Shown: piece by piece, positions 1 through 64,000 of the stretch
How the letters are laid out: every line of letters starts with the position of its first letter
Numbering within the stretch: the first letter of the stretch is position 1
Assembly: GCF_000949425.1 (NCBI RefSeq)
Contig: NZ_CP010976.1
Coordinates: 124,001-188,000 of the forward strand
From: Paenibacillus sp. IHBB 10380
GTDB taxonomy: Bacteria > Bacillota > Bacilli > Paenibacillales > Paenibacillaceae
DNA length: 64,000 nt
Direction: 5' to 3'
Made by a program: the position numbers and the translations under genes
Notes under the pieces: model-generated
What the model was told of the DNA's origin: nothing
What the model saw: only the letters and a program-made list of their open reading frames with translations
Databases searched by the model: none

Positions 1-1
1 T

Positions 2-100
2 GTGCCAGAAAAGCCTAATGACACTGTGAAGCGCTTGCTCGGCAGAGAGCCCCGCACGATAGACGCCTTTTTACATGAGTGTATAGAAAATTTCCGGTAG
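2..100 (+). CDS. C-terminal end of an NmrA-like NAD(P)-binding protein (partial)
   Basis: The window opens inside a reading frame that ends in TAG at 98-100. The 32 visible residues end in GREPRTIDAFLHECIENFR, which matches the C-terminal pattern of NmrA/atypical short-chain dehydrogenases, where a GR.P.T...F..E stretch is common just before the end. The start and the nucleotide-binding fold lie outside the window, so the substrate cannot be judged. A hairpin terminator follows about 35 bases later, so this is the last gene of its transcript. Confidence 0.55.
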   Translation: MPEKPNDTVKRLLGREPRTIDAFLHECIENFR

Positions 101-136
101 ATAAGTCATTGAGTAACGAGTCACGATAGTTCAATT

Positions 137-168
137 AACCGCTCACTTCAATCATAGGCGGTTTTTCT
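137..168 (+). terminator. Rho-independent terminator after the partial NmrA-like gene
   Basis: AACCGC at 137-142 pairs with GCGGTT at 158-163 and is followed by a T-rich run. It closes the transcript of the partial gene at the window edge. From 169 to about 390 the sequence is AT-rich and I see no further gene in it. Confidence 0.6.
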
Positions 169-402
169 TTTGTTTAAAATCAAAGAGAAGTCATAATCAG
201 GTCCAGCCATGAATTAAATGTGATAAAATAGAAGGAAACAAATGTATCTTACTTATGCTTTTCAGAATGGAATGGCTAAGTAAAAGAGATAAATTTTGGG
301 TAGAGGGTATCCATTTTTGAATAAAATAGCAGATGTCGCGGTCCGTTCTCTATTCACTAGTCTACATAAACTTAGTAGGATTTGTACAAGGGGTTGAATG
401 GG

Positions 403-1440
403 TTGAATGAGAAAATTAAATATCAAATCATCATGCAAGGAACCACCAGCAAAAATGTGACCAAAACCTGTAAGGAGTTTGGGATTTCCAGAACAATTTA
501 TTACCAGTGGTATAATGCATATAACAAACATGGCATGGAAGGACTTGCAGAGAAAGAAAGAAAGCCCGTAATGCCAAATAAGGTAGATAAACGAACAGAG
601 AATCTGATTTTAAAGTACGTTGCAAAGTTCCCTGAGGATGGGCCTAAGCGAATTTATTATGAATTGCAGGATGAGGGAGTAAAGGTCGGGGAGTCAGGTA
701 TTTATAATGTGCTAAGGAGAAACGGGCTAAGCAAGAGGGAGCAGCGAGAGAGTTACGCCAAAGAGATGAAAGAAAAGAAGGGGCAAAACAGAGAAATTCG
801 TAAAACTCATGGGGGTAAGGAGAGGCAGAAGCTCCTAGACTATAAGATGAAAAATCCGAAAAATGCCTACCCCGGCTATATGTGTCAACAGAGTATTCAT
901 TATATGGGGGTTTTCCCTAAAATCGGAAGGGTATATCAATATGTGATATATGATGTCTACTCCAGATTAGGACTAGTCAAGCTGTATAATCGTAAGTCCA
1001 CCATTCACTTCATCGACTTTATGAATTTTAAAATCATACCCTTGATGAAGACATTGCACTTTGAAATCGATAATCTTGTGACCAATAAAAGTCGGGAATT
1101 TACTACAAACTGGGATAGGGGAAACCATAAATACACTGAATTTTTACATAAAAATAATATTAATCAAGTGGCCTTTACAGCAAAAAACAAAGAGATATTT
1201 CAGCCTTTGGAAGCATTTGTGGCCGTGTTGACGAAGGAATTTTATCAGCCGGCTTGGGCAGATGATACCATAGATTCCTTTGAGTTACTAGAAAAGCGGT
1301 TACATGAGTTTTTAAGACACTACAACTTCAGCAGGGTAATTACAGACGGGCCTAATCAAGGGCAAATACCATCGGATGTCGTACTTGGCTATACGGGTCA
1401 ACAAGAGACCTTGCCGCTCTGGTTGTTTACGAGGAGATAA
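403..1440 (+). CDS. HTH/integrase-core (IS481-like) protein with lost DDE residues, probably domesticated
   Basis: The first ~55 residues form a helix-turn-helix of the IS3/IS481 transposase type, followed by an HTH-like linker and an integrase-core fold from about residue 150. The family motif Q-D-T-F-Y-V-G is QSIHYMG here, so the first catalytic Asp is Ser164; the L-T-D-R-G motif is VTNKS, so the second Asp is Asn228; only the Glu (PLEAF, Glu270) remains. The frame is full length with no frameshift, and no terminal inverted repeats were found around it. The TTG at 403 is preferred over TTG 382 because AAGGGG at 388-393 sits nine bases upstream. The stop is six bases before the FAD-enzyme gene, whose ribosome binding site lies inside this gene. 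Lost catalysis with an intact frame suggests a DNA-binding or regulatory role. This is inference; family motifs are compared from memory. Confidence 0.75.
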   Translation: MNEKIKYQIIMQGTTSKNVTKTCKEFGISRTIYYQWYNAYNKHGMEGLAEKERKPVMPNKVDKRTENLILKYVAKFPEDGPKRIYYELQDEGVKVGESGIYNVLRRNGLSKREQRESYAKEMKEKKGQNREIRKTHGGKERQKLLDYKMKNPKNAYPGYMCQQSIHYMGVFPKIGRVYQYVIYDVYSRLGLVKLYNRKSTIHFIDFMNFKIIPLMKTLHFEIDNLVTNKSREFTTNWDRGNHKYTEFLHKNNINQVAFTAKNKEIFQPLEAFVAVLTKEFYQPAWADDTIDSFELLEKRLHEFLRHYNFSRVITDGPNQGQIPSDVVLGYTGQQETLPLWLFTRR

Positions 1441-1446
1441 TGAAAG

Positions 1447-2706
1447 ATGGCAAATGTGAAGTGTGAAGAGAAGATTGGTATCATCGGTGCCGGAATTTCT
1501 GGTGTTACTACTGCCTATCAGTTAGCGAAAAAGGGATATACTAACATCACCATCCTAGAGAAAGATGATCGAGTAGGTGGAAAGTGTCATTCGATCGAGT
1601 ACAAAGGAAAAACATATGAAATGGGTACTCTTATCGGTCTACCATCCTATAAAAATACGATGAAACTCATGGAGGAATTTGACCTCATGGACGAGGGGCC
1701 TCTATTGGAACGAGGATTTTTCGATATTCATGGGAGGAAAACTTCGCAGATTCCAATGGATCAGATGCAGGTTTTTATTGAGGAATTCAAACGGCTGCCG
1801 GATATTTTGAGCCAATATGAGACTCTAAAAGAGCCGGGTTTTCTGCATTTACCAAAGGAATTGTGTCAGCCTTTTTCATCATGGTGCGAAGAAAATGAAT
1901 TGTCTGTCATTAATCAGGTATATATGCACTACTTTAGTACTTTTGGATTTGGTAGTATTCATGATGTGCCTGCCGCGTACGTTTTGAAATTTCTGAGTTA
2001 CGATAATCTAATGTCCTTTATCGAAATTACCCACATGATTACATGGCCCAAGGGAGTCAGTGAACTGATAAAACGCATGGCAGACCAAGTAGAGGATCTA
2101 CGACTGACTTGTGAAGTGCTCCATATGGAGCAAGAAGAAAACGGTAAGATAAGGGTGGAAACAAGCCAAGATATCCTATATTTTGATAAAGTTATTTATA
2201 CGGCTTCCTTGCACCATATCAGTCACATGGTTCATTTGTCTCCGACGGACAAGACATTATTCGAGAGGATTATCTATGAGCGATTTAGGGTATACGCCTA
2301 CAGGGTGGAAGGTATTCCAGAGCTTTCTGGATATATTCCCGACAACATGTATCCTGACCGAAAGGGACATATGATGGCTTGGTATTATCGGTGGGCAGAT
2401 CTGGGAGCTACAGATTTGGTTACCGTTTATGTGGTGGAGAATGAAGCGATGACAGATCAGCAGATGCGAGAGACGGTAGAGAAAAAACTTCGGGAGCTTG
2501 GAGGAGAGAACATTCGTCTGTACATGATGAAGACGTGGAAACAATTTCCCCATGTAGATTCTGTTGCCCTGCGTGAAGGTTTTTATGAGCAACTTGATCA
2601 GATGCAGGGAAGAAACAATATCTACTATGCTGGAGAAATTATGAATTTTCCCACCCTTGAGAATTGTATCGTTTATGCGAAATACTTGGTAGAACGATTT
2701 TTTTGA
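1447..2706 (+). CDS. FAD-dependent oxidoreductase resembling polyunsaturated fatty acid (linoleate) isomerase
   Basis: A 419-residue flavoprotein of the amine-oxidase superfamily. The N-terminus has the dinucleotide motif IGAGISG and the E-K-D-D-R-V-G-G-K stretch. The sequence resembles, through most of its length, the Cutibacterium acnes linoleic acid isomerase PAI as I remember it: VGGKCHS, YEMGTLIG.PSY, DVPAAYVLKFL, SGYIPDNM.P.R.GH, YYRWAD and a C-terminal YAGEIMNF. PAI moves a double bond in a free fatty acid using FAD without net oxidation. A related double-bond isomerase or a polyene/amine oxidase role are the options. It starts seven bases after the integrase-like gene using GAGGAG inside that gene, so the two are probably translationally coupled. 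A strong terminator follows at 2747. Confidence 0.75.
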   Translation: MANVKCEEKIGIIGAGISGVTTAYQLAKKGYTNITILEKDDRVGGKCHSIEYKGKTYEMGTLIGLPSYKNTMKLMEEFDLMDEGPLLERGFFDIHGRKTSQIPMDQMQVFIEEFKRLPDILSQYETLKEPGFLHLPKELCQPFSSWCEENELSVINQVYMHYFSTFGFGSIHDVPAAYVLKFLSYDNLMSFIEITHMITWPKGVSELIKRMADQVEDLRLTCEVLHMEQEENGKIRVETSQDILYFDKVIYTASLHHISHMVHLSPTDKTLFERIIYERFRVYAYRVEGIPELSGYIPDNMYPDRKGHMMAWYYRWADLGATDLVTVYVVENEAMTDQQMRETVEKKLRELGGENIRLYMMKTWKQFPHVDSVALREGFYEQLDQMQGRNNIYYAGEIMNFPTLENCIVYAKYLVERFF

Positions 2707-2746
2707 TAGATTTACAATAGTAAAAAATGATAAAAATTCAATGAAT

Positions 2747-2790
2747 AGATGTGTTGACAAAGAAGTTTTGTCGATACATCTGTTTTTTTT
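2747..2790 (+). terminator. Terminator after the integrase/FAD-enzyme unit
   Basis: A 15-16 bp imperfect stem (AGATGTGTTGACAAA at 2747 pairing with TTTTGTCGATACATCT at 2767-2782) with a four-to-five base loop, followed by eight T residues. It ends the two-gene unit. The rest of the gap up to 3089 is AT-rich with no visible gene. Confidence 0.85.
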
Positions 2791-3089
2791 ACTTTCAAGT
2801 CATATTTACAACTGGATATCTTAAAAGCACCATTAACTAAACCCTCGCATAACAAATTCACCTTCTTTGGTTTAGATCCTTTGATTTTATCCAATATATC
2901 GATGTTTTGTCGGCCTTCAAAAATGTCGGCAAATAAAAAAAGAGTGAATTCATATGTAAATGTAACTCGAAAGGAAACTTATAAATCATTGATAAATCAA
3001 CGTTCTTAACGATTTGATTGAGGAATAACCAATAGGTTATATTCAAGTTAAGTCAAATGATTTCAACATAAATTAAGGAGGGGTTAGTA

Positions 3090-4004
3090 ATGTTTTTATT
3101 TGAATCCATACCTTGGTACTCTGCTCTAATGTGGTTAGCAGTACTTGCTGGCTTAATGTTTGTAAATGAAATAGCTCGTAGGAGTAAATGGATTTCGATT
3201 TTTTTGTTTTTAGTATTACCGATTATTCTTACCTTGGCGGTTTGGCCAAATACAGCAGGTGAAGGCTCCAGCGTTGGAACGTGGTTTCACTGGGTAAAAG
3301 TTTATTCTGCATTGGCAGGATGTCTAGGTTTCTTAGCCATCAGATTTGTTAAAGGTTGGAGTACTAACAAGTATCTTTTGATGTTCCCAGCAATTATATT
3401 GGCAGTCAACATTCTGGAAGCTGTTATTCGTGATTTCCAAGTGTATAGTTTGAATGGTATGGTAGATGGCGTTATGATGGTTGGAGGACCTTGGAACATC
3501 ATGAATGGGGTCGCAGGTATTCTGAACATTATTACGATTTCTGGTTGGATGGGTATTATCATTAGTAAAGACAAGTATAAAGATATGTTGTGGCCTGACC
3601 AACTTTGGTTCTGGATTATTGCCTATGATATTTGGAACTTTGCCTATGTGTATAATGCTGTATCCGATCACGCCTTCTATGCAGGCGCAGCATTGTTAAT
3701 TTCATGTACAATTCCTGCATTTTTCTTCAGAAAAGGTGCTTGGTTACAACATCGTGCACAGACTTTGGCTATTTGGATGATGTTTACCATGTCTTTCCCA
3801 ATGTTTGTCGGGGAGTCCAAGTTTGCCGTGCAATCATCTCACAGCGAAACAGCCTTATGGGTTGTGGGTAGTTTATCCTTAGCTGCTAATATTGCTGTGT
3901 TTGTATATCACTTCTACAAAATATCTAAGCATAAACGTAATCCGCTTCAAGTGGAAGTATATACAGATTTAGCTGCTTACAAAGCCATTGCAGAAAACAA
4001 CTGA
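3090..4004 (+). CDS. DUF5692-like polytopic membrane protein
   Basis: A 304-residue protein made almost wholly of hydrophobic segments, with about eight or nine predicted membrane helices starting at residues 10-28, 33-50 and 68-85 and ending near 268-288. The start WYSALMWLAVLAGLMFVNEI followed by RRSKW matches what I remember of the DUF5692 family of Firmicutes, whose function is unknown. Conserved-looking polar positions inside membrane segments include N-I-M-N-G-V and W-N-F-A-Y-V-Y-N, which could line a pocket. The start is well supported by AAGGAGGGG eleven bases upstream. It is a separate transcript from the FAD enzyme, because a terminator lies between them, and it has its own terminator at 4091. 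Confidence 0.65.
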   Translation: MFLFESIPWYSALMWLAVLAGLMFVNEIARRSKWISIFLFLVLPIILTLAVWPNTAGEGSSVGTWFHWVKVYSALAGCLGFLAIRFVKGWSTNKYLLMFPAIILAVNILEAVIRDFQVYSLNGMVDGVMMVGGPWNIMNGVAGILNIITISGWMGIIISKDKYKDMLWPDQLWFWIIAYDIWNFAYVYNAVSDHAFYAGAALLISCTIPAFFFRKGAWLQHRAQTLAIWMMFTMSFPMFVGESKFAVQSSHSETALWVVGSLSLAANIAVFVYHFYKISKHKRNPLQVEVYTDLAAYKAIAENN

Positions 4005-4090
4005 TAATCGCAGGGCAATCTGTTATCGATCAAGGCTATATCTTACCTCATGGCATAAACTTGAAAAATTTGACGATGACATATTTAATG

Positions 4091-4122
4091 CGCCGGTGAA
4101 GAAGTCACCGGCGTATTTTGTT
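4091..4122 (+). terminator. Terminator after the DUF5692-like gene
   Basis: CGCCGGTGA (4091-4099) and TCACCGGCG (4105-4113) form a perfect 9-bp GC-rich stem with a five-base loop, followed by TATTTTGTT. The remaining 300 bases to 4437 hold no gene that I can support. Confidence 0.85.
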
Positions 4123-4437
4123 ATAATATTTGAAAAACGGGGTGGAGATTGAGCTAAACTCAAGCCTAGCCTGATTCATAGGATATCGACAGATGGCATG
4201 GAGCGAATCCAACTTTAGATGCAAATGTTTGTGTAATAAGATTGTAAGTGGCAGTAAAACCCCGCAATAAATGGAACAGGATATCTTTTATAAGCAACAA
4301 ACGGGAATTAGGCGTCCCCTAATTGTACATAAAATACGTGTTTTCTCTTGTTGAAACGGTCACGCTCCAAATCTTGTTCTTTGGAAATGTTGTAAAATGA
4401 TTACGTAGAACAATTTTATTATGGAGGAATACATCAA

Positions 4438-5040
4438 ATGCCAGACGTAGTTGAAGAGCTCAAGAAAATGTCTCAAAAAAAGGGATTTGAAAATAAAATT
4501 TATTTTCAACAGTTGCTGGAAAAATGCAAGACCATAGCTTTGTCAAGTGCAGATGTTGAATTTTTAACAGAATTATATTCTTTAGCAAAAAAATTGTACA
4601 TTCGTAACACAATAATGATGTCACTTGTGTTTTGTGAGGATATTGATTTAAAGGATTTTTTCTTCAAAGCCTTTAAAAAAGAACGCTATCTAGATATGAG
4701 ATTGACTGCAATCCGAGGATACGCGAATTATGCCACTGAAAAAGAAGTAGAGAAACTGATGTCTAAGTTCATAGAAATTCTGATGAAGCGTCCTGAAAAT
4801 ACACCATATAACTATCAAGAATATGAGTTGATTCGTTCTGCTTTTGGGTTACCGTATTTAGTAAATAGATTTAGATACGCTTGTTTTATTCAGGCATATG
4901 CACAAGAAGAAAAACAATACAATGTAATGCCAGATGCTTTCAAAGGACATTTTACGATCGATGAAAAAGGAAATTCTGTCCAACTTCGGTCACCAGAAGA
5001 AACCACGAAAATGCTTGATGAATTTTGGGGAAGCAAGTAA
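4438..5040 (+). CDS. Unrecognised helical protein with HEAT-like pattern
   Basis: A 200-residue, soluble, mostly alpha-helical protein with no signal peptide or membrane segment. Residues 45-110 read like two short helical repeats (R-N-T-I-M-M-S-L-V...R-L-T-A-I-R-G-Y-A), which resembles HEAT or armadillo repeats, but no catalytic motif is visible and I do not recognise the family. The start is ATG 4438 with GGAGG ten bases upstream. It stands alone, bounded by intergenic sequence and by a terminator at 5052. A DNA-glycosylase-like or protein-scaffold role cannot be told apart from the sequence. Confidence 0.6.
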   Translation: MPDVVEELKKMSQKKGFENKIYFQQLLEKCKTIALSSADVEFLTELYSLAKKLYIRNTIMMSLVFCEDIDLKDFFFKAFKKERYLDMRLTAIRGYANYATEKEVEKLMSKFIEILMKRPENTPYNYQEYELIRSAFGLPYLVNRFRYACFIQAYAQEEKQYNVMPDAFKGHFTIDEKGNSVQLRSPEETTKMLDEFWGSK

Positions 5041-5051
5041 TGTATTTATGA

Positions 5052-5085
5052 AAGGCACGGATTTGTTCCTCCGTGTCTTTTTTTA
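5052..5085 (+). terminator. Terminator after the 4438 gene
   Basis: GCACGGA at 5055-5061 pairs with TCCGTGT at 5070-5076 (one G-U pair), followed by a run of eight T after a C. Confidence 0.75.
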
Positions 5086-5169
5086 CACCTATATAAGTCC
5101 CACTGTTCCTTTTCCCTCTATATAAATGAAAGGTCATCCCTCTACCACAATCAGAAGGGAGTTCTATTA

Positions 5170-5925
5170 TTGCGTTATGACATTAAAATTGCTTGCACAT
5201 CGTATTTGACACTTCACGAACAAAAGCTACGGATCAAGTCATTTTTGATTGATTATTTTGGCACAACTCACTTCTTTCTTGTTGAAACGGGCTTTTCTAT
5301 AACAGCCGTACAAGAGGAAGCAGCTTTTTTTGAGTGGATAAATACAGGTAGACCGGATCGAACGACTAAAGAATTGTTTCTTTTTGAATGGGCGGAGCAA
5401 GAGAGATGGAGAGGGCATTTCCTATTGAAATGCAGCTATTTTAATCGTCTGGAAGATAACAGCAGACGGAAGCAATTCGAGAAAATAGTTGTGCAAATGA
5501 ATGAACATATGGCACGGCCCGTCGTAACACTTCATATCAAGCAAACGGGAAAATCCATCGATGTACAGCAATTTCATCATCGTGCGGATGGGAAAATTGG
5601 CTATCATTTGCTTCCTTATGCAGAAGATGAGCAGGGACATTGGCGTGAAAATTTGGGTATTGGCTTATGGATATATCGTGAGGATTTTTATCTTTTATAT
5701 GAAGGAATTAAGGCGGTATATCCGCGTAAGGGGGCAGATTTTGAGAATTTTGATGACACGGGCATGAATTTTATTCGTAGGCCGGAATGGAAAATAATCC
5801 TGAAGCATTGGACGCAACTTGCAATCAATAACCCATCTAGCGCTGAATTTATAGCTTATGTAAGTCGGTGGGTGATAGCAACGCTAGAGCATGTGGATGA
5901 AATTGCGATTGAAGGGAATTTGTAA
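5170..5925 (+). CDS. Hypothetical cytosolic protein, 251 aa
   Basis: The protein is soluble, with a mixed alpha/beta pattern, rich in aromatic residues (W, F, Y) and with no obvious catalytic signature, signal peptide or membrane helix. It starts with TTG at 5170, supported by GAAGGGA nine bases upstream; no ATG near the N-terminus is better placed. The overall look, an acidic aromatic-rich 250-residue protein with a short unknown gene directly after it, is like that of many immunity or phage-defence accessory proteins, but no toxin gene adjoins it, so I assign no function. A small frame at 5968 follows after 42 bases with its own strong ribosome binding site. Confidence 0.6.
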   Translation: MRYDIKIACTSYLTLHEQKLRIKSFLIDYFGTTHFFLVETGFSITAVQEEAAFFEWINTGRPDRTTKELFLFEWAEQERWRGHFLLKCSYFNRLEDNSRRKQFEKIVVQMNEHMARPVVTLHIKQTGKSIDVQQFHHRADGKIGYHLLPYAEDEQGHWRENLGIGLWIYREDFYLLYEGIKAVYPRKGADFENFDDTGMNFIRRPEWKIILKHWTQLAINNPSSAEFIAYVSRWVIATLEHVDEIAIEGNL

Positions 5926-5967
5926 TTTACCGATCCCGTGTATGAAATTTATAAGGAGGAAAGAGAA

Positions 5968-6102
5968 TTGAATCTGAAGAGAATATTGCTTACAAAACCG
6001 AGCAAGACTTATAAAAATTATATCCATTTAATGATCACGGAGACTTCGTCAATTCAAGATATTTTAAATATCGTGAAAGTGACGGACTTCGATATGCCGT
6101 AA
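5968..6102 (+). CDS. Small unrecognised ORF, 44 aa, possibly a truncated gene
   Basis: A TTG-initiated frame with AAGGAGGA at 5952-5959, eight bases upstream, gives a 44-residue peptide that begins MNLKRILLTKPSKTYKNY and ends TDFDMP. The ribosome binding site is one of the strongest in the window, which argues for translation. The abrupt end and the lack of a following hairpin fit either a real small protein or the first part of a gene whose remainder has been deleted. It lies 42 bases after the 5170 gene and probably shares its transcript. Confidence 0.4.
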   Translation: MNLKRILLTKPSKTYKNYIHLMITETSSIQDILNIVKVTDFDMP

Positions 6103-6228
6103 CGTATTTTCATAACCCCTTTTTAGTTACATCATTAGAAACGCTATTAAAAAACACTTTTATTAAATACATTATACTCAAAGTTTCCATTTAAAAACGA
6201 CTTGATGCCAGGGAGCAGGTGCAAAACA

Positions 6229-7059
6229 ATGATAAATTTGGATAAATTAGCAGAGATATTTGCTAGTGGTACCTATGAAATAGAAGATGTCTACCGTTTA
6301 GTCATCCAGCCGAAAAGTATATTACGTGAATTTACGACCGTAAAGCATGGATTTCTTTTTATAATTCGTGGAGGAGCTAGAATATGTGTGAATGGAACGG
6401 TCTACGAGTTACATCCAGGATCAGTATTTCATGCGGCTCCAGGCATGCAACTGGACTCGCAAGTTATAGGACAATCAGAGTTCGAGTATTATTCACTTTT
6501 TTATAGATTGGATAAGTTAGGCGATGTAAATTGTACTCATGAATGCGACTCTCATTTTAAGCTGGAACCGGGAGCAAATCCGAGAGTGATAGAATTACTG
6601 ATCATGCTCCATCAGAATGCCCATACATCTGGAGGAATTGGAAAGCTTCGTATCAAGGAATTATTCTTAAGCATCATGCATCAAGTTCTGATTGGTTGCA
6701 GGTATCGAGAGAGTGGCAGTTCTCCAAGTAAAAGGGTGATAGAGGAAGCCATTGCATACATTAACGGGCATTATATGAATCCGATCACACTCGACGAGTT
6801 AGCTGAACTGCATGCAATGAGTACCAAACGCTTCTCATACTTCTTTCACAAATATACGGGGTTCCGTCCAATCGACTATGTTGTTAATTATCGTATGGAA
6901 AGAGCCAGTGATTTACTCAAAGCAGGCAATTTCCCCATCCGCGATATTGCTGTCAGTGTCGGTTATGCCAATCCGCTATATTTCAGCAGATTATTTAAAA
7001 AGAAATTCGGTGTGTCCCCCTCCGCATACACACATAAATTAGATAATCATATATATTGA
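6229..7059 (+). CDS. AraC-family transcriptional regulator
   Basis: A 276-residue regulator. Residues 20-90 form a cupin-like sensor (F.I.GGARICVNG...LHPGSVF), and residues 175-270 hold two helix-turn-helix motifs with the typical AraC ending: ITLDELAELHAMS, then IRDIAVSVGYANPLYFSRLFKKKFGVSPSAYT. The ATG at 6229 gives the natural cupin start; a TTG at 6202 would add nine residues. It lies 210 bases before a Fur box and the iron-uptake operon in the same orientation. AraC regulators next to FecB-type operons often sense the ferric chelate and activate import genes, as Btr does in Bacillus. That role is inferred from position. Confidence 0.85.
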   Translation: MINLDKLAEIFASGTYEIEDVYRLVIQPKSILREFTTVKHGFLFIIRGGARICVNGTVYELHPGSVFHAAPGMQLDSQVIGQSEFEYYSLFYRLDKLGDVNCTHECDSHFKLEPGANPRVIELLIMLHQNAHTSGGIGKLRIKELFLSIMHQVLIGCRYRESGSSPSKRVIEEAIAYINGHYMNPITLDELAELHAMSTKRFSYFFHKYTGFRPIDYVVNYRMERASDLLKAGNFPIRDIAVSVGYANPLYFSRLFKKKFGVSPSAYTHKLDNHIY

Positions 7060-7269
7060 GTTTCTGATTTATGAATTACGCCTGCAACTGCTGGTGATGA
7101 ACCTGAAGTGCAGTCTTCTTGCCTTTTGTCCAACTTTTTCCTTCCTGTTCCCGTCGCAGATCTGTCCTCCACATCAGCTAAATCATCAAGCCTGGATTAG
7201 ATAATTATGCATATAGGATTTGTGATTTGTGTATTTGCATTTGATTGAGTCCTTGCTAAACTATATTTT

Positions 7270-7288
7270 GATAATGAGAATCATTATT
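7270..7288 (+). promoter_or_regulatory. Fur box upstream of the iron-uptake/monooxygenase operon
   Basis: GATAATGAGAATCATTATT matches 17 of 19 positions of the classical Fur consensus GATAATGATAATCATTATC. It lies about 100 bases upstream of the monooxygenase start; a TATATT at 7262-7267 partly abuts it and may be a -10 region. Iron-replete Fur would block this promoter. It is the only Fur box I found in the window. Confidence 0.85.
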
Positions 7289-7369
7289 ATTTCATAGCCT
7301 ACTAGAGCCTACGTTTGATCGGAGTGTTTTCTAGGAGTAAATCTATTTATATAAGAAAGGTTGGTAGAA

Positions 7370-8677
7370 TTGACTGCAAATAGACAATTATGTATTGGCT
7401 TGTCCTTAAATGCAACTTGGATGAAAGGAGACGGCTGGCGGCGCCCAGATAGCGGAGTAGAAAAAATGGGTTCAATTGACTATTACATTGATGTGGCAAA
7501 GATGGCGGAGAAGTCAAAGCTCGATTTTCTTTTCAGGGCGGATTATCTTTATGTTAGCCCGCAGATGCTGGGCGATTCCTCTAATTTAGGCAGCCCTGAC
7601 CCTACTATGATGTTTGCTGCAATTGCCCGTGAAACCGAGCGTATCGGGCTGGTTACGACAATTTCTACGACTTTTAATCCGCCGTATGTTGTTGCAAGGC
7701 AGCTTCAGTCTTTGCATTGGCTGAGCAATGGACGCGCAGGCTGGAATATTGTCACTTCTATTGAAGGCGCTGAAAATTTTGGCGATTCTCCGATGCCTTC
7801 ACCGCAAGAAAGATATGCGAAGGCAATGGAATTTACTGATGTTGTACGCAAGCTATGGGAAAGTTTTCCGAAAGAAGCCATTGTTACTGATCGCGAGTCA
7901 GGCATATTTTCTGATAAGGATAAAGTGACTGCTATTAATCATTCCGGTGAATTTTTCAGTGTAAAGGGGCCGCTTTCTTTACCTTCTCATAAATCGGGAA
8001 CCATTCCTTTGTTTCAAGCCGGCGCTTCGGATATTGGACGAAATTTTGCCTCTTCAGTAGCGGATGCTATTTTTGCTGCAATGCCGGATATTGAATCGGG
8101 AGTGGAATTGCGAAATGATCTGAGAAGAAGAGCCACAGAACATGGGCGTGATCCGAACACCATCAGAGTTTTGCCGGGTTTATATTTTTTCCTGGCCGAT
8201 ACGCGCGAAGAAGCGCGTGAATTGCATAAGGCTGCGCATGCACATTTAAGTATTGAGCGCAGACATGCCTCTCTCAAATCGGTGCTGGGTCTTGATTTAA
8301 GTGGTTTTCCTTCGGATCAACGCGTAACTGCCGATATGCTTCCCGATCCTAATCAGCCCGTCCGCAGCCGGACACATGCCGAGCTGTTGCACCGGTATAT
8401 TACAAAGTATCAGCCTACAGTGGAAGAGGTGCTGGCGAGGCCGGAGGTTGTCGGATCTGCCCATTGGGTATCTGTTGGAACGGTCGAGGACGTGCTGAAC
8501 GATATTATTGAGCGGTTTGAGGCCGGAGCTATTGATGGATTTATAGCCCTTCCAGGTGGTTCAGAAAAATCTATGGAAATATTTTTTGAAAAGCTGATGC
8601 CGGAGTTGGTTGAAAGAGGCTTGTTCAGAAGCGAATATATGGGGGGCACTTTGCGTGAACATTTAGGGATTACGTAA
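7370..8677 (+). CDS. LLM-class FMN-dependent monooxygenase, NtaA/SnaA/DszA family
   Basis: A 435-residue TIM-barrel flavin monooxygenase. The features are those of the NtaA/SnaA/DszA branch of luciferase-like enzymes: G-L-S-L-N-A at the N-terminus followed by W-R-P-D-S, A-E-K-S-K-L-D-F-L-F-R-A-D, TTISTTFNPPYVVARQLQSL, the S-N-G-R-A-G-W-N-I-V-T motif, and E-R-Y-A-K-A-M-E-F. Members oxidise nitrilotriacetate, EDTA, streptogramin precursors or sulfur compounds with FMNH2 from a partner reductase. TTG 7370 is preferred to TTG 7361 because AAGAAAGG ends nine bases before it. It is the first gene behind the Fur box and lies 56 bases before an iron-binding lipoprotein, so a role in releasing iron from a chelator is plausible but unproven. 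Confidence 0.85.
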   Translation: MTANRQLCIGLSLNATWMKGDGWRRPDSGVEKMGSIDYYIDVAKMAEKSKLDFLFRADYLYVSPQMLGDSSNLGSPDPTMMFAAIARETERIGLVTTISTTFNPPYVVARQLQSLHWLSNGRAGWNIVTSIEGAENFGDSPMPSPQERYAKAMEFTDVVRKLWESFPKEAIVTDRESGIFSDKDKVTAINHSGEFFSVKGPLSLPSHKSGTIPLFQAGASDIGRNFASSVADAIFAAMPDIESGVELRNDLRRRATEHGRDPNTIRVLPGLYFFLADTREEARELHKAAHAHLSIERRHASLKSVLGLDLSGFPSDQRVTADMLPDPNQPVRSRTHAELLHRYITKYQPTVEEVLARPEVVGSAHWVSVGTVEDVLNDIIERFEAGAIDGFIALPGGSEKSMEIFFEKLMPELVERGLFRSEYMGGTLREHLGIT

Positions 8678-8733
8678 GCTATTACTGATCATTATTATAG
8701 GGATACCATTTTTGGAAGGGGTTCAGGAGAAAA

Positions 8734-9741
8734 ATGCATAAAAAGTTTATGTTAGTTGGTTTGGTAGCATTATTGCTGCTTGTTTTGACTGCATGTGGAG
8801 GAGATAAAAAGAGTGAACAGGAATCACTTCCTCCTTCCAATAACGAAGAAACCGCACAGCCCAATGAGGAAAATAAGGTGGATAATACGGGCACAAGCGA
8901 AACTAGAACGATTGAGTATCTCGGTGAAAAATATACTGTTCCACAAAATGTAGAAAGAATTGTGATTACTGGCGCGATGGAAGCGATGGAAGATGCGGTA
9001 GTGCTTGACGTGCATCCTGTAGGGGCTAGCTCGATCGGCGGGAAGTTCCCGGAGATGTTTGCTTCGGTAACTAGCAAATCGGAATCCATAGGCGAAAAAA
9101 TACAGCCGAATTTTGAAAAAATATTGCAATTGAAGCCAGACGTTATTTTAGGTTCAACCAAGTTTCAGGAAGAAGTGCTGGTAAAATTGAAAAAAATCGC
9201 TCCAACTATTTTAGTCTCGCACATTTCGACCAACTGGGATTCCAATCTTAAGCTAATGGCAGAACTGACTGGAAAGCAAGCAGAGGCAGAAGCGGTTCTG
9301 TCTAAATACAAAACAGATACGCAAGCAATCAAAGCATCGCTGAAAGACAAGCTTCAAGGTAAAAAAGTAGCCGCTCTTCGTATTCGCGGGGCACAAGTTT
9401 TCGTTTACCCGAAAGATGTATTCTTTAATCCTGTCTTGTACGATGAAATTGGTTTGGAGGTTCCGCAGCAGGTGAGCCTAGCGAAAACGCAAGAAGCAAT
9501 CTCTGTCGAGCAGCTGGCGGAAATGAACCCGGATTATTTATTTATGCAATTTTCTACGAGTGAAAACCAAGATGCGCAAAATGCTTTCGAAGATCTGAAA
9601 AACAATTCCATTATCCAAAATATCAATGCCTTTAAAAACAATCATGTATATGTCAACGTGGTGGATCCGCTTATGGAAGGAGGACCTGCTTACAGCCGCA
9701 TCAAGTTCCTAGAAAGTGTGCAAGAGCATCTGGATAAGTAA
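8734..9741 (+). CDS. Iron-siderophore ABC transporter substrate-binding lipoprotein (FecB/FhuD-like)
   Basis: A signal peptide with lipobox LTAC (Cys21) is followed by an acidic Ser/Pro linker and a periplasmic-binding type III fold. Recognisable elements are R-T-I-E-Y-L-G-E-K-Y-T-V-P, R-I-V-I-T-G near residue 75, then G-A-S-S-I-G-G, L-K-P-D-V-I-L-G, and the C-terminal NNHVYVN. This is the normal layout of class III binding proteins for ferric siderophores. It would sit on the outer face of the membrane and hand the chelate to the two permeases that follow. The permease gene begins four bases after its stop. The ligand cannot be read from the sequence. Confidence 0.9.
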   Translation: MHKKFMLVGLVALLLLVLTACGGDKKSEQESLPPSNNEETAQPNEENKVDNTGTSETRTIEYLGEKYTVPQNVERIVITGAMEAMEDAVVLDVHPVGASSIGGKFPEMFASVTSKSESIGEKIQPNFEKILQLKPDVILGSTKFQEEVLVKLKKIAPTILVSHISTNWDSNLKLMAELTGKQAEAEAVLSKYKTDTQAIKASLKDKLQGKKVAALRIRGAQVFVYPKDVFFNPVLYDEIGLEVPQQVSLAKTQEAISVEQLAEMNPDYLFMQFSTSENQDAQNAFEDLKNNSIIQNINAFKNNHVYVNVVDPLMEGGPAYSRIKFLESVQEHLDK

Positions 9742-9745
9742 TGGA

Positions 9746-10765
9746 ATGGAGCAGAACGGAATGCGCTCGTTATTAAGGCGAAGAGTTGTTCAGATTGTCC
9801 TAATTCTCATTTTTTTAAGTGTGACCATCGTAGTATCTGTTTCTTATGGTTCGAAATCTATCAGTTATGCAACAGTGTGGAACGCCCTCGTTCATTTTGA
9901 TTCCGAAAATATGGATCACTTAATCATTCAAACGTCGCGTTTCCCGCGTGTGATCGGAGCGCTATTGATTGGCGCATTCATGGCGGTTTCAGGGGCTTTA
10001 ATGCAGGGGATGACAAGAAATTATCTTGCTTCTCCTTCGATTATGGGCGTGGCCGATGGCTCGGTATTTGTCATTACATTATGTATGATTTTCTTGCCGG
10101 CGGCTTCTTCTATGACCCTTATTATGTTCTCGTTACTCGGTTCAGCGCTGGGCGCTGCTCTGGTATTTTCAATAGCCAGAATGTTGCCCAGCGGGATGAC
10201 GCCTTTAACTTTGGCTATATTAGGGACGATTATTGGGACTTTTCTGAGTGGAATTTCACAAGCGTTATCAACGTACTATCAAGTCTCGCAAAATATTAGC
10301 TTTTGGTATAACGCAAGATTGCACCAAATGGATCCAACGCTCATGAAATGGTCGATTCCATTTGCGATTGTTGGATTGTTGCTTGCTTTTGTTGTCACTC
10401 GCTCCATTACGGCGATTTCTCTTGGGGATGAAGTTGCTCAAGGGTTGGGAGTTAATCTTATCGTTATGAAAGCTTTGACGATGCTGAGCGTGGTGATTTT
10501 AACAGGAGTCTCGGTCGCCATGGCTGGGAATATAGCTTTTATCGGTTTGATCATCCCTCATATCACGAGAATTATTGTCGGGCAAAACTATAGTAAGATT
10601 ATTCCTTTTACAGCCGTGTTCGGTGCGTTGTTTTTAGCCTGGTCCGATGTCATCAGTCGCTTTTTGAATCATCCCTTCGAGACGCCGATTGGTGTAGTCA
10701 CTGCCTTGTTTGGTGTTCCTTACTTTCTTTATTTAGTTAAGACGAAAGGGGGAAGGGGCACTTGA
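9746..10765 (+). CDS. Iron-siderophore ABC transporter permease (FecCD family), first subunit
   Basis: A 339-residue polytopic permease with about nine or ten membrane helices. It shows the FecCD motifs R.PRVIGALLIGA, SGALMQGMTRNYLASPSIMGV, the G-N-I-A-F-I-G-L-I-I-P-H-I-T-R loop that contacts the ATPase, and the C-terminal PFETPIGVVTALFGVPYFL. ATG 9746 or ATG 9761 could be the start; ribosome binding signals are weak, and translation may be coupled to the lipoprotein gene, whose stop is at 9739-9741. It overlaps the second permease gene by four bases. No ATP-binding subunit is encoded in the operon. Confidence 0.9.
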   Translation: MEQNGMRSLLRRRVVQIVLILIFLSVTIVVSVSYGSKSISYATVWNALVHFDSENMDHLIIQTSRFPRVIGALLIGAFMAVSGALMQGMTRNYLASPSIMGVADGSVFVITLCMIFLPAASSMTLIMFSLLGSALGAALVFSIARMLPSGMTPLTLAILGTIIGTFLSGISQALSTYYQVSQNISFWYNARLHQMDPTLMKWSIPFAIVGLLLAFVVTRSITAISLGDEVAQGLGVNLIVMKALTMLSVVILTGVSVAMAGNIAFIGLIIPHITRIIVGQNYSKIIPFTAVFGALFLAWSDVISRFLNHPFETPIGVVTALFGVPYFLYLVKTKGGRGT

Positions 10766-11787
10766 GTAAGTTCGGCCAGCAAGCTCGATTTTTATTGGTA
10801 TTAATATTGACTTTGGCACTTTCCATCGTAGTGATGTACGTTAACATAACGAATGGAACGTTTGATATTTCGGTGATGGATGTTCTTAGGACGATATTTC
10901 GTGTGCAGACTGTCAGAGATTATGACCTGGTTATTTTTGATTTTCGGTTACCGCGGATTGTGATTGGAGCATTAGTTGGATTTGCGTTAGGAATTGCTGG
11001 TGCTGTCCTTCAAGGGATTACAAGAAACGAACTGGCAGATCCGGGCATTCTTGGCATTCATTCAGCTGCCGGAATGGCGATTGTTCTGTACATGTTTTTT
11101 ATCCAAGACATGGTGAAGGGCGCAAGCTGGTTATCCATTATGACGATGCCGATTTTTGGCTGGCTTGGCGGTATGGCTGCGGCATTACTGTTATTGCTTT
11201 TTGCTCGGCATCGAGGTGTGCTTGATCCGCAAAGATTAATTTTAGTGGGGATTGCCTTAAGCTCAGGATTCGGAGCGATGACGCTGTATATTTCATTAAA
11301 GATGGACCCCCAAGATTTTGAAATGGCAACGGTTTGGTTAGCTGGCAGCATTTATAATGCGACTTGGATTCAGATATTAGCGTTATTGCCATGGATCATC
11401 ATTTTAATTCCGATCATTTGGTGGAGATCGCACACACTCAATTTATTGCATTTGGATGAGGCATCTGTCTCCGGATTAGGTTTAAATAAAAATCGGGAAA
11501 GAATGATATTTCTTCTATGCTGTGTCGGGTTAGTGAGCGCATGTGTATCTGTATCAGGGAGCATTGGCTTTGTTGGTTTAATTGCTCCTCATATCGCTAG
11601 AAAGTTAGTTGGTCTTCGGTATAAATATATCGTACCTGTCTGTGGGGCAATCGGTATGCTGATGGTATTAGTTGGAGATTTTATCGGAAAGACGATTTTT
11701 TCTCCAGCTGAACTGCCTGCAGGCATTGTGATCTCTATTGTCGGTGTACCTTATTTCGTTTATCTGCTATTTAAAAAAAAGAATTAA
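10762..11787 (+). CDS. Iron-siderophore ABC transporter permease (FecCD family), second subunit
   Basis: A 341-residue FecCD permease that should form a heterodimer with the preceding one. Motifs include FRLPRIVIGALVGFALGIAG, A-V-L-Q-G-I-T-R-N-E-L-A-D-P-G-I-L-G, SGSIGFVGLIAPHIARKLVG (the ATPase-coupling loop) and L-P-A-G-I-V-I-S-I-V-G-V-P-Y-F. It starts with TTG at 10762 inside the stop of the first permease gene, preceded by a purine-rich AAAGGGGGAAGGGG. The next gene begins 20 bases after its stop. The missing ATPase is likely an orphan FhuC/YusV-type protein elsewhere in the genome. Confidence 0.9.
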   Translation: MSKFGQQARFLLVLILTLALSIVVMYVNITNGTFDISVMDVLRTIFRVQTVRDYDLVIFDFRLPRIVIGALVGFALGIAGAVLQGITRNELADPGILGIHSAAGMAIVLYMFFIQDMVKGASWLSIMTMPIFGWLGGMAAALLLLLFARHRGVLDPQRLILVGIALSSGFGAMTLYISLKMDPQDFEMATVWLAGSIYNATWIQILALLPWIIILIPIIWWRSHTLNLLHLDEASVSGLGLNKNRERMIFLLCCVGLVSACVSVSGSIGFVGLIAPHIARKLVGLRYKYIVPVCGAIGMLMVLVGDFIGKTIFSPAELPAGIVISIVGVPYFVYLLFKKKN

Positions 11788-11807
11788 ATAAGTGAGGCGA
11801 TTGGACG

Positions 11808-12857
11808 ATGTATAACGAGGAATTGTTTGATGTAACGATTATTGGCGGCGGTCCTGCCGGATTGTTTGCTGCATTTTATAGCGGCTTGCGTGAAATGAAA
11901 ACAAAAATTATTGAATTTCAGCCCATTCTTGGCGGGAAGGTGCATGTCTATCCGGAAAAGATGATCTGGGACGTGGGAGGTCTGACGCCTGTTCCCGGCT
12001 CACAACTGATCGAACAAATGGTTGCTCAAGGACTAACGTTCCAGCCGGAGGTAGTACTTGGGGAAAAGGTCACGTCCATTTCCAAAGATGACGGAGGCCA
12101 CTTCGTTATCCACACGCTCTCCAACCAGACGCATTGCTCCAAGACAGTGATTTTGGCTATTGGGGGGGGAATCCTGAAGCCGATTAAATTGGAAATCGAG
12201 GGCGCAGAACGATTCGAGGTCACAAATTTGCATTACACCGTAAAATCGCTTGCACGCTTTAAAGAAAAGACTGTTCTGATCTCAGGTGGAGGAAATGCTG
12301 CCATTGACTGGGCGAACGAGCTGGCGCCGATTGCCAAGCAGGTGTATTTGACATATCGGAAAGATACGCTAAAAGGGCATGAAGCCGAAATATCGCGCCT
12401 TGAGAACAGCTCCGTCGAGTGTTTGCTAAACACATCGGTCGAAAAGCTTATCGCCGCCGCAGATCATGAAAGGATCGAGACCGTCGTGCTGAAAAGGAAT
12501 GAGGATGGTGAGTTGCTCGAGCTGGCAGTAGACGAGGTAATTATCAATTACGGTTATGAGCGGGATAAAGAATTGCTTGCGAACAGCGATGTTAAGATTG
12601 AGCTCCAAGATTACTGGATCGCAGGATCTCCGATGAGCGAAACATCGATGCCAGGCATTTATGCAGCAGGCGATATTTTACACCATGATGGAAAGCTGCA
12701 TCTGATTGCGGGGGCGTTCCAGGACGCTGCGAATGCTGTGAACAAAGCGAATCAATACGTGACTCCGGATGCAAACGCGAATGGAATGGTTTCCTCGCAC
12801 AATGACCTGTTCAGGAAAAAAAACCGCGAGCTGATGAAAAGTTTGTATACGAAATAA
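11808..12857 (+). CDS. Ferredoxin/flavodoxin-NADP+ reductase, thioredoxin-reductase-like (YcgT/YumC type)
   Basis: A 349-residue FAD/NADPH protein. It has the FAD motif IIGGGPAGLFAAFYSG, the family G-G-K-V-H-V-Y-P-E-K stretch, an NADPH motif ISGGGNAAIDWA, and the C-terminal GIYAAGDI. It lacks the Cys-X-X-Cys pair of true thioredoxin reductases, which marks it as the Bacillus-type ferredoxin-NADP reductase of ~340 residues. It is the last gene of the Fur-box operon. Two roles fit: supplying electrons through ferredoxin or flavodoxin for reductive iron release, or supporting the flavin monooxygenase. Visually the gene is richer in G+C than the metallopeptidase gene after it. The related B. subtilis ycgT is, as far as I recall, also in the Fur regulon. 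Confidence 0.85.
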   Translation: MYNEELFDVTIIGGGPAGLFAAFYSGLREMKTKIIEFQPILGGKVHVYPEKMIWDVGGLTPVPGSQLIEQMVAQGLTFQPEVVLGEKVTSISKDDGGHFVIHTLSNQTHCSKTVILAIGGGILKPIKLEIEGAERFEVTNLHYTVKSLARFKEKTVLISGGGNAAIDWANELAPIAKQVYLTYRKDTLKGHEAEISRLENSSVECLLNTSVEKLIAAADHERIETVVLKRNEDGELLELAVDEVIINYGYERDKELLANSDVKIELQDYWIAGSPMSETSMPGIYAAGDILHHDGKLHLIAGAFQDAANAVNKANQYVTPDANANGMVSSHNDLFRKKNRELMKSLYTK

Positions 12858-12999
12858 AAGTCTGGCTTTGTGGAGTGTATTTGTTCCAGATTGACCCGCA
12901 TACTGGGCATGTGGAGTGCGTGGCACAGTTAGAAAGTGTAACCAATAAATACACCTCTGCTAGAACAAATAAAGACCTGCTAAAATATGAATAAAGACG

Positions 13000-13065
13000 T
13001 GATATAATAGGGGAAGAGATTCAAGGAGAAAGAGGCAAACTCTTCTGCCTTAATCCTTTCCCTAT
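13000..13065 (+). promoter_or_regulatory. Extended -10 promoter and structured leader upstream of the metallopeptidase gene
   Basis: TG-A-TATAAT at 13000-13008 is an extended -10 element. The sequence just after it can fold into nested stems: ATAGGG (13007) with CCCTAT (13060-13065), AAGGA (13023) with TCCTT (13054), and AGGCA (13033) with TGCCT (13046-13050). A short T run follows. This may be a weak terminator or a structured 5' leader. The rest of 12858-13108 holds nothing I can name. Confidence 0.35.
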
Positions 13066-13108
13066 TTTCGTATCAAAACATTATTTATTAATAACAATAA
13101 ATTAAGAT

Positions 13109-13801
13109 ATGAGGGTCAGAAATAACCTTACAGAAACGATGGGTGCTATGAAAATTGAAATTGAAAATAATATAATAGAATTTAATGTTCAATATGGAAA
13201 TAGAAAGAAAATTTCAATTCATATAGATTCATTAGGTCTCATAACTGTTAAAGTTCCCAAAAATACAAGTAAAGAGATCATCATAAGCGCTATGGAACAT
13301 CAAGGGAAATGGATACTTGAGAAATCACATAACATTGCAGCTGTTCGTGAAACCCCGAAGACAAAAGAGTACCATGATAAGGGCAAGTTCCTTTATCTTG
13401 GAAAAGAGTACTCTCTTCAAGAATTAATAGAGACAAATGAGTTAGAGGAAGAGGAACTCAAAAGAAATCTCAAGAAGTTCTATTTCTCTAGCTGTAAGAG
13501 GATTATAGGAGAACGAATAAAAAGTTATCAAATACAACTGAGAGTAAAACCCAAAACCATTGAGGTAGTAGAGTCTAGAACCAAGTGGGGAAGTTGTAGT
13601 TCGGATAAAAAGCTAACCTTTAATTATCGCCTAGCCATGGCCCCAATTGAGGTTATAGATTATGTGATCATCCATGAACTATGTCATCTGATTCATATAA
13701 ATCATGATAGATCATTTTGGAGACGTGTAGGAAGTATTATGCCGGATTATAAACAAAAGGAAAAATTTTTAGCACGGTATGGGCATTCTATGACGCTTTA
13801 A
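13109..13801 (+). CDS. YgjP-like (DUF45/M48-type) metallopeptidase
   Basis: A 230-residue protein of the YgjP/WLM zincin group. The N-terminal part has the typical R-K-K-I-S-I-H-I-D...G-L-I-T-V-K-V-P beta pattern. The C-terminal half contains V-E-S-R-T-K-W-G-S-C-S and the zinc motif HELCHLIHINHDRSFW, with His, Glu and His of HExxH and a third His further on. In restriction-type neighbourhoods such proteins accompany HsdR genes, but none is seen here. None of the three possible ATG starts (13109, 13139, 13148) has a good ribosome binding site; 13148 would best fit the family length. A nearby promoter suggests single-gene transcription. Confidence 0.8.
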   Translation: MRVRNNLTETMGAMKIEIENNIIEFNVQYGNRKKISIHIDSLGLITVKVPKNTSKEIIISAMEHQGKWILEKSHNIAAVRETPKTKEYHDKGKFLYLGKEYSLQELIETNELEEEELKRNLKKFYFSSCKRIIGERIKSYQIQLRVKPKTIEVVESRTKWGSCSSDKKLTFNYRLAMAPIEVIDYVIIHELCHLIHINHDRSFWRRVGSIMPDYKQKEKFLARYGHSMTL

Positions 13802-14033
13802 AAATAAGGCTAAATTTGAGAATACTGCGAGAGGTTTCATTGTACGCAAGCCAGAGCCGATGCAGAATTGTAATAGCAAGTGGGGCTACTGTGATAAATA
13901 AATTCCAATCTCACAAGCCTTGAGTAACTTGGAGTGGTAAGATACCGTTCTTTTTTTGCAGATCTGTCCACGATATCTTGTCCTAAACTAGCTTCCTCAG
14001 CATAGATATATTGTAAAGAGGAGCGTGAACACA

Positions 14034-14381
14034 GTGGACAAGAAAGTAAAACGTTACTATCAACTGAAGCAAAAGCAGAAAGAGACAGAGCAAGAACTGA
14101 CGGAATTGCGTAGTGAGATTTTGAACCATTGTGCAGAGCAGGACGTGACCGATCTTGAGGTTGGAAGTTATAAGGTGAAGATTATCCGCCAAGAGCGGAA
14201 GGAATATGATGATCATAAGCTTTATGAATCACTGCCTGACCCCGAAGTGTGGCGTATGCTCTCAAAGCCGGATTCCTCCAAGATCGCAAGCTTAATTAAA
14301 TTAAATGTCATCTCGGAAGATAGAATTAGAGATACATTTTCGGTTAAGAACATCACACTGCTTCAAGTGGATAAAATATGA
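14034..14381 (+). CDS. Small coiled-coil hypothetical protein, 115 aa
   Basis: A short, highly charged protein. Residues 3-35 have a heptad-like Lys/Gln/Glu pattern predicted as coiled coil (KQKETEQELTELRSEI), followed by a compact beta segment and a helix. It could be related to small phage-type accessory proteins, but I do not recognise a family. GTG 14034 is preferred over GTG 14025 because AAAGAGGAG lies ten bases upstream of it. A hairpin terminator follows at 14434. No other phage gene is nearby. Confidence 0.6.
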   Translation: MDKKVKRYYQLKQKQKETEQELTELRSEILNHCAEQDVTDLEVGSYKVKIIRQERKEYDDHKLYESLPDPEVWRMLSKPDSSKIASLIKLNVISEDRIRDTFSVKNITLLQVDKI

Positions 14382-14433
14382 TAGTTATTTGTTCGACATA
14401 GGCTAAAAGGAAATTAATTAATCTTTGAGAGAG

Positions 14434-14467
14434 ACGAACTTCAGAAACATTGGGGTTCGTTTTTTTT
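14434..14467 (+). terminator. Terminator after the coiled-coil gene
   Basis: ACGAAC (14434-14439) and GTTCGT (14455-14460) flank a 15-base loop and are followed by seven T residues. Confidence 0.7.
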
Positions 14468-14563
14468 GGTCTTCACTGCAGACTCTTTTTATGAGTGGTA
14501 TAATGCGAAGTAGTTCGACAAACGATGTCTTTTGACAAAATTCAACCGAAGAAGTGATATAAG

Positions 14564-15958
14564 GTGAATAGAATAAGTCCGAGTATTAAACATAAAACAG
14601 TTTTTTTGCTAAATAAGTATTTTACAGGGGACTCGATTGATTACAAACAAATTATCGCTATCATTATTCCGATTTTTGTGGACCAAGCTTTTATTATTCT
14701 GATGAGTTTGCTGAATACTGCGATGATAAGCTCCTCAGGGGTTGCTGCCGTAAGTGCGGTGAGTATGGTAGATTCGCTGAATATTTTCTTGGTTAATGTG
14801 TTTGTCGCTGTGGCGACAGGTGGTACAGTCATTGTTGCGCAATATAAAGGTAGTGGGAATCAAGAGATGGTATCAAAGGCTGCTTCGCAAGCGATATCCG
14901 CCGTTGCGTTATTATCTGTACTGATCAGTACGTTCGTTATCATTTTTCATACGCCTACCTTAAACTTGTTATTTGGTAATGCTGATGCTGAGGTATTCCA
15001 CAATGCCAAGATTTTTCTCATCGGCAGTTGTATCTCTTATCCATTCATTGCGATATTTCAAGCTGTGAGTGGCGTACTCCGAGGTGTTGCGGAGACAAAG
15101 GCATGCTTGGGTTTATCTTTAATTATGAATATAACGTACTTGTGTTTAAATATCGTGTTAATCACGGTTTTCGATATGGGTGTCATGGGGTTAGTGATCT
15201 CTATGATTCTAGCCAGAATATTGGGAATGGCTACTTCCTTAATCTATTTGTTGAAATATAATCATACGTTACGCTTCAAAATAAAAAATGCGCTGAGACT
15301 TGATTTTTCGATTCTAAAGAAAATTATGTTCATCGGGATTCCGTTTGCTGCTGAACAAATGTTCTTCAATGGGGGTAAGCTATTAACGCAGACGTTTATT
15401 GTACAATTGGGGACGATAGCGATGACGGTGAATGCGATTAGTGGCTCCATATCGCTGTTATTTCAAATTGGAGGGAATGCACTGAGCATTTCCATTGTAA
15501 CGGTTGTTGGTCAGTGTATCGGGCGAAGGAACATTCAGGATGCAAGGAAGTTTATTAAATCTTTTATCGGACTTTCTACGGTGTTCTTCGTGATCGCAAC
15601 GGTAATAATACTGCCATTCTTCCCGCTGATTGTGAAATTGTTCTCTCCGCCGGAAGAAATTATTCCCACGATATTCGCACTTATTTTATTAATAGCGATT
15701 GCACAACCTATTTTGTGGTCATTGAGCTTTATTATGCCATCGGCATTACGTGCAGCTGGGGATTCGAAATTTACGTCGATCTCTTCCTTGCTTACTATGT
15801 GGTTGTTCCGTGTGATACTAGGCTATATTTTGGGAATTACACTCCATTTTGGTATTATGGGTGTATGGGTAGCCATGGTCGCCGAATGGGGCGTTCGTGG
15901 ATTGATCTTTGCATGGCGATTCAAAGGGGAGAAATGGTATGCCCACAAGCTGATTTAA
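14564..15958 (+). CDS. MATE-family multidrug/Na+ efflux transporter
   Basis: A 464-residue membrane protein with twelve predicted helices and the two-bundle MATE layout. Recognisable elements are I-P-I-F-V-D-Q-A near residue 38, N-T-A-M-I-S-S-S-G-V-A-A-V-S-A-V, G-G-T-V-I-V-A-Q-Y-K-G-S-G, and in the second half GIPFAAEQMFFNGGKL with V-N-A-I-S-G-S. MATE proteins export cationic drugs and dyes using Na+ or H+ gradients. The GTG start at 14564 has only a weak ribosome binding site. The gene stands alone; a dihydrofolate-reductase-like relic follows 40 bases later. Confidence 0.9.
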   Translation: MNRISPSIKHKTVFLLNKYFTGDSIDYKQIIAIIIPIFVDQAFIILMSLLNTAMISSSGVAAVSAVSMVDSLNIFLVNVFVAVATGGTVIVAQYKGSGNQEMVSKAASQAISAVALLSVLISTFVIIFHTPTLNLLFGNADAEVFHNAKIFLIGSCISYPFIAIFQAVSGVLRGVAETKACLGLSLIMNITYLCLNIVLITVFDMGVMGLVISMILARILGMATSLIYLLKYNHTLRFKIKNALRLDFSILKKIMFIGIPFAAEQMFFNGGKLLTQTFIVQLGTIAMTVNAISGSISLLFQIGGNALSISIVTVVGQCIGRRNIQDARKFIKSFIGLSTVFFVIATVIILPFFPLIVKLFSPPEEIIPTIFALILLIAIAQPILWSLSFIMPSALRAAGDSKFTSISSLLTMWLFRVILGYILGITLHFGIMGVWVAMVAEWGVRGLIFAWRFKGEKWYAHKLI

Positions 15959-15998
15959 CAATAGAAGCTTTACAACGAATAGGTAGAATCCAATAATA

Positions 15999-16169
15999 AT
16001 GGGAGAACTTGATCTCATCGACGAGTATCGACTCATGGTCTTTCCCGTTGTGTTGGGTAGCGGAAAACGTTTGTTCGGAGACGGGATAGGTAAGGTCTTG
16101 AGACTGGCTGATACAAAGATATTCAGTTCAGGCGTTGTTGTTCATACCTACCATCCTGCAAAAGATTAA
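15999..16169 (+). pseudogene. C-terminal relic of a dihydrofolate-reductase-family (RibD_C-like) gene
   Basis: A 56-codon open stretch encodes LIDEYRLMVFPVVLGSGKRL followed by F-G-D-G and ends with V-V-V-H-T-Y-H-P. This is the conserved C-terminal part of YyaP/YwjB-type dihydrofolate reductase family proteins, which are normally ~180-190 residues. The first two thirds are absent and an in-frame stop lies just upstream at 15984, so the gene is broken. Confidence 0.75.
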
Positions 16170-16201
16170 TTAACCTCATCGGTTGAAAGTGTAGAATGAA
16201 G

Positions 16202-16272
16202 TGCACCCCATAGAATAGACATTGGAGAACCCTCTGGGGTTCAACTGATGAAATTCATGGGGTGCATTTTTT
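16202..16272 (+). terminator. Nested-hairpin terminator
   Basis: TGCACCCCAT (16202-16211) pairs perfectly with ATGGGGTGCA (16257-16266), and inside it GAACCC (16227) pairs with GGGTTC (16237-16242). Six T residues follow. The long enclosed segment is unusual for a simple terminator. Between 16273 and 16494 there is a possible decayed reverse-strand frame but no gene I can name. Confidence 0.6.
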
Positions 16273-16494
16273 GAAAAGTTCTTCTTTTCCAAATATCTGA
16301 ATCCCGCAGTTGTGGCAAGATAACCGCCTTTGCTAACTGCCTGTTGAAATATAAGGTTGGATACGTTAACATCGTTGACAAAGTCTGCGAGAGCTATAAA
16401 ATGAACTGTTCCTCTTTGGTACGGCAAGAACGGAACGGGCTTAAGGTATGATCCAAAATATAAAAACAAAGGCAAGTGAAGGGGGCATAAATCC

Positions 16495-17187
16495 ATGACG
16501 AAAGTACTCGTAGTAGATGACGAAGTTAGCATTGCGAGCGCCATAGTTTATGCGCTTCGAAGAGAAGGTTATACGGTGGAAATGGTTGGAGATGGGCAAG
16601 AAGCACTTGACCGTGTGCAGACGTTCAAGCCCGATGTGATGGTACTTGATGTCATGATGCCGCGGCTAAGCGGATATGACGTCTGCCGCAAATTGGAAGA
16701 CCAGCAACAACGACCGGCAATTCTTCTGTTGACCGTTAAGAACGATATTGTTGATAAATTGCTAGGGTTAGAGCTTGGTGCTGATGATTATATGACTAAA
16801 CCTTTTGATATGCGGGAAATCATCGCCAGAGTGAAGGCATTATCACGTAGGCGCGTAAGTGATTCTTCGGGGCACCTTTCTCAGGATCAGGTGCTGATTA
16901 GACTTGCGGGACTCACCATAGAATTGTTTAGCCGCATGGTTCGTTTGGATGGGCAGCAGCTAGACTTAACGCCAAAGGAATTTGATCTGCTTGTGCTTTT
17001 GGCGCGTAATCCTGAGCGAGTATACTCCAGAGAAGCGCTGCTTGAGCAGGTATGGGATATGGGTTTTGCGGGTGGAACGCGTACGGTGGATATCCATGTG
17101 CAGAGACTGCGCAAGAAGCTGGGTGAGATGCAAGGAGTGATTCAGACGGTATACGGCATTGGATACAAAAGCACGGAGACCCCATAG
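16495..17187 (+). CDS. OmpR-family response regulator
   Basis: A 230-residue regulator with a receiver domain (VLVVDDE at the N-terminus, phosphoacceptor Asp52 in VMVLDVMMP, K-P-F switch Lys near 101) and a C-terminal winged helix (L-T-P-K-E-F-D-L-L, R-T-V-D-I-H-V-Q-R-L-R-K-K-L, V-Y-G-I-G-Y-K). It is followed two bases later by its histidine kinase. The lipoprotein promoter at 18781 carries an exact 11-bp tandem repeat of the kind OmpR-type dimers bind, so 18937 and 20170 are its likely targets. Confidence 0.95.
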   Translation: MTKVLVVDDEVSIASAIVYALRREGYTVEMVGDGQEALDRVQTFKPDVMVLDVMMPRLSGYDVCRKLEDQQQRPAILLLTVKNDIVDKLLGLELGADDYMTKPFDMREIIARVKALSRRRVSDSSGHLSQDQVLIRLAGLTIELFSRMVRLDGQQLDLTPKEFDLLVLLARNPERVYSREALLEQVWDMGFAGGTRTVDIHVQRLRKKLGEMQGVIQTVYGIGYKSTETP

Positions 17188-17188
17188 T

Positions 17189-18721
17189 ATGAAGAGGAAA
17201 ATACGAATTGGCTTGAAGGGGAAAGTAGCTGTGCTGCTTGCCTTACTGCTCGCGTCCGTTCTGGTTGTACTCAGCACTTTGGTGCTTACGGGGATACGGG
17301 AGGATCAGCGTAATCGTCTGGAACAGTCATTTGCTCATGAAGCAGCAGCTGCGAATTTGAGAGTAAGGCAGGAATTTCTGACCGGAACACGAATAACGCC
17401 AGATATGTTCATGCAACAGAGCGGTCAGCGGCTTGCGGTTGATCTCGGTGCACAGAGTGGCCTGGCGGTCACCTTATATAAAGCCGATGGTTTATTCGCA
17501 GGCACCTCACTCCCGATTCAGCCTAGAACAGATGTTAAGGACGCTTTGGCTTATACAGCCAAAGGACAGTCTGTCTATATAACAGAAGGCGATCAGCTGT
17601 TGTATCTAGCCCCACTCTATCATGCGGATGAATTACTTGGAACGGTGCAGTTTCATGATTCGCTTGCAGAACAGTATGCCTTTTATTCGTGGATTCAGAA
17701 TTTATTTCTCGTAACTGGGGCTGCGGTTCTGGTGGCGGGCTTCCTGATCGGATACTTATATGTCTGGCGTCAGGTGAATGTAATTGCGAGATTGAACCAA
17801 GCCGCTAAGGAGATCGGGGAAGGGAAGTATCTCGTTGCTCCTCAGGTCCATAGGAAGGACGAGCTTGGAGAGCTTGCACAAGGGATTTATGAGATGAGCG
17901 AAAGTATCTCCTCCTCCGTCAGCCAGCTTACGGAAGAGAAGCTGAAGCTGCTGGGTGCTATCGCACGGTTACAGGAACTGGAACAGCAGCAGAAGCAGTT
18001 CATCGGTAACATTAGCCATGAGCTGAAGACGCCGCTCACATCGATTCTTGCTTATGTAGATTTGCTGGAAATGTATCGTGATGATCCGTCTCTATTGGAA
18101 GAAGCCAGAGCGCAGATTGGCAAGGAAGCGGAACGCCTGTATAGACTTGTAGAGAAGGCATTGCAGTTGTCCTCAATGGATATCTATGAATTCGAGACAA
18201 AGGCGGAAGCTGTTCAGGTGTTGCCGCTACTTCAGGAAGCGGTGAATCGCTTGCAGGCGAAGGCGGGGAGATATGCAGTAACGATGGAAGCCCATTTAAC
18301 AGAAGGGACCGTATGGGCTGACCCTGAGAATATGATGCATATGGTGCTTAATTTACTAGATAACGCTGTAAAATATAACAAACCTGGAGGAGCCGTGACC
18401 CTCTCAAACCATTCGTTGAAGAATCCAAACGGTGATGACTGTATGATTATAGAGGTAGTGGATACCGGCATCGGTATTCCAGCTGATGCGCAGAGCCAGA
18501 TATTTGATCCCTTCTATACGGTTAACGGAGATCGGTCTAGGGCGCATGGTGGCACGGGACTCGGATTGTCGCTCGTACGCAGTCTGGCTGAGAAGCAGCA
18601 CGGCTCGATCCGACTCGCCGATTCCGGTCCGAACGGTTCACGGTTTGAAATCATCCTGCCGATATATGATCTAAATACGGAGGGGACTCTAACTATACAT
18701 GAAAGCCCAGACTCTAATTAA
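17189..18721 (+). CDS. Sensor histidine kinase partner of the 16495 regulator
   Basis: A 510-residue membrane kinase: a first membrane helix at about 12-32, an extracellular sensor domain of about 140 residues, a second helix near 178-198, then HAMP, a HisKA box (FIGNISHELKTPLTS) and a HATPase domain with N (LLDNAVKYN), G1 (VDTGIGIP) and G2 (GGTGLGLSLV) boxes. ATG 17189 is two bases after the regulator stop with a G-G-A-G nine bases upstream. The stop codon lies inside the following terminator hairpin. Confidence 0.95.
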   Translation: MKRKIRIGLKGKVAVLLALLLASVLVVLSTLVLTGIREDQRNRLEQSFAHEAAAANLRVRQEFLTGTRITPDMFMQQSGQRLAVDLGAQSGLAVTLYKADGLFAGTSLPIQPRTDVKDALAYTAKGQSVYITEGDQLLYLAPLYHADELLGTVQFHDSLAEQYAFYSWIQNLFLVTGAAVLVAGFLIGYLYVWRQVNVIARLNQAAKEIGEGKYLVAPQVHRKDELGELAQGIYEMSESISSSVSQLTEEKLKLLGAIARLQELEQQQKQFIGNISHELKTPLTSILAYVDLLEMYRDDPSLLEEARAQIGKEAERLYRLVEKALQLSSMDIYEFETKAEAVQVLPLLQEAVNRLQAKAGRYAVTMEAHLTEGTVWADPENMMHMVLNLLDNAVKYNKPGGAVTLSNHSLKNPNGDDCMIIEVVDTGIGIPADAQSQIFDPFYTVNGDRSRAHGGTGLGLSLVRSLAEKQHGSIRLADSGPNGSRFEIILPIYDLNTEGTLTIHESPDSN

Positions 18722-18736
18722 GTCTGGGTTTCGTTT
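18703..18736 (+). terminator. Terminator after the two-component genes
   Basis: An 11-bp stem (AAGCCCAGACT at 18703 with AGTCTGGGTTT at 18721-18731) with a seven-base loop followed by CGTTTT. The kinase stop codon TAA is in the loop and stem. Confidence 0.85.
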
Positions 18737-18780
18737 TATTGTTATCTAATTTGCTTAAGTTATTTTGATTAGGGGGTACA

Positions 18781-18837
18781 TTGTTTACAAGTTGTTTACA
18801 AGCCAGATATGTTTTTGAAATAACCTGAATCTATACT
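18781..18837 (+). promoter_or_regulatory. Promoter with perfect 11-bp tandem repeat (OmpR-type operator)
   Basis: TTGTTTACAAG occurs twice head to tail at 18781-18791 and 18792-18802. A -10-like TATACT is at 18832-18837 and the -35 region is poor, the arrangement of an activator-dependent promoter. The 11-bp period is one DNA turn, as expected for a response-regulator dimer. The lipoprotein gene starts at 18937. Confidence 0.6.
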
Positions 18838-18936
18838 GTAGTCAACAGGGATGCTTGAAGAAGGGGTAGCATTACAAGGCTGATTGAGCTCGCAGTGTAT
18901 GCTCCCTGATCGAAATGATAACTCAGGAGGACCTGT

Positions 18937-20142
18937 ATGAAACAGATAAACGGAAAGAATAGTGTAAAGTTTTTGCTAGTTATGGCCCTTTTGGTTACCT
19001 TAATGGCCTGTCAGTCATCCCCTGAGAGGGTTACCCCAGTGACGCCGGGCAGCAACCAACCTGGGGCAGGCACGCAGACCAGTTCAGGAAGCACAGCGGG
19101 CGGACGTGATCGCAAGCTTACTGTCGTGGAAGGATCTGCACAGAAAGATAATCAGGAAGTGGCCGTAGATCGGATTCATCGTCTCGAAGGCTCCAATATC
19201 GAAGCTTGGCTTTCAGACGATGAGGTTAGAATTAATACGACGAAACTGTTGAAATCTGGGACGGATACAGAAGAACCGAAATATTCGTACACCACGTCAA
19301 TCGTTGACCTAAGTACCGAGGAACAGCGAGAAGTAATGGACAATCAGCAGCAGCTCCAAGAGATCGTAAAGGAGGCTGTATCACCGGACGGTAAATTTAG
19401 CTTCATTCAGAAGTGGAAGAACAAGTATACAGCAGATAATTTTATTAAGAACCTGAGTACAGGTAAAAGTATCGCCGTGAAGGGTGATAACTATATGGAA
19501 ACGGGCGGTTGGTTGGATAACGATTCGTATATTCTCGCGGCAGGTTCTATGAAAGGACGCGGAGATATACGCCAGATTGCCACAGATGGCACCTTCACGA
19601 AGCTGGCACTTGAGGATAAGGACGTCGAATATTTTAATCGATTTGGTGTGAGTAAGGGCCGTATTTACTATACGGATTTGAAGAATAACTTAAAAGGTTT
19701 TGAGCCGGGGAAGGCACAACTGACCATTCTTGCCAAGGGAGTCTGGGATTTCGAGATCTCACCTGACAGTAAGCATATCGCAGTATCAACGGTAAGTGAT
19801 CAGGGTAAGCTTGGTACCGAGTTGCTTATTTACGATTCCGTAGGCAGTCTGCAAGGTTCCTTGATTGCAAAAGGCGATATGATGTCTTATCTAGCCTGGT
19901 CACCGGATTCATCTAAGCTAGCTTTTGACGTGTACACCACGGATAAGAGCGGGATGAACGGAGTATTTATTTTTGACTCCGCTACGGGTAAGGTATCTCC
20001 AATCGGTCCGTCCTACTCGCCTGTTGGTCAGTCCTACAATCCACAGTATCCGCTAAGCTGGAGCCCTTCCGGCAAACGGCTCGGCATCACTATTGAAGAC
20101 AAGGCATCGTTAATTGTCACACAAGTCATTGATTTTAAATAA
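18937..20142 (+). CDS. Secreted lipoprotein with WD40/PD40-like beta-propeller repeats
   Basis: A signal peptide with lipobox LMAC (Cys25) and a Ser/Gly/Thr linker precede a 330-residue extracellular domain. The second half has repeated motifs of TolB/PD40 type: FEISPDSKHIAVST, LAWSPDSSKLAFDV, LSWSPSGKRLGITI, each followed by a short strand and an F-D or Y-D. Such proteins act as extracytoplasmic scaffold or sensor partners. It is followed 27 bases later by a stalk-domain protein and lies behind the tandem-repeat promoter. The function is not known. Confidence 0.75.
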   Translation: MKQINGKNSVKFLLVMALLVTLMACQSSPERVTPVTPGSNQPGAGTQTSSGSTAGGRDRKLTVVEGSAQKDNQEVAVDRIHRLEGSNIEAWLSDDEVRINTTKLLKSGTDTEEPKYSYTTSIVDLSTEEQREVMDNQQQLQEIVKEAVSPDGKFSFIQKWKNKYTADNFIKNLSTGKSIAVKGDNYMETGGWLDNDSYILAAGSMKGRGDIRQIATDGTFTKLALEDKDVEYFNRFGVSKGRIYYTDLKNNLKGFEPGKAQLTILAKGVWDFEISPDSKHIAVSTVSDQGKLGTELLIYDSVGSLQGSLIAKGDMMSYLAWSPDSSKLAFDVYTTDKSGMNGVFIFDSATGKVSPIGPSYSPVGQSYNPQYPLSWSPSGKRLGITIEDKASLIVTQVIDFK

Positions 20143-20169
20143 CGGTTTAATGAAAAGGGGAAGAAGAAT

Positions 20170-20871
20170 ATGAAAAAATCAATCATGTCTCTGGTCGTAA
20201 TAGGAATGACTGTATCGGGTGCTGCGGGTGTATATGCAGGAAGTAATATGCAGAAGATCACGGCATATCTTAACCATAGCATTGGGTTTAAAGTGAATGG
20301 AGCTGCTTACATTCCAGCAGATAGTAACGGCAAAAAACTAGCTCCAATCACATATCAAAATACGACCTATCTACCTGTGCGAGCGATAGCGGATGCGCTG
20401 AAAGTTCCTGTTGCGTATGACAGCAAGAGTGATCAGGTGCTGATTGGAAGCAGTCAGTCAACAGGAAACACTACTTCGCAAGTGAATTTAACAGAGGTGA
20501 AGTATAGCAAGGAACAGGTTAAAGAGATCAATAAGGCGTTTGCTAATTTTGAACACTTTCAGGCCGCATATGCTCCACAACAAATGATTAAAGGAGATAC
20601 CTATCAGATGACTGGTGCTTCGGATGATAGTGTGACTCTGAGATTTAGCCATATGACCGTAAGGATTTCACCGAGAGATTACTCTGACGGTTATGAGAGC
20701 AAGACTGTTAAACTATCTAATGGAAGTGTTGCAAAGTGGTATACGCCTAGTGATACGCCAATGTTAGGCTTCAAGCTTGACGATCGGATCGTGACAATCA
20801 GCTCGGAAGATCATTCCTTGAGCAAGGTCCAAATCGAGAAGGTAGCGGTAAGCGTAGCTAAGTTGAAGTAA
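20170..20871 (+). CDS. Secreted stalk-domain (copper amine oxidase N-terminal-like) protein
   Basis: A 233-residue protein with a signal peptide (cleavage after VYA, about residue 23). Residues 30-95 are a typical copper-amine-oxidase-N domain (IGFKVNGAAYIPADSNGKK, T-Y-L-P-V-R-A-I-A-D-A-L, V-L-I-G), widespread in surface proteins of Paenibacillus. The C-terminal 110 residues form a separate beta-rich segment I do not recognise. AAGGGGAAG is upstream of the ATG. It probably forms one unit with the lipoprotein and is closed by a terminator at 20913. Confidence 0.8.
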   Translation: MKKSIMSLVVIGMTVSGAAGVYAGSNMQKITAYLNHSIGFKVNGAAYIPADSNGKKLAPITYQNTTYLPVRAIADALKVPVAYDSKSDQVLIGSSQSTGNTTSQVNLTEVKYSKEQVKEINKAFANFEHFQAAYAPQQMIKGDTYQMTGASDDSVTLRFSHMTVRISPRDYSDGYESKTVKLSNGSVAKWYTPSDTPMLGFKLDDRIVTISSEDHSLSKVQIEKVAVSVAKLK

Positions 20872-20912
20872 ATAACAAATATATAGATTAGAAATTAAGA
20901 TATGAAAAGGTT

Positions 20913-20953
20913 AAAAGCGGCAACAACGTAGATTCGTTGGATGCCGCTTTTTG
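20913..20953 (+). terminator. Terminator after the stalk-domain gene
   Basis: AAAAGCGGCA (20913-20922) and TGCCGCTTTT (20942-20951) form a perfect 10-bp stem with an inner CAACG/CGTTG pair, followed by T residues. Confidence 0.85.
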
Positions 20954-20972
20954 GTTGAATAAGAGAGAATAG

Positions 20973-21068
20973 TTAGAAGGAACGCTGAGACAAGCCACTT
21001 TATGGTCAGGAAAAGGAGTTGTTGATTTAGAAATGTACAGCGTTTTAAAAGAAGACTATGTAAAATGA
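20973..21068 (+). pseudogene. C-terminal relic of a RimJ-type GNAT acetyltransferase
   Basis: The open stretch encodes LEGTLRQATLWSGKGVVDL then E-M-Y-S-V-L-K-E-D-Y and a stop. E-G-T-L-R followed by D...Y-S-V-L is the standard ending of RimJ/RimL-type N-acetyltransferases, which are about 180 residues long. The acetyl-CoA-binding part is missing and a terminator sits just upstream, so this is a broken remnant. Confidence 0.65.
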
Positions 21069-21144
21069 TCGAGAAAGTGATGAAGTAGGAATCAGACAAC
21101 CTAACAGAAGCATATTGGTTACATAAACGCTATTGAGGTGAACC

Positions 21145-21357
21145 ATGAAACCAATGATTCATAATCATGAGTTTAAAATGTATGTTATAACGGTTTCGGA
21201 TATAAAACGGATCTTTATTATGGAAATAGTAATTGGAGCGTTGACTTATTCAATAGCTATGAAAATTTTTCATAATGTTATCTTAGCAAGCGCGGGAGGA
21301 TGGGCTGGCACAGAAGGAATAAAGAGATTGGGTATTGTTAAAAAATTATCTTTTTAA
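21145..21357 (+). CDS. Small membrane-like hypothetical protein, 70 aa
   Basis: A short frame with GAGGTG six bases before ATG 21145. Residues 27-54 contain a hydrophobic, glycine-ending segment (IMEIVIGALTYSIAMKIFH, then A-S-A-G-G-W-A-G) that could be one membrane helix or an amphipathic hairpin. The rest is basic. I do not recognise it. A terminator-like hairpin with a T run follows at 21498. Confidence 0.5.
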   Translation: MKPMIHNHEFKMYVITVSDIKRIFIMEIVIGALTYSIAMKIFHNVILASAGGWAGTEGIKRLGIVKKLSF

Positions 21358-21497
21358 CATATGATGGTATAGGTCATCCTCCATTAAATTTATTCACACT
21401 ATATATTCTTTTGCCTAATATAGTGAGATTGACGACAGGTAACGAATACGTTAGTCTTAAAGACGATTGAAGAACATAGCCATGCACAATAAAATAT

Positions 21498-21535
21498 AAG
21501 AAGTAGGGAACGATATAACACCCTGCTTCTTTTTC
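21498..21535 (+). terminator. Terminator-like hairpin upstream of the GNAT gene
   Basis: AGAAGTAGGG (21499-21508) pairs with CCCTGCTTCT (21521-21530), one G-U pair, followed by four T residues. It lies 44 bases before the ATG of the acetyltransferase, so it could terminate upstream transcription or act as a leader attenuator. Confidence 0.65.
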
Positions 21536-21578
21536 TTTGGAGACTATACATGCTATAAATAGCAAAAGGAGATAGAAA

Positions 21579-22055
21579 ATGCCCACGATTACCGCAAAAC
21601 CATTTGATAAAGAAATGCAAACCATATTAAGCGAATTACAATCTGGTTATCACGCAGGGGAATTGAGTAAGAAGGAAATTTCGGAATTACCTGAAGAAAT
21701 ATATGTAATTGAAGATGAAGATCATATGGTCGGGTATGGTGTGATTTGGGAATACCAAAGTGGGAAACAGTTAGTTCATAAGGCTGAACAAGATTATTTC
21801 AGCAGTGATGAGAGATATCTAGAAAAGGATTTCTATATTGATATTAACAACAAAAAAGATATTGTATTTATAGAAGTACTGGATGTTTTAAAAGATTTCG
21901 AACGCAAGGGTTATGCAGCTTTCTTTATAGACTGGCTTAAAGTGAAATACCCTAATAAAAAAATGTATGTATATACGATGGATAAATCACGAAATTTTTG
22001 GTACAAGCAGGATTTTGAGGTTGTAGGCGATTCGTTATGGATGTCATATAATTAA
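21579..22055 (+). CDS. GNAT-like N-acetyltransferase
   Basis: A 158-residue soluble protein with the outline of a Gcn5-type acetyltransferase: a central strand-turn I-E-V-L-D-V-L-K-D-F-E-R-K-G-Y-A at residues 105-120, where the V-x-x-x-x-R-x-x-G signature of the acetyl-CoA loop is expected, and a C-terminal W-Y-K-Q-D-F-E-V-V-G, the usual F-Y-x-x-x-G-F-x-x-x-G ending. The acceptor is unknown. The start has AAAGGAG eight bases upstream, and the gene is closed by a 12-bp hairpin at 22065-22102. It is not in an operon with the neighbouring genes. Confidence 0.7.
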   Translation: MPTITAKPFDKEMQTILSELQSGYHAGELSKKEISELPEEIYVIEDEDHMVGYGVIWEYQSGKQLVHKAEQDYFSSDERYLEKDFYIDINNKKDIVFIEVLDVLKDFERKGYAAFFIDWLKVKYPNKKMYVYTMDKSRNFWYKQDFEVVGDSLWMSYN

Positions 22056-22064
22056 GTAATAGTA

Positions 22065-22102
22065 AGAAGAGACTCCCTCCTAAATTGGATGGAGTCTCTT
22101 CT
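22065..22102 (+). terminator. Terminator hairpin after the GNAT gene
   Basis: AGAAGAGACTCC (22065-22076) and GGAGTCTCTTCT (22091-22102) are a perfect 12-bp inverted repeat with a 14-base loop; the T run after it is short. Confidence 0.7.
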
Positions 22103-22364
22103 CATTTGTGAACCGAAGATCGAACAGCCCGATGATCCATATTCGACAAAATAACCTGAATTGTGTGTAGAAATATTATACAGAACTACTATATAACAGT
22201 AAAATAGTCCCTTGTTTTATAGTAGTTATCACATCATTATTATTACAACCGCATTTATCTTACATAAAAACGATTATCTCATAAGAAAGGGTGGAATCTG
22301 TAAATAAGAAATGGATCTAAATAAGGATGGTGAGGTTGAACGGTAGTACATTTTAGCAGAGTTA

Positions 22365-22378
22365 TGTAATCGCTTACA
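22365..22378 (+). promoter_or_regulatory. Perfect cre site upstream of the chitinase gene
   Basis: TGTAATCGCTTACA matches all positions of the Bacillus cre consensus TGWAANCGNTNWCA. It lies about 130 bases upstream of the chitinase start, so CcpA repression of chitinase when preferred sugars are present is the straightforward reading. The rest of the 22103-22508 gap is AT-rich without a gene. Confidence 0.8.
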
Positions 22379-22508
22379 AAAGACCTTCTTAGAGCGCTTC
22401 TTTCTTGGATATTGCATTCCTCGATCACATTATTATTCTAAGTAAGATGTACTTTCTGTTTCTTGTAGAACTTGCTTTTCGAAATCAAGTTTAATAGGAG
22501 TGATAAAA

Positions 22509-25500
22509 GTGCGTATGTTTATTCAAAAGAGATTTTTTAAAGTAATGGTATTGTTTATGACTTTTATTTTAGCTGTTGGCACATTACTACCTGCACCAAC
22601 ATCGTATGCGGCAGAAACAGAAATACAAACAGAAACAGAAACAGAAATACAACAAACAGAAATAGATCCACTTGCTCCACAAAATTTAAGAGTTGTAGCG
22701 GACTCCATAACGGCTACTAGTGCAACGATAGCATGGGATCTTCATGAGGATGCTACTATCCTTGATATTGATGTTTGGAACGCTGATGATAATGCTTATT
22801 ATGATTATGGAAATAATGGAACCAGAACACTGAATAAGTTGACTCCAGAAACCACGTATAAATTTTATGTTACATGGTTTGAGAGACCAGCTACGGGTGC
22901 GCATAAAAGTAATATCGTTGAGTTTACTACGCTTGCAGGAGAGGTAGAACCCGAGCCTCCGACGAACATAGGTCCAAGAGACTTAAAAGTCGTGGAAGTG
23001 ACGCATAATACCGTTTCGTTAGAATGGACTCCTGTACCAGGAATAAATAGTTATTGGGTTTGGGACCAAAATAATAAATACATTACTTGGGCAAACGATG
23101 GTGCTAAAGTAGTTGGGGGTCTAGAACCAGAGACAACATATTCTTTCTTCATTGGACCTGATGGAATTCAAGCACCTGTCCTCACACCAGAACAAAAGAC
23201 CAACGTAGTAACGTTTACTACACTACCTGATAAGAGCGAATACCCAGATGCACCTTTAACGGCACCAAGCTATTTAAAAGTGACGGATGTAACGGATGCC
23301 TCTGTTAAACTAAGTTGGGGCGCAAGTCCTCAAGCAACTGGTTATGATATTTATGTGAATGGGGGTTGGAGTGGAGGTACATGGGATAATTTATCAACCA
23401 CTTATGAATACGCTCCCACTGAGGGGCTGATAAAAGGTCAGACGTATACCTTTGAAGTCGGGGCACAAAATCCCCCGAATAAGGCCTCGGCTAATAGTAA
23501 TAAAGTAAGCATGACTTGGGGAGAACTAGAAGCACCTAAGGATGTAAAGGTCATAACGGCAACAAGAACAACAGTTTCATTGGGATGGGCCCCTACCTCG
23601 GGTGCCACAAGCTATGATATTTACCAAGATGATGTTCGAATAGGCTCAAGTGATTCTAATCGCTATGTAGTTAACACACTTACTGAAGGTCAATCTTACT
23701 CCTTCAAAGTCGTGGCCAAAAACAGCCTTTGGGAGTCCTCAGGAAGTAACGAAACAAAGGCCGTACCCGGAAGCAATTATAATATCGTTTCTTACTATAC
23801 ATCTTGGTCTGTCGGCGATAGAGATTATCAGCCAACCGATGTAGACGTATCCCAAGTCACTCATATTAATTATGCTTTTTCAGATCTATGTTGGAAAGCA
23901 TTCGGAACAGGTGCTATTGCTTGCCAGAACGAAGATATCCCTTTACAAAAGGACTACGTGTTTGATGGTGAAATGATCATTGGAGATCCTGAAGTAGATT
24001 TGAAAAATTTCGACACTCTTGCAACAATTAAAGATCAACATCCTAACTTGAATTTAATGGTCTCTGTTGGTGGATGGTCTTGGTCAAAAAACTTCTCAAA
24101 CATGGCATTGACCGAAGAAACCCGTCGAGCTTTCGCTAACTCCGTTGTTAAATTCCTACGTGAGTATCGTTTAGACGGAATTGATATTGACTGGGAATAC
24201 CCGGTTGAGGGCGGAGAAACTAGTAATATCAGAAGACCTGAAGATAAAGAAAATTTTACACTCTTGGTAAAAACAGTTCGTGAAGCTTTAGATGCTGCGG
24301 GTTCTGAGGACGGCAAGTATTATCTTCAGACGATCGCATCCGGACAGGGAGATAATTTCACCGTCAATGCAGACTTTGTGAATTCCGCAAGCTATCTGGA
24401 TTTTATCAATATCATGACTTATGATTACAGCGGAAGCTATGAACCACTGGCTAATCATAATGCACCGTTATATTATGATAAAAACCTTCCTAAATCCTCA
24501 GCACCTAGAAATAATGTGCAAGGAGGAGCCTTAGGCCATCTCAATGGAGGTGTACCTAAACATAAATTAGTGTTAGGAATTCCGTTTTATGGTAAAGGTT
24601 GGAGAGATTGTCCTGCTAATGGAGAATACCAGACTTGTGCCGGTGGCACTACAGAGGGATCGTATGAAAGTAGTATTTTTGATTTTTCAGATATCGAAGA
24701 CAACTATGTGAACAAAAATGGATTTGTCCGTTATTGGAATGAAGCTGCAAAAGTAGCCTATGTATATAGCCCTGATAAGAAGGTCTTTATTACCTATAAT
24801 GACAAAGAATCCATGATGTATAATACCTCGTTCTTGAAGTCATTGGACATTGCTGGCGTCATGAGCTGGGATATCAGTGGAGATCGTAATAAAACGCTAA
24901 GCACACAGTTAGTTCAAGACCTGCCAATCGATGGCTCTGTGAATAAGTCAGCACTAGCTGCTCCTCAAAACCTCATAGTTCATTCAAATAGCCAGAATTC
25001 TATTCAAGTGAAATGGAATGCAACGGCAGAAGCAACGGGATACGAAATTTTTGTGAATAAACAATGGGTAGCTAATACAACAGAAACACAATATACGTTA
25101 AGTTCTCTTACGGCCAACACCAATTATAAGATTCATGTTATTGCTATCGTAAAAAACGATAATCAAATTCAAAAAGTATCAGTCAATAGTAATGAGTTGA
25201 GTGTGACTACACTATCACCACCAACACCAATAGACCCTTCTACACCAACAGGACCATCCACGCCATCACAACCATCAACACCTACACCTACAACATCAAC
25301 ACAACCGACAAAAGGAAAAGATCAACTGGATACTCGTATTACTAAAGAAGGTGATAAAGTCATTGTAAAATTACAAACGGATGCTTCATTAGTAACGATT
25401 AATCAGTCAACATCAACAACATTCAAAGTCATGGTTAGCGATAAAGCGAAGCAGATAGAAGTTAATGTTCCTAAAGAGATCATTGCGACTATTGCGAAAA

Positions 25501-26492
25501 AAGGGAAACAAGCGCTGCTGTCCATTGTTACGAATGAAGTGGAGTACATCATTCCGATTGGTGCTGTTAATCTATCAGCAGATCTTAGAATCACTATCCA
25601 AACTCCTGCACAGAACATCATCGATCAACTGACGAAGTTGTCACAGTCTAATGATGGGAAGGTACTGGTTAACCCGCTTGAATTTAAGATTGAACAACTA
25701 AATCCAGACAAGACATACGTTGAGATTCAGGATTTTGAGAACTACCTTCTGAGCCGCAAGTTTACATTAAATGCTAAAGATATCGATGTGAACCGAGCTA
25801 CTGGGGTTGTCTATATCCCAGGTACAAATGAGATTCGTTCCGTGCCTACCTTATTCACTGTGAACTCAGATGGGACTGTAACCGTTGAATTGAAGAGACA
25901 AGGGAATAGTATTTACACCATTGTTTCAACCAACTTTAACTTCAAGGATGTTAGCATGGGTTGGGCGCAAAAGGATCTAGCGCTGGCTACCTCAAAGCTA
26001 ATTGCAACTGGAGTGAGTTCGGATCAATTCGGATCGAATAGCCATATTACACGCGCTGAGGTCACTTCGATGATCGTAAAATCTCTAGGCATTATCCCTA
26101 CTGAGCACAATGAAAATTTCACAGATGTAGATCCTCAATCGAAGTATGCAAGAGAAATTGCAGCAGCGAAACAAGCTGGATTCATTAAAGGAAAGACAGA
26201 AGATACATTTGGTCCAAATGATACGGTGACACGACAAGAAATGGCGGTTATGCTTGCTAGTGCAATGAAATATGCAGGTATGAAGCACGATGCAAATCTT
26301 ACACAGCTGAATCAGTTTAGTGATCAAAGTACTATTTCTTCGTATGCGAAAGCTTCATTAGCACTGATGGTTGAGCACAAAATCATTCAAGGGGTTTCTC
26401 AAATTAAATTAGATCCCCAGTCGAATGTAACAAAAGCTCAGGCTACAGTTACTGTCATGAGAACTCTTAGAACACTGGGATTATCTAATTAA
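22509..26492 (+). CDS. S-layer-anchored GH18 chitinase with FN3 and SLH domains
   Basis: A 1,327-residue secreted enzyme. Order: signal peptide 1-34; four fibronectin-III-like domains at about 54-140, 155-240, 251-335 and 342-420; GH18 barrel at about 423-804 with the catalytic motif DGIDIDWEYP (556-565, acid Glu563) and S-V-G-G-W-S-W; a fifth FN3 at 817-900; a Pro/Thr linker at 903-934; a ~200-residue region of unknown fold; and three SLH repeats from about 1143 to the end (F-K-D-V-S...T-R-A-E, F-T-D-V-D...T-R-Q-E, F-S-D-Q-S). SLH repeats bind pyruvylated cell-wall polymers, so the enzyme stays on the cell surface. GTG 22509 is chosen over GTG 22500 because TAGGAG ends eight bases before it. 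It is a single gene with cre and its own terminator. Confidence 0.92.
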   Translation: MRMFIQKRFFKVMVLFMTFILAVGTLLPAPTSYAAETEIQTETETEIQQTEIDPLAPQNLRVVADSITATSATIAWDLHEDATILDIDVWNADDNAYYDYGNNGTRTLNKLTPETTYKFYVTWFERPATGAHKSNIVEFTTLAGEVEPEPPTNIGPRDLKVVEVTHNTVSLEWTPVPGINSYWVWDQNNKYITWANDGAKVVGGLEPETTYSFFIGPDGIQAPVLTPEQKTNVVTFTTLPDKSEYPDAPLTAPSYLKVTDVTDASVKLSWGASPQATGYDIYVNGGWSGGTWDNLSTTYEYAPTEGLIKGQTYTFEVGAQNPPNKASANSNKVSMTWGELEAPKDVKVITATRTTVSLGWAPTSGATSYDIYQDDVRIGSSDSNRYVVNTLTEGQSYSFKVVAKNSLWESSGSNETKAVPGSNYNIVSYYTSWSVGDRDYQPTDVDVSQVTHINYAFSDLCWKAFGTGAIACQNEDIPLQKDYVFDGEMIIGDPEVDLKNFDTLATIKDQHPNLNLMVSVGGWSWSKNFSNMALTEETRRAFANSVVKFLREYRLDGIDIDWEYPVEGGETSNIRRPEDKENFTLLVKTVREALDAAGSEDGKYYLQTIASGQGDNFTVNADFVNSASYLDFINIMTYDYSGSYEPLANHNAPLYYDKNLPKSSAPRNNVQGGALGHLNGGVPKHKLVLGIPFYGKGWRDCPANGEYQTCAGGTTEGSYESSIFDFSDIEDNYVNKNGFVRYWNEAAKVAYVYSPDKKVFITYNDKESMMYNTSFLKSLDIAGVMSWDISGDRNKTLSTQLVQDLPIDGSVNKSALAAPQNLIVHSNSQNSIQVKWNATAEATGYEIFVNKQWVANTTETQYTLSSLTANTNYKIHVIAIVKNDNQIQKVSVNSNELSVTTLSPPTPIDPSTPTGPSTPSQPSTPTPTTSTQPTKGKDQLDTRITKEGDKVIVKLQTDASLVTINQSTSTTFKVMVSDKAKQIEVNVPKEIIATIAKKGKQALLSIVTNEVEYIIPIGAVNLSADLRITIQTPAQNIIDQLTKLSQSNDGKVLVNPLEFKIEQLNPDKTYVEIQDFENYLLSRKFTLNAKDIDVNRATGVVYIPGTNEIRSVPTLFTVNSDGTVTVELKRQGNSIYTIVSTNFNFKDVSMGWAQKDLALATSKLIATGVSSDQFGSNSHITRAEVTSMIVKSLGIIPTEHNENFTDVDPQSKYAREIAAAKQAGFIKGKTEDTFGPNDTVTRQEMAVMLASAMKYAGMKHDANLTQLNQFSDQSTISSYAKASLALMVEHKIIQGVSQIKLDPQSNVTKAQATVTVMRTLRTLGLSN

Positions 26493-26497
26493 TATAG

Positions 26498-26531
26498 AAA
26501 GGCATGGAATTCATATTCCGTGCCTTTTTAC
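26498..26531 (+). terminator. Terminator after the chitinase gene
   Basis: AAAGGCATGGAA (26498-26509) pairs with TTCCGTGCCTTT (26516-26527) with one G-U pair and is followed by a T run. Confidence 0.8.
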
Positions 26532-26630
26532 TGTCTACATACATGATAACATTGGTGGAGAAATAATCATTGTTGAAAGTGTATATCTAAGGGAATTACA
26601 ATACCGATAGCGACGTATACTACTGCAAAA

Positions 26631-26680
26631 AACAGGCAAGACAAAAGGGGCAAACAACCGCCCCTTTTGTCTTGCCTGTT
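26631..26680. terminator. Strong bidirectional terminator between chitinase and the sugar ABC operon
   Basis: A perfect 21-bp inverted repeat (halves at 26631-26651 and 26660-26680, core CAAGACAAAAGGGGC) with an eight-base loop. It is preceded by a run of A, which reads as a run of T for the reverse-strand operon, so it serves mainly as that operon's end. Confidence 0.9.
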
Positions 26681-26694
26681 TTAAACCTTAGTTC

Positions 26695-27570
26695 TTAGCC
26701 TTTTACTGCACCTTCAGTCAGACCTTTTTCGATAAATTTGGATATAAACAGATATATAATCAATACAGGTATAACGGTAAGAGACACAGCCGTTGCCATA
26801 AGTCCGAAGTCGGTTCCGTATTGCGAACTGATTTCATTCAACAATGCAACAATTGGACGAACGGTCTCTTTATTAACAAAAATCAATGCAGAGAACAAGT
26901 CATTATACGACCACAAGAACACGAAGATACTTACCGATGCAAATACGGGTCTGGATACTGGGAAAAAGATCTTAACGAACATCTGCCATCTATTGCACCC
27001 GTCAATAAACGCTGCTTCTTCCAGTTCCTTAGCGATGGTTGTCATATAACCGGCAATAACTAATGTCGCAAATGTCAAGTTACCTGCAGTTTGTGGTAAA
27101 ATCAATCCCCAATACGTATTAACTAAACTCGATTTGATGAGAATTTCGTATACAGGAACGACAGTCGCGAAAGCAGGTATAAGTAAGGTTGCATAAAGAA
27201 TGGAGTAGATTGCCCTTCTCCCTTTAAAGGTAAATCTAGACAACACATATGCGGCTAATCCACCAAATAGTAGCACGAATAATACCGTGCTTCCTGACAT
27301 GATCAAGCTATTGATATAACTTTTTCCTATGTTTATTCGATCAAATGCAGTCGTATAGTTAACAAGCACAGGTTCCAAGGCTAATGAGAACGACTTATTC
27401 ATAACATCTCTGGATACTTTAAATGAGTTATTAACAATCCAGAATAGTGGATATATTGTCGTTAAGGACCATGCTACTAATACAACATACATGAGGGTGG
27501 TACTTAAACTAAATCGGCTTGTTGTTTTAACTCGCCGAGTTTTATGTTCATTGTTAATGGCTGGTTGCAT
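26695..27570 (-). CDS. Sugar ABC transporter permease (MalG family)
   Basis: A 291-residue inner-membrane subunit with six predicted helices. The EAA coupling loop reads EEAAFIDGCNRWQMFVKIFF, with P-V-S-R-P after it, and the C-terminus ends F-I-E-K-G-L-T-E-G-A-V-K-G, the MalG-type tail. It is the last gene of a binding-protein/MalF/MalG unit read from 29896 downwards, 23 bases after the MalF-type gene. The ATPase is absent and probably supplied by a shared MsmX-type protein. The substrate is unknown; the chitinase nearby makes chitin oligosaccharides a reasonable guess. Confidence 0.92.
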   Translation of the reverse strand: MQPAINNEHKTRRVKTTSRFSLSTTLMYVVLVAWSLTTIYPLFWIVNNSFKVSRDVMNKSFSLALEPVLVNYTTAFDRINIGKSYINSLIMSGSTVLFVLLFGGLAAYVLSRFTFKGRRAIYSILYATLLIPAFATVVPVYEILIKSSLVNTYWGLILPQTAGNLTFATLVIAGYMTTIAKELEEAAFIDGCNRWQMFVKIFFPVSRPVFASVSIFVFLWSYNDLFSALIFVNKETVRPIVALLNEISSQYGTDFGLMATAVSLTVIPVLIIYLFISKFIEKGLTEGAVKG

Positions 27571-27593
27571 AAAATTACACCCCTAATAACAGC

Positions 27594-28460
27594 TTAGTAT
27601 GTGATTTCTTCGCTTTTTAACAAACGGTTGGCAAGCAAAGCTAATATAACACCGAGAACAACCATATAAATAGCAATCGTTGAGCCGTAACCGAAGTTTT
27701 GATCGACCATCGCTTTTTTATACATATAAGTTCCCAACACTTCCGTGCCGTTCTGACCCCTTGAAATTACCCAAACGAACTCGAATATTTTCATGGTACC
27801 AGTAATGGCTAACGTAATAACAACCTTAACGTCATTCATAATCAAAGGAATCGTGAGCCTCATTGTTTTCTTGAAGCCAGTAATTCCCTCAAGCTTGGCC
27901 GCTTCATAATAATCGGCAGGGATCTTCGCCATTGCTGTCAAGAATAATACAAAATAAAAACCAACATAGTGCCATACTGTAGGAACTGCAACAGCTTTTA
28001 ATGCATTACTCTCACTCAACCAAAGAATTTTCTCTAATCCTAAGTTAGCCAAAACACTGTTTAATAGACCGAAATTATAGTTATAGAATAGAACGAACAG
28101 CAACGAAATCGCTGTACCAGAAATGACGACTGGAAAGAAAAATACAGTACGGAAAAATCCCTGGAACTTACTAATATTATCAACCAGTACTGCAAGTAAT
28201 AAGGCAATACCGACCTGAAAAACAATGACATATAGCATAATTTCTAATGTGTGCAATGTTGCTGCACCCAGCAGGTTATCTGATATCAAACGTTCATAGT
28301 TATCCCAACCAACAAATTTTTTGTCGAAGAATCCCCTTGTACGAAAAAAACTGAGATATAAACTCTTAAAGAACGGATAATATAAAAAGATCGACATTAA
28401 CGCTGCCATTGGGAACAAGAACATCACAATATATTTTCTATCGCCCTTCATATTTATCAC
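27594..28460 (-). CDS. Sugar ABC transporter permease (MalF family)
   Basis: A 288-residue permease with six membrane helices starting with V-M-F-L-F-P-M-A-A-L. The EAA loop is Y-Y-E-A-A-K-L-E-G-I-T-G-F-K-K-T, and the C-terminal helices include G-Y-G-S-T-I-A-I-Y-M-V. It pairs with the MalG-type subunit encoded downstream. A GC-rich stem-loop at 28500-28524 separates it from the upstream binding-protein gene and probably tunes the excess of binding protein over permease. Confidence 0.92.
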   Translation of the reverse strand: MINMKGDRKYIVMFLFPMAALMSIFLYYPFFKSLYLSFFRTRGFFDKKFVGWDNYERLISDNLLGAATLHTLEIMLYVIVFQVGIALLLAVLVDNISKFQGFFRTVFFFPVVISGTAISLLFVLFYNYNFGLLNSVLANLGLEKILWLSESNALKAVAVPTVWHYVGFYFVLFLTAMAKIPADYYEAAKLEGITGFKKTMRLTIPLIMNDVKVVITLAITGTMKIFEFVWVISRGQNGTEVLGTYMYKKAMVDQNFGYGSTIAIYMVVLGVILALLANRLLKSEEITY

Positions 28461-28499
28461 CTTTGATGTTTATTTTTTCGAATGCTGTTTAAAAGATTA

Positions 28500-28524
28500 C
28501 GCCGCCTTGAAAAGAGGGGCGGCG
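28500..28524 (-). promoter_or_regulatory. Intercistronic stem-loop between binding protein and permease genes
   Basis: CGCCGCC (28500-28506) and GGCGGCG (28518-28524) form a perfect 7-bp GC stem with an 11-base loop. Such hairpins after the first gene of binding-protein operons limit read-through or protect the upstream mRNA. There is no long T run for full termination. Confidence 0.6.
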
Positions 28525-28561
28525 CAGATCATATAATCAGACTTTATTTAAAATAGGATTA

Positions 28562-29896
28562 TTACTTCTTGTTAGCATCCTCAATTTCCTTGGCCTCTTT
28601 AATCACGTCAGCTGGCGATTTCTTTCCGGTTACAACTTGTTGAACGCCTGCACGAAGAGTAGAGAATGTTTCTGGAGCAATTCTGCTGTCCACTGGATTG
28701 CTGAGCGAATCCGATTTTGCAGCCATTGCAAAGCCATCAGATACAGCTTGTGCCATACCTTCGATTTCAACAGTAGCAGCAGGAGTACCACCGTTAGCAG
28801 TAGCAACTTTTTTAATGATTTCTTTGGAAGTCATGTGTTTCAGCAATTCGATTGTAGCATCCTTCTTATCTGCATTGTCGTAAGTAGATTTAGGAAGATA
28901 GAAGCCAGTACCAAAACCACCTACAACATTGTTACCGTTACCAATACCACCAGGAATTGCAGGGAAAGGAAGTACAGTTGTATTATCTTTAACTCCAGCG
29001 TCAGTGAAACCACCAAATGCCCATGAACCTTCGAGAATCATAGCAGCCTTACCTTCACCATAATAGTTAGAAGCCATACCAAGATCGATAGTTGCAGCAT
29101 CTTTAGGGAATGCGCCAAGGTCATAAAGTTCTTTCATAGCGGCATAACCTTTTTCCCAGTTAGGATCGATTCCATCTTTCAAGCCTTTAGCTTGACTTTC
29201 TGGACCAGCAGCTGCCAGGATGAAATGCTCAACTAAATAATGGGATTGGTCGAACGGAGCAGCCAATGGAATGATGCCTTTAGCAGCAAAAGTTTCAACA
29301 GCTTTCTTTAGTTTGTCCCAATCTGTAGGAAGCTCAAGATTGTTATCTGCGAACAACTTTTTGTTTACGAACAGACCTTCATAGAAACCAGTTTGTGGAG
29401 CAGCATAAATGTTTCCATCTGCTTGTCTTGTGTTCTCAAGAGCACTTGGAGAGAAGCCAGCTTTCCACTCAGGATTCGCATCAAGGATGTCGTTCAAAGG
29501 AACTACTTTACCTGCATCTACAAAGCCCTGAGCGTCAGCACCGACGAAGTAGAACAGCAAATCAGGCTCATTTCCAGTCGTCATATCTGTGTTGACTTTT
29601 GTTCTGTAACCGTCATCATTTGCAGACATAGTGTCATTATCAATCTTTACGTTAGGATTCTTTTCCGTGAACTCATCCAAAGCAGCTTGGAAAGCATCAC
29701 GAGCTGCGTCAGTACCACCGAATGTTGAGAATACGCGTAATGTTACGTCCTTTTTAGGTTCCTCTGCCTTAGGTTCCTCCGCTTTAGGGTTTTCACTTGG
29801 AGCATTCTTAACCTCGTTCTTACCATTTCCACAAGCTGCCAAGAACATTGTGAACACTAACAACATACTTAGTAGAACTAACGACGATCTTTTCAC
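28562..29896 (-). CDS. Sugar ABC transporter substrate-binding lipoprotein (family 1)
   Basis: A 444-residue lipoprotein: signal peptide with lipobox LAAC (Cys22), a linker with a duplicated K-A-E-E-P unit, then a family-1 binding-protein fold (V-T-L-R-V-F-S-T-F-G-G, E-P-D-L-L-F-Y-F-V-G, G-K-A-A-M-I-L-E-G-S-W-A). It captures an oligosaccharide outside the membrane for the two permeases downstream. It is the first gene of the unit. A sigma-A-type promoter lies just upstream on the reverse strand (-35 at 29986-29991, -10 at 29962-29967). Confidence 0.92.
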   Translation of the reverse strand: MKRSSLVLLSMLLVFTMFLAACGNGKNEVKNAPSENPKAEEPKAEEPKKDVTLRVFSTFGGTDAARDAFQAALDEFTEKNPNVKIDNDTMSANDDGYRTKVNTDMTTGNEPDLLFYFVGADAQGFVDAGKVVPLNDILDANPEWKAGFSPSALENTRQADGNIYAAPQTGFYEGLFVNKKLFADNNLELPTDWDKLKKAVETFAAKGIIPLAAPFDQSHYLVEHFILAAAGPESQAKGLKDGIDPNWEKGYAAMKELYDLGAFPKDAATIDLGMASNYYGEGKAAMILEGSWAFGGFTDAGVKDNTTVLPFPAIPGGIGNGNNVVGGFGTGFYLPKSTYDNADKKDATIELLKHMTSKEIIKKVATANGGTPAATVEIEGMAQAVSDGFAMAAKSDSLSNPVDSRIAPETFSTLRAGVQQVVTGKKSPADVIKEAKEIEDANKK

Positions 29897-29929
29897 TTTG
29901 TAAATCCCCCTTAAAAATGGTTTTTTAGA

Positions 29930-29991
29930 TACACGTGTACTTGCTCTTGCTGTCTACACAGATTCTATGCCATGCATCTAATAATTGTCAA
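29930..29991 (-). promoter_or_regulatory. Sigma-A promoter and palindromic operator of the reverse-strand sugar ABC operon
   Basis: On the reverse strand TTGACA (29991-29986), an 18-base spacer and TAGAAT (29967-29962) form a good promoter. About 20 bases downstream of the predicted start of transcription lies the 10-bp palindrome TACACGTGTA (29930-29939) with a central CG, the geometry of a LacI-family operator in road-block position. No LacI gene is adjacent. The divergent gap from 29992 to 30345 has no other gene. Confidence 0.6.
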
Positions 29992-30345
29992 TGAATTCAA
30001 AGGGATACATTTCTCTAAAAATTTAGGGAACTAATATACGAGTAATGGTGTGTAATTAATGCGAAAGTAGCTTATTTCATAGAGCGAGATTATAGATATG
30101 TCAGGAAATGTAATAGTTAGTCTTAAGATTTCTTGGAGTGATACAGGAAGTAAATAGAGCAGAGAGATATGAGGTTGAGAGGCTAAGTTGTGGGTTGTAG
30201 GTGTCATATAATGAGATGAAAATAACGATGTTGTAGTGATAGATCTAAAAGATGAGTTCCTAAATTTTAGTTGCACCTTATGAGTAGGCGAATAATACGA
30301 TGGAGTAAATGCACTGTGATATTAGCGGAGAAGGGTGTGGCATTT

Positions 30346-31443
30346 ATGAATGGAAATATTAAAAATTTTTATGCGGGTGGTAATACCGCCCATGGTTTTG
30401 CAAGTCTGATGGACTCGTCCTTACAAGAACTGGAGCGTCTTTTTATTGTAAAAGGGGAATCACGTACAGGAAAGTCAGAATTTATTCGGACAATCGGAGA
30501 CCATATGGTTTCTAATGGCTATGATACCTGGTTTATTCACTGTGCCGCAGACAATGGATCTCTCGATGGAATAGTTGTTCCATTCTTAAAAGTAGGAATA
30601 ATCGTGGGAAGAGCGCCATATGTCATGGAGTCAACATTGCCAGATATCGCTATCCAATACGTTAATTTAAGCGAGGCTTGTGATACGACTCAACTGATCA
30701 TCCATGAGTTAGAAATTGAGCATTTAAATGAACAAATCTCTCAAGCCTACCAACAGGCGTATTCTGGCTTTGCAGAAGCGCTCCGCATTCATGATGAATG
30801 GGAAGCGCTGTACATTGCAAACATGGATTTTCAGGAAGCTGATGTGCTGACTAAAGAATATATTGATGCTCTCTACGGTGACCGAAAACTCGAGAAACAG
30901 AGTCGGGTGGATCACCGATTTTTGGGTGCCGCAACGCCTAAAGGTGCAGTAGATTTTGTCCCCAATTTAACTGAAGGCTTGAAAAGGTATCTTATTAAAG
31001 GTCGGCCGGGATCTGGTAAATCTACGATGCTCAAAAAATTAGCCGCTGCAGGAATTGAACGAGGCTTCGACGTTGAGATCTACCATTGTGGCTTCGATCC
31101 CAACAGTCTGGATATGATCATCGTACGGGATTTGCAATTTGCTATATTTGACAGCACCGCACCGCATGAGTATTTCCCCGACCGTGAAACCGATGAGATT
31201 GTAGATATGTATACTCGCTGTATAATACCTGGAACAGATGAAGAACATGCGGAAGCTGTTATCCACATCAGGGAACGATACGCTGCTCAAATGAAACAAT
31301 CTATGCAATACCTAGCACAAGTTAAATCCCTTCAAGATGAGCTGGAGGCAATCTATGGCCAATCCATGGATTTCTCTCTTGTAGATCGAATGAGGGATGA
31401 AGTGCAACAAGAGTTTACCCACATAGCTGCTATCGCAGACTGA
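30346..31443 (+). CDS. Tandem P-loop ATPase of the PRK06851 type
   Basis: A 365-residue soluble protein built from two similar halves. Each half starts with a Walker A loop (GESRTGKS at 37-44; GRPGSGKST at 219-227) followed about 24 residues later by a shared H-C-(A/G)-x-D-x-x-S-L-D segment (65-74 and 247-256). The two halves therefore arose by duplication. I recall this layout as the PRK06851 family of spore-forming Firmicutes, whose function is not known. ATG 30346 is preceded by GGAGAAGGGTG; an upstream in-frame ATG at 30271 has no good signal. It is a single gene. Confidence 0.8.
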   Translation: MNGNIKNFYAGGNTAHGFASLMDSSLQELERLFIVKGESRTGKSEFIRTIGDHMVSNGYDTWFIHCAADNGSLDGIVVPFLKVGIIVGRAPYVMESTLPDIAIQYVNLSEACDTTQLIIHELEIEHLNEQISQAYQQAYSGFAEALRIHDEWEALYIANMDFQEADVLTKEYIDALYGDRKLEKQSRVDHRFLGAATPKGAVDFVPNLTEGLKRYLIKGRPGSGKSTMLKKLAAAGIERGFDVEIYHCGFDPNSLDMIIVRDLQFAIFDSTAPHEYFPDRETDEIVDMYTRCIIPGTDEEHAEAVIHIRERYAAQMKQSMQYLAQVKSLQDELEAIYGQSMDFSLVDRMRDEVQQEFTHIAAIAD

Positions 31444-31575
31444 GCGAAGATTTAAGTCATTTATAATAAAGACGCTTACATTTTGCTATTGACGGATCTA
31501 GTAAGTATGAACTATTATAGTCTCATAATAAAAAACGAATTCACTTGGTGTGTTACCGTTATATTAATGGGCATG

Positions 31576-31627
31576 AGCCAAGGAAGCGGTCCTTATAATT
31601 ATAGGTCCCTTTCCTTGGCTCTTTTTG
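31576..31627 (+). terminator. Terminator upstream of the PTS genes
   Basis: GAGCCAAGGAA (31573-31583) pairs with TTCCTTGGCTC (31611-31621), enclosing a TATAATTATA palindrome, and is followed by TTTTTG. It may end the 30346 transcript or act as a leader terminator for the PTS operon. I could not identify an antiterminator target (RAT) sequence overlapping it. Confidence 0.7.
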
Positions 31628-31701
31628 TTGTTATTTTATTGAAACTCCTAGCGTATAGTCAGTTAGGTATACGGGGATAGTTATTATAACACGAGTCAAG
31701 A

Positions 31702-31715
31702 TGTAATCGCTTTTT
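31702..31715 (+). promoter_or_regulatory. Cre-like site upstream of the PTS EIIA gene
   Basis: TGTAATCGCTTTTT shares its first 11 bases with the perfect cre site before the chitinase but lacks the closing CA (12 of 14 matches). It lies 48 bases before the EIIA start. CcpA control is possible but weaker evidence than at 22365. Confidence 0.35.
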
Positions 31716-31762
31716 TATTGCCAAATAGAGTGATAATTCAACCAGATTGGGAGGTTATAATC

Positions 31763-32263
31763 GTGTTTTCTAAATGGAAGAAGAAAACAAATGAGAGTAA
31801 AATTATTGAAATTTTCTCTCCTGTAACAGGTGAATCGCTTTCACTTACTCAGGTACCTGATGAGGCGTTTGCCGGAGGCCATATGGGCCGGGGGGTAGCT
31901 ATTGAGCCCACAATTGGAAAGCTCATCGCTCCGTTTAACGGAACGGTTGCTCATATTATCAAATCCAATCATGCCATCATGTTGGAACATCCATCTGGGC
32001 TGCAATTCCTGTTCCATATTGGAGTGAACACAGTATCCCTGAAAGGGGAAGGCTTTATCTCACACGTTACTATCGGAGATAAGGTTGAAGCAGGGCAAGT
32101 GTTAATTGAATTCGACATCGAGAGAATCAAGAGCGAAGGTTATCCCGTAATTACCCCCATCATTGTAACGAACGCCGATGATGTGACAACTAACTTGGAG
32201 TTATTCAGCGGACCTGTTCAAGCGGGCAGTACGGTCATTTTGAAGGCGGTTTTAAAGTCATAG
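31763..32263 (+). CDS. PTS EIIA component, glucose/GlcNAc (crr-like) family
   Basis: A 166-residue soluble EIIA of the glucose family: I-F-S-P-V-T-G near the start, D-E-A-F-A-G-G-H-M-G-R-G-V-A-I-E-P, G-T-V-A-H-I-I-K-S-N-H-A, and the active-site motif F-L-F-H-I-G-V-N-T-V, whose His is phosphorylated by HPr. GTG 31763 is used because GGGAGG lies eight bases upstream. The membrane EIICB gene begins 33 bases after its stop, so together they form a complete transporter. Confidence 0.92.
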   Translation: MFSKWKKKTNESKIIEIFSPVTGESLSLTQVPDEAFAGGHMGRGVAIEPTIGKLIAPFNGTVAHIIKSNHAIMLEHPSGLQFLFHIGVNTVSLKGEGFISHVTIGDKVEAGQVLIEFDIERIKSEGYPVITPIIVTNADDVTTNLELFSGPVQAGSTVILKAVLKS

Positions 32264-32296
32264 TTAGTATTCCAAAATGGAAAGGATGATTAAGAC

Positions 32297-33748
32297 ATGT
32301 TAGCTTTTCTTCAAAAAATCGGTAAGTCGCTGATGCTTCCAGTAGCAACATTACCAGCAGCAGGTATCCTGAAAGGCTTTGGTTTAATTGACTATGAAAA
32401 GGATTTTCATCTTGGTGCGTTCGGATCCTTTTTAAATCAATATTTCGCCCCGTTCTTGAATGCTGGTTCGGATGCTATCCTAGGCAACTTGGCAATTTTG
32501 TTCGCTGTCGGTGTCGCTATTGGACTTGCTGGTGATGCGGTTGCAGCTTTGTCAGCAGTGGTGGCCCATTTAGTATTGGGTAAAGTCCTCGTTCAAATTC
32601 CTCTATCTTTCACCTTCCTAGGAGAAGGTACCAAGTTGGACATGGGTGTCGTTGGCGGTATCATTTGTGGTATGGTTGCAGCTTATATGTATAATAGATT
32701 TCATAAAATTAAAATGCCGGATTGGCTTGGGTTCTTTGCTGGTAAACGCTTCGTTCCGATGGTTACGGCATTCTCTATCCTTATATTGGGTATCATTCTC
32801 GGTTTGATTTGGGGACCTATCCAAAGTGCTCTTGATAGCACTGGTGAATGGCTGGTTGGTCTGGGCGGCTTAGGAAGCTTCTTGTTCATGATAGGTAACC
32901 GTTTGTTAGTACCATTCGGTCTGCATCATGTGCTGAATAACTTCCCGTGGTTCCAAATTGGAAGCTTTACCAACGCTGCTGGTGAGGTAGTACATGGTGA
33001 CATAGCTCGCTTCTTAGCAGGAGATAAAACAGCAGGTCAGTTTATGGCGGGTTTCTTCCCGATCATGATGTTCGCTCTTCCAGGTGCGGCATTGGCTATC
33101 ATTCATTCAGCTAAGCCTACGAAACGTAAGTTAGTTGCTTCAATCTTTATTGGTTCGGCTGTTGCTTCAATTCTTACGGGTATCACTGAACCGTTGGAAT
33201 TCTCTTTTATGTTTGTTGCTCCATTGCTCTATGTTGTTCATGCAATACTAACAGGTGTTTCTGGTTGGATCATGTACGCACTTGATATTAAACTCGGATT
33301 CAGTTTCTCCGCAGGTTTAATTGACTACTTACTTAACTGGAAATTGGAAACGAATCAGCTGTGGTTAATTCCTATTGGTCTTGTATTCTTTGTAGTTTAC
33401 TACTTCCTGTTTAGATTCTTGATCAAAGTTCTTAAACTCAAAACACCAGGCCGTGAAGATGACGACTTGGAAGAAGACGCTATTGTAGGCAATTCGGCTG
33501 CCGCTGGTGCTTCCGACAGTAGAGCCGCTAACATTCTAGCTCAACTAGGTGGACCTAGCAACATTAATTCAGTTGATGCTTGTATCACACGTCTTCGTCT
33601 TATCGTTAAAGATGAGAACGTTGTTAATGATGCTGGTCTGAAGAAACTTGGTGCTTCTGGCGTTATGAGACTCGGAAAAGGCGCTGTACAGGTCGTTTTC
33701 GGCCCGCGATCCGAAGAGATTAAGGACGAAATTAAGGAATTACTGTAG
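32297..33748 (+). CDS. PTS EIICB component, probably N-acetylglucosamine-specific
   Basis: A 483-residue membrane permease: about ten helices form the EIIC domain (residues 1-385, L-M-L-P-V-A-T-L-P-A-A-G-I-L near the start, and G-I-T-E-P-L-E-F at ~300), then a hydrophilic linker and a C-terminal EIIB domain with the phosphocysteine motif V-D-A-C-I-T-R-L-R (Cys about 428). The N-terminal pattern is closer to NagE/NagP than to PtsG as I recall them, and a chitinase lies 6 kb away, so GlcNAc is the favoured substrate; glucose remains possible. AAAGGATG lies before the ATG. A strong terminator follows. Confidence 0.88.
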   Translation: MLAFLQKIGKSLMLPVATLPAAGILKGFGLIDYEKDFHLGAFGSFLNQYFAPFLNAGSDAILGNLAILFAVGVAIGLAGDAVAALSAVVAHLVLGKVLVQIPLSFTFLGEGTKLDMGVVGGIICGMVAAYMYNRFHKIKMPDWLGFFAGKRFVPMVTAFSILILGIILGLIWGPIQSALDSTGEWLVGLGGLGSFLFMIGNRLLVPFGLHHVLNNFPWFQIGSFTNAAGEVVHGDIARFLAGDKTAGQFMAGFFPIMMFALPGAALAIIHSAKPTKRKLVASIFIGSAVASILTGITEPLEFSFMFVAPLLYVVHAILTGVSGWIMYALDIKLGFSFSAGLIDYLLNWKLETNQLWLIPIGLVFFVVYYFLFRFLIKVLKLKTPGREDDDLEEDAIVGNSAAAGASDSRAANILAQLGGPSNINSVDACITRLRLIVKDENVVNDAGLKKLGASGVMRLGKGAVQVVFGPRSEEIKDEIKELL

Positions 33749-33795
33749 GCTAACACTAGCCTATTAAATTCACTTGATCTGTAGTCGGAAAAATT

Positions 33796-33847
33796 AAAAA
33801 ACGTGGTGATCACTCCAATTGAGTTGGGAGTAGTCACCACGTTTTTT
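33796..33847 (+). terminator. Terminator after the PTS operon
   Basis: A 14-bp outer stem (AAAAAACGTGGTGA at 33796 with TCACCACGTTTTTT ending 33847) and an inner CTCCAA/TTGGGAG stem followed by a T run. Confidence 0.9.
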
Positions 33848-34015
33848 ATTATTTCATGGACTACTTAAATATGTACCAACTATTTCACCTCTGAACATGT
33901 ATCGTTGTTCTCTACAACACGATGATATGGGCTATACAAGCGCCAACTTTGGCAGCTGTTTATGCCGTAGAGTGTATCCTAAAGTTGGATTTAATTGAAA
34001 ATTAATAACATAAAT

Positions 34016-34044
34016 TTAACATTTTGTTAATTTAGTGGTATAGT
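34016..34044 (+). promoter_or_regulatory. Promoter feeding the CIRCE element at 34051
   Basis: TTAACA at 34016-34021 and TATAGT at 34039-34044 are 17 bases apart, a good sigma-A promoter whose start would fall at the CIRCE element. The transcript would run through an AT-rich 290-base leader into the glycosyltransferase gene at 34368. Confidence 0.6.
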
Positions 34045-34050
34045 AAGTGA

Positions 34051-34077
34051 TTAGCACTCCTCAGTAAAGAGTGCTAA
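34051..34077 (+). promoter_or_regulatory. Perfect CIRCE element (HrcA operator)
   Basis: TTAGCACTC (34051-34059), nine spacer bases, and GAGTGCTAA (34069-34077) match the CIRCE consensus exactly. It sits at the predicted transcription start of the preceding promoter. No groESL or dnaK operon follows; the first gene downstream is a glycosyltransferase at 34368, with no other open frame I can support in the leader. Confidence 0.85.
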
Positions 34078-34367
34078 ATAATGTAAATAAATAGAAATAT
34101 TAAGGCTTTAAATCATAATTAGTGGTTACAGAAAATAGAGAACTATGCAGATGGTAGCTTTGCCCCTGAATTTTCACCGTAATGAACAGGTTAATCAAAA
34201 AAAATTTGGGGGCAACAGCGATCGGAAGGACAATCCATCCGCGTAGCGGTCAACTATCAACTCGATATATTGGTCAACCACTGATTTCTGTTTTGGAGTC
34301 ATAAATATATCTATGATTACTAAATGATCAGATTTCTACTATCAGATTGATAAAGGAGATAACGTCA

Positions 34368-35915
34368 TTGAATGCAAAAAAAGTATTAGTTGGCAGTCCA
34401 GTGTATCAAAAACCAGAAATATTGGAAGCGTTTTTAAATTCCTTGAAAAAGCTCAACAGGGATACTATTTCTATCGATTATATGTTTGTTGATGATAATA
34501 TTGATGAAAAATCGAGTCAACTGTTAGCTGAGTTTGAAAGAGAAGAATCAACAGTTCATATCGTTCGTGGTAACGAGCAGGGGGTATATCTGTGCAATGA
34601 TAAATCCCACTACTGGGACGATAGCTTAATGTTAAAGGTAGCCAATTACAAAAATTCTATCATTAATTACGCAATAGAAAATAATTATGATTATCTGTTT
34701 TTTGTAGACTCTGATTTGGTATTGCATCCTAATTTGATAGAGCATCTAAAGAAGGCTAATAAACATATAATCTCTGAAATATTTTGGAGTCAGTGGCATA
34801 ATGATAGACCTTTTGAACCCAATGTTTGGCTGTTTGACGAATATGATTTGGTTCCTAAGAGATTAGGTGAAGAACTGAGCGAACAAGAGATGGATATACG
34901 ACAAATGAAGTTTTTGAACCAACTTAGAATTCCTGGGTTGTATGAAGTAGGTGGATTAGGAGCGTGTACATTAATTAGTAGAGCTGCATTAGTAGATGGC
35001 GTTAGTTTTGAGCCTATTAAAAATTTAACCATACATGGCGAAGATAGATTTTTCTGCATACGGGCGGCTGTGCTTGGTATTGACCTTTTCGTTGATACTC
35101 ATTATCCTGCGTACCATATTTACAGAGAGAGAGACTTAGAAGGTGTGCAAGATTATGTGAAAGGCAATGAAGCAGACATTGCATTTGTACGCCGATCTAA
35201 AGAACAGGGGAATAAAATCACCCTTTCCATGATAGTAAAAAATGAAGAAGGACGTTATCTAAATCAGGTGCTAAATAGTTTGAAGGGGCATATTGATGAA
35301 GCTGTTATTATTGATGACGGAAGTAGTGATAACACAATAAATATGTGTAGAGAAATACTTAGAGATATTCCTTTGCATATTATACAAAATGAGAAATCTA
35401 TGTTTGCAACCGAGGCTGAGCTTAGGAAAAAACAGTGGAGTGAGACTATAAAAACAAATCCCGACTGGATTTTAAACCTTGATGCAGACGAATTATTAGA
35501 GGATGGTTTTTGGGATGATGCACAAAAACTTATTAATGAGCAGGAGTATGATTTTTATTGTTTTAGGCTATATGATATGTGGGATGAAACTCACTATCGC
35601 GAGGACGAATTCTGGAATGCGCAGAGTATTTATAGACCATTTCTAATGAGATACCAGCCTGATTTTAATTATATATGGAATGAAGCACCTCAGCATTGTG
35701 GAAGATTTCCTATGAATACTTTCTCTCTTCCAAAGGCTAAATCTGAATTTCGGGTGAAGCATTTAGGTTGGGCAGCACAAGAGGATAGAGCAGAAAAGTA
35801 TAAAAGATATCAGCTTTTGGACCCCAATGCGATATATGGAGTTAGAGAGCAATATGATTCCATTATGGATACCCATCCCAATTTAATAAAATGGGAAGCG
35901 GTCGAAGTCATATGA
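34368..35915 (+). CDS. Two-domain glycosyltransferase
   Basis: A 515-residue protein with two glycosyltransferase-A-like halves. The first (about 1-280) contains V-G-S-P-V-Y, F-V-D-D-N, F-V-D-S-D-L-V-L (a DxD) and G-G-L-G-A-C-T. The second (about 285-500) reads L-S-M-I-V-K-N-E-E, I-I-D-D-G-S-S-D-N-T and L-N-L-D-A-D-E, a GT2-type pattern. TTG 34368 follows AAGGAG by ten bases and gives the natural N-terminus MNAKKVLVG. It overlaps the next glycosyltransferase gene by four bases. The products are probably a cell-surface glycan or glycoprotein; the acceptor is unknown. Confidence 0.82.
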   Translation: MNAKKVLVGSPVYQKPEILEAFLNSLKKLNRDTISIDYMFVDDNIDEKSSQLLAEFEREESTVHIVRGNEQGVYLCNDKSHYWDDSLMLKVANYKNSIINYAIENNYDYLFFVDSDLVLHPNLIEHLKKANKHIISEIFWSQWHNDRPFEPNVWLFDEYDLVPKRLGEELSEQEMDIRQMKFLNQLRIPGLYEVGGLGACTLISRAALVDGVSFEPIKNLTIHGEDRFFCIRAAVLGIDLFVDTHYPAYHIYRERDLEGVQDYVKGNEADIAFVRRSKEQGNKITLSMIVKNEEGRYLNQVLNSLKGHIDEAVIIDDGSSDNTINMCREILRDIPLHIIQNEKSMFATEAELRKKQWSETIKTNPDWILNLDADELLEDGFWDDAQKLINEQEYDFYCFRLYDMWDETHYREDEFWNAQSIYRPFLMRYQPDFNYIWNEAPQHCGRFPMNTFSLPKAKSEFRVKHLGWAAQEDRAEKYKRYQLLDPNAIYGVREQYDSIMDTHPNLIKWEAVEVI

Positions 35916-37159
35916 AAATCGAAAAAAATAAGGTGAATGTGGGTGTTGGTTTTGTAACAGGACGTAGAAACTTTAAAAATGTGGTGAAAACATATGTCGA
36001 CAACTGGAATGAATCTGGACTTGTCGATAATAAGAAAAATGCACTCCACCTGTTTGTTGCTTACGATTTGAAGTATAAAAGGACAAAAGTGAGTGATTAC
36101 AAAATTACGGACGAAGAAATATTGGATATGGTGGATTCGGCATATTATTTAGGAAATTCCTCAATAACAACCGAGGCACAATATCTAGTTGAAAAGAAAG
36201 TAATTACTTTAAAAGAGGCTAACTTGGTATTTGGTGAAGGTTATGCAATGAAAAGAAATGCGGTTTTGTATTTTGCATTAAAAAATAAAATGGACTATCT
36301 CATTTTCCTGGATGATGACGAATACCCGATAGCAAATATAAAAATTAATGATAGCATCGTTTGGAAAGGTCAAGAGGTCTTATCAACACATATTAACAAT
36401 ATTAAATATGCTGATATGACACATGGGCATCATTGCGGTTATATTTCTCCAATACCACAATTTGATTTCAACAATAAGCTCTCTGAAGATGAGTTTAGAA
36501 TTTTTGTGGAATCTATAAGCAATGATATTATTAACTGGGATTCAATAAAAGAAAAAATGAATGATGGCGGAGTTACATATGCTGAACTTGATATCATTAA
36601 TAGTGAAACTATTGAAGTCGTTGAAGAAGTAAATGGAATGAAATTTATTTCCGGTGCTAATTTGGGCTTTAACCTCAAGAATCTCGATAAATTATTTCCG
36701 TTTTATAATCCACCGGGAGCAAGAGGAGAAGACACTTTCTTAAGCACCTGTATTGGTGAATGTAATATAAGGAAAGTTCCTTGTTATACCTTCCATGATG
36801 GTTTTTCTAAATATGAGAATTTGCTTACTGGAGTGCTTCCCAACAAATTAAAAGGAATGAGGGCTGACTCAAGTGTAATTACTAAAAGGTTCTTAAGAGC
36901 TTCGATCGGCTGGATTAGGTACAAGCCCCTCTTGCTTTATATTACTCAAAGAGATCATTACGAAACCGAAATTATGAAAATGAAAGAAAATTTATCAAAG
37001 GTAATTCCAAAGATTTGTGATTATTTTGGGAATGATGAATTCAAAGATATATTAGACGAACTTGATTTTTATCATGCGCATGTAGAAGAACATTATAAGG
37101 ACTTCGAAAATACCAAGTCAGCGTGGGCAAAAATAATACTTTTTTTAAAAGGTCAATGA
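35912..37159 (+). CDS. Second glycosyltransferase-like protein of the pair
   Basis: A 415-residue soluble protein. Residues 105-135 contain F-G-E-G-Y-A-M-K-R-N followed by M-D-Y-L-I-F-L-D-D-D-E-Y-P, which is the donor-binding DxD region of a GT-A fold, and later G-H-H-C-G-Y, I-S-G-A-N-L-G-F and G-A-R-G-E-D-T, typical of glycosyltransferases that act on nucleotide sugars. The ATG overlaps the stop of the preceding gene (ATGA), so they form one translation unit. Together with the 34368 gene it probably decorates one surface polymer. No sugar-nucleotide synthesis gene is nearby. Confidence 0.72.
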   Translation: MKIEKNKVNVGVGFVTGRRNFKNVVKTYVDNWNESGLVDNKKNALHLFVAYDLKYKRTKVSDYKITDEEILDMVDSAYYLGNSSITTEAQYLVEKKVITLKEANLVFGEGYAMKRNAVLYFALKNKMDYLIFLDDDEYPIANIKINDSIVWKGQEVLSTHINNIKYADMTHGHHCGYISPIPQFDFNNKLSEDEFRIFVESISNDIINWDSIKEKMNDGGVTYAELDIINSETIEVVEEVNGMKFISGANLGFNLKNLDKLFPFYNPPGARGEDTFLSTCIGECNIRKVPCYTFHDGFSKYENLLTGVLPNKLKGMRADSSVITKRFLRASIGWIRYKPLLLYITQRDHYETEIMKMKENLSKVIPKICDYFGNDEFKDILDELDFYHAHVEEHYKDFENTKSAWAKIILFLKGQ

Positions 37160-37260
37160 AATCGTACCTTATTTTGAAAGTTTCTTGATTTAGTAATCGG
37201 ACAAATCCTCCTCAACATATTCAATTTGATGAGGGTTTGTCTTATTTGTCATCAAGGGAA

Positions 37261-37303
37261 TTAAACTGCATATATTCCTGAAATGGAATGATATGCAGTT
37301 TAA
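37261..37303. terminator. Bidirectional terminator between glycosyltransferases and tlp
   Basis: TTAAACTGCATAT (37261-37273) and ATATGCAGTTTAA (37291-37303) plus inner ATTCC/GGAAT give an 18-bp hairpin. It lies just beyond the stop of the reverse-strand tlp gene. A second imperfect stem (GACAAATCCTC with GAGGGTTTGTC) at 37199-37240 probably closes the forward operon. Confidence 0.75.
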
Positions 37304-37312
37304 TGGAGGCCT

Positions 37313-37528
37313 TTACTGTTGTGCTTCGTCTTTTTTTTCTGCTACGAAACTATTAATACTGTCTTTACGTCGATCATTCTTAGCTTCAATCGCTTGCTTC
37401 TCATCAGTTGAAATCTCATCTTCGTGCACATTCAGGTAGTTCTCTGCTTCTTGTAAATTAGCTATAGTGTGGTCGATATGTTCTTGCAGATGTGCCTCAT
37501 TATCAGCACGATTATCCGGTTTGGCCAA
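37313..37528 (-). CDS. tlp: Small acid-soluble spore protein Tlp
   Basis: A 71-residue hydrophilic protein beginning M-A-K-P-D-N-R-A-D-N with N-L-Q-E-A-E-N-Y-L and D-E-K-Q-A-I-E-A-K-N-D-R-R-K-D-S-I. This is the Tlp family of minor small acid-soluble spore proteins. It is made in the forespore and degraded at germination. The ribosome binding site AGGAGGG lies nine bases before its ATG, and a sigma-G promoter is visible upstream. It is the clearest evidence that the organism forms spores. Confidence 0.92.
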   Translation of the reverse strand: MAKPDNRADNEAHLQEHIDHTIANLQEAENYLNVHEDEISTDEKQAIEAKNDRRKDSINSFVAEKKDEAQQ

Positions 37529-37559
37529 AGTTATCCCTCCTATTCAATTATAATTTTTT

Positions 37560-37589
37560 TAGGATGACCTAAATCGCTTGATGTTATGC
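37560..37589 (-). promoter_or_regulatory. Sigma-G promoter of tlp
   Basis: Reading the reverse strand, GCATA (37589-37585), 18 bases, then CATCCTA (37566-37560) match the sigma-G consensus gHATR-N18-CATNHTA exactly. The start of transcription would fall about 25 bases before the tlp ATG. Confidence 0.8.
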
Positions 37590-37752
37590 GAATAAATAGG
37601 GTTTGGGTCGTTTTTTGATAACTTTAGGAATGTATTTAATTAAAAAAATAATAGGAATTTATCCCTTTATAATGTAAAAATCTCCCCTAATGATATGGAT
37701 CCAAGGATATAATGAAAATGGCTAAACACATTACAGGAGAGGTGATATCATA

Positions 37753-38574
37753 ATGAACATTTCAATTGGAGGCTATTCGTTTAACAACACGTATTTAGAA
37801 GGTAAAATGGATGTATTCGGATATTTGGAAGCGGTTAAATATCGATATAGAATGGACGTCGTTGACTTATGGAACGGCTTCTTTATTGACCGTTCGAGAA
37901 AGCCTGTTATGAAGTTAGCTGAAGAGAGCTATATTCGTAAAATTAGAGAAGCGCTTGATGAAAAAGAAATGCGGGTCGTTAATTTTGCCATTGACGGTGC
38001 ACATCTATGGGACCCAGATCCCGATTTACGTAAGCAATTGTACGAGAATGCGCTTGTTCATTTGAAAGCATCCGTTATTCTAGGTGCGGAAACCGTACGT
38101 ATAGATACTGGTGGTAGCTATACTGAATGGGAAACGATGAGCGAGGAGCAATTTGAATATACAGTGAGTCGATATCGTGAATTCTCTACATTCGCAGCAG
38201 ACCATGGATTCCACATCGGTCCAGAAAACCATATGGGAGCTTCGCTTCTACCGCGTGAGATGAAGCGTCTTGCGGAAGCGGTAGATCATCCAGCATTCGG
38301 ATTTCTTGTCCATCTTAGCCGATGGAAGGTGGATCAAGAGGAGGGGGACAGATTGGTTGCACCTTGGGCCTATCATACTCATGTTGACGCTAATACGGTA
38401 GTTGCAGACCACGCGATCGATACCATTCGTCATTTTAACGAGGCTGGATACAAAGGCTATTGGGGAATTGAGCATGATGCACCAAACAATCAATATATTG
38501 AGACGGAGAGATTAATCGGAATGGTGAAAAAATTGCTGTTGGATGCAGCTGCTGAGCGGAGGAATGAAGCCTAA
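37753..38574 (+). CDS. Sugar phosphate isomerase/epimerase-like TIM barrel protein
   Basis: A 273-residue protein of the AP-endonuclease-2/xylose-isomerase-like barrel family. Typical features are F-A-I-D-G-A-H-L-W, E-T-V-R-I-D-T-G, the metal-binding P-E-N-H-M-G and G-I-E-H-D at the end. Members isomerise or epimerise sugars and inositols, or dehydrate keto-inositols (IolE). AGGAGAGGTG precedes the ATG. Its last base is the first base of the next gene (ATG at 38574), so isomerase, dehydrogenase and MFS carrier make one unit. The substrate is not evident. Confidence 0.8.
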   Translation: MNISIGGYSFNNTYLEGKMDVFGYLEAVKYRYRMDVVDLWNGFFIDRSRKPVMKLAEESYIRKIREALDEKEMRVVNFAIDGAHLWDPDPDLRKQLYENALVHLKASVILGAETVRIDTGGSYTEWETMSEEQFEYTVSRYREFSTFAADHGFHIGPENHMGASLLPREMKRLAEAVDHPAFGFLVHLSRWKVDQEEGDRLVAPWAYHTHVDANTVVADHAIDTIRHFNEAGYKGYWGIEHDAPNNQYIETERLIGMVKKLLLDAAAERRNEA

Positions 38575-39701
38575 TGGAAACAATCAAAATTGGTATTATC
38601 GGGATTGGACAAATCGGTAAGATGCATATTCAGCAATACCAGAGTATTACTGGTGTGGAAATAGTCGCAGTTTGTGACTTGAACGAGGCCGAGGCACGAC
38701 TGGTTGCTGAGCAATATAAAATTCCTCATGTGTATACCGATTTTAGAAGCTTATTAGAAAGAGATGATCTAGTCGCGGTAGACGTTTGCTTGCATAATAA
38801 CTTTCATGCTCCAGTAACCATTGCGGCGCTACAAGCTGGTAAGAACGTCTATTGTGAGAAGCCGATTGCAGGTACATACTTTGATGGGCAACAAATGGTT
38901 GCTACAGCAGAAGCTAGTGGGAAGCATCTTCACATTCAGTTAGATACCCTATTCCAAAAAGAAACGAAAGCTGCGAAGGCCCTCATCGATGGTGGGATGC
39001 TAGGTAAGCTTTACCACGCTAGATCGACCGGATTCCGCCGAAGAAACCGTCCTTTCGTAGATGGTTATGGGACGCCATATTTTACTCGGAAGGAAACGGC
39101 TGGAGGAGGAGCTCTGCTCGATATGGGCGTCTATCATATTTCGCAGCTGCTCTATCTATTAGGAAATCCTACTATTGAACGCATTTCGGGTAAGTTATAT
39201 CAGGAATTGGATATGTTGCAGGAAAGAAGAGAACAGAGTAGATTTGACGTGGAGGAACTGGCATCGGGACTCATTCGTCTCGCAGACGGGATGACGCTTG
39301 ATATCATCGAAGCATGGGCCGTTCATCTAGGCGGCTTTGAAGGTAGCAGCATTGCAGGGTCGAAAGGTGGCATTCGGCTACCTAATGGTCTTGAAGGTGC
39401 AGAGTCACAGCCGTTCAGCTTCCACAGCACCATATGCGACATGGATATGGACAGCACGCTCAATCTCGATTTGATGGATACTCGCTGGCATCGAATTAGA
39501 GACAACGAAGACGCATATGACTCCTCGCAGCAGCATTGGATTGCAGCATTGCAAGGGCGAGTCTCACTGCTTCCGACTTCTCAAATCGCGCTTAGCACGA
39601 TGTTGATCAGCGAAGGCATGTATTTGTCCGACGAGCTGGGACGTGAAGTGGCGGCTGAGGAAGTCATTGCCCATTCTCATACCACCGCGGTTTCACTGTA
39701 A
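38574..39701 (+). CDS. Gfo/Idh/MocA-family dehydrogenase
   Basis: A 375-residue NAD(P)-dependent oxidoreductase. The N-terminal Rossmann motif is G-I-I-G-I-G-Q-I-G-K-M-H; the E-K-P motif (C-E-K-P-I-A-G-T) and the C-terminal G-G-G-A-L-L-D-M-G-V-Y-H-I-S catalytic loop are intact. Family members oxidise inositols or sugar derivatives. It sits between the isomerase-like enzyme, sharing one base, and the MFS gene, 19 bases downstream. The pairing of these three gene types is common in inositol/sugar-acid catabolic islands. The exact substrate is not readable. Confidence 0.9.
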   Translation: METIKIGIIGIGQIGKMHIQQYQSITGVEIVAVCDLNEAEARLVAEQYKIPHVYTDFRSLLERDDLVAVDVCLHNNFHAPVTIAALQAGKNVYCEKPIAGTYFDGQQMVATAEASGKHLHIQLDTLFQKETKAAKALIDGGMLGKLYHARSTGFRRRNRPFVDGYGTPYFTRKETAGGGALLDMGVYHISQLLYLLGNPTIERISGKLYQELDMLQERREQSRFDVEELASGLIRLADGMTLDIIEAWAVHLGGFEGSSIAGSKGGIRLPNGLEGAESQPFSFHSTICDMDMDSTLNLDLMDTRWHRIRDNEDAYDSSQQHWIAALQGRVSLLPTSQIALSTMLISEGMYLSDELGREVAAEEVIAHSHTTAVSL

Positions 39702-39720
39702 GCAACGGAGGTTAATCAAA

Positions 39721-40899
39721 ATGGACAGCAGGATGTTTTCATATATTAAAGCGTTTAATTTCTTCCTATATGGAGCTATCGCGATTTACAGTACTTTTTT
39801 TGCGCTTTACCTTCAATCCATCGGCATGTCTACATTAGAAATCGGGGCGTTGATGGCTGGCGGACCCATTGTTTCCATTATTGCTAATCCGCTTTGGGGC
39901 TACTTAAGCGATCGTCTCGGTAATATTAAGCGTATTCTTATTATCATGTTAATCGGTAATTTACTCATGATGCAGCTTGTATTTCTGGTACAGTCCTATA
40001 CCCTTATTTACACGTGCATGCTTGTGTTTTTCTTTTTTCAGATGCCTTTATTCTCACAGTCCAACAGCTTGATCCTGAATAGTATCGAAGGGACCCGTCA
40101 TAAATTCGGTGCTTTTCGACTATGGGGATCAATGGGCTATGCTGTACTTGCAGTAGTAGCGGGCCCAGTCATCGGTCAAATCGGTATTCAACAGCTATGG
40201 ATTGTATATAGCGTAATGATGCTGATTGCGATCGGTCTTGCTTTTACGCTTCCACGCGGTGCTATGGGGACTGCATCAGGATCTGGGGGGGGCAATTATC
40301 GTTCGATGTTTAGGAATCGAACGTTTCTGTTATTTTTGCTAATTACTTTAGTGGTATCTATCCCCAATTCAATGAATTCGACGTTTGTTGGATTGTATAT
40401 AGCTGAGCTGGGAGGCAATACGAGATTGATCGGTTGGTCGGCATTTTTAGCGTCGATTTTTGAAATTCCGGTATTTCTATTACTTGACCGATATTTGAAA
40501 AAAAATGTTCGTACGATGGTGTTGTGCCTTACAGTCGTAAGTCTGCTATACGCACTTCGGTGGCTACTTATGTCTGGTGCAGACAATGCGACACAAATTA
40601 TATTCATTCAAACGATCCATTGTTTGACGTTTGGAGCCTTTTATTATATTGGTACACAGCTAACGGCGCTAATCATACCCATTGAATTTAGAGCCTCAGG
40701 CCAAGCGGTATATGCGCTAACGTGGGGCGGATTATCGGGTATAGCAGCTGGCTTCATCGGCGGATGGATGTTTGAGCATACAGGCCCCCAGTCGATGTAT
40801 GTACTGGGCGGGGGAATGGCAACCGTGGGAGTCATTGGCTTTGCACTGTTGTATTTGTACTTGCGTGTACCCACGGTAAGAACAACGATGGAGAATTGA
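39721..40899 (+). CDS. MFS sugar/nucleoside-type transporter
   Basis: A 392-residue carrier with twelve predicted helices, of the MFS_1_like (LacY/NupG-type) group: F-N-F-F-L-Y-G-A-I-A-I-Y at the start, then G-G-P-I-V-S-I-I-A-N-P-L-W-G-Y-L-S-D-R, which is the cytoplasmic G-x-L-S-D-R loop, and F-R-L-W-G-S-M-G-Y. GGAGG lies upstream of ATG 39721. It closes the isomerase-dehydrogenase-carrier unit, followed by a strong terminator at 40951. Confidence 0.88.
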   Translation: MDSRMFSYIKAFNFFLYGAIAIYSTFFALYLQSIGMSTLEIGALMAGGPIVSIIANPLWGYLSDRLGNIKRILIIMLIGNLLMMQLVFLVQSYTLIYTCMLVFFFFQMPLFSQSNSLILNSIEGTRHKFGAFRLWGSMGYAVLAVVAGPVIGQIGIQQLWIVYSVMMLIAIGLAFTLPRGAMGTASGSGGGNYRSMFRNRTFLLFLLITLVVSIPNSMNSTFVGLYIAELGGNTRLIGWSAFLASIFEIPVFLLLDRYLKKNVRTMVLCLTVVSLLYALRWLLMSGADNATQIIFIQTIHCLTFGAFYYIGTQLTALIIPIEFRASGQAVYALTWGGLSGIAAGFIGGWMFEHTGPQSMYVLGGGMATVGVIGFALLYLYLRVPTVRTTMEN

Positions 40900-40950
40900 A
40901 GTATGAAGCTACCCTTTGTGAACGAGTCTGTGAACGAAAAGAGAAGAAGA

Positions 40951-40985
40951 AAAGAGAGGGAGATTGTTCTCCCTCTCTTTTTGTA
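40951..40985 (+). terminator. Terminator after the MFS gene
   Basis: AAAGAGAGGGAGA (40951-40963) and TCTCCCTCTCTTT (40968-40980) form a perfect 13-bp stem with a four-base loop and T run. Confidence 0.9.
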
Positions 40986-41114
40986 ACCATTGATAACGTT
41001 AAACTTCTAGTTGGTCACCCTTGACATAATCCGTATCCAAGTGATACCTCCTGAATGGATGTAATCTGTAGTGAATTACTTTTCGTAATAAAGAGTTAGT
41101 ATATTTACTAAAAT

Positions 41115-42467
41115 CTACTTCGTATGTCTGATCACGTAATGCTTGAAGCCGGCCATATTGTCGCTAACTGAGCCATCCCCATTTATGAGATTTTCAAGAC
41201 GTAGAAGAGTAAAACCACTATAGTTCCATTGCATAATTTTTTCTTCTACTTTCTGGAAGTTATTTGTAGGCAGAGCATTTTCGCCGTTCAGGTGAACGCC
41301 TTTGCTATGAGCAATAGAAGATACGGTATCCACCAGCGTAGAAGGTTTTGAATAAGCAGGTGCGCTTCCGTCATCATACATTTCCAAAGCAGTAAATGTC
41401 AGATCCAGATTGTTGTCTTTGAATTTCTGAATAAGAGAGTTGTAATCGTAGTAGCCCGCTGCATTTTCTGCACTGTGTGGAGCTGTTGGATTATTGTACT
41501 GCCAGTGAAGACCAGAGATCTTCGCTCCGATAGGGACGCCGAAAGCACAATCGAATTTGTTGTGAGCTATTGAAGCAATCAAGTCAAGATGATTCTCAAG
41601 GACGCCTTGGTACCATCTAAGAAAGTCTTTACCGTAAGCCGTATTGTAACCGCCATTAGAATAGAACGCATCACCATCGCTTGGAGGGTTGATTTGGCTC
41701 ACACTAGACAAGGAAAGACCCCAGGCTTGGTTTACGCCGCTCAATGAACCATACTTAGTAAGCATGGTTGTTCTAAATTTATTCTTTGCTGTGTCTGTAT
41801 ACACTTGAAATTTGCCACGGGAAGGATAACTCCAGCCTGCTGAATTGTAATAGGAAGGGTAGCGGAGTTCTCCAGAAGGACCGGCGCTCAGATAGATTTT
41901 GGGGATAATAGCTTTGTAACCAGTAAAGTTAGAGGCAAAAGAGGCATATAATTCATTGTATTGCTGCCCAATGCCGCGCCAGAATGGCGAAAGTGCTTCA
42001 TTATTCAGATAACCGGTTTCGCTCTTGTATTTCATTTCGTCGGCGGTGCCTTTGCTCCACAACCAAGAAGGGATGGGAATATTACAATCATCCCCTGGAT
42101 TTCCGCCGCAGGTATGCGTTGAAAGAATTGGAATCCATTTCAATCCAGATCTACTGACCGTGTCTGCATAGGTTTGGTAGTAACTCCAATCGAATTGATT
42201 GTCTCCTACAGCTTCTACATCGCCCCACCATACATCGGTCGTAATCCCATAGACACCGTTATCTTTCAATGTCTTCAGTTGTTTCTCAAACGCGTTCCAA
42301 TCCGTGATTTTGGTCAAAGGTGCCATTACAGATACCTTGAAATCGTTAGCTACATCTGCATTGGCTGTGTCTGAACCACTAAATAAGCTCGTGATGTTGG
42401 TGAAGAGTAAGAACAGCCCCAAAGCAAGAATACATACTTTCCTCGACAATGTTTTACTTAAATTCAA
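41115..42467 (-). CDS. Secreted beta-amylase (GH14)
   Basis: A 450-residue enzyme that releases maltose from the non-reducing ends of starch. A signal peptide of about 37 residues ends at T-A-N-A. GH14 motifs are intact: T-T-D-V-W-W-G-D-V-E (77-85), the catalytic acid Glu200 in LSAGPSGELRYPSY, and the catalytic base Glu396 in L-N-G-E-N-A-L-P. No starch-binding domain follows, so it is the short form. TTG 42467 is preferred over the upstream ATGs because AAAGGAGG ends nine bases before it. It is a single gene on the reverse strand. Confidence 0.92.
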   Translation of the reverse strand: MNLSKTLSRKVCILALGLFLLFTNITSLFSGSDTANADVANDFKVSVMAPLTKITDWNAFEKQLKTLKDNGVYGITTDVWWGDVEAVGDNQFDWSYYQTYADTVSRSGLKWIPILSTHTCGGNPGDDCNIPIPSWLWSKGTADEMKYKSETGYLNNEALSPFWRGIGQQYNELYASFASNFTGYKAIIPKIYLSAGPSGELRYPSYYNSAGWSYPSRGKFQVYTDTAKNKFRTTMLTKYGSLSGVNQAWGLSLSSVSQINPPSDGDAFYSNGGYNTAYGKDFLRWYQGVLENHLDLIASIAHNKFDCAFGVPIGAKISGLHWQYNNPTAPHSAENAAGYYDYNSLIQKFKDNNLDLTFTALEMYDDGSAPAYSKPSTLVDTVSSIAHSKGVHLNGENALPTNNFQKVEEKIMQWNYSGFTLLRLENLINGDGSVSDNMAGFKHYVIRHTK

Positions 42468-42789
42468 AGCTATCATCCTCCTTTTTAATGAAATCAATTC
42501 CCATACTACTTTAGAAAGACTGTTTATTTAGCTAAAGGAAGCAAACTTCTGTGGGCCGATGTATGAGGTGAAACTGTAGGTTTAAGCCAATCACTATGAA
42601 TTATAAGTTATTTTACATAATTTAACAATAATTATCATGATGAATTTATTAACAAATATTTCGGCGAGCGTAGCGATCTCTATACACTGGGTATGGTTTT
42701 CTACGAACAAACAAATTTAGGTCATTTGGAACTGTATATCAAAATATTAGCATGAAGTATAGTTGCATAGGTCTTCAGATTTTGTTATT

Positions 42790-42812
42790 ATACAGAACGA
42801 ACGTTCAGTATG
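42790..42812 (+). promoter_or_regulatory. TetR-type palindromic operator upstream of the regulator gene
   Basis: TACAGAACGAACGTTCAGTA at 42791-42810 is a nearly perfect 20-bp palindrome. Its near twin, TACAGAATGAACATTCAGTA, is at 43463-43482 before the efflux gene. The pair strongly suggests binding by the TetR protein encoded between them. Confidence 0.75.
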
Positions 42813-42832
42813 TAATGATCGGAGTGAAGCGA

Positions 42833-43426
42833 GTGAATAAAAAGAAACTACAAAGTGAACAGACCAAAAAGAAAGTAGCTGATGCGTCGAGGGCACTTTT
42901 TGTTCAAAAAGGATACAAGGCGACTTCCATTGAAGATATTGTAACGGCGACAGGAAGTAGTAAAGGGAATATTTATTATCATTTTAAAAGTAAAGAAGGG
43001 TTATTTCTCTATTTGATTGGTGAATGGGAACGGGAATGGGAGCAGAAGTGGCAAGAAAAAGAGTCACTCTATAAAACATCCACAGAAAAACTGTATGGGT
43101 TTGCTGAGCAAATGATTCTTGACGATCTGAATCATCCGTTGACCAAAGCGGCTGATGAATTTTTTCGAAATGAAGAGAAGGAAAATGATATCGAAGAACG
43201 TATTTCTGAAATGGTCGCGGGACATCTTAGATTTAATCAGCAGCTGATTCAACAAGGGATTGAAAATGGTGAATTCAAACATAATAATGTGGAGAACCTC
43301 GCTATTATTCTTGAAAGTTTAATTATTGGCCTCAGTCAGATGTCCCGGAAATCGAACCAAGAGGATGTACTTGTATTGTACAACCAAGCGATAAAAGTAT
43401 TCTTGCATGGGATTACAGATAACTGA
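42833..43426 (+). CDS. TetR-family transcriptional repressor
   Basis: A 197-residue repressor. The N-terminal helix-turn-helix reads R-A-L-F-V-Q-K-G-Y-K-A-T-S-I-E-D-I-V followed by A-T-G-S-S-K-G-N-I-Y-Y-H-F-K-S-K-E, the QacR/TetR pattern. The C-terminal ligand-binding half is divergent, as is normal. GTG 42833 gives the family-length protein. Palindromes before this gene and before the adjoining efflux gene indicate autoregulation and control of the pump. Confidence 0.88.
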   Translation: MNKKKLQSEQTKKKVADASRALFVQKGYKATSIEDIVTATGSSKGNIYYHFKSKEGLFLYLIGEWEREWEQKWQEKESLYKTSTEKLYGFAEQMILDDLNHPLTKAADEFFRNEEKENDIEERISEMVAGHLRFNQQLIQQGIENGEFKHNNVENLAIILESLIIGLSQMSRKSNQEDVLVLYNQAIKVFLHGITDN

Positions 43427-43462
43427 TCTGTACGGTTCGTAGCCATCATTCAAATCTAATAA

Positions 43463-43482
43463 TACAGAATGAACATTCAGTA
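43463..43482 (+). promoter_or_regulatory. TetR-type palindromic operator before the efflux gene
   Basis: TACAGAATGAACATTCAGTA differs from the operator at 42791 by two symmetrical bases and keeps the palindrome. It lies 58 bases before the ATG of the transporter. Confidence 0.75.
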
Positions 43483-43540
43483 TTATTCTGAGATATATAG
43501 AAACTTATTTAGATTCAAACTTAAATTGGAGGACTTCATC

Positions 43541-44764
43541 ATGTCTTTGCTCACTAGAAACAGAGGAGCGATATTGCTCCTGATGCTCAACATATTTCTG
43601 GTCTTTACAGGAATTGGACTCGTTATTCCTATTATGCCCGCGTATATGAATGAACTTCAGATTAGCGGAGGGACTGTCGGGCTGCTTGTGGCTGCTTTTT
43701 CACTGACACAGTTCTTATTCTCACCTGTAGCGGGTAGGTTATCTGATTCTTGGGGACGGAAAAAGATTATTGTCGCAGGCATGATCATTTTTGCGCTATC
43801 CGAGTTGCTATTCGGGGTCGCGAACACGCCATTTTTTCTCTTTACAGCGAGATTCCTAGGGGGGATCGGTGCTGCTCTCATTATGCCTGCCGTTATGGCA
43901 TATACAGCAGATACCACTTCCACGGAAGAAAGAGGTAAAGGAATGGGGTACATTAATGCTGCGATCACGACAGGTTTTATCATCGGTCCTGGGATCGGAG
44001 GATTCATCGCTGAATTCGGCATACGTGTACCCTTTTATGGGGCGGCTGCTGCCGGAATGATCGCTGCAATTATTACTTTATTTGTTTTGCCTGAATCTTC
44101 ACCCTCAGTGCAGCGCGAGAAATCGACAACGACAGCGACAACGACAGCGACAACGACAAAAAAACAGGGTTTCTTTACACAGTTGATGCAGTCATACCGA
44201 GAGCCTTATTTTTTCAGTCTGATTATCGTGTTCGTCATGGCTTTTGGTTTGGCCAATTATGAGACGGTCTTTGGATTGTTTGTAGACCATAAATTTAGTT
44301 TTACGCCTAAAGACATTGCATTTATTATTACGTTCGGGTCCATAGCCGGTGCCGTTGTGCAAGTCACTGTATTCGGTTGGATATTAGACCAATTTGGCGA
44401 GAAAAAAGTGATCTCTATTTGCTTGCTACTTGCGGCTCTGTTCATCCTGTTGACACTGTTTGTGAACAGCTATTGGATGATTATCGTGGTAACTTTTATT
44501 GTGTTCTTATCGATTGATATTTTGCGTCCAGCCATTAGTACACAGATGTCTAAAATGGCCGAAGATCAGCAAGGGTTTGTCGCAGGTCTAAACTCGGCTT
44601 ATACCAGCTTGGGAAATATCGCAGGACCTATAGTTGCAGGATATTTATTTGATCTAGACATTAATTTCCCCTATGTATCGGCGTTCTTGGTTCTGGGTTT
44701 ATGTTTCTTTCTATCACTCAAGGCTGGAAAATCCAGCAGAAACACGAGACTTATGAAATCTTAA
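43541..44764 (+). CDS. MFS drug-efflux transporter (DHA1 family)
   Basis: A 407-residue twelve-helix exporter with G-x-L-S-D-S-W-G-R-K-K in the first cytoplasmic loop and the G-G-I-G-A-A-L-I-M-P...Y-I-N-A-A-I-T-T-G-F-I-I-G-P-G-I-G-G antiporter motif C. GGAGG precedes ATG 43541. The central loop contains a near-perfect 12-base tandem repeat giving T-T-T-A-T-T-T-A-T-T-T. The gene is read behind a TetR operator, and the drug is unknown. Confidence 0.9.
   Translation: MSLLTRNRGAILLLMLNIFLVFTGIGLVIPIMPAYMNELQISGGTVGLLVAAFSLTQFLFSPVAGRLSDSWGRKKIIVAGMIIFALSELLFGVANTPFFLFTARFLGGIGAALIMPAVMAYTADTTSTEERGKGMGYINAAITTGFIIGPGIGGFIAEFGIRVPFYGAAAAGMIAAIITLFVLPESSPSVQREKSTTTATTTATTTKKQGFFTQLMQSYREPYFFSLIIVFVMAFGLANYETVFGLFVDHKFSFTPKDIAFIITFGSIAGAVVQVTVFGWILDQFGEKKVISICLLLAALFILLTLFVNSYWMIIVVTFIVFLSIDILRPAISTQMSKMAEDQQGFVAGLNSAYTSLGNIAGPIVAGYLFDLDINFPYVSAFLVLGLCFFLSLKAGKSSRNTRLMKS
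44127..44159 (+). repeat. Short in-frame tandem repeat inside the MFS gene
   Basis: The unit ACAACGACAGCG repeats two and two-thirds times, encoding Thr/Ala repeats in the cytoplasmic loop between the two membrane halves. Copy-number change would keep the frame because the unit is 12 bases. Confidence 0.7.
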
Positions 44765-44811
44765 TGGAGAAGATTTTCTGAAGATTTATAGCAGTTTATG
44801 TAACCCACATA

Positions 44812-44878
44812 TTGACATTCTATACTAATACATGATATATAAAAACAAGGATTAGCACTCTGATATCCAGAGTGCTAA
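44812..44878 (+). promoter_or_regulatory. htpG promoter with CIRCE element
   Basis: TTGACA at 44812-44817 and TATATA at 44836-44841 (18-base spacing, TG before the -10) are followed by a perfect CIRCE: TTAGCACTC (44852-44860), nine bases, GAGTGCTAA (44870-44878). HrcA would repress this promoter. It lies 84 bases before the htpG ATG. Confidence 0.85.
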
Positions 44879-44961
44879 TCTTGTTCCAACATTTCAGCTA
44901 GATTCAAACATATCCAAATAAACCATCCTATTATTTTCTTATATTGAAGGGAGAACTATTC

Positions 44962-46842
44962 ATGGCAAAGAAAAAGTTTAAAGCAGAATCGAAAAGATTG
45001 CTAGAAATGATGATTAACTCGATTTATACGCAAAAAGAAATATTTTTGAGAGAGCTTGTGTCTAATGCTAGTGACGCTATTGATAAAATATATTACAAAG
45101 CATTATCTGATGATCAATTGGTATTTAATCAAGAGGACTATTACATTAAAGTAACGGCCGATAAGGGAAGTCGTACTTTGACAATTACCGATACAGGTAT
45201 TGGGATGACGAAAGAGGATCTTGAGAATAACTTGGGAATTATCGCCAAGAGTGGCTCATTATCATTCAAGAAAGAGAATGAATCCCAAGATGGACACAAT
45301 ATTATTGGTCAATTCGGGGTTGGATTCTATGCAGCTTTCATGGTGGCGGATGTGGTTACTGTAAATAGTAAAGCATTGGGTAGCGATGAAGCATTTAAAT
45401 GGGAATCTGAGGGTGCAGACGGATATACGATTGAGCCATGTGAGAAGGAATCGGTAGGTACTGAAATTATTTTGCAAATTAAAGAGAGTACTGAAGATGA
45501 TCAATATGACGAGTATTTAGATGAATATCGGTTAAAATCGATTATTAAGAAATACTCCGACTTCATTAGATTCCCGATTAAGATGGATGTTAAGGGACAA
45601 CGCCCTAAAGAAGATAGCGAGAATGAATTCGAGGAATTTGAAGAAGAACAAACCGTAAACAGTATGGTACCAATTTGGCGGAAAAATAAGAATGAGCTGA
45701 CAGAAGAAGATTATAACAACTTTTATGCTGAAAAACGTTATGGTTTCGATAAGCCCATTAAACATATTCATATTAGCGCAGATGGTGCTGTAGTATATAA
45801 TGCTATTCTATATATCCCAGAGAATACGCCGTTTGATTATTATACGAAGGAATATGAGAAGGGACTAGAGCTTTATTCGAATGGTGTGTTGATCATGGAT
45901 AAGTGCTCAGACCTTCTTCCTGATTATTTCAGCTTTGTTAAAGGGATGGTTGACTCAGAGGATTTGTCACTTAATATCTCAAGAGAGCTATTACAGCATG
46001 ATAGACAACTTAAACTCATTGCCAAGAACATTAAGAATAAAATCAAAAGTCAATTGCAAAGCTTGTTGAAGGATGAGCGTGAGCAATATGAGCAATTCTA
46101 TAAATCCTTTGGCAGACAGCTGAAATTCGGGGTATATAACGATTACGGCATGGAAAAAGAAGTGCTACAGGACTTGTTGATGTTCTACTCTTCTAAAGAG
46201 AAGAAGCTTGTCTCCTTGGATGAATATGTATTGAGAATGCCAGAGGATCAAAAGTATATCTATTATGCTTCTGGTGAATCAATGGATAGAATCGATAAGC
46301 TTCCACAGACCGAAATGGTATCAGATAAGGGATATGAAATTCTGTACTTTACGGATGATATCGATGAGTTCGCGATCAAGATGATCCAGAACTACAAAGA
46401 GAAAGAGTTCAAATCGGTATCGAGTGGCGACCTAGGGATTGAATCTGAAGCTAATGAAGAGAAGTCTGAAGCGGAAGAGAACGATAACAAGGAACTTTTT
46501 GAATATATGACCAGCCTACTGACCAATAAAGTGAAGAATGTCAAAGCATCCAAAAGACTGAGAACTCATCCCGTATGCCTATCTACAGATGGTGAAGTTA
46601 CAATTGAGATGGAAAAAATATTGAAAGCTATGCCTAATGGTCAAGATGTACAAGCAGACAAAGTTCTGGAAATTAACATCAACCACGAGGTATTTAAATC
46701 CTTAAAGGATGCGTATACGCAAGATAAAGAGAAACTGAATCTATATACCAACCTGTTATACACTCAAGCACTCTTAATAGAAGGATTGCCAATTCAAGAT
46801 CCTGTTGAATTCACTAATGACATTTGTAAAATAATGGTTTGA
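44962..46842 (+). CDS. htpG: Hsp90-type chaperone HtpG
   Basis: A 626-residue chaperone of full family length. GHKL ATPase motifs are present: [13 protein letters not shown] near residue 30, D-T-G-I-G-M-T, and [11 protein letters not shown]. The middle and C-terminal dimerisation parts follow normally. GAAGGGAG is upstream of ATG 44962. Expression appears to be under HrcA through the CIRCE just upstream, unlike in B. subtilis, where htpG is HrcA-independent. A terminator follows at 46866. Confidence 0.96.
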
Positions 46843-46865
46843 TAAATCGGTATTAATGAGTAACG

Positions 46866-46907
46866 ATAAATAACCCGACACTGGTGCAAACTAGGCGGGT
46901 TATTTAT
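46866..46907 (+). terminator. Terminator after htpG
   Basis: ATAAATAACCCG (46866-46877) and CGGGTTATTTAT (46896-46907) are a perfect 12-bp inverted repeat with an 18-base loop. Confidence 0.75.
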
Positions 46908-47052
46908 CTTCTATGGGGAAAGACTAGTGGATATGGAGATTTATATGGACATTATTGAGGTTAACGCTCACAATGTAGAGATGAATATATTGCTGTACTT
47001 GGATATTTGTCATTTTGCTAACAAGATTTGAATTAGAAGGGGATTGAATGGT

Positions 47053-47541
47053 TTGAATAATGAAGAAGTAATGAATGAAGAAGTAATCAACGAACTAGAA
47101 ATAAATGAAGAAGAAAATATTGAGGTAGGTCCAACATACGAGGATTTGAAAAAAGCTGCTAATCGCTCATCCGATTGGAGAGTACGATTAAATGCCGTTG
47201 AAGAGTTGGCTCAGTTGGACAATAAACAAGTGATCGATGTACTAACGCGCATGGCGACTAGTGATCCTGTGTATCAAGTACAAGAGGCTGCTTACCTCAA
47301 GCTCAAAGAACTGGGCGAAGATGTTCCAGCACCAGCTAAGAACAAAGGCGAGTTGTTTAAAGGATTAACTAAAATCTTGGTAAGAATTAAGAAGAGTCTG
47401 CCAGCAGATCATACGTATGAAGATTTCAAAGAGAAGTTGAAAAAGATGAGAGTTGATATTTATGATACGTACGAAGGTGACAAGGGCGATGACTTTGATA
47501 AGTGGCTCGAAGGTGTTTGGGCGTCCTTATCTAAAAAATAG
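47053..47541 (+). CDS. HEAT-repeat protein
   Basis: A 162-residue protein. Residues 5-25 are an acidic N-terminus with repeated N-E-E-V; residues 30-95 hold one to two HEAT repeats (D-W-R-V-R-L-N-A-V-E-E-L-A-Q-L-D and V-Y-Q-V-Q-E-A-A-Y-L-K-L-K-E-L-G), and the C-terminus is a charged helical segment. HEAT repeats bind proteins; no enzyme motif is seen. TTG 47053 follows AGAAGGGGA by nine bases. It lies after htpG but beyond a terminator, and has its own terminator. Confidence 0.75.
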   Translation: MNNEEVMNEEVINELEINEEENIEVGPTYEDLKKAANRSSDWRVRLNAVEELAQLDNKQVIDVLTRMATSDPVYQVQEAAYLKLKELGEDVPAPAKNKGELFKGLTKILVRIKKSLPADHTYEDFKEKLKKMRVDIYDTYEGDKGDDFDKWLEGVWASLSKK

Positions 47542-47553
47542 TATATCTAAAGT

Positions 47554-47592
47554 AAAGCATCTGATGGTGAGAATCCAATCAGATGCTTTTTT
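47554..47592 (+). terminator. Terminator after the HEAT-repeat gene
   Basis: AAAGCATCTGAT (47554-47565) and ATCAGATGCTTT (47578-47589) form a perfect 12-bp stem followed by T residues. Confidence 0.85.
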
Positions 47593-47692
47593 GTGATTCC
47601 ATCGCAAAAAAAGCAGGGAATATGTCGATTATGAGCGAATTAAACGATGTGACACTCTAATCAACTATTTATATAAGTTCAGGAGAATGGAT

Positions 47693-48406
47693 ATGAATCG
47701 ACTTAGGAAAATCCTTATTATAGAAGACGAACAAGATATTGCTCGAATTATAAAGGACTATATTAGCAAGAATGGATACGAGGTTGCCATTGCTAACAAT
47801 GGTAAAGAGGCCTTACATTTCATTGAGTTATTGAATCCGGAGTTCATTATTCTGGATATTATGCTTCCCGATGTGGACGGTATTGAGCTATGTCGTCAAA
47901 TACGCGAGAAGAATAATGTTCCCATCCTTATCTTAAGTGCTCGAGGCAGTGATACCGATAAGGTGCTTGGACTTGGATTTGGTGCGGATGATTATATGAC
48001 GAAGCCCTTCTCATTAACCGAATTATTAGCAAGAATCAAATCCAATTTACGTAGAGTTGAGAGCATGATAAGTATACCGGCGAACCTACCGGACAATGAA
48101 GATATTCTACACTTTGGAAAGATCACCATTGATAAAAAGGGATATAAAGTAACGAAGGACGGCATCGAAATTTCATTATCCGCGAAAGAACTAGAGCTAC
48201 TATTTTTTCTATCCAAACATAGAAACCAAGTATTCTCTAAAAGCCAGCTATTGGATGCTATCTGGGGCTACACTTCGTATGGTGATGAAAGTACAATAAC
48301 TGTGTACATTCGAAGAATACGAGAGAAACTGGAAGTTGATCCGTCAAACCCCATGTATATTAAGACAGTCTGGGGGATTGGATACAAATTTAGCTTCGAT
48401 GAATGA
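47693..48406 (+). CDS. OmpR-family response regulator of the ABC exporter system
   Basis: A 237-residue regulator: receiver domain with I-I-E-D-E-Q-D at the start, phosphoacceptor Asp in F-I-I-L-D-I-M-L-P, Thr/Lys switch residues in Y-M-T-K-P-F, then a winged helix (S-A-K-E-L-E-L-L-F-F-L, R-R-I-R-E-K-L, V-W-G-I-G-Y-K). ATG 47693 follows AGGAG by seven bases. The kinase gene follows 23 bases later. A direct repeat at 49871 upstream of the ABC genes is a candidate binding site. Confidence 0.95.
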   Translation: MNRLRKILIIEDEQDIARIIKDYISKNGYEVAIANNGKEALHFIELLNPEFIILDIMLPDVDGIELCRQIREKNNVPILILSARGSDTDKVLGLGFGADDYMTKPFSLTELLARIKSNLRRVESMISIPANLPDNEDILHFGKITIDKKGYKVTKDGIEISLSAKELELLFFLSKHRNQVFSKSQLLDAIWGYTSYGDESTITVYIRRIREKLEVDPSNPMYIKTVWGIGYKFSFDE

Positions 48407-48429
48407 CAAGTAAGATTGGAGATACATAA

Positions 48430-49860
48430 ATGTATTTGAATGATTGGATTAGAAAATGGTTTATAGTTGTTCTTATTTGTCTATTCATAATCATTGGATG
48501 TGGGGCAGGCTTGCTCTGGGACAACTACAGAAGTGAGAGCGAGGCTGATTCTAAGCATGTAATTAATCAGGTACGGCTCCAAGTGAGCGAGATGATGCTG
48601 TACCTAGAGCAATATAGTCAGAAGATTCATGATGATCCCAAGGTACAAGAAGCCCTCCAAGGCATGTCTCAAGATCACCATGTGAGCTTAATATATGCGC
48701 AACTGGATGGCCGTGTTATATTCAATTCTTCTCCCAACAACACCATTCAACAAATAGATTTAAAAACGGCACTTCATTATGATTTATATCATGCAAGAGT
48801 GGATATGGATACGTATAACATCGCTTTTCCTGTGGTTGATGAGGCAACCCAAGTTCAAATTGGGAATGCTCTCTTTACAATACCTGCAAGATTTGTCTTG
48901 ATTGAGAAGTCCCACGCTACGCCTCTCTCTCTATTTATTATCATGACTTCGTTACTACTCATTCTATGCTTATTGATGTCTCTTATTAGAAATAAAATTA
49001 AAGTGGATATTATCCAGCCTATTCATCACTTAAAGGATTACTCAGAAGCTATTCTGAAAGGAAACTATGAGCAAAAAGCCACATACAAAGTCATGGACGA
49101 GATCGGTGAGGTCTATGCGGTGTTTGACCAAATGAGAATGGAAATTATGCATCATAGCCTTCGAAGAGATGAACAAGAGCAAGCACAGAAGGAACTGATC
49201 TCCAATATTTCACACGAAATAAAGACACCTCTAACAACGCTGAAAGCTTACATTGAAGCCATACGTGAGGGGGTCTGTCCTGATATGTCATCAGTTATGG
49301 AATATGTTGAGGTCATGCATAATAATACGGATAAAATGACGAGATTGACGGAGGATCTTTTGGTGCATGCATTAAAAGAATTAGGGCAGATCTCAGTGAC
49401 GCTTACTGAGCAGTACAGTAGGGACATGTTGCTTACCATTCTACAACCGATCGGTCATTATGTTCGTACAACAGGAGTTACTTTCATTGAGCCGCCGGAT
49501 ATTCCCAATGTACTGATTCATGTGGATGCCAATCGATTGGAACAGGTCATATCTAACCTCACCGCCAACGCTTTGAAACATACATCTGCGGGTGATTCTA
49601 TTACTGTGAATATAGAGCTTGCCCTGGGACAGTTGAAAATAACGATAGCGGACACAGGAAAAGGAATTCTTCCACAGGATATGCCTTTTGTTTTTGACCG
49701 CTATTTCAAAGGGAAGTTGAATTCCAATCCTAGGAATGAGGGGACGGGATTAGGACTCTCCATTTGTAAACATATTATCGAAGCGCACCATGGCTCTATT
49801 TCTTTCAAAAGTGTGCAAGGTCAAGGAACGGTATTTCATTGTTGGATTCCGTTATGTTAG
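48430..49860 (+). CDS. Sensor histidine kinase of the ABC exporter system
   Basis: A 476-residue kinase: membrane helix at about 12-32, an extracellular sensor domain of ~130 residues, a second helix at 165-185, HAMP, a HisKA box (L-I-S-N-I-S-H-E-I-K-T-P-L-T-T) and an ATPase domain with N-L-T-A-N-A-L-K-H (N box), A-D-T-G-K-G-I (G1) and G-T-G-L-G-L-S-I-C-K (G2). The presence of a sizeable external sensor separates it from BceS-type intramembrane kinases. GGAG precedes the ATG. Confidence 0.95.
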   Translation: MYLNDWIRKWFIVVLICLFIIIGCGAGLLWDNYRSESEADSKHVINQVRLQVSEMMLYLEQYSQKIHDDPKVQEALQGMSQDHHVSLIYAQLDGRVIFNSSPNNTIQQIDLKTALHYDLYHARVDMDTYNIAFPVVDEATQVQIGNALFTIPARFVLIEKSHATPLSLFIIMTSLLLILCLLMSLIRNKIKVDIIQPIHHLKDYSEAILKGNYEQKATYKVMDEIGEVYAVFDQMRMEIMHHSLRRDEQEQAQKELISNISHEIKTPLTTLKAYIEAIREGVCPDMSSVMEYVEVMHNNTDKMTRLTEDLLVHALKELGQISVTLTEQYSRDMLLTILQPIGHYVRTTGVTFIEPPDIPNVLIHVDANRLEQVISNLTANALKHTSAGDSITVNIELALGQLKITIADTGKGILPQDMPFVFDRYFKGKLNSNPRNEGTGLGLSICKHIIEAHHGSISFKSVQGQGTVFHCWIPLC

Positions 49861-49870
49861 GTTGTGTTTG

Positions 49871-49906
49871 TAATATTTCATTAATATTTAGATAAGAGTC
49901 TATACA
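49871..49906 (+). promoter_or_regulatory. Direct-repeat operator and promoter before the ABC exporter
   Basis: TAATATTT occurs at 49871-49878 and 49882-49889, an 11-base period, typical of OmpR-type binding sites. A -10-like TATACA is at 49901-49906. The ABC ATPase start is at 49957. Confidence 0.5.
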
Positions 49907-49956
49907 TAAGTGCCCTTTACAATGAGAATATAACATTATTTCAGGAGGGCTTATAC

Positions 49957-50715
49957 TTGGTAAAGAAAGCGATCATTCAAGCTACGAATCTTTGCAAAAC
50001 CTATTCCACGGGAACCGAACAATTTCATGCCATCAGAAATCTGGATTTAGAAGTTTATGAAGGGGATTTCACAGTTATTATGGGGAATTCAGGTTCAGGT
50101 AAGTCCACACTACTGTATCTTCTAAGTGGGCTTGATTCCGTAACGGTAGGTGAGGTTTACTTTAAAGAACAACGTATCGACAGCTACAAAGAGAAGCAAT
50201 TAGCAGATTTCAGGGCAACTAGAATCGGATATATTTATCAAAGTATTAATCTGGTACCTGACCTAACCTTACGTGAGAATATCGCATTGCCTGGGTACAT
50301 TGCCGGGCACTCTAAGAAGGAAGTGAAGCGCATGGCGCTCTCACTAATGAAAGCTATGGAAATCGAGGGACAGCAGCATCGCCTACCCTCTCAGACCTCT
50401 GGTGGACAACAACAAAGAGCGGCGATTGCCAGAGCATTGATCAATGCGCCAGATGTTATATTTGCGGACGAGCCGACAGGAAGCCTGAATTATGATCAAG
50501 GCGTGGCTGTCCTAGATATTTTAACGGATATGAATCGTAAAGGGCAGTCGGTGGTCATGGTAACCCATGATATCAAAGCGGCTTGCAGAGCTGATCGTCT
50601 TATATTGATAAAAGATGGAAAAATAGCGGATGTGTTGGAATTTGATAAGTTTGATAATACCCATATCCAAGACAGAGAATCGATTATATTCTCTTGCGTC
50701 TCAGGAAAGGGGTAA
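49957..50715 (+). CDS. ABC transporter ATPase of the MacB/LolD type
   Basis: A 252-residue ATPase. Walker A is GNSGSGKST, the Q-loop is Y-I-Y-Q-S-I-N-L-V-P, the signature is T-S-G-G-Q-Q-Q-R-A-A-I-A-R-A-L, Walker B is V-I-F-A-D-E-P-T-G-S-L, and the H-loop is V-T-H-D. This is the MacB-type family that works with FtsX permeases. TTG 49957 follows AGGAGGG by eight bases. The permease gene begins six bases after its stop. Confidence 0.95.
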   Translation: MVKKAIIQATNLCKTYSTGTEQFHAIRNLDLEVYEGDFTVIMGNSGSGKSTLLYLLSGLDSVTVGEVYFKEQRIDSYKEKQLADFRATRIGYIYQSINLVPDLTLRENIALPGYIAGHSKKEVKRMALSLMKAMEIEGQQHRLPSQTSGGQQQRAAIARALINAPDVIFADEPTGSLNYDQGVAVLDILTDMNRKGQSVVMVTHDIKAACRADRLILIKDGKIADVLEFDKFDNTHIQDRESIIFSCVSGKG

Positions 50716-50721
50716 GAGCTT

Positions 50722-53151
50722 ATGTATGCAGTTTACTCTCTTTGTTTAGCTAATTTAAGAAAAAAGAAGATACATAATGGATTGATAGGCTTACTCATCC
50801 TCTTATCGACATTACTCCTTGCTACATCGGTTACGGTTATATTGAATACAAATAATTTATTTACGGATATGCACAATAAAACACATGGCTCTCATGAGAT
50901 GTTGACGTTAGGAGATGAGCTACATGACCCGCAAAAGGTACATCAATGGTGGAATGAACAAGAAGGGGTTACATCGTCAGAATTGATCCCGTTTAGAACC
51001 TTATCCGGAATGACCAATCAGGGGAAAGAGCCTTCTACAGGACTTTCAAGCCTATATTTAGATATGTTGGATACGCCTACGCGCCCTTATGCAGTAGATG
51101 AGCTTATATTTGCACAAGGGAATGAGAGTTTAAAGCCTGAGAAAGGGACGATATGGGTCCCCACTGCCATGGCCTATTTATATGATATTTCAGTAGGAGA
51201 TACACTTGGATTTACAACAGGTGAGAAGAATTTTGAATTGCAAGTATCCGCCGTCATTGTGGATATTCCCCGAGGAGGACCCTTTTCCACAGGTGCACGC
51301 ATATGGATGAATCATCAGGACTATAATGAACAATTTCATGCCATGCAGGGTAAAGATCAGTATATGATGGGGCTTAGATTCGATGATTATAGTCAGAGTC
51401 CAAGCTACTGGGAACAATTTGAGCAAGACATGGGTACTCCTTATCTTGACACAAAAATGAATTTTGTAGAAATGTCTTCTTTTTATCTGATTATGAATAA
51501 AGCGATTGGATTTATTATGGTTTTTCTAGGTGTCGTGATGATGCTTGTGGCTTTATTTACGATTGGATTTACGATTTCAGATGATATCTTATCCAAATAT
51601 AAAACGATTGGGGTAATCAAGGCATTAGGGTTATCCTCAAGGAGAATGATTGGGGTCTATTTAACGCAATATGCACTGATTGCTATTCTTTCAATTATTC
51701 CCGGATTAATAGCTAGTCAATGGATATCGAGCGTTATAGTAGAAAGTGCACTTTCGTCCCTAAAGACGGGGACCACGGAGGCCAGTCTGGAAGGGAATCT
51801 TATAACCTTTGCTATCGGAATCTTTGTATTTATACTCGTCATACTATCTGTGTTGGTTTATTCCAACAAAGCTCGGCTCGTACAGCCTATGCAAGCCATT
51901 CGATATGGCATGTCGGAAAGTGACAATAGCACAATGACCAAACGATTCGCTGCTAAAGAAAATCATAGAATTTCCTTTGGAAGATCGCCGATCCTTGTCG
52001 TTATTGGGCTAAGAAATTTATTGAAGAATAAGAAGGCCTCCGTACTTATGCTGTTTCTAGCCACTATGATGTCAGCTGTGCTCGTGCTGGGGTTTGTTCT
52101 ATTAAACAGTTTGAGTTCAAGTTCTATGAAGCAGACATCCCCATTATGGGGGTATGATGCATCGGACATTGTACTGCTGATTAAAAACAAGTCAGCATTT
52201 TCCCGTGTGGAATTTGATAAAGCGATATTATCTGATCCGAGGATTAAAAACATCGGATGGAGGAGCGAAATCAATGGTGTTGTTTCCCCAGAAAGGAATC
52301 TGAACACTGAACATTCAACTGCCCAGTCCATGAGTTTTAATATATCTGTTATGGATGGAAGTTATGATGAGATAGGATACACCACATTAAGAGGGGAGAA
52401 CCCTCAAAATAAAAATGAAATTGCGATTGGAATTAATGTAGCTAAACAACTGGATAAAGATATAGGAGATGTAATAGAGGTTTATATCGAAGGATACAAA
52501 CATATGCTTACGATTACCGGTATCTACCAGTCCATCGCTTCTCAGTCAATTTCAGGAAGAATTACAGTGGATGCAGTCAAAGTGAATCATCCCGATTATA
52601 ACGGTTTTGATGCAGCTTACATTACTTTGAATGATATTCGAGATGCGGATTTTATAATAAATGAAATGAATGTGAAGTATAAGGACTCCTTATTAGCAGT
52701 AACGATGCAAACGTTATTAGATAACAATTTTAAACAAGCTGTTGCATCTTTAATTCTACCCATGAGTATCATGGGATTGTTATTCACTGGAGTTACAATC
52801 ATCATCGTATACAGTACTAGTCGTATTAACATCAGAAAAGAAAGTAAAACATACGGCATATATAAATCCATAGGACTGACTTCAACTAAAATTAGATGGT
52901 CTGTAACGCTAGGGATTGTAGCTCTTTCTGCTATCGGTGCGGTTATAGGCATGTTTGTGGGAGTTTATCTTCTGCCCATGCTTCTTGGAAGTATTCTCTC
53001 TGATTACGGCCTTGCTGAATTACCTTTAATAATGAATTGGGCAGGGATCATTGCTATTGCCTGTGTGACTATGATTTCAGCAGGACTTGGCTCTTGGGCT
53101 TCTTCAAGAGTGGTGGCTACAACATCTCCACAAATACTTGCGATTGAGTAA
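50722..53151 (+). CDS. FtsX-family ABC permease, 809 aa
   Basis: A large permease with about eight membrane helices: one near residues 18-40, three near 255-375, one at about 433-455 and three near 676-795. Two FtsX domains are visible, each after a long extracellular part (45-250 and 460-670), with F-L-G-V-V-M-M-L-V-A-L-F and S-K-Y-K-T-I-G-V-I-K-A-L-G-L in the first and Y-G-I-Y-K-S-I-G-L-T in the second. Such permeases with MacB-type ATPases export peptides or remove antimicrobial agents from the envelope, and here the upstream two-component system probably controls them. A terminator follows at 53203. Confidence 0.92.
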   Translation: MYAVYSLCLANLRKKKIHNGLIGLLILLSTLLLATSVTVILNTNNLFTDMHNKTHGSHEMLTLGDELHDPQKVHQWWNEQEGVTSSELIPFRTLSGMTNQGKEPSTGLSSLYLDMLDTPTRPYAVDELIFAQGNESLKPEKGTIWVPTAMAYLYDISVGDTLGFTTGEKNFELQVSAVIVDIPRGGPFSTGARIWMNHQDYNEQFHAMQGKDQYMMGLRFDDYSQSPSYWEQFEQDMGTPYLDTKMNFVEMSSFYLIMNKAIGFIMVFLGVVMMLVALFTIGFTISDDILSKYKTIGVIKALGLSSRRMIGVYLTQYALIAILSIIPGLIASQWISSVIVESALSSLKTGTTEASLEGNLITFAIGIFVFILVILSVLVYSNKARLVQPMQAIRYGMSESDNSTMTKRFAAKENHRISFGRSPILVVIGLRNLLKNKKASVLMLFLATMMSAVLVLGFVLLNSLSSSSMKQTSPLWGYDASDIVLLIKNKSAFSRVEFDKAILSDPRIKNIGWRSEINGVVSPERNLNTEHSTAQSMSFNISVMDGSYDEIGYTTLRGENPQNKNEIAIGINVAKQLDKDIGDVIEVYIEGYKHMLTITGIYQSIASQSISGRITVDAVKVNHPDYNGFDAAYITLNDIRDADFIINEMNVKYKDSLLAVTMQTLLDNNFKQAVASLILPMSIMGLLFTGVTIIIVYSTSRINIRKESKTYGIYKSIGLTSTKIRWSVTLGIVALSAIGAVIGMFVGVYLLPMLLGSILSDYGLAELPLIMNWAGIIAIACVTMISAGLGSWASSRVVATTSPQILAIE

Positions 53152-53202
53152 TGGGATGGAGGCTACCAGGTGAGTTGGTCTGAAATGTAAATATTTACGT
53201 AC

Positions 53203-53236
53203 AAAAGCCCCAGCCTACGGTATAGCTGGGGCTTTT
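53203..53236 (+). terminator. Terminator after the FtsX permease gene
   Basis: AAAAGCCCCAGC (53203-53214) and GCTGGGGCTTTT (53225-53236) form a perfect 12-bp stem with a ten-base loop. Confidence 0.92.
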
Positions 53237-53260
53237 TGACGATCAACTTCTTCAATCATG

Positions 53261-53290
53261 ACATGATAAGGATAAGGGTATGGTATACTA
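53261..53290 (+). promoter_or_regulatory. Possible sporulation-type promoter of the small basic protein gene
   Basis: ACATG (53261-53265), 18 bases, then TATACTA (53284-53290) differs from the sigma-G consensus by one base in each hexamer-like block, and there is no usable sigma-A -35. The assignment is weak. Confidence 0.3.
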
Positions 53291-53370
53291 ATGAGATGAA
53301 TTTACTTTTCTTAGAAGAGTATTAAGGGATATCGGTTATCTCAACATACAAAGATTATTGGAGTGATGAT

Positions 53371-53583
53371 ATGAGTAAAGCTAAGGGTAAAGGCGGAACG
53401 GGTAGAGGAACAGGGAGTAAAGGTTGGACGCGGTGGAACAAAACGGATAAAGGGAAGAAGGCTATCAAACCCTATCCTGTAAAGTATGTTAAAGGATCGG
53501 AAAAAGATAAAAGCGACGGCGATAGTAAAGATGAGACCGCATTGAAAAAAGAAATTATAATCAAGAGTACAAAAAGGCACTAA
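53371..53583 (+). CDS. Small basic, glycine-rich protein of unknown function
   Basis: A 70-residue protein with a G-K-G-G-T-G-R-G-T-G-S-K-G-W-T-R-W start and a Lys/Asp/Ser-rich rest, with no membrane segment. The strong positive charge suggests nucleic-acid or wall binding. G-G-A-G-T-G is eight to ten bases before ATG 53371. The upstream promoter resembles a forespore type, so a spore core protein is possible, but I do not recognise any named family. Two hairpins follow. Confidence 0.6.
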   Translation: MSKAKGKGGTGRGTGSKGWTRWNKTDKGKKAIKPYPVKYVKGSEKDKSDGDSKDETALKKEIIIKSTKRH

Positions 53584-53639
53584 TTGAAAGGTCTTTGAAG
53601 AAAGAAACTTCTTCAAGAAAGACCTGCAAAAGCTCGATA

Positions 53640-53732
53640 AAAAATGACTTCTGACTTTTATCAGGAGCCATTTTTCTTATATTTCTACGAGAAACGGTTA
53701 CGGTCCCTTTAAGGACAGTAACCGTTTCTTCT
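53640..53732 (+). terminator. Two hairpins after the small basic protein gene
   Basis: An imperfect stem at 53640-53675 (AAAAATGACTTCTGA against TCAGGAGCCATTTTT) and a second stem, AGAAACGGTTAC (53690-53701) with GTAACCGTTTCT (53718-53729), together isolate this gene. The rest of 53733-53946 is very AT-rich with a short GTAACGTAACGTA repeat and no gene. Confidence 0.65.
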
Positions 53733-53946
53733 TGTGTCTATTTTTATCAGTATTTGTGGAATTATAGAACTCTATGTAATTGTACCTATTGTATATTTCG
53801 ATCCTATGTCCCATAACGTAAGTAACGTAACGTAGATTTTATTTCTTTTTCATAAAAGCATAATTTATTACATTTAAATACATTAAATAACATATTTATT
53901 GAATATTATGTGAGGTAATGTGACATTTGTAGTTAAAAATACCCAA

Positions 53947-54027
53947 TGATTTCGCTTACATTAGAGTATTTTATCCCTATTTTAGATGAATCTCAACCTT
54001 ACAATAACAAACTTGGTTTCCTATAAT
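53947..54027 (+). promoter_or_regulatory. Promoter with cre-like site before the second sugar ABC operon
   Basis: TTACAA (53999-54004), 17 bases and TATAAT (54022-54027) form a good promoter. TGATTTCGCTTACA at 53947-53960 matches the cre consensus at 12 of 14 positions and lies about 80 bases before the expected start of transcription, where CcpA may act. Confidence 0.5.
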
Positions 54028-54069
54028 AGGGAGTGTAGAAGAAATTATTTATAGGGAGGGTCATAGAAA

Positions 54070-55449
54070 ATGAAAAAAAGCTTAACCATGCTTTTGTCCC
54101 TGATGTTCGTAACATCAGCTTTACTGACTGGTTGCGGAGGTAACAATAAAGCTACTACCAAAGAAGAGGGAACCAATGCCCCAGCCAAGACGGAAACTAC
54201 TGCCAATAGTGAGCCGTTCGAAATGACACTGCGCCATACTCAAGTGGGAGCAGACAAGCAGAAACGTCTTGCTATTTTGCAAGATGTTGTAGGAAAAATT
54301 GAATCAGAAATTCCTGGTTTAACGTTCGAGTTGGACGGAGTGGAATCTGATGTGAACCGTAAAGAAAAGCTACGCGGTGAAATGGCAGCAGGTCAACCAC
54401 CAGATATCTTTGATCTTTTTGGTAGTCCTGACTCCAAGATATATGCAAAAGAAGGGAAATTGCTAGATTTGACACCAATCCTAGATGAGTTAGGTATTAA
54501 AGACAAGTTCTCAAGTCTTGATCCTTACACTTATGAAGGAAAAGTTTACGGCTTGCCGATCGGTGGTTCTGGTGAAGGTTTCTTCTACAATAAAGAATAC
54601 TATAAGAGTAAAGGTTGGAAAGCGCCAACTACATTTGCTGAGTTGGAGCAACAACTAGCAGACATCAAGGCTGATGGTAAAGTAGCACTAGCTGGAGCTT
54701 CCAAAGCAGGTTGGGTTCCTCTAATGCTAGCTAACCACCTCTGGTCTCGCTATGCAGGTCCAGATGTTACTTCGAAGTTCGTTACTGGTGAAGCTAAATG
54801 GACAGATGCTAACGTAGTTCAGGCCTTTGCGAAGTATAAAGAATGGGTAGACAAAGGTTATTTCAAAAAAGGCGAGCTAGGCTTTGAGTATGCAGAATAT
54901 ACAACGCAATTCACGAGCGGTGAAGCGATCCTATTGTATGACGGTACTTGGAAGTCTTCCGTATTCAAAGCGGGTCAATCCGGTGAAGGCATGATTGGTA
55001 AGGTCGGATTCTTTAACATCCCTGCAGTTGAGGGTGGAGCTGGTGATCAAACGGCATTGATGCGCGATGTAAATAATGGTTACGGTTTCTCGGCTACTGC
55101 TGCAGATGACAAACGCCAATATGCTGCTGTTAAATCGTTCATTAAGAACCTTTTCAATGAAGAAATGCAATTGCGTGGACTTGTAGAAGATGGTGTTCTA
55201 CCTGCTATCAAAATTGATGAAGCTGTTCTTAACAAAAATATTACAGATGACCTAATGAGTGAAATTGTGGCTGTTCTTAACAACTCCAAATCTTCATTCC
55301 CAGCGTTTGACTCCCTTGTTCAGGCGGATGTTACAACTGAAATTAGTAACATTCAGATTCAAAGTCTGATCGGTGGTCAGACTACTCCTGAGAAAATGGG
55401 CGAAGCCTTGCAAAAGATCCAAGAAGAAGCTAACGCAGCAGTGGAATAA
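54070..55449 (+). CDS. Sugar ABC transporter substrate-binding lipoprotein (second system)
   Basis: A 459-residue lipoprotein with lipobox LTGC (Cys22), a Thr/Asn/Lys-rich linker and a family-1 sugar-binding fold (E-M-T-L-R-H-T-Q-V, P-P-D-I-F-D-L-F-G, Y-G-L-P-I-G-G-S-G-E-G-F-F-Y-N, G-E-A-I-L-L-Y-D-G-T-W). It is the first gene of a unit with two permeases, a sensor kinase and a response regulator. A hairpin at 55466-55498 separates it from the permease genes. The sugar is unknown. Confidence 0.93.
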   Translation: MKKSLTMLLSLMFVTSALLTGCGGNNKATTKEEGTNAPAKTETTANSEPFEMTLRHTQVGADKQKRLAILQDVVGKIESEIPGLTFELDGVESDVNRKEKLRGEMAAGQPPDIFDLFGSPDSKIYAKEGKLLDLTPILDELGIKDKFSSLDPYTYEGKVYGLPIGGSGEGFFYNKEYYKSKGWKAPTTFAELEQQLADIKADGKVALAGASKAGWVPLMLANHLWSRYAGPDVTSKFVTGEAKWTDANVVQAFAKYKEWVDKGYFKKGELGFEYAEYTTQFTSGEAILLYDGTWKSSVFKAGQSGEGMIGKVGFFNIPAVEGGAGDQTALMRDVNNGYGFSATAADDKRQYAAVKSFIKNLFNEEMQLRGLVEDGVLPAIKIDEAVLNKNITDDLMSEIVAVLNNSKSSFPAFDSLVQADVTTEISNIQIQSLIGGQTTPEKMGEALQKIQEEANAAVE

Positions 55450-55465
55450 GGAGCAGTAAGATGAC

Positions 55466-55498
55466 TGTACCCTGGCGATTGACCAGGGTGCATTTTTT
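55466..55498 (+). promoter_or_regulatory. Intercistronic hairpin after the binding-protein gene
   Basis: TGTACCCTGG (55466-55475) pairs with CCAGGGTGCA (55483-55492) and is followed by six T residues. It is a terminator-like element that lowers expression of the downstream permease genes relative to the binding protein. Confidence 0.7.
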
Positions 55499-55548
55499 AA
55501 AATCTCCTCACAAACACATCCACTGATGTCCAACAATCGGAGGTAGAC

Positions 55549-56433
55549 ATGAACAAAGTAATGAGAAATCCCTTGGTTTTTATCCTTTTTGTTGTGCCGG
55601 CTCTATTTCTATTTTTAATGTTTTTTATTTATCCTATTTTCAGCTCCATTTATTATAGCTTCACTAGTTGGAATGGCGTATCAGAGACGGTTAAGTTTAC
55701 AGGACTGAGTAACTTCACAAAAGCGCTAGGAGACGAGCGTTTCTGGATTTCAGCTAGAAATAACGGATTTTTTATTTTATTCTCCGTTTTTATACAAGTT
55801 CCCTTAATTGTATTATTCTCGCTATTAATTTCTAATGTGAAAAGATTGAAGGGTTTGTATAAGACAGCTGTATTTATGCCTTCAATTATGTCCACGGCAG
55901 TAATAGGTATTCTATGGGGTTTTATTTATGAGCCTAACATTGGTCTACTCAATAAAATAATCGCTCTGTTCGGTGTTGAACCAATCTACTGGTTATCCGA
56001 TGAGAGATTTGCAATGTTGTCCATTCTAATGACGAATGGCTGGCAGTGGACTGGATTCTATATTGTAATGGTATTGGCAGCTATTCTGTCGATTTCCGGT
56101 GAACTGAATGAAGCAGCGATGATTGACGGCGCTAACGGATTTCAGCGGGCTATGCGTATTACGCTTCCACTCATTATGCCGATTATATCCGTGGTTATCA
56201 TGCTATCTATTGCAGGAGCAATGAAAGCAGCTGATATTGTGCTTGTTATGACAAAAGGCGGACCAGCAGGTTCCACCGAAGTCATGGCTACCTACATGAT
56301 TAAATATGCTATCACCAACTTTAAATATGGCTACGGCAATGCGATCGCTGTTCTGATCTTTATCTTTACGCTGGTGGTTACTGTTCTTTATCAGCAGCTA
56401 GTTGCCAAGCGCACAGAAAGGATTGAATACTGA
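55549..56433 (+). CDS. Sugar ABC permease (MalF family), second system
   Basis: A 294-residue permease with six membrane helices. It starts with R-N-P-L-V-F-I-L-F-V-V-P-A-L; the EAA loop reads E-L-N-E-A-A-M-I-D-G-A-N-G-F-Q-R-A and is followed by R-I-T-L-P-L-I-M-P. CGGAGGTAGAC precedes the ATG. The next permease starts on the last base of its stop codon, indicating tight coupling. Confidence 0.93.
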   Translation: MNKVMRNPLVFILFVVPALFLFLMFFIYPIFSSIYYSFTSWNGVSETVKFTGLSNFTKALGDERFWISARNNGFFILFSVFIQVPLIVLFSLLISNVKRLKGLYKTAVFMPSIMSTAVIGILWGFIYEPNIGLLNKIIALFGVEPIYWLSDERFAMLSILMTNGWQWTGFYIVMVLAAILSISGELNEAAMIDGANGFQRAMRITLPLIMPIISVVIMLSIAGAMKAADIVLVMTKGGPAGSTEVMATYMIKYAITNFKYGYGNAIAVLIFIFTLVVTVLYQQLVAKRTERIEY

Positions 56434-57263
56434 TGATTCGCAACCTGAAGAAGTGTGTCCCACATATAATACTTTTGTCGTATCTGCTCGTTATTCTATT
56501 TCCTTTTCTGTTTGTGTTATTCTCATCAGTTAAGAAAGATAATAATGAAATTGCCTTAAATCCTTTTGGTATTCCGAGTGAGTTTGTCTTCAACAATTAC
56601 GTTGAGGCCTGGGTAAATGCTAAAATAAGCACGTACTTTTTCAACAGTTTGTACATATCCATCCTTGCGTCTGTTGTGACTATTCTACTCGGTTCTATGT
56701 TTGCATTTGCAATAACCCGCATGCGTCAAGGAAAATGGAACGGTATCCTCTTTTCCATGGTGCTGGTAGGGATGCTTATTCCTAATAACGCGCTTATGCT
56801 ACCTATTTATACTATAGTCCGTAAGCTAGGAATATTGGATACTCACATGGCTCTAATTATTCCTTATATTGCTAATTCAATTCCGTTTACGGTTATTATT
56901 TTGGCTGCGTTTATGCGCAATCTTCCTCGAGAAATTGAAGAAGCGGCAGTTGTAGATGGCTTGAAGGCTCAGGGAATATTTGCTAGAATTATAGTACCTC
57001 TGACGGTACCCGCAATGGTAACAGTCTTCATTGTTAATTTCCTGGGTAATTGGAATGAATTTCTACTAGCCAACTACTTCCTTTCTAGCGATGCACTGCG
57101 TACACTTCCAGTGGGAATGGTCCAGTTCCGTGATCAGTATCAAATGAACTATGCGCAAATGTCTGCCGGTATCGTTTACAGTGTGGTACCTGTCGTCGTT
57201 CTTTATGCAGTTCTTCAGGAAAAAATTATCGAAGGTGTAACAGCGGGTAGCGTAAAAGGATAA
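56433..57263 (+). CDS. Sugar ABC permease (MalG family), second system
   Basis: A 276-residue permease with six helices, the EAA loop E-I-E-E-A-A-V-V-D-G-L-K-A-Q-G-I-F, and the MalG-type C-terminus E-K-I-I-E-G-V-T-A-G-S-V-K-G. Its ATG overlaps the preceding stop. It forms the permease dimer with the 55549 product. No ATPase gene follows; a sensor kinase gene begins 27 bases downstream. Confidence 0.93.
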   Translation: MIRNLKKCVPHIILLSYLLVILFPFLFVLFSSVKKDNNEIALNPFGIPSEFVFNNYVEAWVNAKISTYFFNSLYISILASVVTILLGSMFAFAITRMRQGKWNGILFSMVLVGMLIPNNALMLPIYTIVRKLGILDTHMALIIPYIANSIPFTVIILAAFMRNLPREIEEAAVVDGLKAQGIFARIIVPLTVPAMVTVFIVNFLGNWNEFLLANYFLSSDALRTLPVGMVQFRDQYQMNYAQMSAGIVYSVVPVVVLYAVLQEKIIEGVTAGSVKG

Positions 57264-57290
57264 TGTTTTTACAGTCAGGAGCAATAGCCC

Positions 57291-59150
57291 ATGAATTTAC
57301 GTTATAAATTGTTTGCGGCATTTTGGGGCCTGATTATCATCCCGTTGTTTACTCTTGGAATGATTATGTTTTTTGTTACTTATAATTCTATTGAGAAGAA
57401 ATACAGCCAACAGTCGGAGTATTCGCTCAAAGCAATCAGCTACAGCATTGCGAGTGTGTTTGAAGATATGAACAATGTGACAGACAACGGGATTGCGACC
57501 TCTGTATTTCATATGGCACTTAATGCAGAGGATCCTTCAAAGCAGGATCTCACCGATGCTGAGCAACTGAATTTGAATGCCAGTCAACGCAATTTCCGCA
57601 GTCTGCTCTACAATCATCCTTCGATCAGTTACGCCTTTCTGTACAACTTTAATGGAAAAGGAAACTCGGAAATTGTATCCCTTTTCAATAAGGAGAATTT
57701 CCAACCTCTCACCTATGATAAGTTTAAAGAAAGCAGTCTGTATCATGAAGTCATGGCTCTTAACGGTTTGCCAAAGTGGGTGGCTCCTCATGAATATCCA
57801 GGGCTGACAGGTAGTGACCCTGTTTTCACACAAATCCGGCTCGTAAAGGAGTTAAGCTTCTTTCAGAATATTGGTATTCTCGTTGTGCAAATCAAGAATT
57901 GGGAGTTCGAATCGATATTTCGCAACTTGAAAATTGGTGATGATAGCCAAAAGATTTCATTTATGCTCGTGAATGATCAGGGAATGATTTTGTTCGATTC
58001 AGACAAAAAGCTAGATGGTAAAGTCTTCCAGACATTAACAACAAATGAAATATCCTTCAAAAAAGGCTTTCAGAGTTTCAAAACAGAGTTTGAAGGAGAA
58101 AAAAGCATTGTCTCTATGTACCATCTAAAGGACTATCCATGGAGTCTTGTATCTGTAACGTCGTGGGAATCATTGTCCCGGGAAGTTGCGATTTTTGCCA
58201 GATGGTTCGTTATTGTTATTTTAATCTGTTTTTTGGCAGCACTGATTTTTAATATCTTCTTTATGAACCGGATTACAGGCGGGATAGCCGTTATTGTTCG
58301 TTTTATGCGCCGCGTGGAGGATGGGGATTTAAGTAGCCGAATGGAAGAGAAGGGTAACGATGAACTCACATTGTTGGCCAAGGGTTTCAATGATCTTATG
58401 GATAAAATCAATACTCTGTTTAATCGGATTCAATTGGAACAGCGGCATAAAAATCAGGCGGAAATGCGTGTTCTACAGGCCCAGATTAAGCCACACTTTT
58501 TATTCAATACTTTGGAATCAATCAACGTATTGGCTGTGCAGAACGAGGGACGTAAGGTGAGCCAAATGGTATATAGACTCGCCAGTATTTTACGGATTAG
58601 CATTCAAGATAGAGATGAAATCACGCTGGAGGAAGAAATTAAACACCTTCACGATTATCTCGACATTCAGAAGTTTCGTTTTGAGGATTTGTTCGACTAC
58701 ACAATTGATATTCCAGAGGAACTTAATGGCTGCGGAATTCTGAAGCTTACACTTCAGCCGCTTGTGGAGAACAGTATTCAGCATGGCTTTGAGGGCATTG
58801 ATTACAAAGGTCAGTTGACTATTAGTGGCTGGGAGGAGCAGGGAAACCTAATCCTGAGGATTGAAGATAACGGCATTGGAATGAGCTCGTCTCAGCTGTC
58901 CATGTTTCAATATATGATTAGTGATAATACAGAACAGTATCACGTAGATGAAGGTCAAAGCGAAAGCTCGGTTCATCTGGAGCGCAGAGGCCTTGGAGTC
59001 CGAAGTGTAGCTGATCGTATTCGTATTGAGTATGGCTTCAGATATGGAATATTTATTTGCTCCAGCCAGGATAACGGAACAATTATTCAATGCGTCATAC
59101 CTAAATACGTGCAGGGGGAAGATCATAATGCTAAAAGTATTATTGGTTGA
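57291..59150 (+). CDS. YesM-type sensor histidine kinase
   Basis: A 619-residue kinase: helix near residues 9-32, a long extracellular dCache-like sensor to about 290, a second helix near 295-318, HAMP, then the LytS/YesM His_kinase domain (Q-A-Q-I-K-P-H-F-L-F-N-T-L-E-S-I with the phospho-His) and a HATPase (L-V-E-N-S-I-Q-H-G-F-E-G, I-E-D-N-G-I-G-M, R-R-G-L-G-V-R-S-V). AGGAG precedes the ATG. It overlaps the response regulator gene by 23 bases. Kinases of this kind sense the sugar that the adjoining transporter imports. Confidence 0.94.
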   Translation: MNLRYKLFAAFWGLIIIPLFTLGMIMFFVTYNSIEKKYSQQSEYSLKAISYSIASVFEDMNNVTDNGIATSVFHMALNAEDPSKQDLTDAEQLNLNASQRNFRSLLYNHPSISYAFLYNFNGKGNSEIVSLFNKENFQPLTYDKFKESSLYHEVMALNGLPKWVAPHEYPGLTGSDPVFTQIRLVKELSFFQNIGILVVQIKNWEFESIFRNLKIGDDSQKISFMLVNDQGMILFDSDKKLDGKVFQTLTTNEISFKKGFQSFKTEFEGEKSIVSMYHLKDYPWSLVSVTSWESLSREVAIFARWFVIVILICFLAALIFNIFFMNRITGGIAVIVRFMRRVEDGDLSSRMEEKGNDELTLLAKGFNDLMDKINTLFNRIQLEQRHKNQAEMRVLQAQIKPHFLFNTLESINVLAVQNEGRKVSQMVYRLASILRISIQDRDEITLEEEIKHLHDYLDIQKFRFEDLFDYTIDIPEELNGCGILKLTLQPLVENSIQHGFEGIDYKGQLTISGWEEQGNLILRIEDNGIGMSSSQLSMFQYMISDNTEQYHVDEGQSESSVHLERRGLGVRSVADRIRIEYGFRYGIFICSSQDNGTIIQCVIPKYVQGEDHNAKSIIG

Positions 59151-59991
59151 CGATGAGGCACCTATTCTTAACAATTTGAAGAAAGTACTTCCGTGGAAAG
59201 AAATGGGAATGAGTGTTACCGGTATGGCACGAAGCGGTATGGAGGCTCTTCGTATTGCAGAAGAAGAACGTCCTGATCTCGTGCTCTGTGATATTCGTAT
59301 GCCTGTGATGAACGGATTAACTTTCGTTAAGAAACTACGTGAGATGGGCCTTAATAGCGAGGTATTACTTATTACCGGTTATCAGGATTTTGATTACGCA
59401 CGAGAGGCTATACGTCTTGGTGTTAAGGATTACATATGTAAGCCGATTCATTACGAGGAACTGGGAAACAAGATTCGTGATATTGGCGTCCAGATTCGAA
59501 GTAAGCAATTTAAAGATAAATTGTATACCAGTATTCCATTATTTCAAGAAGTACCTACCTTAGAGAGTGACAATATCAAGAAAACAACTGAACAGCTGAT
59601 GAACACAGCTGTTCAGTATATAACAGAACGTCTAAATTTGGATATTGGTATTGAAGAGGTAGCCCATATGCTGGGTATCAGTTGTAGCTACTTCTGTCTC
59701 CTGTTCAAGAATCGTTTTAACATGACATTTGTTGAATATGTAACACTTCAACGGATGGAAATAGCTAGATTCATGCTGGCCAACAGCGATAAGAGCATTA
59801 CGACAATCGGCTTCGGTGTAGGTTATCAGGAACGGCGTTATTTTACAAAGGTGTTCCAAAAGCAGAACGGCATGTCGCCAAAAGAATATAGAGAAAAATG
59901 TGGAAGAATTGTTACAAATGAAGATGCAAACGCTATCAATGTATTAGGATTGACAGAATCAAATGAAGAGGATAAACAAGTAGTAGAGTAA
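59128..59991 (+). CDS. YesN-type response regulator with AraC output domain
   Basis: A 287-residue regulator: receiver domain (L-L-V-D-D-E-A-P, phospho-Asp in L-V-L-C-D-I-R-M-P-V-M-N-G, K-P-I switch) and a C-terminal AraC double helix-turn-helix (I-E-E-V-A-H-M-L-G-I-S, then I-G-F-G-V-G-Y-Q-E-R-R-Y-F-T-K-V-F-Q-K). It lacks the long middle region of classical YesN, so it is unusually short. ATG 59128 follows GGGGGA by nine bases and overlaps the kinase gene. It probably activates the importer operon. Confidence 0.92.
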   Translation: MLKVLLVDDEAPILNNLKKVLPWKEMGMSVTGMARSGMEALRIAEEERPDLVLCDIRMPVMNGLTFVKKLREMGLNSEVLLITGYQDFDYAREAIRLGVKDYICKPIHYEELGNKIRDIGVQIRSKQFKDKLYTSIPLFQEVPTLESDNIKKTTEQLMNTAVQYITERLNLDIGIEEVAHMLGISCSYFCLLFKNRFNMTFVEYVTLQRMEIARFMLANSDKSITTIGFGVGYQERRYFTKVFQKQNGMSPKEYREKCGRIVTNEDANAINVLGLTESNEEDKQVVE

Positions 59992-60015
59992 GCCTTAAAG
60001 TAGAGTATTGGATGC

Positions 60016-60069
60016 AATAAAATAGAAGGTTATGTCCAATAAAATAGAAGGTTATGTCCAATAAAATAG
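60016..60069 (+). repeat. 22-bp tandem repeat, two and a half copies
   Basis: The unit AATAAAATAGAAGGTTATGTC plus C occurs at 60016-60037, 60038-60059 and as ten bases at 60060-60069. It lies between the regulator stop and a terminator-like hairpin. No function is apparent. Confidence 0.85.
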
Positions 60070-60078
60070 GCAAATTAA

Positions 60079-60108
60079 GACTGGCTCCTCAAAGAGCTAG
60101 TTTTTTGT
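60079..60108 (+). terminator. Terminator after the YesM/YesN unit
   Basis: ACTGGCTC (60080-60087) pairs with GAGCTAGT (60094-60101) with one G-U pair and is followed by six T residues. Confidence 0.7.
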
Positions 60109-60175
60109 TGTCTTCGTTCGTTTCCTTATATTTGTGTAGTATGAAAATAGAAAGCGTGGCCAATCATTTTAATAT

Positions 60176-60241
60176 ATGACGTTTGTCATACTCTGGACTA
60201 GACGTTTATGACTACAACAATTGGTCTGTAGCTAATATAAT
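60176..60241 (+). promoter_or_regulatory. Candidate DesR operator and promoter of the desaturase gene
   Basis: ATGACGTTTGTCAT at 60176-60189 has 5-bp palindromic arms, and a second GACGTTT with ATGAC follows at 60201-60212, 23 bases (about two helical turns) further on. TATAAT at 60236-60241 has no good -35, fitting a promoter that needs an activator. The second site abuts the -35 region. Confidence 0.65.
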
Positions 60242-60310
60242 GGAATAAAAAGTACGAGTGACAAACAGAAGAAGTTTCTGGTGCGTCATATCGAGGAGGA
60301 AAACATACTT

Positions 60311-61366
60311 ATGGCTCAGCCCACCGTATCCAATATGAAAAAAAATATTGCCCCTTTTGAACAAATCGATACAAAGGCAAGTATCAGACAGCTTATAAAC
60401 ACTGTGGTGCCTTTAGTGGTGCTATGGTATCTTGCGTATTTGAGTCTATCTGTATCGTATTGGCTTACACTTCCTATTACTATTATCGCTTCCGGGTTTG
60501 TGATCCGGACATTTATTATATTTCATGATTGTTGTCACCAGGCTTTCTTCAAGAGCCGTCTCGCGAATGAAATTATAGGCACGATTACTGGTGTCGTTGC
60601 CCTTGTTCCGTATCAGCAGTGGAAGAATACTCATTCCATTCATCATGCAACGAGCAGTAACCTTGATAAAAGAGGAACAGGAGATATGTGGGTTCTAACC
60701 GTAGATGAATATGCAGAGTCTTCCAAATGGCGTCGACTTGCTTATCGGATATATCGGAATCCATTGGTATTGTTCGGTGCGGGACCGATCTTCATTTTCT
60801 TATTTTCTTATCGTTTTAATCGTAAGGCTGCAAAACGCAAGGAGAGAATGGGTACATACATTACGAATGTATCTCTTGTGACTCTCTATGCGGTATTATG
60901 CTGGGCCATCGGATGGCAGGCATTTGTGATGATCCAAATACCCATCTTTTTCGTTTCGGCGATGCTAGGAATTTGGTTGTTCTATGTACAACATCAGTTT
61001 GAGCACTCTTACTTTGAACACGATGAAGAGTGGAGTTACGTCAATGCTGCGGTTGAGGGAAGCTCTTATTATAAGTTACCTAAGCTATTACAATGGATAA
61101 CTGGAAATATCGGTTTCCATCATGTTCATCACTTAAGCCCGAAAGTGCCTAACTATAACTTGGAGAAAGCACATAATGCCTCACCTCCTCTACAGAAAGC
61201 GACGACGATTACCCTCAGCTCTAGTCTGAAGTCATTGAACTTCCGTCTATGGGATGAGAATAGCAAGACATTTGTTTCTTTTAAAAGTATTAAGCACCTA
61301 CTCAAAAAGCGTGATTCAGTTGCAGAAACGATCAAAGTTCCTCGGCCAACCGTTGAAGGTGAATAA
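60311..61366 (+). CDS. des: Membrane fatty acid desaturase (Des/DesA-like)
   Basis: A 351-residue integral membrane desaturase with the three histidine boxes that bind the di-iron centre: H-D-C-C-H (~78), H-S-I-H-H (~115) and H-H-V-H-H (~287). Hydrophobic segments at about 35-80 and 160-225 give four membrane helices. Bacterial members of this type introduce a double bond into phospholipid acyl chains and are induced by cold. GAGGAGG precedes ATG 60311. The DesK/DesR genes follow immediately, matching the classical des-desKR arrangement. Confidence 0.9.
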   Translation: MAQPTVSNMKKNIAPFEQIDTKASIRQLINTVVPLVVLWYLAYLSLSVSYWLTLPITIIASGFVIRTFIIFHDCCHQAFFKSRLANEIIGTITGVVALVPYQQWKNTHSIHHATSSNLDKRGTGDMWVLTVDEYAESSKWRRLAYRIYRNPLVLFGAGPIFIFLFSYRFNRKAAKRKERMGTYITNVSLVTLYAVLCWAIGWQAFVMIQIPIFFVSAMLGIWLFYVQHQFEHSYFEHDEEWSYVNAAVEGSSYYKLPKLLQWITGNIGFHHVHHLSPKVPNYNLEKAHNASPPLQKATTITLSSSLKSLNFRLWDENSKTFVSFKSIKHLLKKRDSVAETIKVPRPTVEGE

Positions 61367-61437
61367 AGAATGTGTGTTAAGGATGATATGAATATATAAT
61401 GAATAGTAATACGAGTGGGAAAAGGGGAGACAAGACC

Positions 61438-62574
61438 ATGCAGAAGTGGTATCAGATTTTGCATAAGAATACGGGGCTTAGCCCGTATATATGGGTCGTA
61501 TTTTATATCCTCCCTTTTTACTTCATATTTCATTCTTCTGCTACGTACCAAGTGGTTCTAGGTAGCGTTATGATCATTGTATTCTTTATTTGCTACGTAC
61601 TTTCCTTTGTATCTAAGGGGTGGCCAGTATACTTTTGGACGAGTATACAGATGTTGATATCAATTACAATGAGCTTACTGTTCGGTTATGTATACTTCTC
61701 ACTCTTTTTAGCGTTTTTTATTGGTAACATTAAGAATCGGGCAGGATTTCTTACATTGTATATCGTTCATCTTGTAACTACGATTGTGACGATTAATTTT
61801 GGTTTTGTAACTCGAAATACGGTAGTGATTACACAGCTTCCATTTGTTCTTGTAAGTTTGTTTGGTGTTATTCTTCTTCCAGTCACTAATTATAATCGGA
61901 ACAAGAGCGATAAACTACAGGAACAGCTAGAGGATGCTAATAAGAGAATTTCTGAACTAGTGAAGCTAGAGGAGCGACAAAGAATTGCCCGTGATCTGCA
62001 CGATACTCTGGGACAGAAGCTTTCACTCATTGGTTTGAAGAGCGACTTGGCCGGCAAACTAATAACGAAGAATCCAGGCCAAGCTCAGATTGAGATCAAT
62101 GATGTTCGTCAGACTGCGAGGACGGCGCTCAAGGAAGTCCGGGAAATGGTTACTCAGATGCGTGGGACAAGACTCCCAGACGAGTTGTTTCGAATTAGAC
62201 AGATACTAAAGGCTGCAGAAATCGACTTCACTTTCGAGGGAGACACGAATTTGACCAATACCTCCTTGATGAATGAGAACGTGATTAGCATGTGCCTAAA
62301 GGAAGCTGTAACCAATATAGTGAAACATAGCAGTGCATCGACTTGTTCGATCGTCATTGAGCCCACACGAAGTGAGCTAGTTGTGAAATTGAAAGATGAT
62401 GGTGTCGGTTTAGCCGATGAATCCATATATTCTAGAGGAAATGGATTACGTGGAATGAGAGAGCGGCTTGAGTTCGTGAATGGAAGTATGGAAATCACTT
62501 CAGATATGGGAACAATGATTATAATTAGAGTGCCGAATGTTCTCAAACCAGTGGAAATGGAGGCGGGGATATGA
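61438..62574 (+). CDS. desK: DesK-like thermosensor histidine kinase
   Basis: A 378-residue kinase with five predicted N-terminal membrane helices (residues 15-150) and no large external domain, then a coiled linker, the HisKA_3 box E-R-Q-R-I-A-R-D-L-H-D-T-L-G-Q with the phospho-His, and a HATPase (L-K-E-A-V-T-N-I-V-K-H, D-D-G-V-G-L, G-N-G-L-R-G-M-R-E-R). This is the DesK topology, in which membrane thickness or fluidity changes are sensed by the helices. AAGGGGAG precedes the ATG. Its stop overlaps the regulator start (ATGA). Confidence 0.92.
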   Translation: MQKWYQILHKNTGLSPYIWVVFYILPFYFIFHSSATYQVVLGSVMIIVFFICYVLSFVSKGWPVYFWTSIQMLISITMSLLFGYVYFSLFLAFFIGNIKNRAGFLTLYIVHLVTTIVTINFGFVTRNTVVITQLPFVLVSLFGVILLPVTNYNRNKSDKLQEQLEDANKRISELVKLEERQRIARDLHDTLGQKLSLIGLKSDLAGKLITKNPGQAQIEINDVRQTARTALKEVREMVTQMRGTRLPDELFRIRQILKAAEIDFTFEGDTNLTNTSLMNENVISMCLKEAVTNIVKHSSASTCSIVIEPTRSELVVKLKDDGVGLADESIYSRGNGLRGMRERLEFVNGSMEITSDMGTMIIIRVPNVLKPVEMEAGI

Positions 62575-63170
62575 TTCGTATTGTGATTGCAGAGGACCAA
62601 CGGATGCTCCTTGGCGCTCTTGCTTCCCTGCTTGATTTGGAAGAGGATATGATGGTTGTGGGAAGAGCAAGCAACGGCGAGGAAGCAGTGAAGCTGGTTC
62701 ATTTGCATAAACCAGATATTTGTATTATGGACATTGAGATGCCGATCAAGAGTGGGTTGGATGTAGCTGAGGAATTAAAGGGATTTGGCTGTAGAGTGAT
62801 GATACTTACTACTTTTGCTAGAACGGGATATTTTGAGCGAGCGCTTAAGGCTGGAGCTAACGGTTATTTATTAAAAGATAGCCCTAGTGAAGAGCTGGCT
62901 ACCTCGATTCGTAGTATTATGGCGGGGAGAAGAATCTTCGCATCGGAACTGGTGGATGAGGCATATGGTGAAGAGAATCCTCTGACAGTGCGGGAGAAGG
63001 AAGTACTTGCACTGATTGCCGATGGTATGAATACGAAGGAAATTGCTAGTAAGTTATTTATAACAACAGGTACCGTCCGCAATTATATTTCCGTCATTCT
63101 TGATAAACTGGGCGTCAGTAACCGAATTGAAGCCATTACTCGTTTCAAGGAGAAGGGCTGGTTCAGGTAA
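62571..63170 (+). CDS. desR: DesR-like NarL-family response regulator
   Basis: A 199-residue regulator: receiver domain (V-I-A-E-D-Q-R-M-L at the start, phospho-Asp in I-C-I-M-D-I-E-M-P, K in L-L-K-D-S) and a LuxR-type helix-turn-helix (L-T-V-R-E-K-E-V-L-A-L-I, N-T-K-E-I-A-S-K-L-F-I-T-T-G-T-V-R-N-Y-I). It is the usual partner of DesK. Activated DesR would bind the palindrome before the desaturase gene at 60176. It starts with ATG overlapping the kinase stop, closing the operon. Confidence 0.92.
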   Translation: MIRIVIAEDQRMLLGALASLLDLEEDMMVVGRASNGEEAVKLVHLHKPDICIMDIEMPIKSGLDVAEELKGFGCRVMILTTFARTGYFERALKAGANGYLLKDSPSEELATSIRSIMAGRRIFASELVDEAYGEENPLTVREKEVLALIADGMNTKEIASKLFITTGTVRNYISVILDKLGVSNRIEAITRFKEKGWFR

Positions 63171-63197
63171 ATAAGATATGTATCAAGATAATAAAAT

Positions 63198-63252
63198 AAT
63201 ACCGATGAGTAGAATAGGGCAACACGGCTCTTATTCTATTTATCGGTATTTC
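63198..63252 (+). terminator. Terminator after desR
   Basis: AATACCGAT (63198-63206) pairs with ATCGGTATT (63242-63250); an inner AGAATAG/CTATTCT-like pairing and a following T-rich tail support a terminator. Confidence 0.75.
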
Positions 63253-63305
63253 ATGTTTCTAGGAGTGGATTGTCAACACAAAAATAGAATAATACGGGGG
63301 AACAT

Positions 63306-63404
63306 ATGAATAATGAGTCATTAACAGTGAATCGACTGCTACAGATGCCGTTATTTCAGGGCGCGAAGGTGATTGGCGGAGCGGCAGGCTTGTCTAGAGT
63401 CTAG
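63306..63404 (+). pseudogene. N-terminal relic of a PucR-family regulator
   Basis: ATG 63306 follows ACGGGGG; the frame encodes 32 residues, including L-T-V-N-R-L-L-Q-M-P-L-F-Q-G-A-K-V-I-G-G, then A-A-G-L-S-R-V and stop. This is the start of the PucR sensor domain (normally ~500-550 residues). The gene is cut by the junction at 63394-63404. Confidence 0.75.
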
Positions 63405-63655
63405 GTAAAGCTTTAGCTGTGGAATTGGCACCTATTCGCGTAAATGTGGTCTCCCCAGGTACAATAAAGACTTCATCTCAATGGGAAGGTGTACCACAGG
63501 AAAAACGTGAATTAGCCTATGATGCGTATAAGAAATGTTTATTAGAACGAGTGGGAGAAGCTGAGGAAGTTGCAGGATCGGTCATTTATTTGATGAATAA
63601 TCGATATACAACAGGAAGTACCTTATTCCCTGATGGGGGTTATATTCTAAGATAA
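63398..63655 (+). pseudogene. C-terminal relic of a short-chain dehydrogenase (SDR)
   Basis: An open stretch without a proper start encodes L-G-K-A-L-A-V-E-L-A-P-I-R-V-N-V-V-S-P-G, E-R-V-G-E-A-E-E-V-A-G-S-V-I-Y-L-M, and the ending T-G-S-T-L-F-P-D-G-G-Y-I-L-R. These are the last ~85 residues of a classical SDR (full length ~250). The N-terminal NAD-binding half and the catalytic Y-x-x-x-K are absent. It is fused head to tail to the PucR relic. A GTG at 63419 could start translation, but function is unlikely. Confidence 0.8.
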
Positions 63656-63696
63656 ATGAATGGACGTGTTTCATTAGTTGCTCATGAATGAGCAGT

Positions 63697-63738
63697 GCGG
63701 CCACCTTCCTAGACAATAGTTGGGAAGCGGCCGTTTAT
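63697..63738. terminator. GC-rich terminator hairpin
   Basis: CGGCCACCTTCC (63698-63709) pairs with GGGAAGCGGCCG (63722-63733) with small bulges. It lies between the SDR relic and the stop of the reverse-strand gene at the window edge and could serve both. Confidence 0.65.
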
Positions 63739-63807
63739 TGTTATCTCGGAATTTTGCACACTATTTTTTATATCCCCGTATATGAAAATAATTTTTCGAA
63801 TTAACAA

Positions 63808-63999
63808 TCAATAGTGTTGTACATAACTCTGGGTAAGCTTCAGATATAAAGCAATTTTGTCATCGAAAAGACTTTCGGTTATCCAAAATTTAATTTGTGT
63901 GAAGTGTTCGGAAGATTCTAGGAGGGTGACTGAATTAGCGATCTTAAGCTTATTTATTTCACTATGAATTTCAAATTGAAGAGCTGATAACCCATTGAT
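63808..63999 (-). CDS. C-terminal end of an unrecognised reverse-strand protein (partial)
   Basis: A reverse-strand frame is open from the window edge to the stop at 63808-63810 and gives 63 residues with a coding-like amphipathic pattern (L-S-A-L-Q-F-E-I-H-S-E-I-N-K-L-K, F-W-I-T-E-S-L-F-D-D-K-I-A-L-Y-L). No known family is recognised. The start lies outside the window. Confidence 0.45.
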   Translation of the reverse strand: MNGLSALQFEIHSEINKLKIANSVTLLESSEHFTQIKFWITESLFDDKIALYLKLTQSYVQHY

Positions 64000-64000
64000 T

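Follow-up and report, generated by a model that had tools for sequence, protein, structure and literature searches.

Described regulators of transposon origin

Regulators of transposon origin are already known in prokaryotes. TldR proteins, for example, derive from TnpB, and a eukaryotic lineage of another transposase superfamily is represented by ZBED6; as further background, the ends of bacterial IS481 elements carry TGT. In the available portions of their descriptions, TldR proteins are RNA-guided regulators (PMC13418256) and ZBED6 is a regulator from a domesticated DNA transposon (PMC2780926). The protein considered here, which we call INT, resembles TldR as a protein of transposon origin seemingly turned transcription regulator, but TldR has another nuclease fold and RNA guiding, whereas INT has a DDE/RNase-H fold, helix-turn-helix domains (HTHs) and presumably fixed DNA sites. 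ZBED6, unlike INT, shows no pairing with an enzyme gene. As far as the accessible text of the open-licence literature extends, including the review PMC8987985, we found no described DDE/RNase-H-fold transposase turned regulator with operators that resemble element ends.

With IS481-family transposases (model NF033577) INT shares an HTH part and an integrase core that can be aligned with those of intact members. Unlike these, it is without the catalytic triad and without flanking terminal repeats, occurs as a single copy in its own genome and has a fixed gene partner. From the sequence comparisons below we consider it quite probable that in INT an IS481-type transposase has been domesticated and today serves its own cassette as a sequence-specific transcription regulator.

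A second described system of relevance is the isr operon. IsrA, the putative isoprene reductase of Acetobacterium wieringae, has 901 amino acids with Cys180 and Cys254, and isrA homologues co-occur with HypA, HypB, TetR and DUF5692 (PMC10134865, available portion). Among the open-licence papers searched it is the only one to mention DUF5692. Its main text has 0 occurrences of "transposase", and in the available portion we found no mention of INT, of the flavoprotein gene behind it (FAD) or of the sites described below.

The INT-FAD-DUF5692 cassette

The window, that is, the whole stretch of 64,000 nucleotides of the Paenibacillus sp. IHBB 10380 genome that was analysed, carries INT, FAD and a DUF5692 gene in that order (Table 1).

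Table 1. Features of the cassette and of its control region, in window coordinates.
Feature	Position	Strand	Basis
INT, 345 aa, IS481-derived; two HTH domains and RNase-H/integrase-fold core without catalytic triad	403..1440	+	ORF, domains, model, alignment
GAGGAG, probable ribosome binding site of FAD, within INT 3' end	1431..1436	+	sequence
FAD, 419-aa flavoprotein, homologue of P. acnes PUFA isomerase (PDB 2b9w)	1447..2706	+	domains, PDB match, alignment
Intrinsic-terminator-like hairpin (2743-2785) and T-rich tail, 3' of FAD	2743..2795	+	20 pairs, 4 G-C
Site A, candidate INT operator, TGTAAATATGACTTGAAAGTAAA at 2788-2810	2785..2812	-	matrix scan, genome match
Site B, candidate INT operator, inverted relative to A, TGTAAATGTAACTCGAAAGGAAA at 2955-2977	2953..2980	+	matrix scan, genome match
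Palindrome TTGATAAATCAA, conserved DUF5692 leader	2989..3000	.	alignment of loci
DUF5692 membrane protein, gene most likely controlled	3090..4004	+	PF18948, model, co-occurrence

An earlier reading of this DNA from the letters alone (the sequence-only reading) had described INT as intact and full length, and its coordinates and start are correct: the frame is unbroken from a TTG at 403 to the stop at 1438-1440. Both an HTH part and an integrase fold are present according to the domain scan and the predicted fold. Pfam finds HTH_23/28/32 and a weak rve domain (E 0.073), and the AlphaFold model (pLDDT 83, pTM 0.58) has IstA/integrase as its fold matches. The NCBI IS481 model NF033577 matches residues 7-312 with 146.4 bits, below its curated cut-off of 224 bits; since 0 of 59 family genomes hold a match above that value, the cut-off does not discriminate here. 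The INT family is scattered through Bacillota, with Clostridium and Alkaliphilus among the named genomes that hold relatives, and it is easily overlooked because databases often call its members "transposase" or simply "helix-turn-helix protein".

The sequence-only reading was also right about the six-base gap between the INT stop and the FAD ATG, with a probable ribosome binding site inside INT, and from strand and spacing we infer that the two genes are co-transcribed. Its description of FAD as fatty-acid-isomerase-like holds as well: the top PDB match is 2b9w (E 7.9e-70; next molecule E 1.7e-7), a record labelled "putative aminooxidase" that we take to be the P. acnes PUFA isomerase, and the alignment spans FAD residues 5-419 of 419. 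Arg89 and Phe191 of FAD, invariant in 15 rows with 23-84% identity to the window protein, match Arg88 and Phe193 of 2b9w (hand-counted in the alignment), which presumably form the gate for the fatty acid. Unlike that enzyme, FAD is linked to INT, and its isomerase activity is putative.

In all 10 named-genome loci returned for INT (two of them tandem copies on one contig, one a gapped fragment) FAD follows it and DUF5692 comes next. A survey of 100 genomes of the genus found INT in 18 (fragmented in G439 and frameshifted in G488), FAD in the same 18, and DUF5692 in these 18 and in two others as remnants with 47 and 55 residues matched. The cassette lies in several different neighbourhoods within the genus. 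In G219, one of the two genus genomes with remnants, a piece of DUF5692 (L082, 8896-9063; residues 249-304) marks a place where the DNA on either side is collinear with L006 but the cassette is missing, which indicates that it was lost there. Among 398 genomes of the phylum, FAD gave 9 matches in 7 genomes, every one directly behind INT, and INT gave 16 matches in 13 genomes at E<=1e-20, 9 of them in cassettes; the other seven are IS481-like proteins from six genomes with no FAD match, and FAD was absent from all five of these loci that were inspected. Of the 398 genomes, 11 have DUF5692: it accompanies INT-FAD in seven, stands alone in three and is a remnant in one. Pairwise distances over 22 loci are highly correlated for INT-FAD (r 0.984), FAD-DUF5692 (0.960) and INT-DUF5692 (0.919), from which it follows that the three genes co-diverge, and the high value for INT-FAD is not specific to that pair.

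In Paenibacillus sp. HOT.CON.154 the whole cassette occurs twice (L004/L005; G470:C48), about 8.6 kb apart and with equal scores for all three genes, and one more DUF5692 gene lies on a separate contig (G470:C46).

Paired inverted sites

The only large gap of the cassette lies past the terminator-like hairpin and ahead of DUF5692, and it holds sites A and B; the tail of the hairpin reaches into site A. In an alignment of the region before DUF5692 from 16 Paenibacillaceae loci, the pattern TGTAAAC..AACT.GAAAG is accompanied by an inverted copy upstream. Each site is about 24 bp long, and in the window the TGT tips point inward with 144 bases between them (63-144 bp across the Paenibacillaceae). 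When scored with a matrix of the 32 sites of these loci from which the locus's own group was left out, the two sites are the top two matches in 16 of 16 loci. Those of the window score 23.6 and 21.4 bits, and the next place in the 64 kb scores 8.0. In the 5.8-Mb genome only sites A and B match the consensus with at most 2 mismatches; with 3 mismatches there are five more places, compared with three for a reversed control. Among the five best matches per Paenibacillaceae locus none lies before INT itself. L090 and L093, loci of other genera in the Paenibacillaceae, each have one strong site, which seems to follow FAD and lies close to where the available DNA stops.

The 16 loci that revealed the motif also served to train it, and its sole independent test is seven INT loci from five genomes outside the class of the window genome (G033, G056, G095, G136 and G234), which include close relatives (L065/L066 and L059/L060). 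In all seven the top two matrix matches form an inward pair, with tip spacings of 60, 62, 61, 60, 61, 61 and 64 bp, located in the interval from FAD to the next operon or in that separating divergent operons. With 300 column-permuted matrices the pair occurred in 0.037 of the 7 loci on average and in at most 1. The weaker site reaches only 9-13 bits in L058, L059, L060 and L067, a range in which a control, L081, also falls (12.2 bits, with no pair). An inward pair was found in 0 of 10 control loci, which comprise four loci, drawn from three genomes, that have DUF5692 but lack INT (in one of them DUF5692 is short), one cassette relic and five IS481-like loci. Thus, across the loci tested, with these few controls included, conserved and specific sites at the control region track the presence of INT.

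Many of the 16 aligned loci share the palindrome beyond site B and, from there as far as the start of DUF5692, more conserved bases (TTTGAT). The region has no Rfam match; the palindrome is perhaps the site of a second regulator or an RNA leader.

Loci outside the class and the isr neighbourhood

Outside the class, L058-L061 carry INT, FAD, an Fe-S flavoprotein, DUF5692 and HypA in this order on a single strand, with HypB ahead of the flavoprotein in L061 and past HypA in L058. In L065-L067, which form a divergent clade, INT-FAD and flavoprotein-HypA-DUF5692 point away from each other. These assignments come from a family scan for L061 and from blastp clusters for the other loci. The flavoproteins have 895-924 residues and two CxC motifs 74 residues apart, the spacing of Cys180 and Cys254 in IsrA, and that of L061 has the same Pfam domains; the comparison is one of motif and domains. 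These loci therefore resemble the isr operon, as far as the accessible text of PMC10134865 describes it, in carrying an IsrA-like flavoprotein, HypA, sometimes HypB, and DUF5692. In the same available text TetR is a neighbour of isrA homologues at a frequency of 0.21 of 988 (PMC10134865), and L078, a locus without INT, has a TetR-like gene (named from its first residues) divergent from DUF5692, which together suggest that the gene neighbourhood has a slot for a regulator. Through the cassette a fatty-acid-isomerase homologue is thus linked with DUF5692 and with the genes around a putative isoprene reductase, and with its two defined sites the cassette offers a testable handle on an uncharacterised pathway.

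No IsrA-like gene lies beside INT-FAD-DUF5692 in the window. A search of the window genome found none of full length, and the best match to the L061 protein has 37% identity over residues 358-605 only. Contigs of equal size among INT relatives and flavoproteins, compared by eye, suggest more such linkage; one example is INT protein P0057 and flavoprotein P0343 (both 562966).

Regulator or partner of FAD

The sequence-only reading had proposed that a transposase became a DNA-binding regulator or a partner of the metabolic gene. Regulation is supported by the loss of the triad, the linkage, dN/dS and the site pair. The same proposal needs amending in two respects, for the triad loss is not local and the target is likely DUF5692 rather than mainly FAD. 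Outside the class the likely target would be the operon of the IsrA-like protein, HypA and DUF5692. Counting against regulation by INT, G488 (L077) keeps FAD, DUF5692 and both sites together with a frameshifted INT, and the sites could be bound by another protein instead.

INT could alternatively be mainly a protein partner of FAD, as chaperone, scaffold or subunit, its DNA binding a relic and the sites those of another regulator. Cassette-type INT and FAD were not found apart in the 100 genus and 398 phylum genomes, and in every cassette locus inspected FAD lies directly behind INT with a gap of -22 to 11 bases (longest-ORF starts), as would be expected of partners. The dead core, with dN/dS of 0.05-0.13, is, moreover, about as constrained as the HTH part, with 0.04-0.21 (12 of 13 orthologue pairs defined); dS is saturated in several pairs. 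We nevertheless regard this possibility as unlikely, because the HTH regions are the best conserved part of INT in 41 aligned rows (HTH1 0.66 and HTH2 0.74, against 0.56 for the core, 0.33 for the linker and 0.60 for the C-terminus) and because the site pair tracks INT.

Loss of the catalytic triad

Ser164 and Asn228 of INT pair with the catalytic Asp, and Glu270 with the Glu, of three DDE-intact IS481-type proteins (L062, L063, L064). The sequence-only reading had named this triad, with only Glu270 kept, and this is true of the window but not of the family: in an alignment of the window INT and 40 of 120 listed relatives, Asp stands at 164 in 0 of 41 rows and at 228 in 1, and Glu at 270 in 5. 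Triad degeneration is family-wide, Glu270 included, and is not local to the window genome. The Asp losses recur in homologues adjoining FAD in other genomes, as that reading had wanted checked. Homologues with an intact triad beside unrelated genes, which it held would speak against domestication, do exist in L062-L064, but these form a separate group in the tree. Neither the terminal repeats whose absence it reported nor any flanking repeats of a recent insertion were detected in 400-base flanks of INT, and the same inverted-repeat scan gave only an 11-16 base match around the INT-FAD unit.

That INT is an active or conditionally active recombinase, with shifted acidic residues and with sites A and B as its ends, is highly improbable. 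An integrase fold is predicted, and many members outside Paenibacillus have Asp two residues past 164, Glu at 228 and Asp at 270. The sites also look like element ends because of their TGT tips; IS481EU ends read TGT...ACA in H. meleagridis and TNT..AYA in T. vaginalis (PMC10045372, available portion). Yet across the 41 rows none of the three positions keeps a conserved acid, and, unlike element ends, the sites lie both on one side of INT with their tips facing each other and so do not bracket the gene. A different IS481-type protein is present in four copies of equal score in the window genome, where INT is single; an equal-scoring INT duplicate was seen only as the tandem pair of G470, and the two INTs in each of G056 and G095 are different and diverged.

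In G355, another IS481-like protein (L083, 8758-9804) has D, N and E at the triad positions and lies in an unrelated neighbourhood; it is possibly a second inactivated transposase. The same genome has a further match on contig C42.

Selection on INT

Over 13 orthologue pairs, in several of which dS is saturated, dN/dS is 0.07-0.14 for INT, 0.05-0.14 for FAD and 0-0.06 for DUF5692. INT is under purifying selection with a ratio of about 0.1, in answer to another check suggested earlier, and the hallmarks of a domesticated transposase, namely catalytic loss, purifying selection and a fixed genomic partner, are all found in it. The least probable alternative, in which INT would be a pseudo-transposase in decay, carried along by a useful FAD gene, finds some support in L077, where INT is frameshifted and the rest of the cassette is intact, but it is contradicted by this ratio, by a full-length INT in the other cassette loci inspected bar the gapped contig L011, and by linkage that spans the Paenibacillaceae and genomes of other classes. 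The L077 frameshift lies at about 6989-7156, near the HTH1/HTH2 boundary.

A proposed mode of action

As a regulator of its cassette, INT would no longer cut DNA. Each site has two halves, TGTAAAC and AAAG.AAA, to which its two HTHs would bind, and such bipartite sites fit a protein with two HTHs. INT subunits would bring the two sites together in the way that a transposase does with its ends, and this pairing would loop or cover the DUF5692 promoter; outside the class the paired sites would control the promoter of the IsrA-like/HypA/DUF5692 operon and, in the divergent clade, that of INT-FAD too. Since the pairing of inverted sites is the job of a transposase core, such a role would explain the constraint on the dead core. 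Repression would be the likeliest sign, relieved by a change of state in the substrate or in the co-translated FAD protein, although this is a guess. More tentatively, and with less confidence than we place in regulation itself, INT and FAD may form one sensor-regulator, in which the dead transposase would pair terminal-repeat-like operators across the promoter in the manner of a transpososome and the fatty-acid-binding flavoprotein would report substrate or redox state, switching on DUF5692 and, in other Bacillota, nickel/iron-sulfur hydrogenation of conjugated double bonds.

The DUF5692 protein itself matches PF18948 with E 1.4e-141, and its structure model (pLDDT 88) consists mainly of long helices. 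Conservation is striking, with 74-79% identity to proteins from Listeria, Clostridium and Spirochaetae, and charged or polar residues such as E27, R30, K70, N107, N136, D165 and D170 are invariant in 32 rows.
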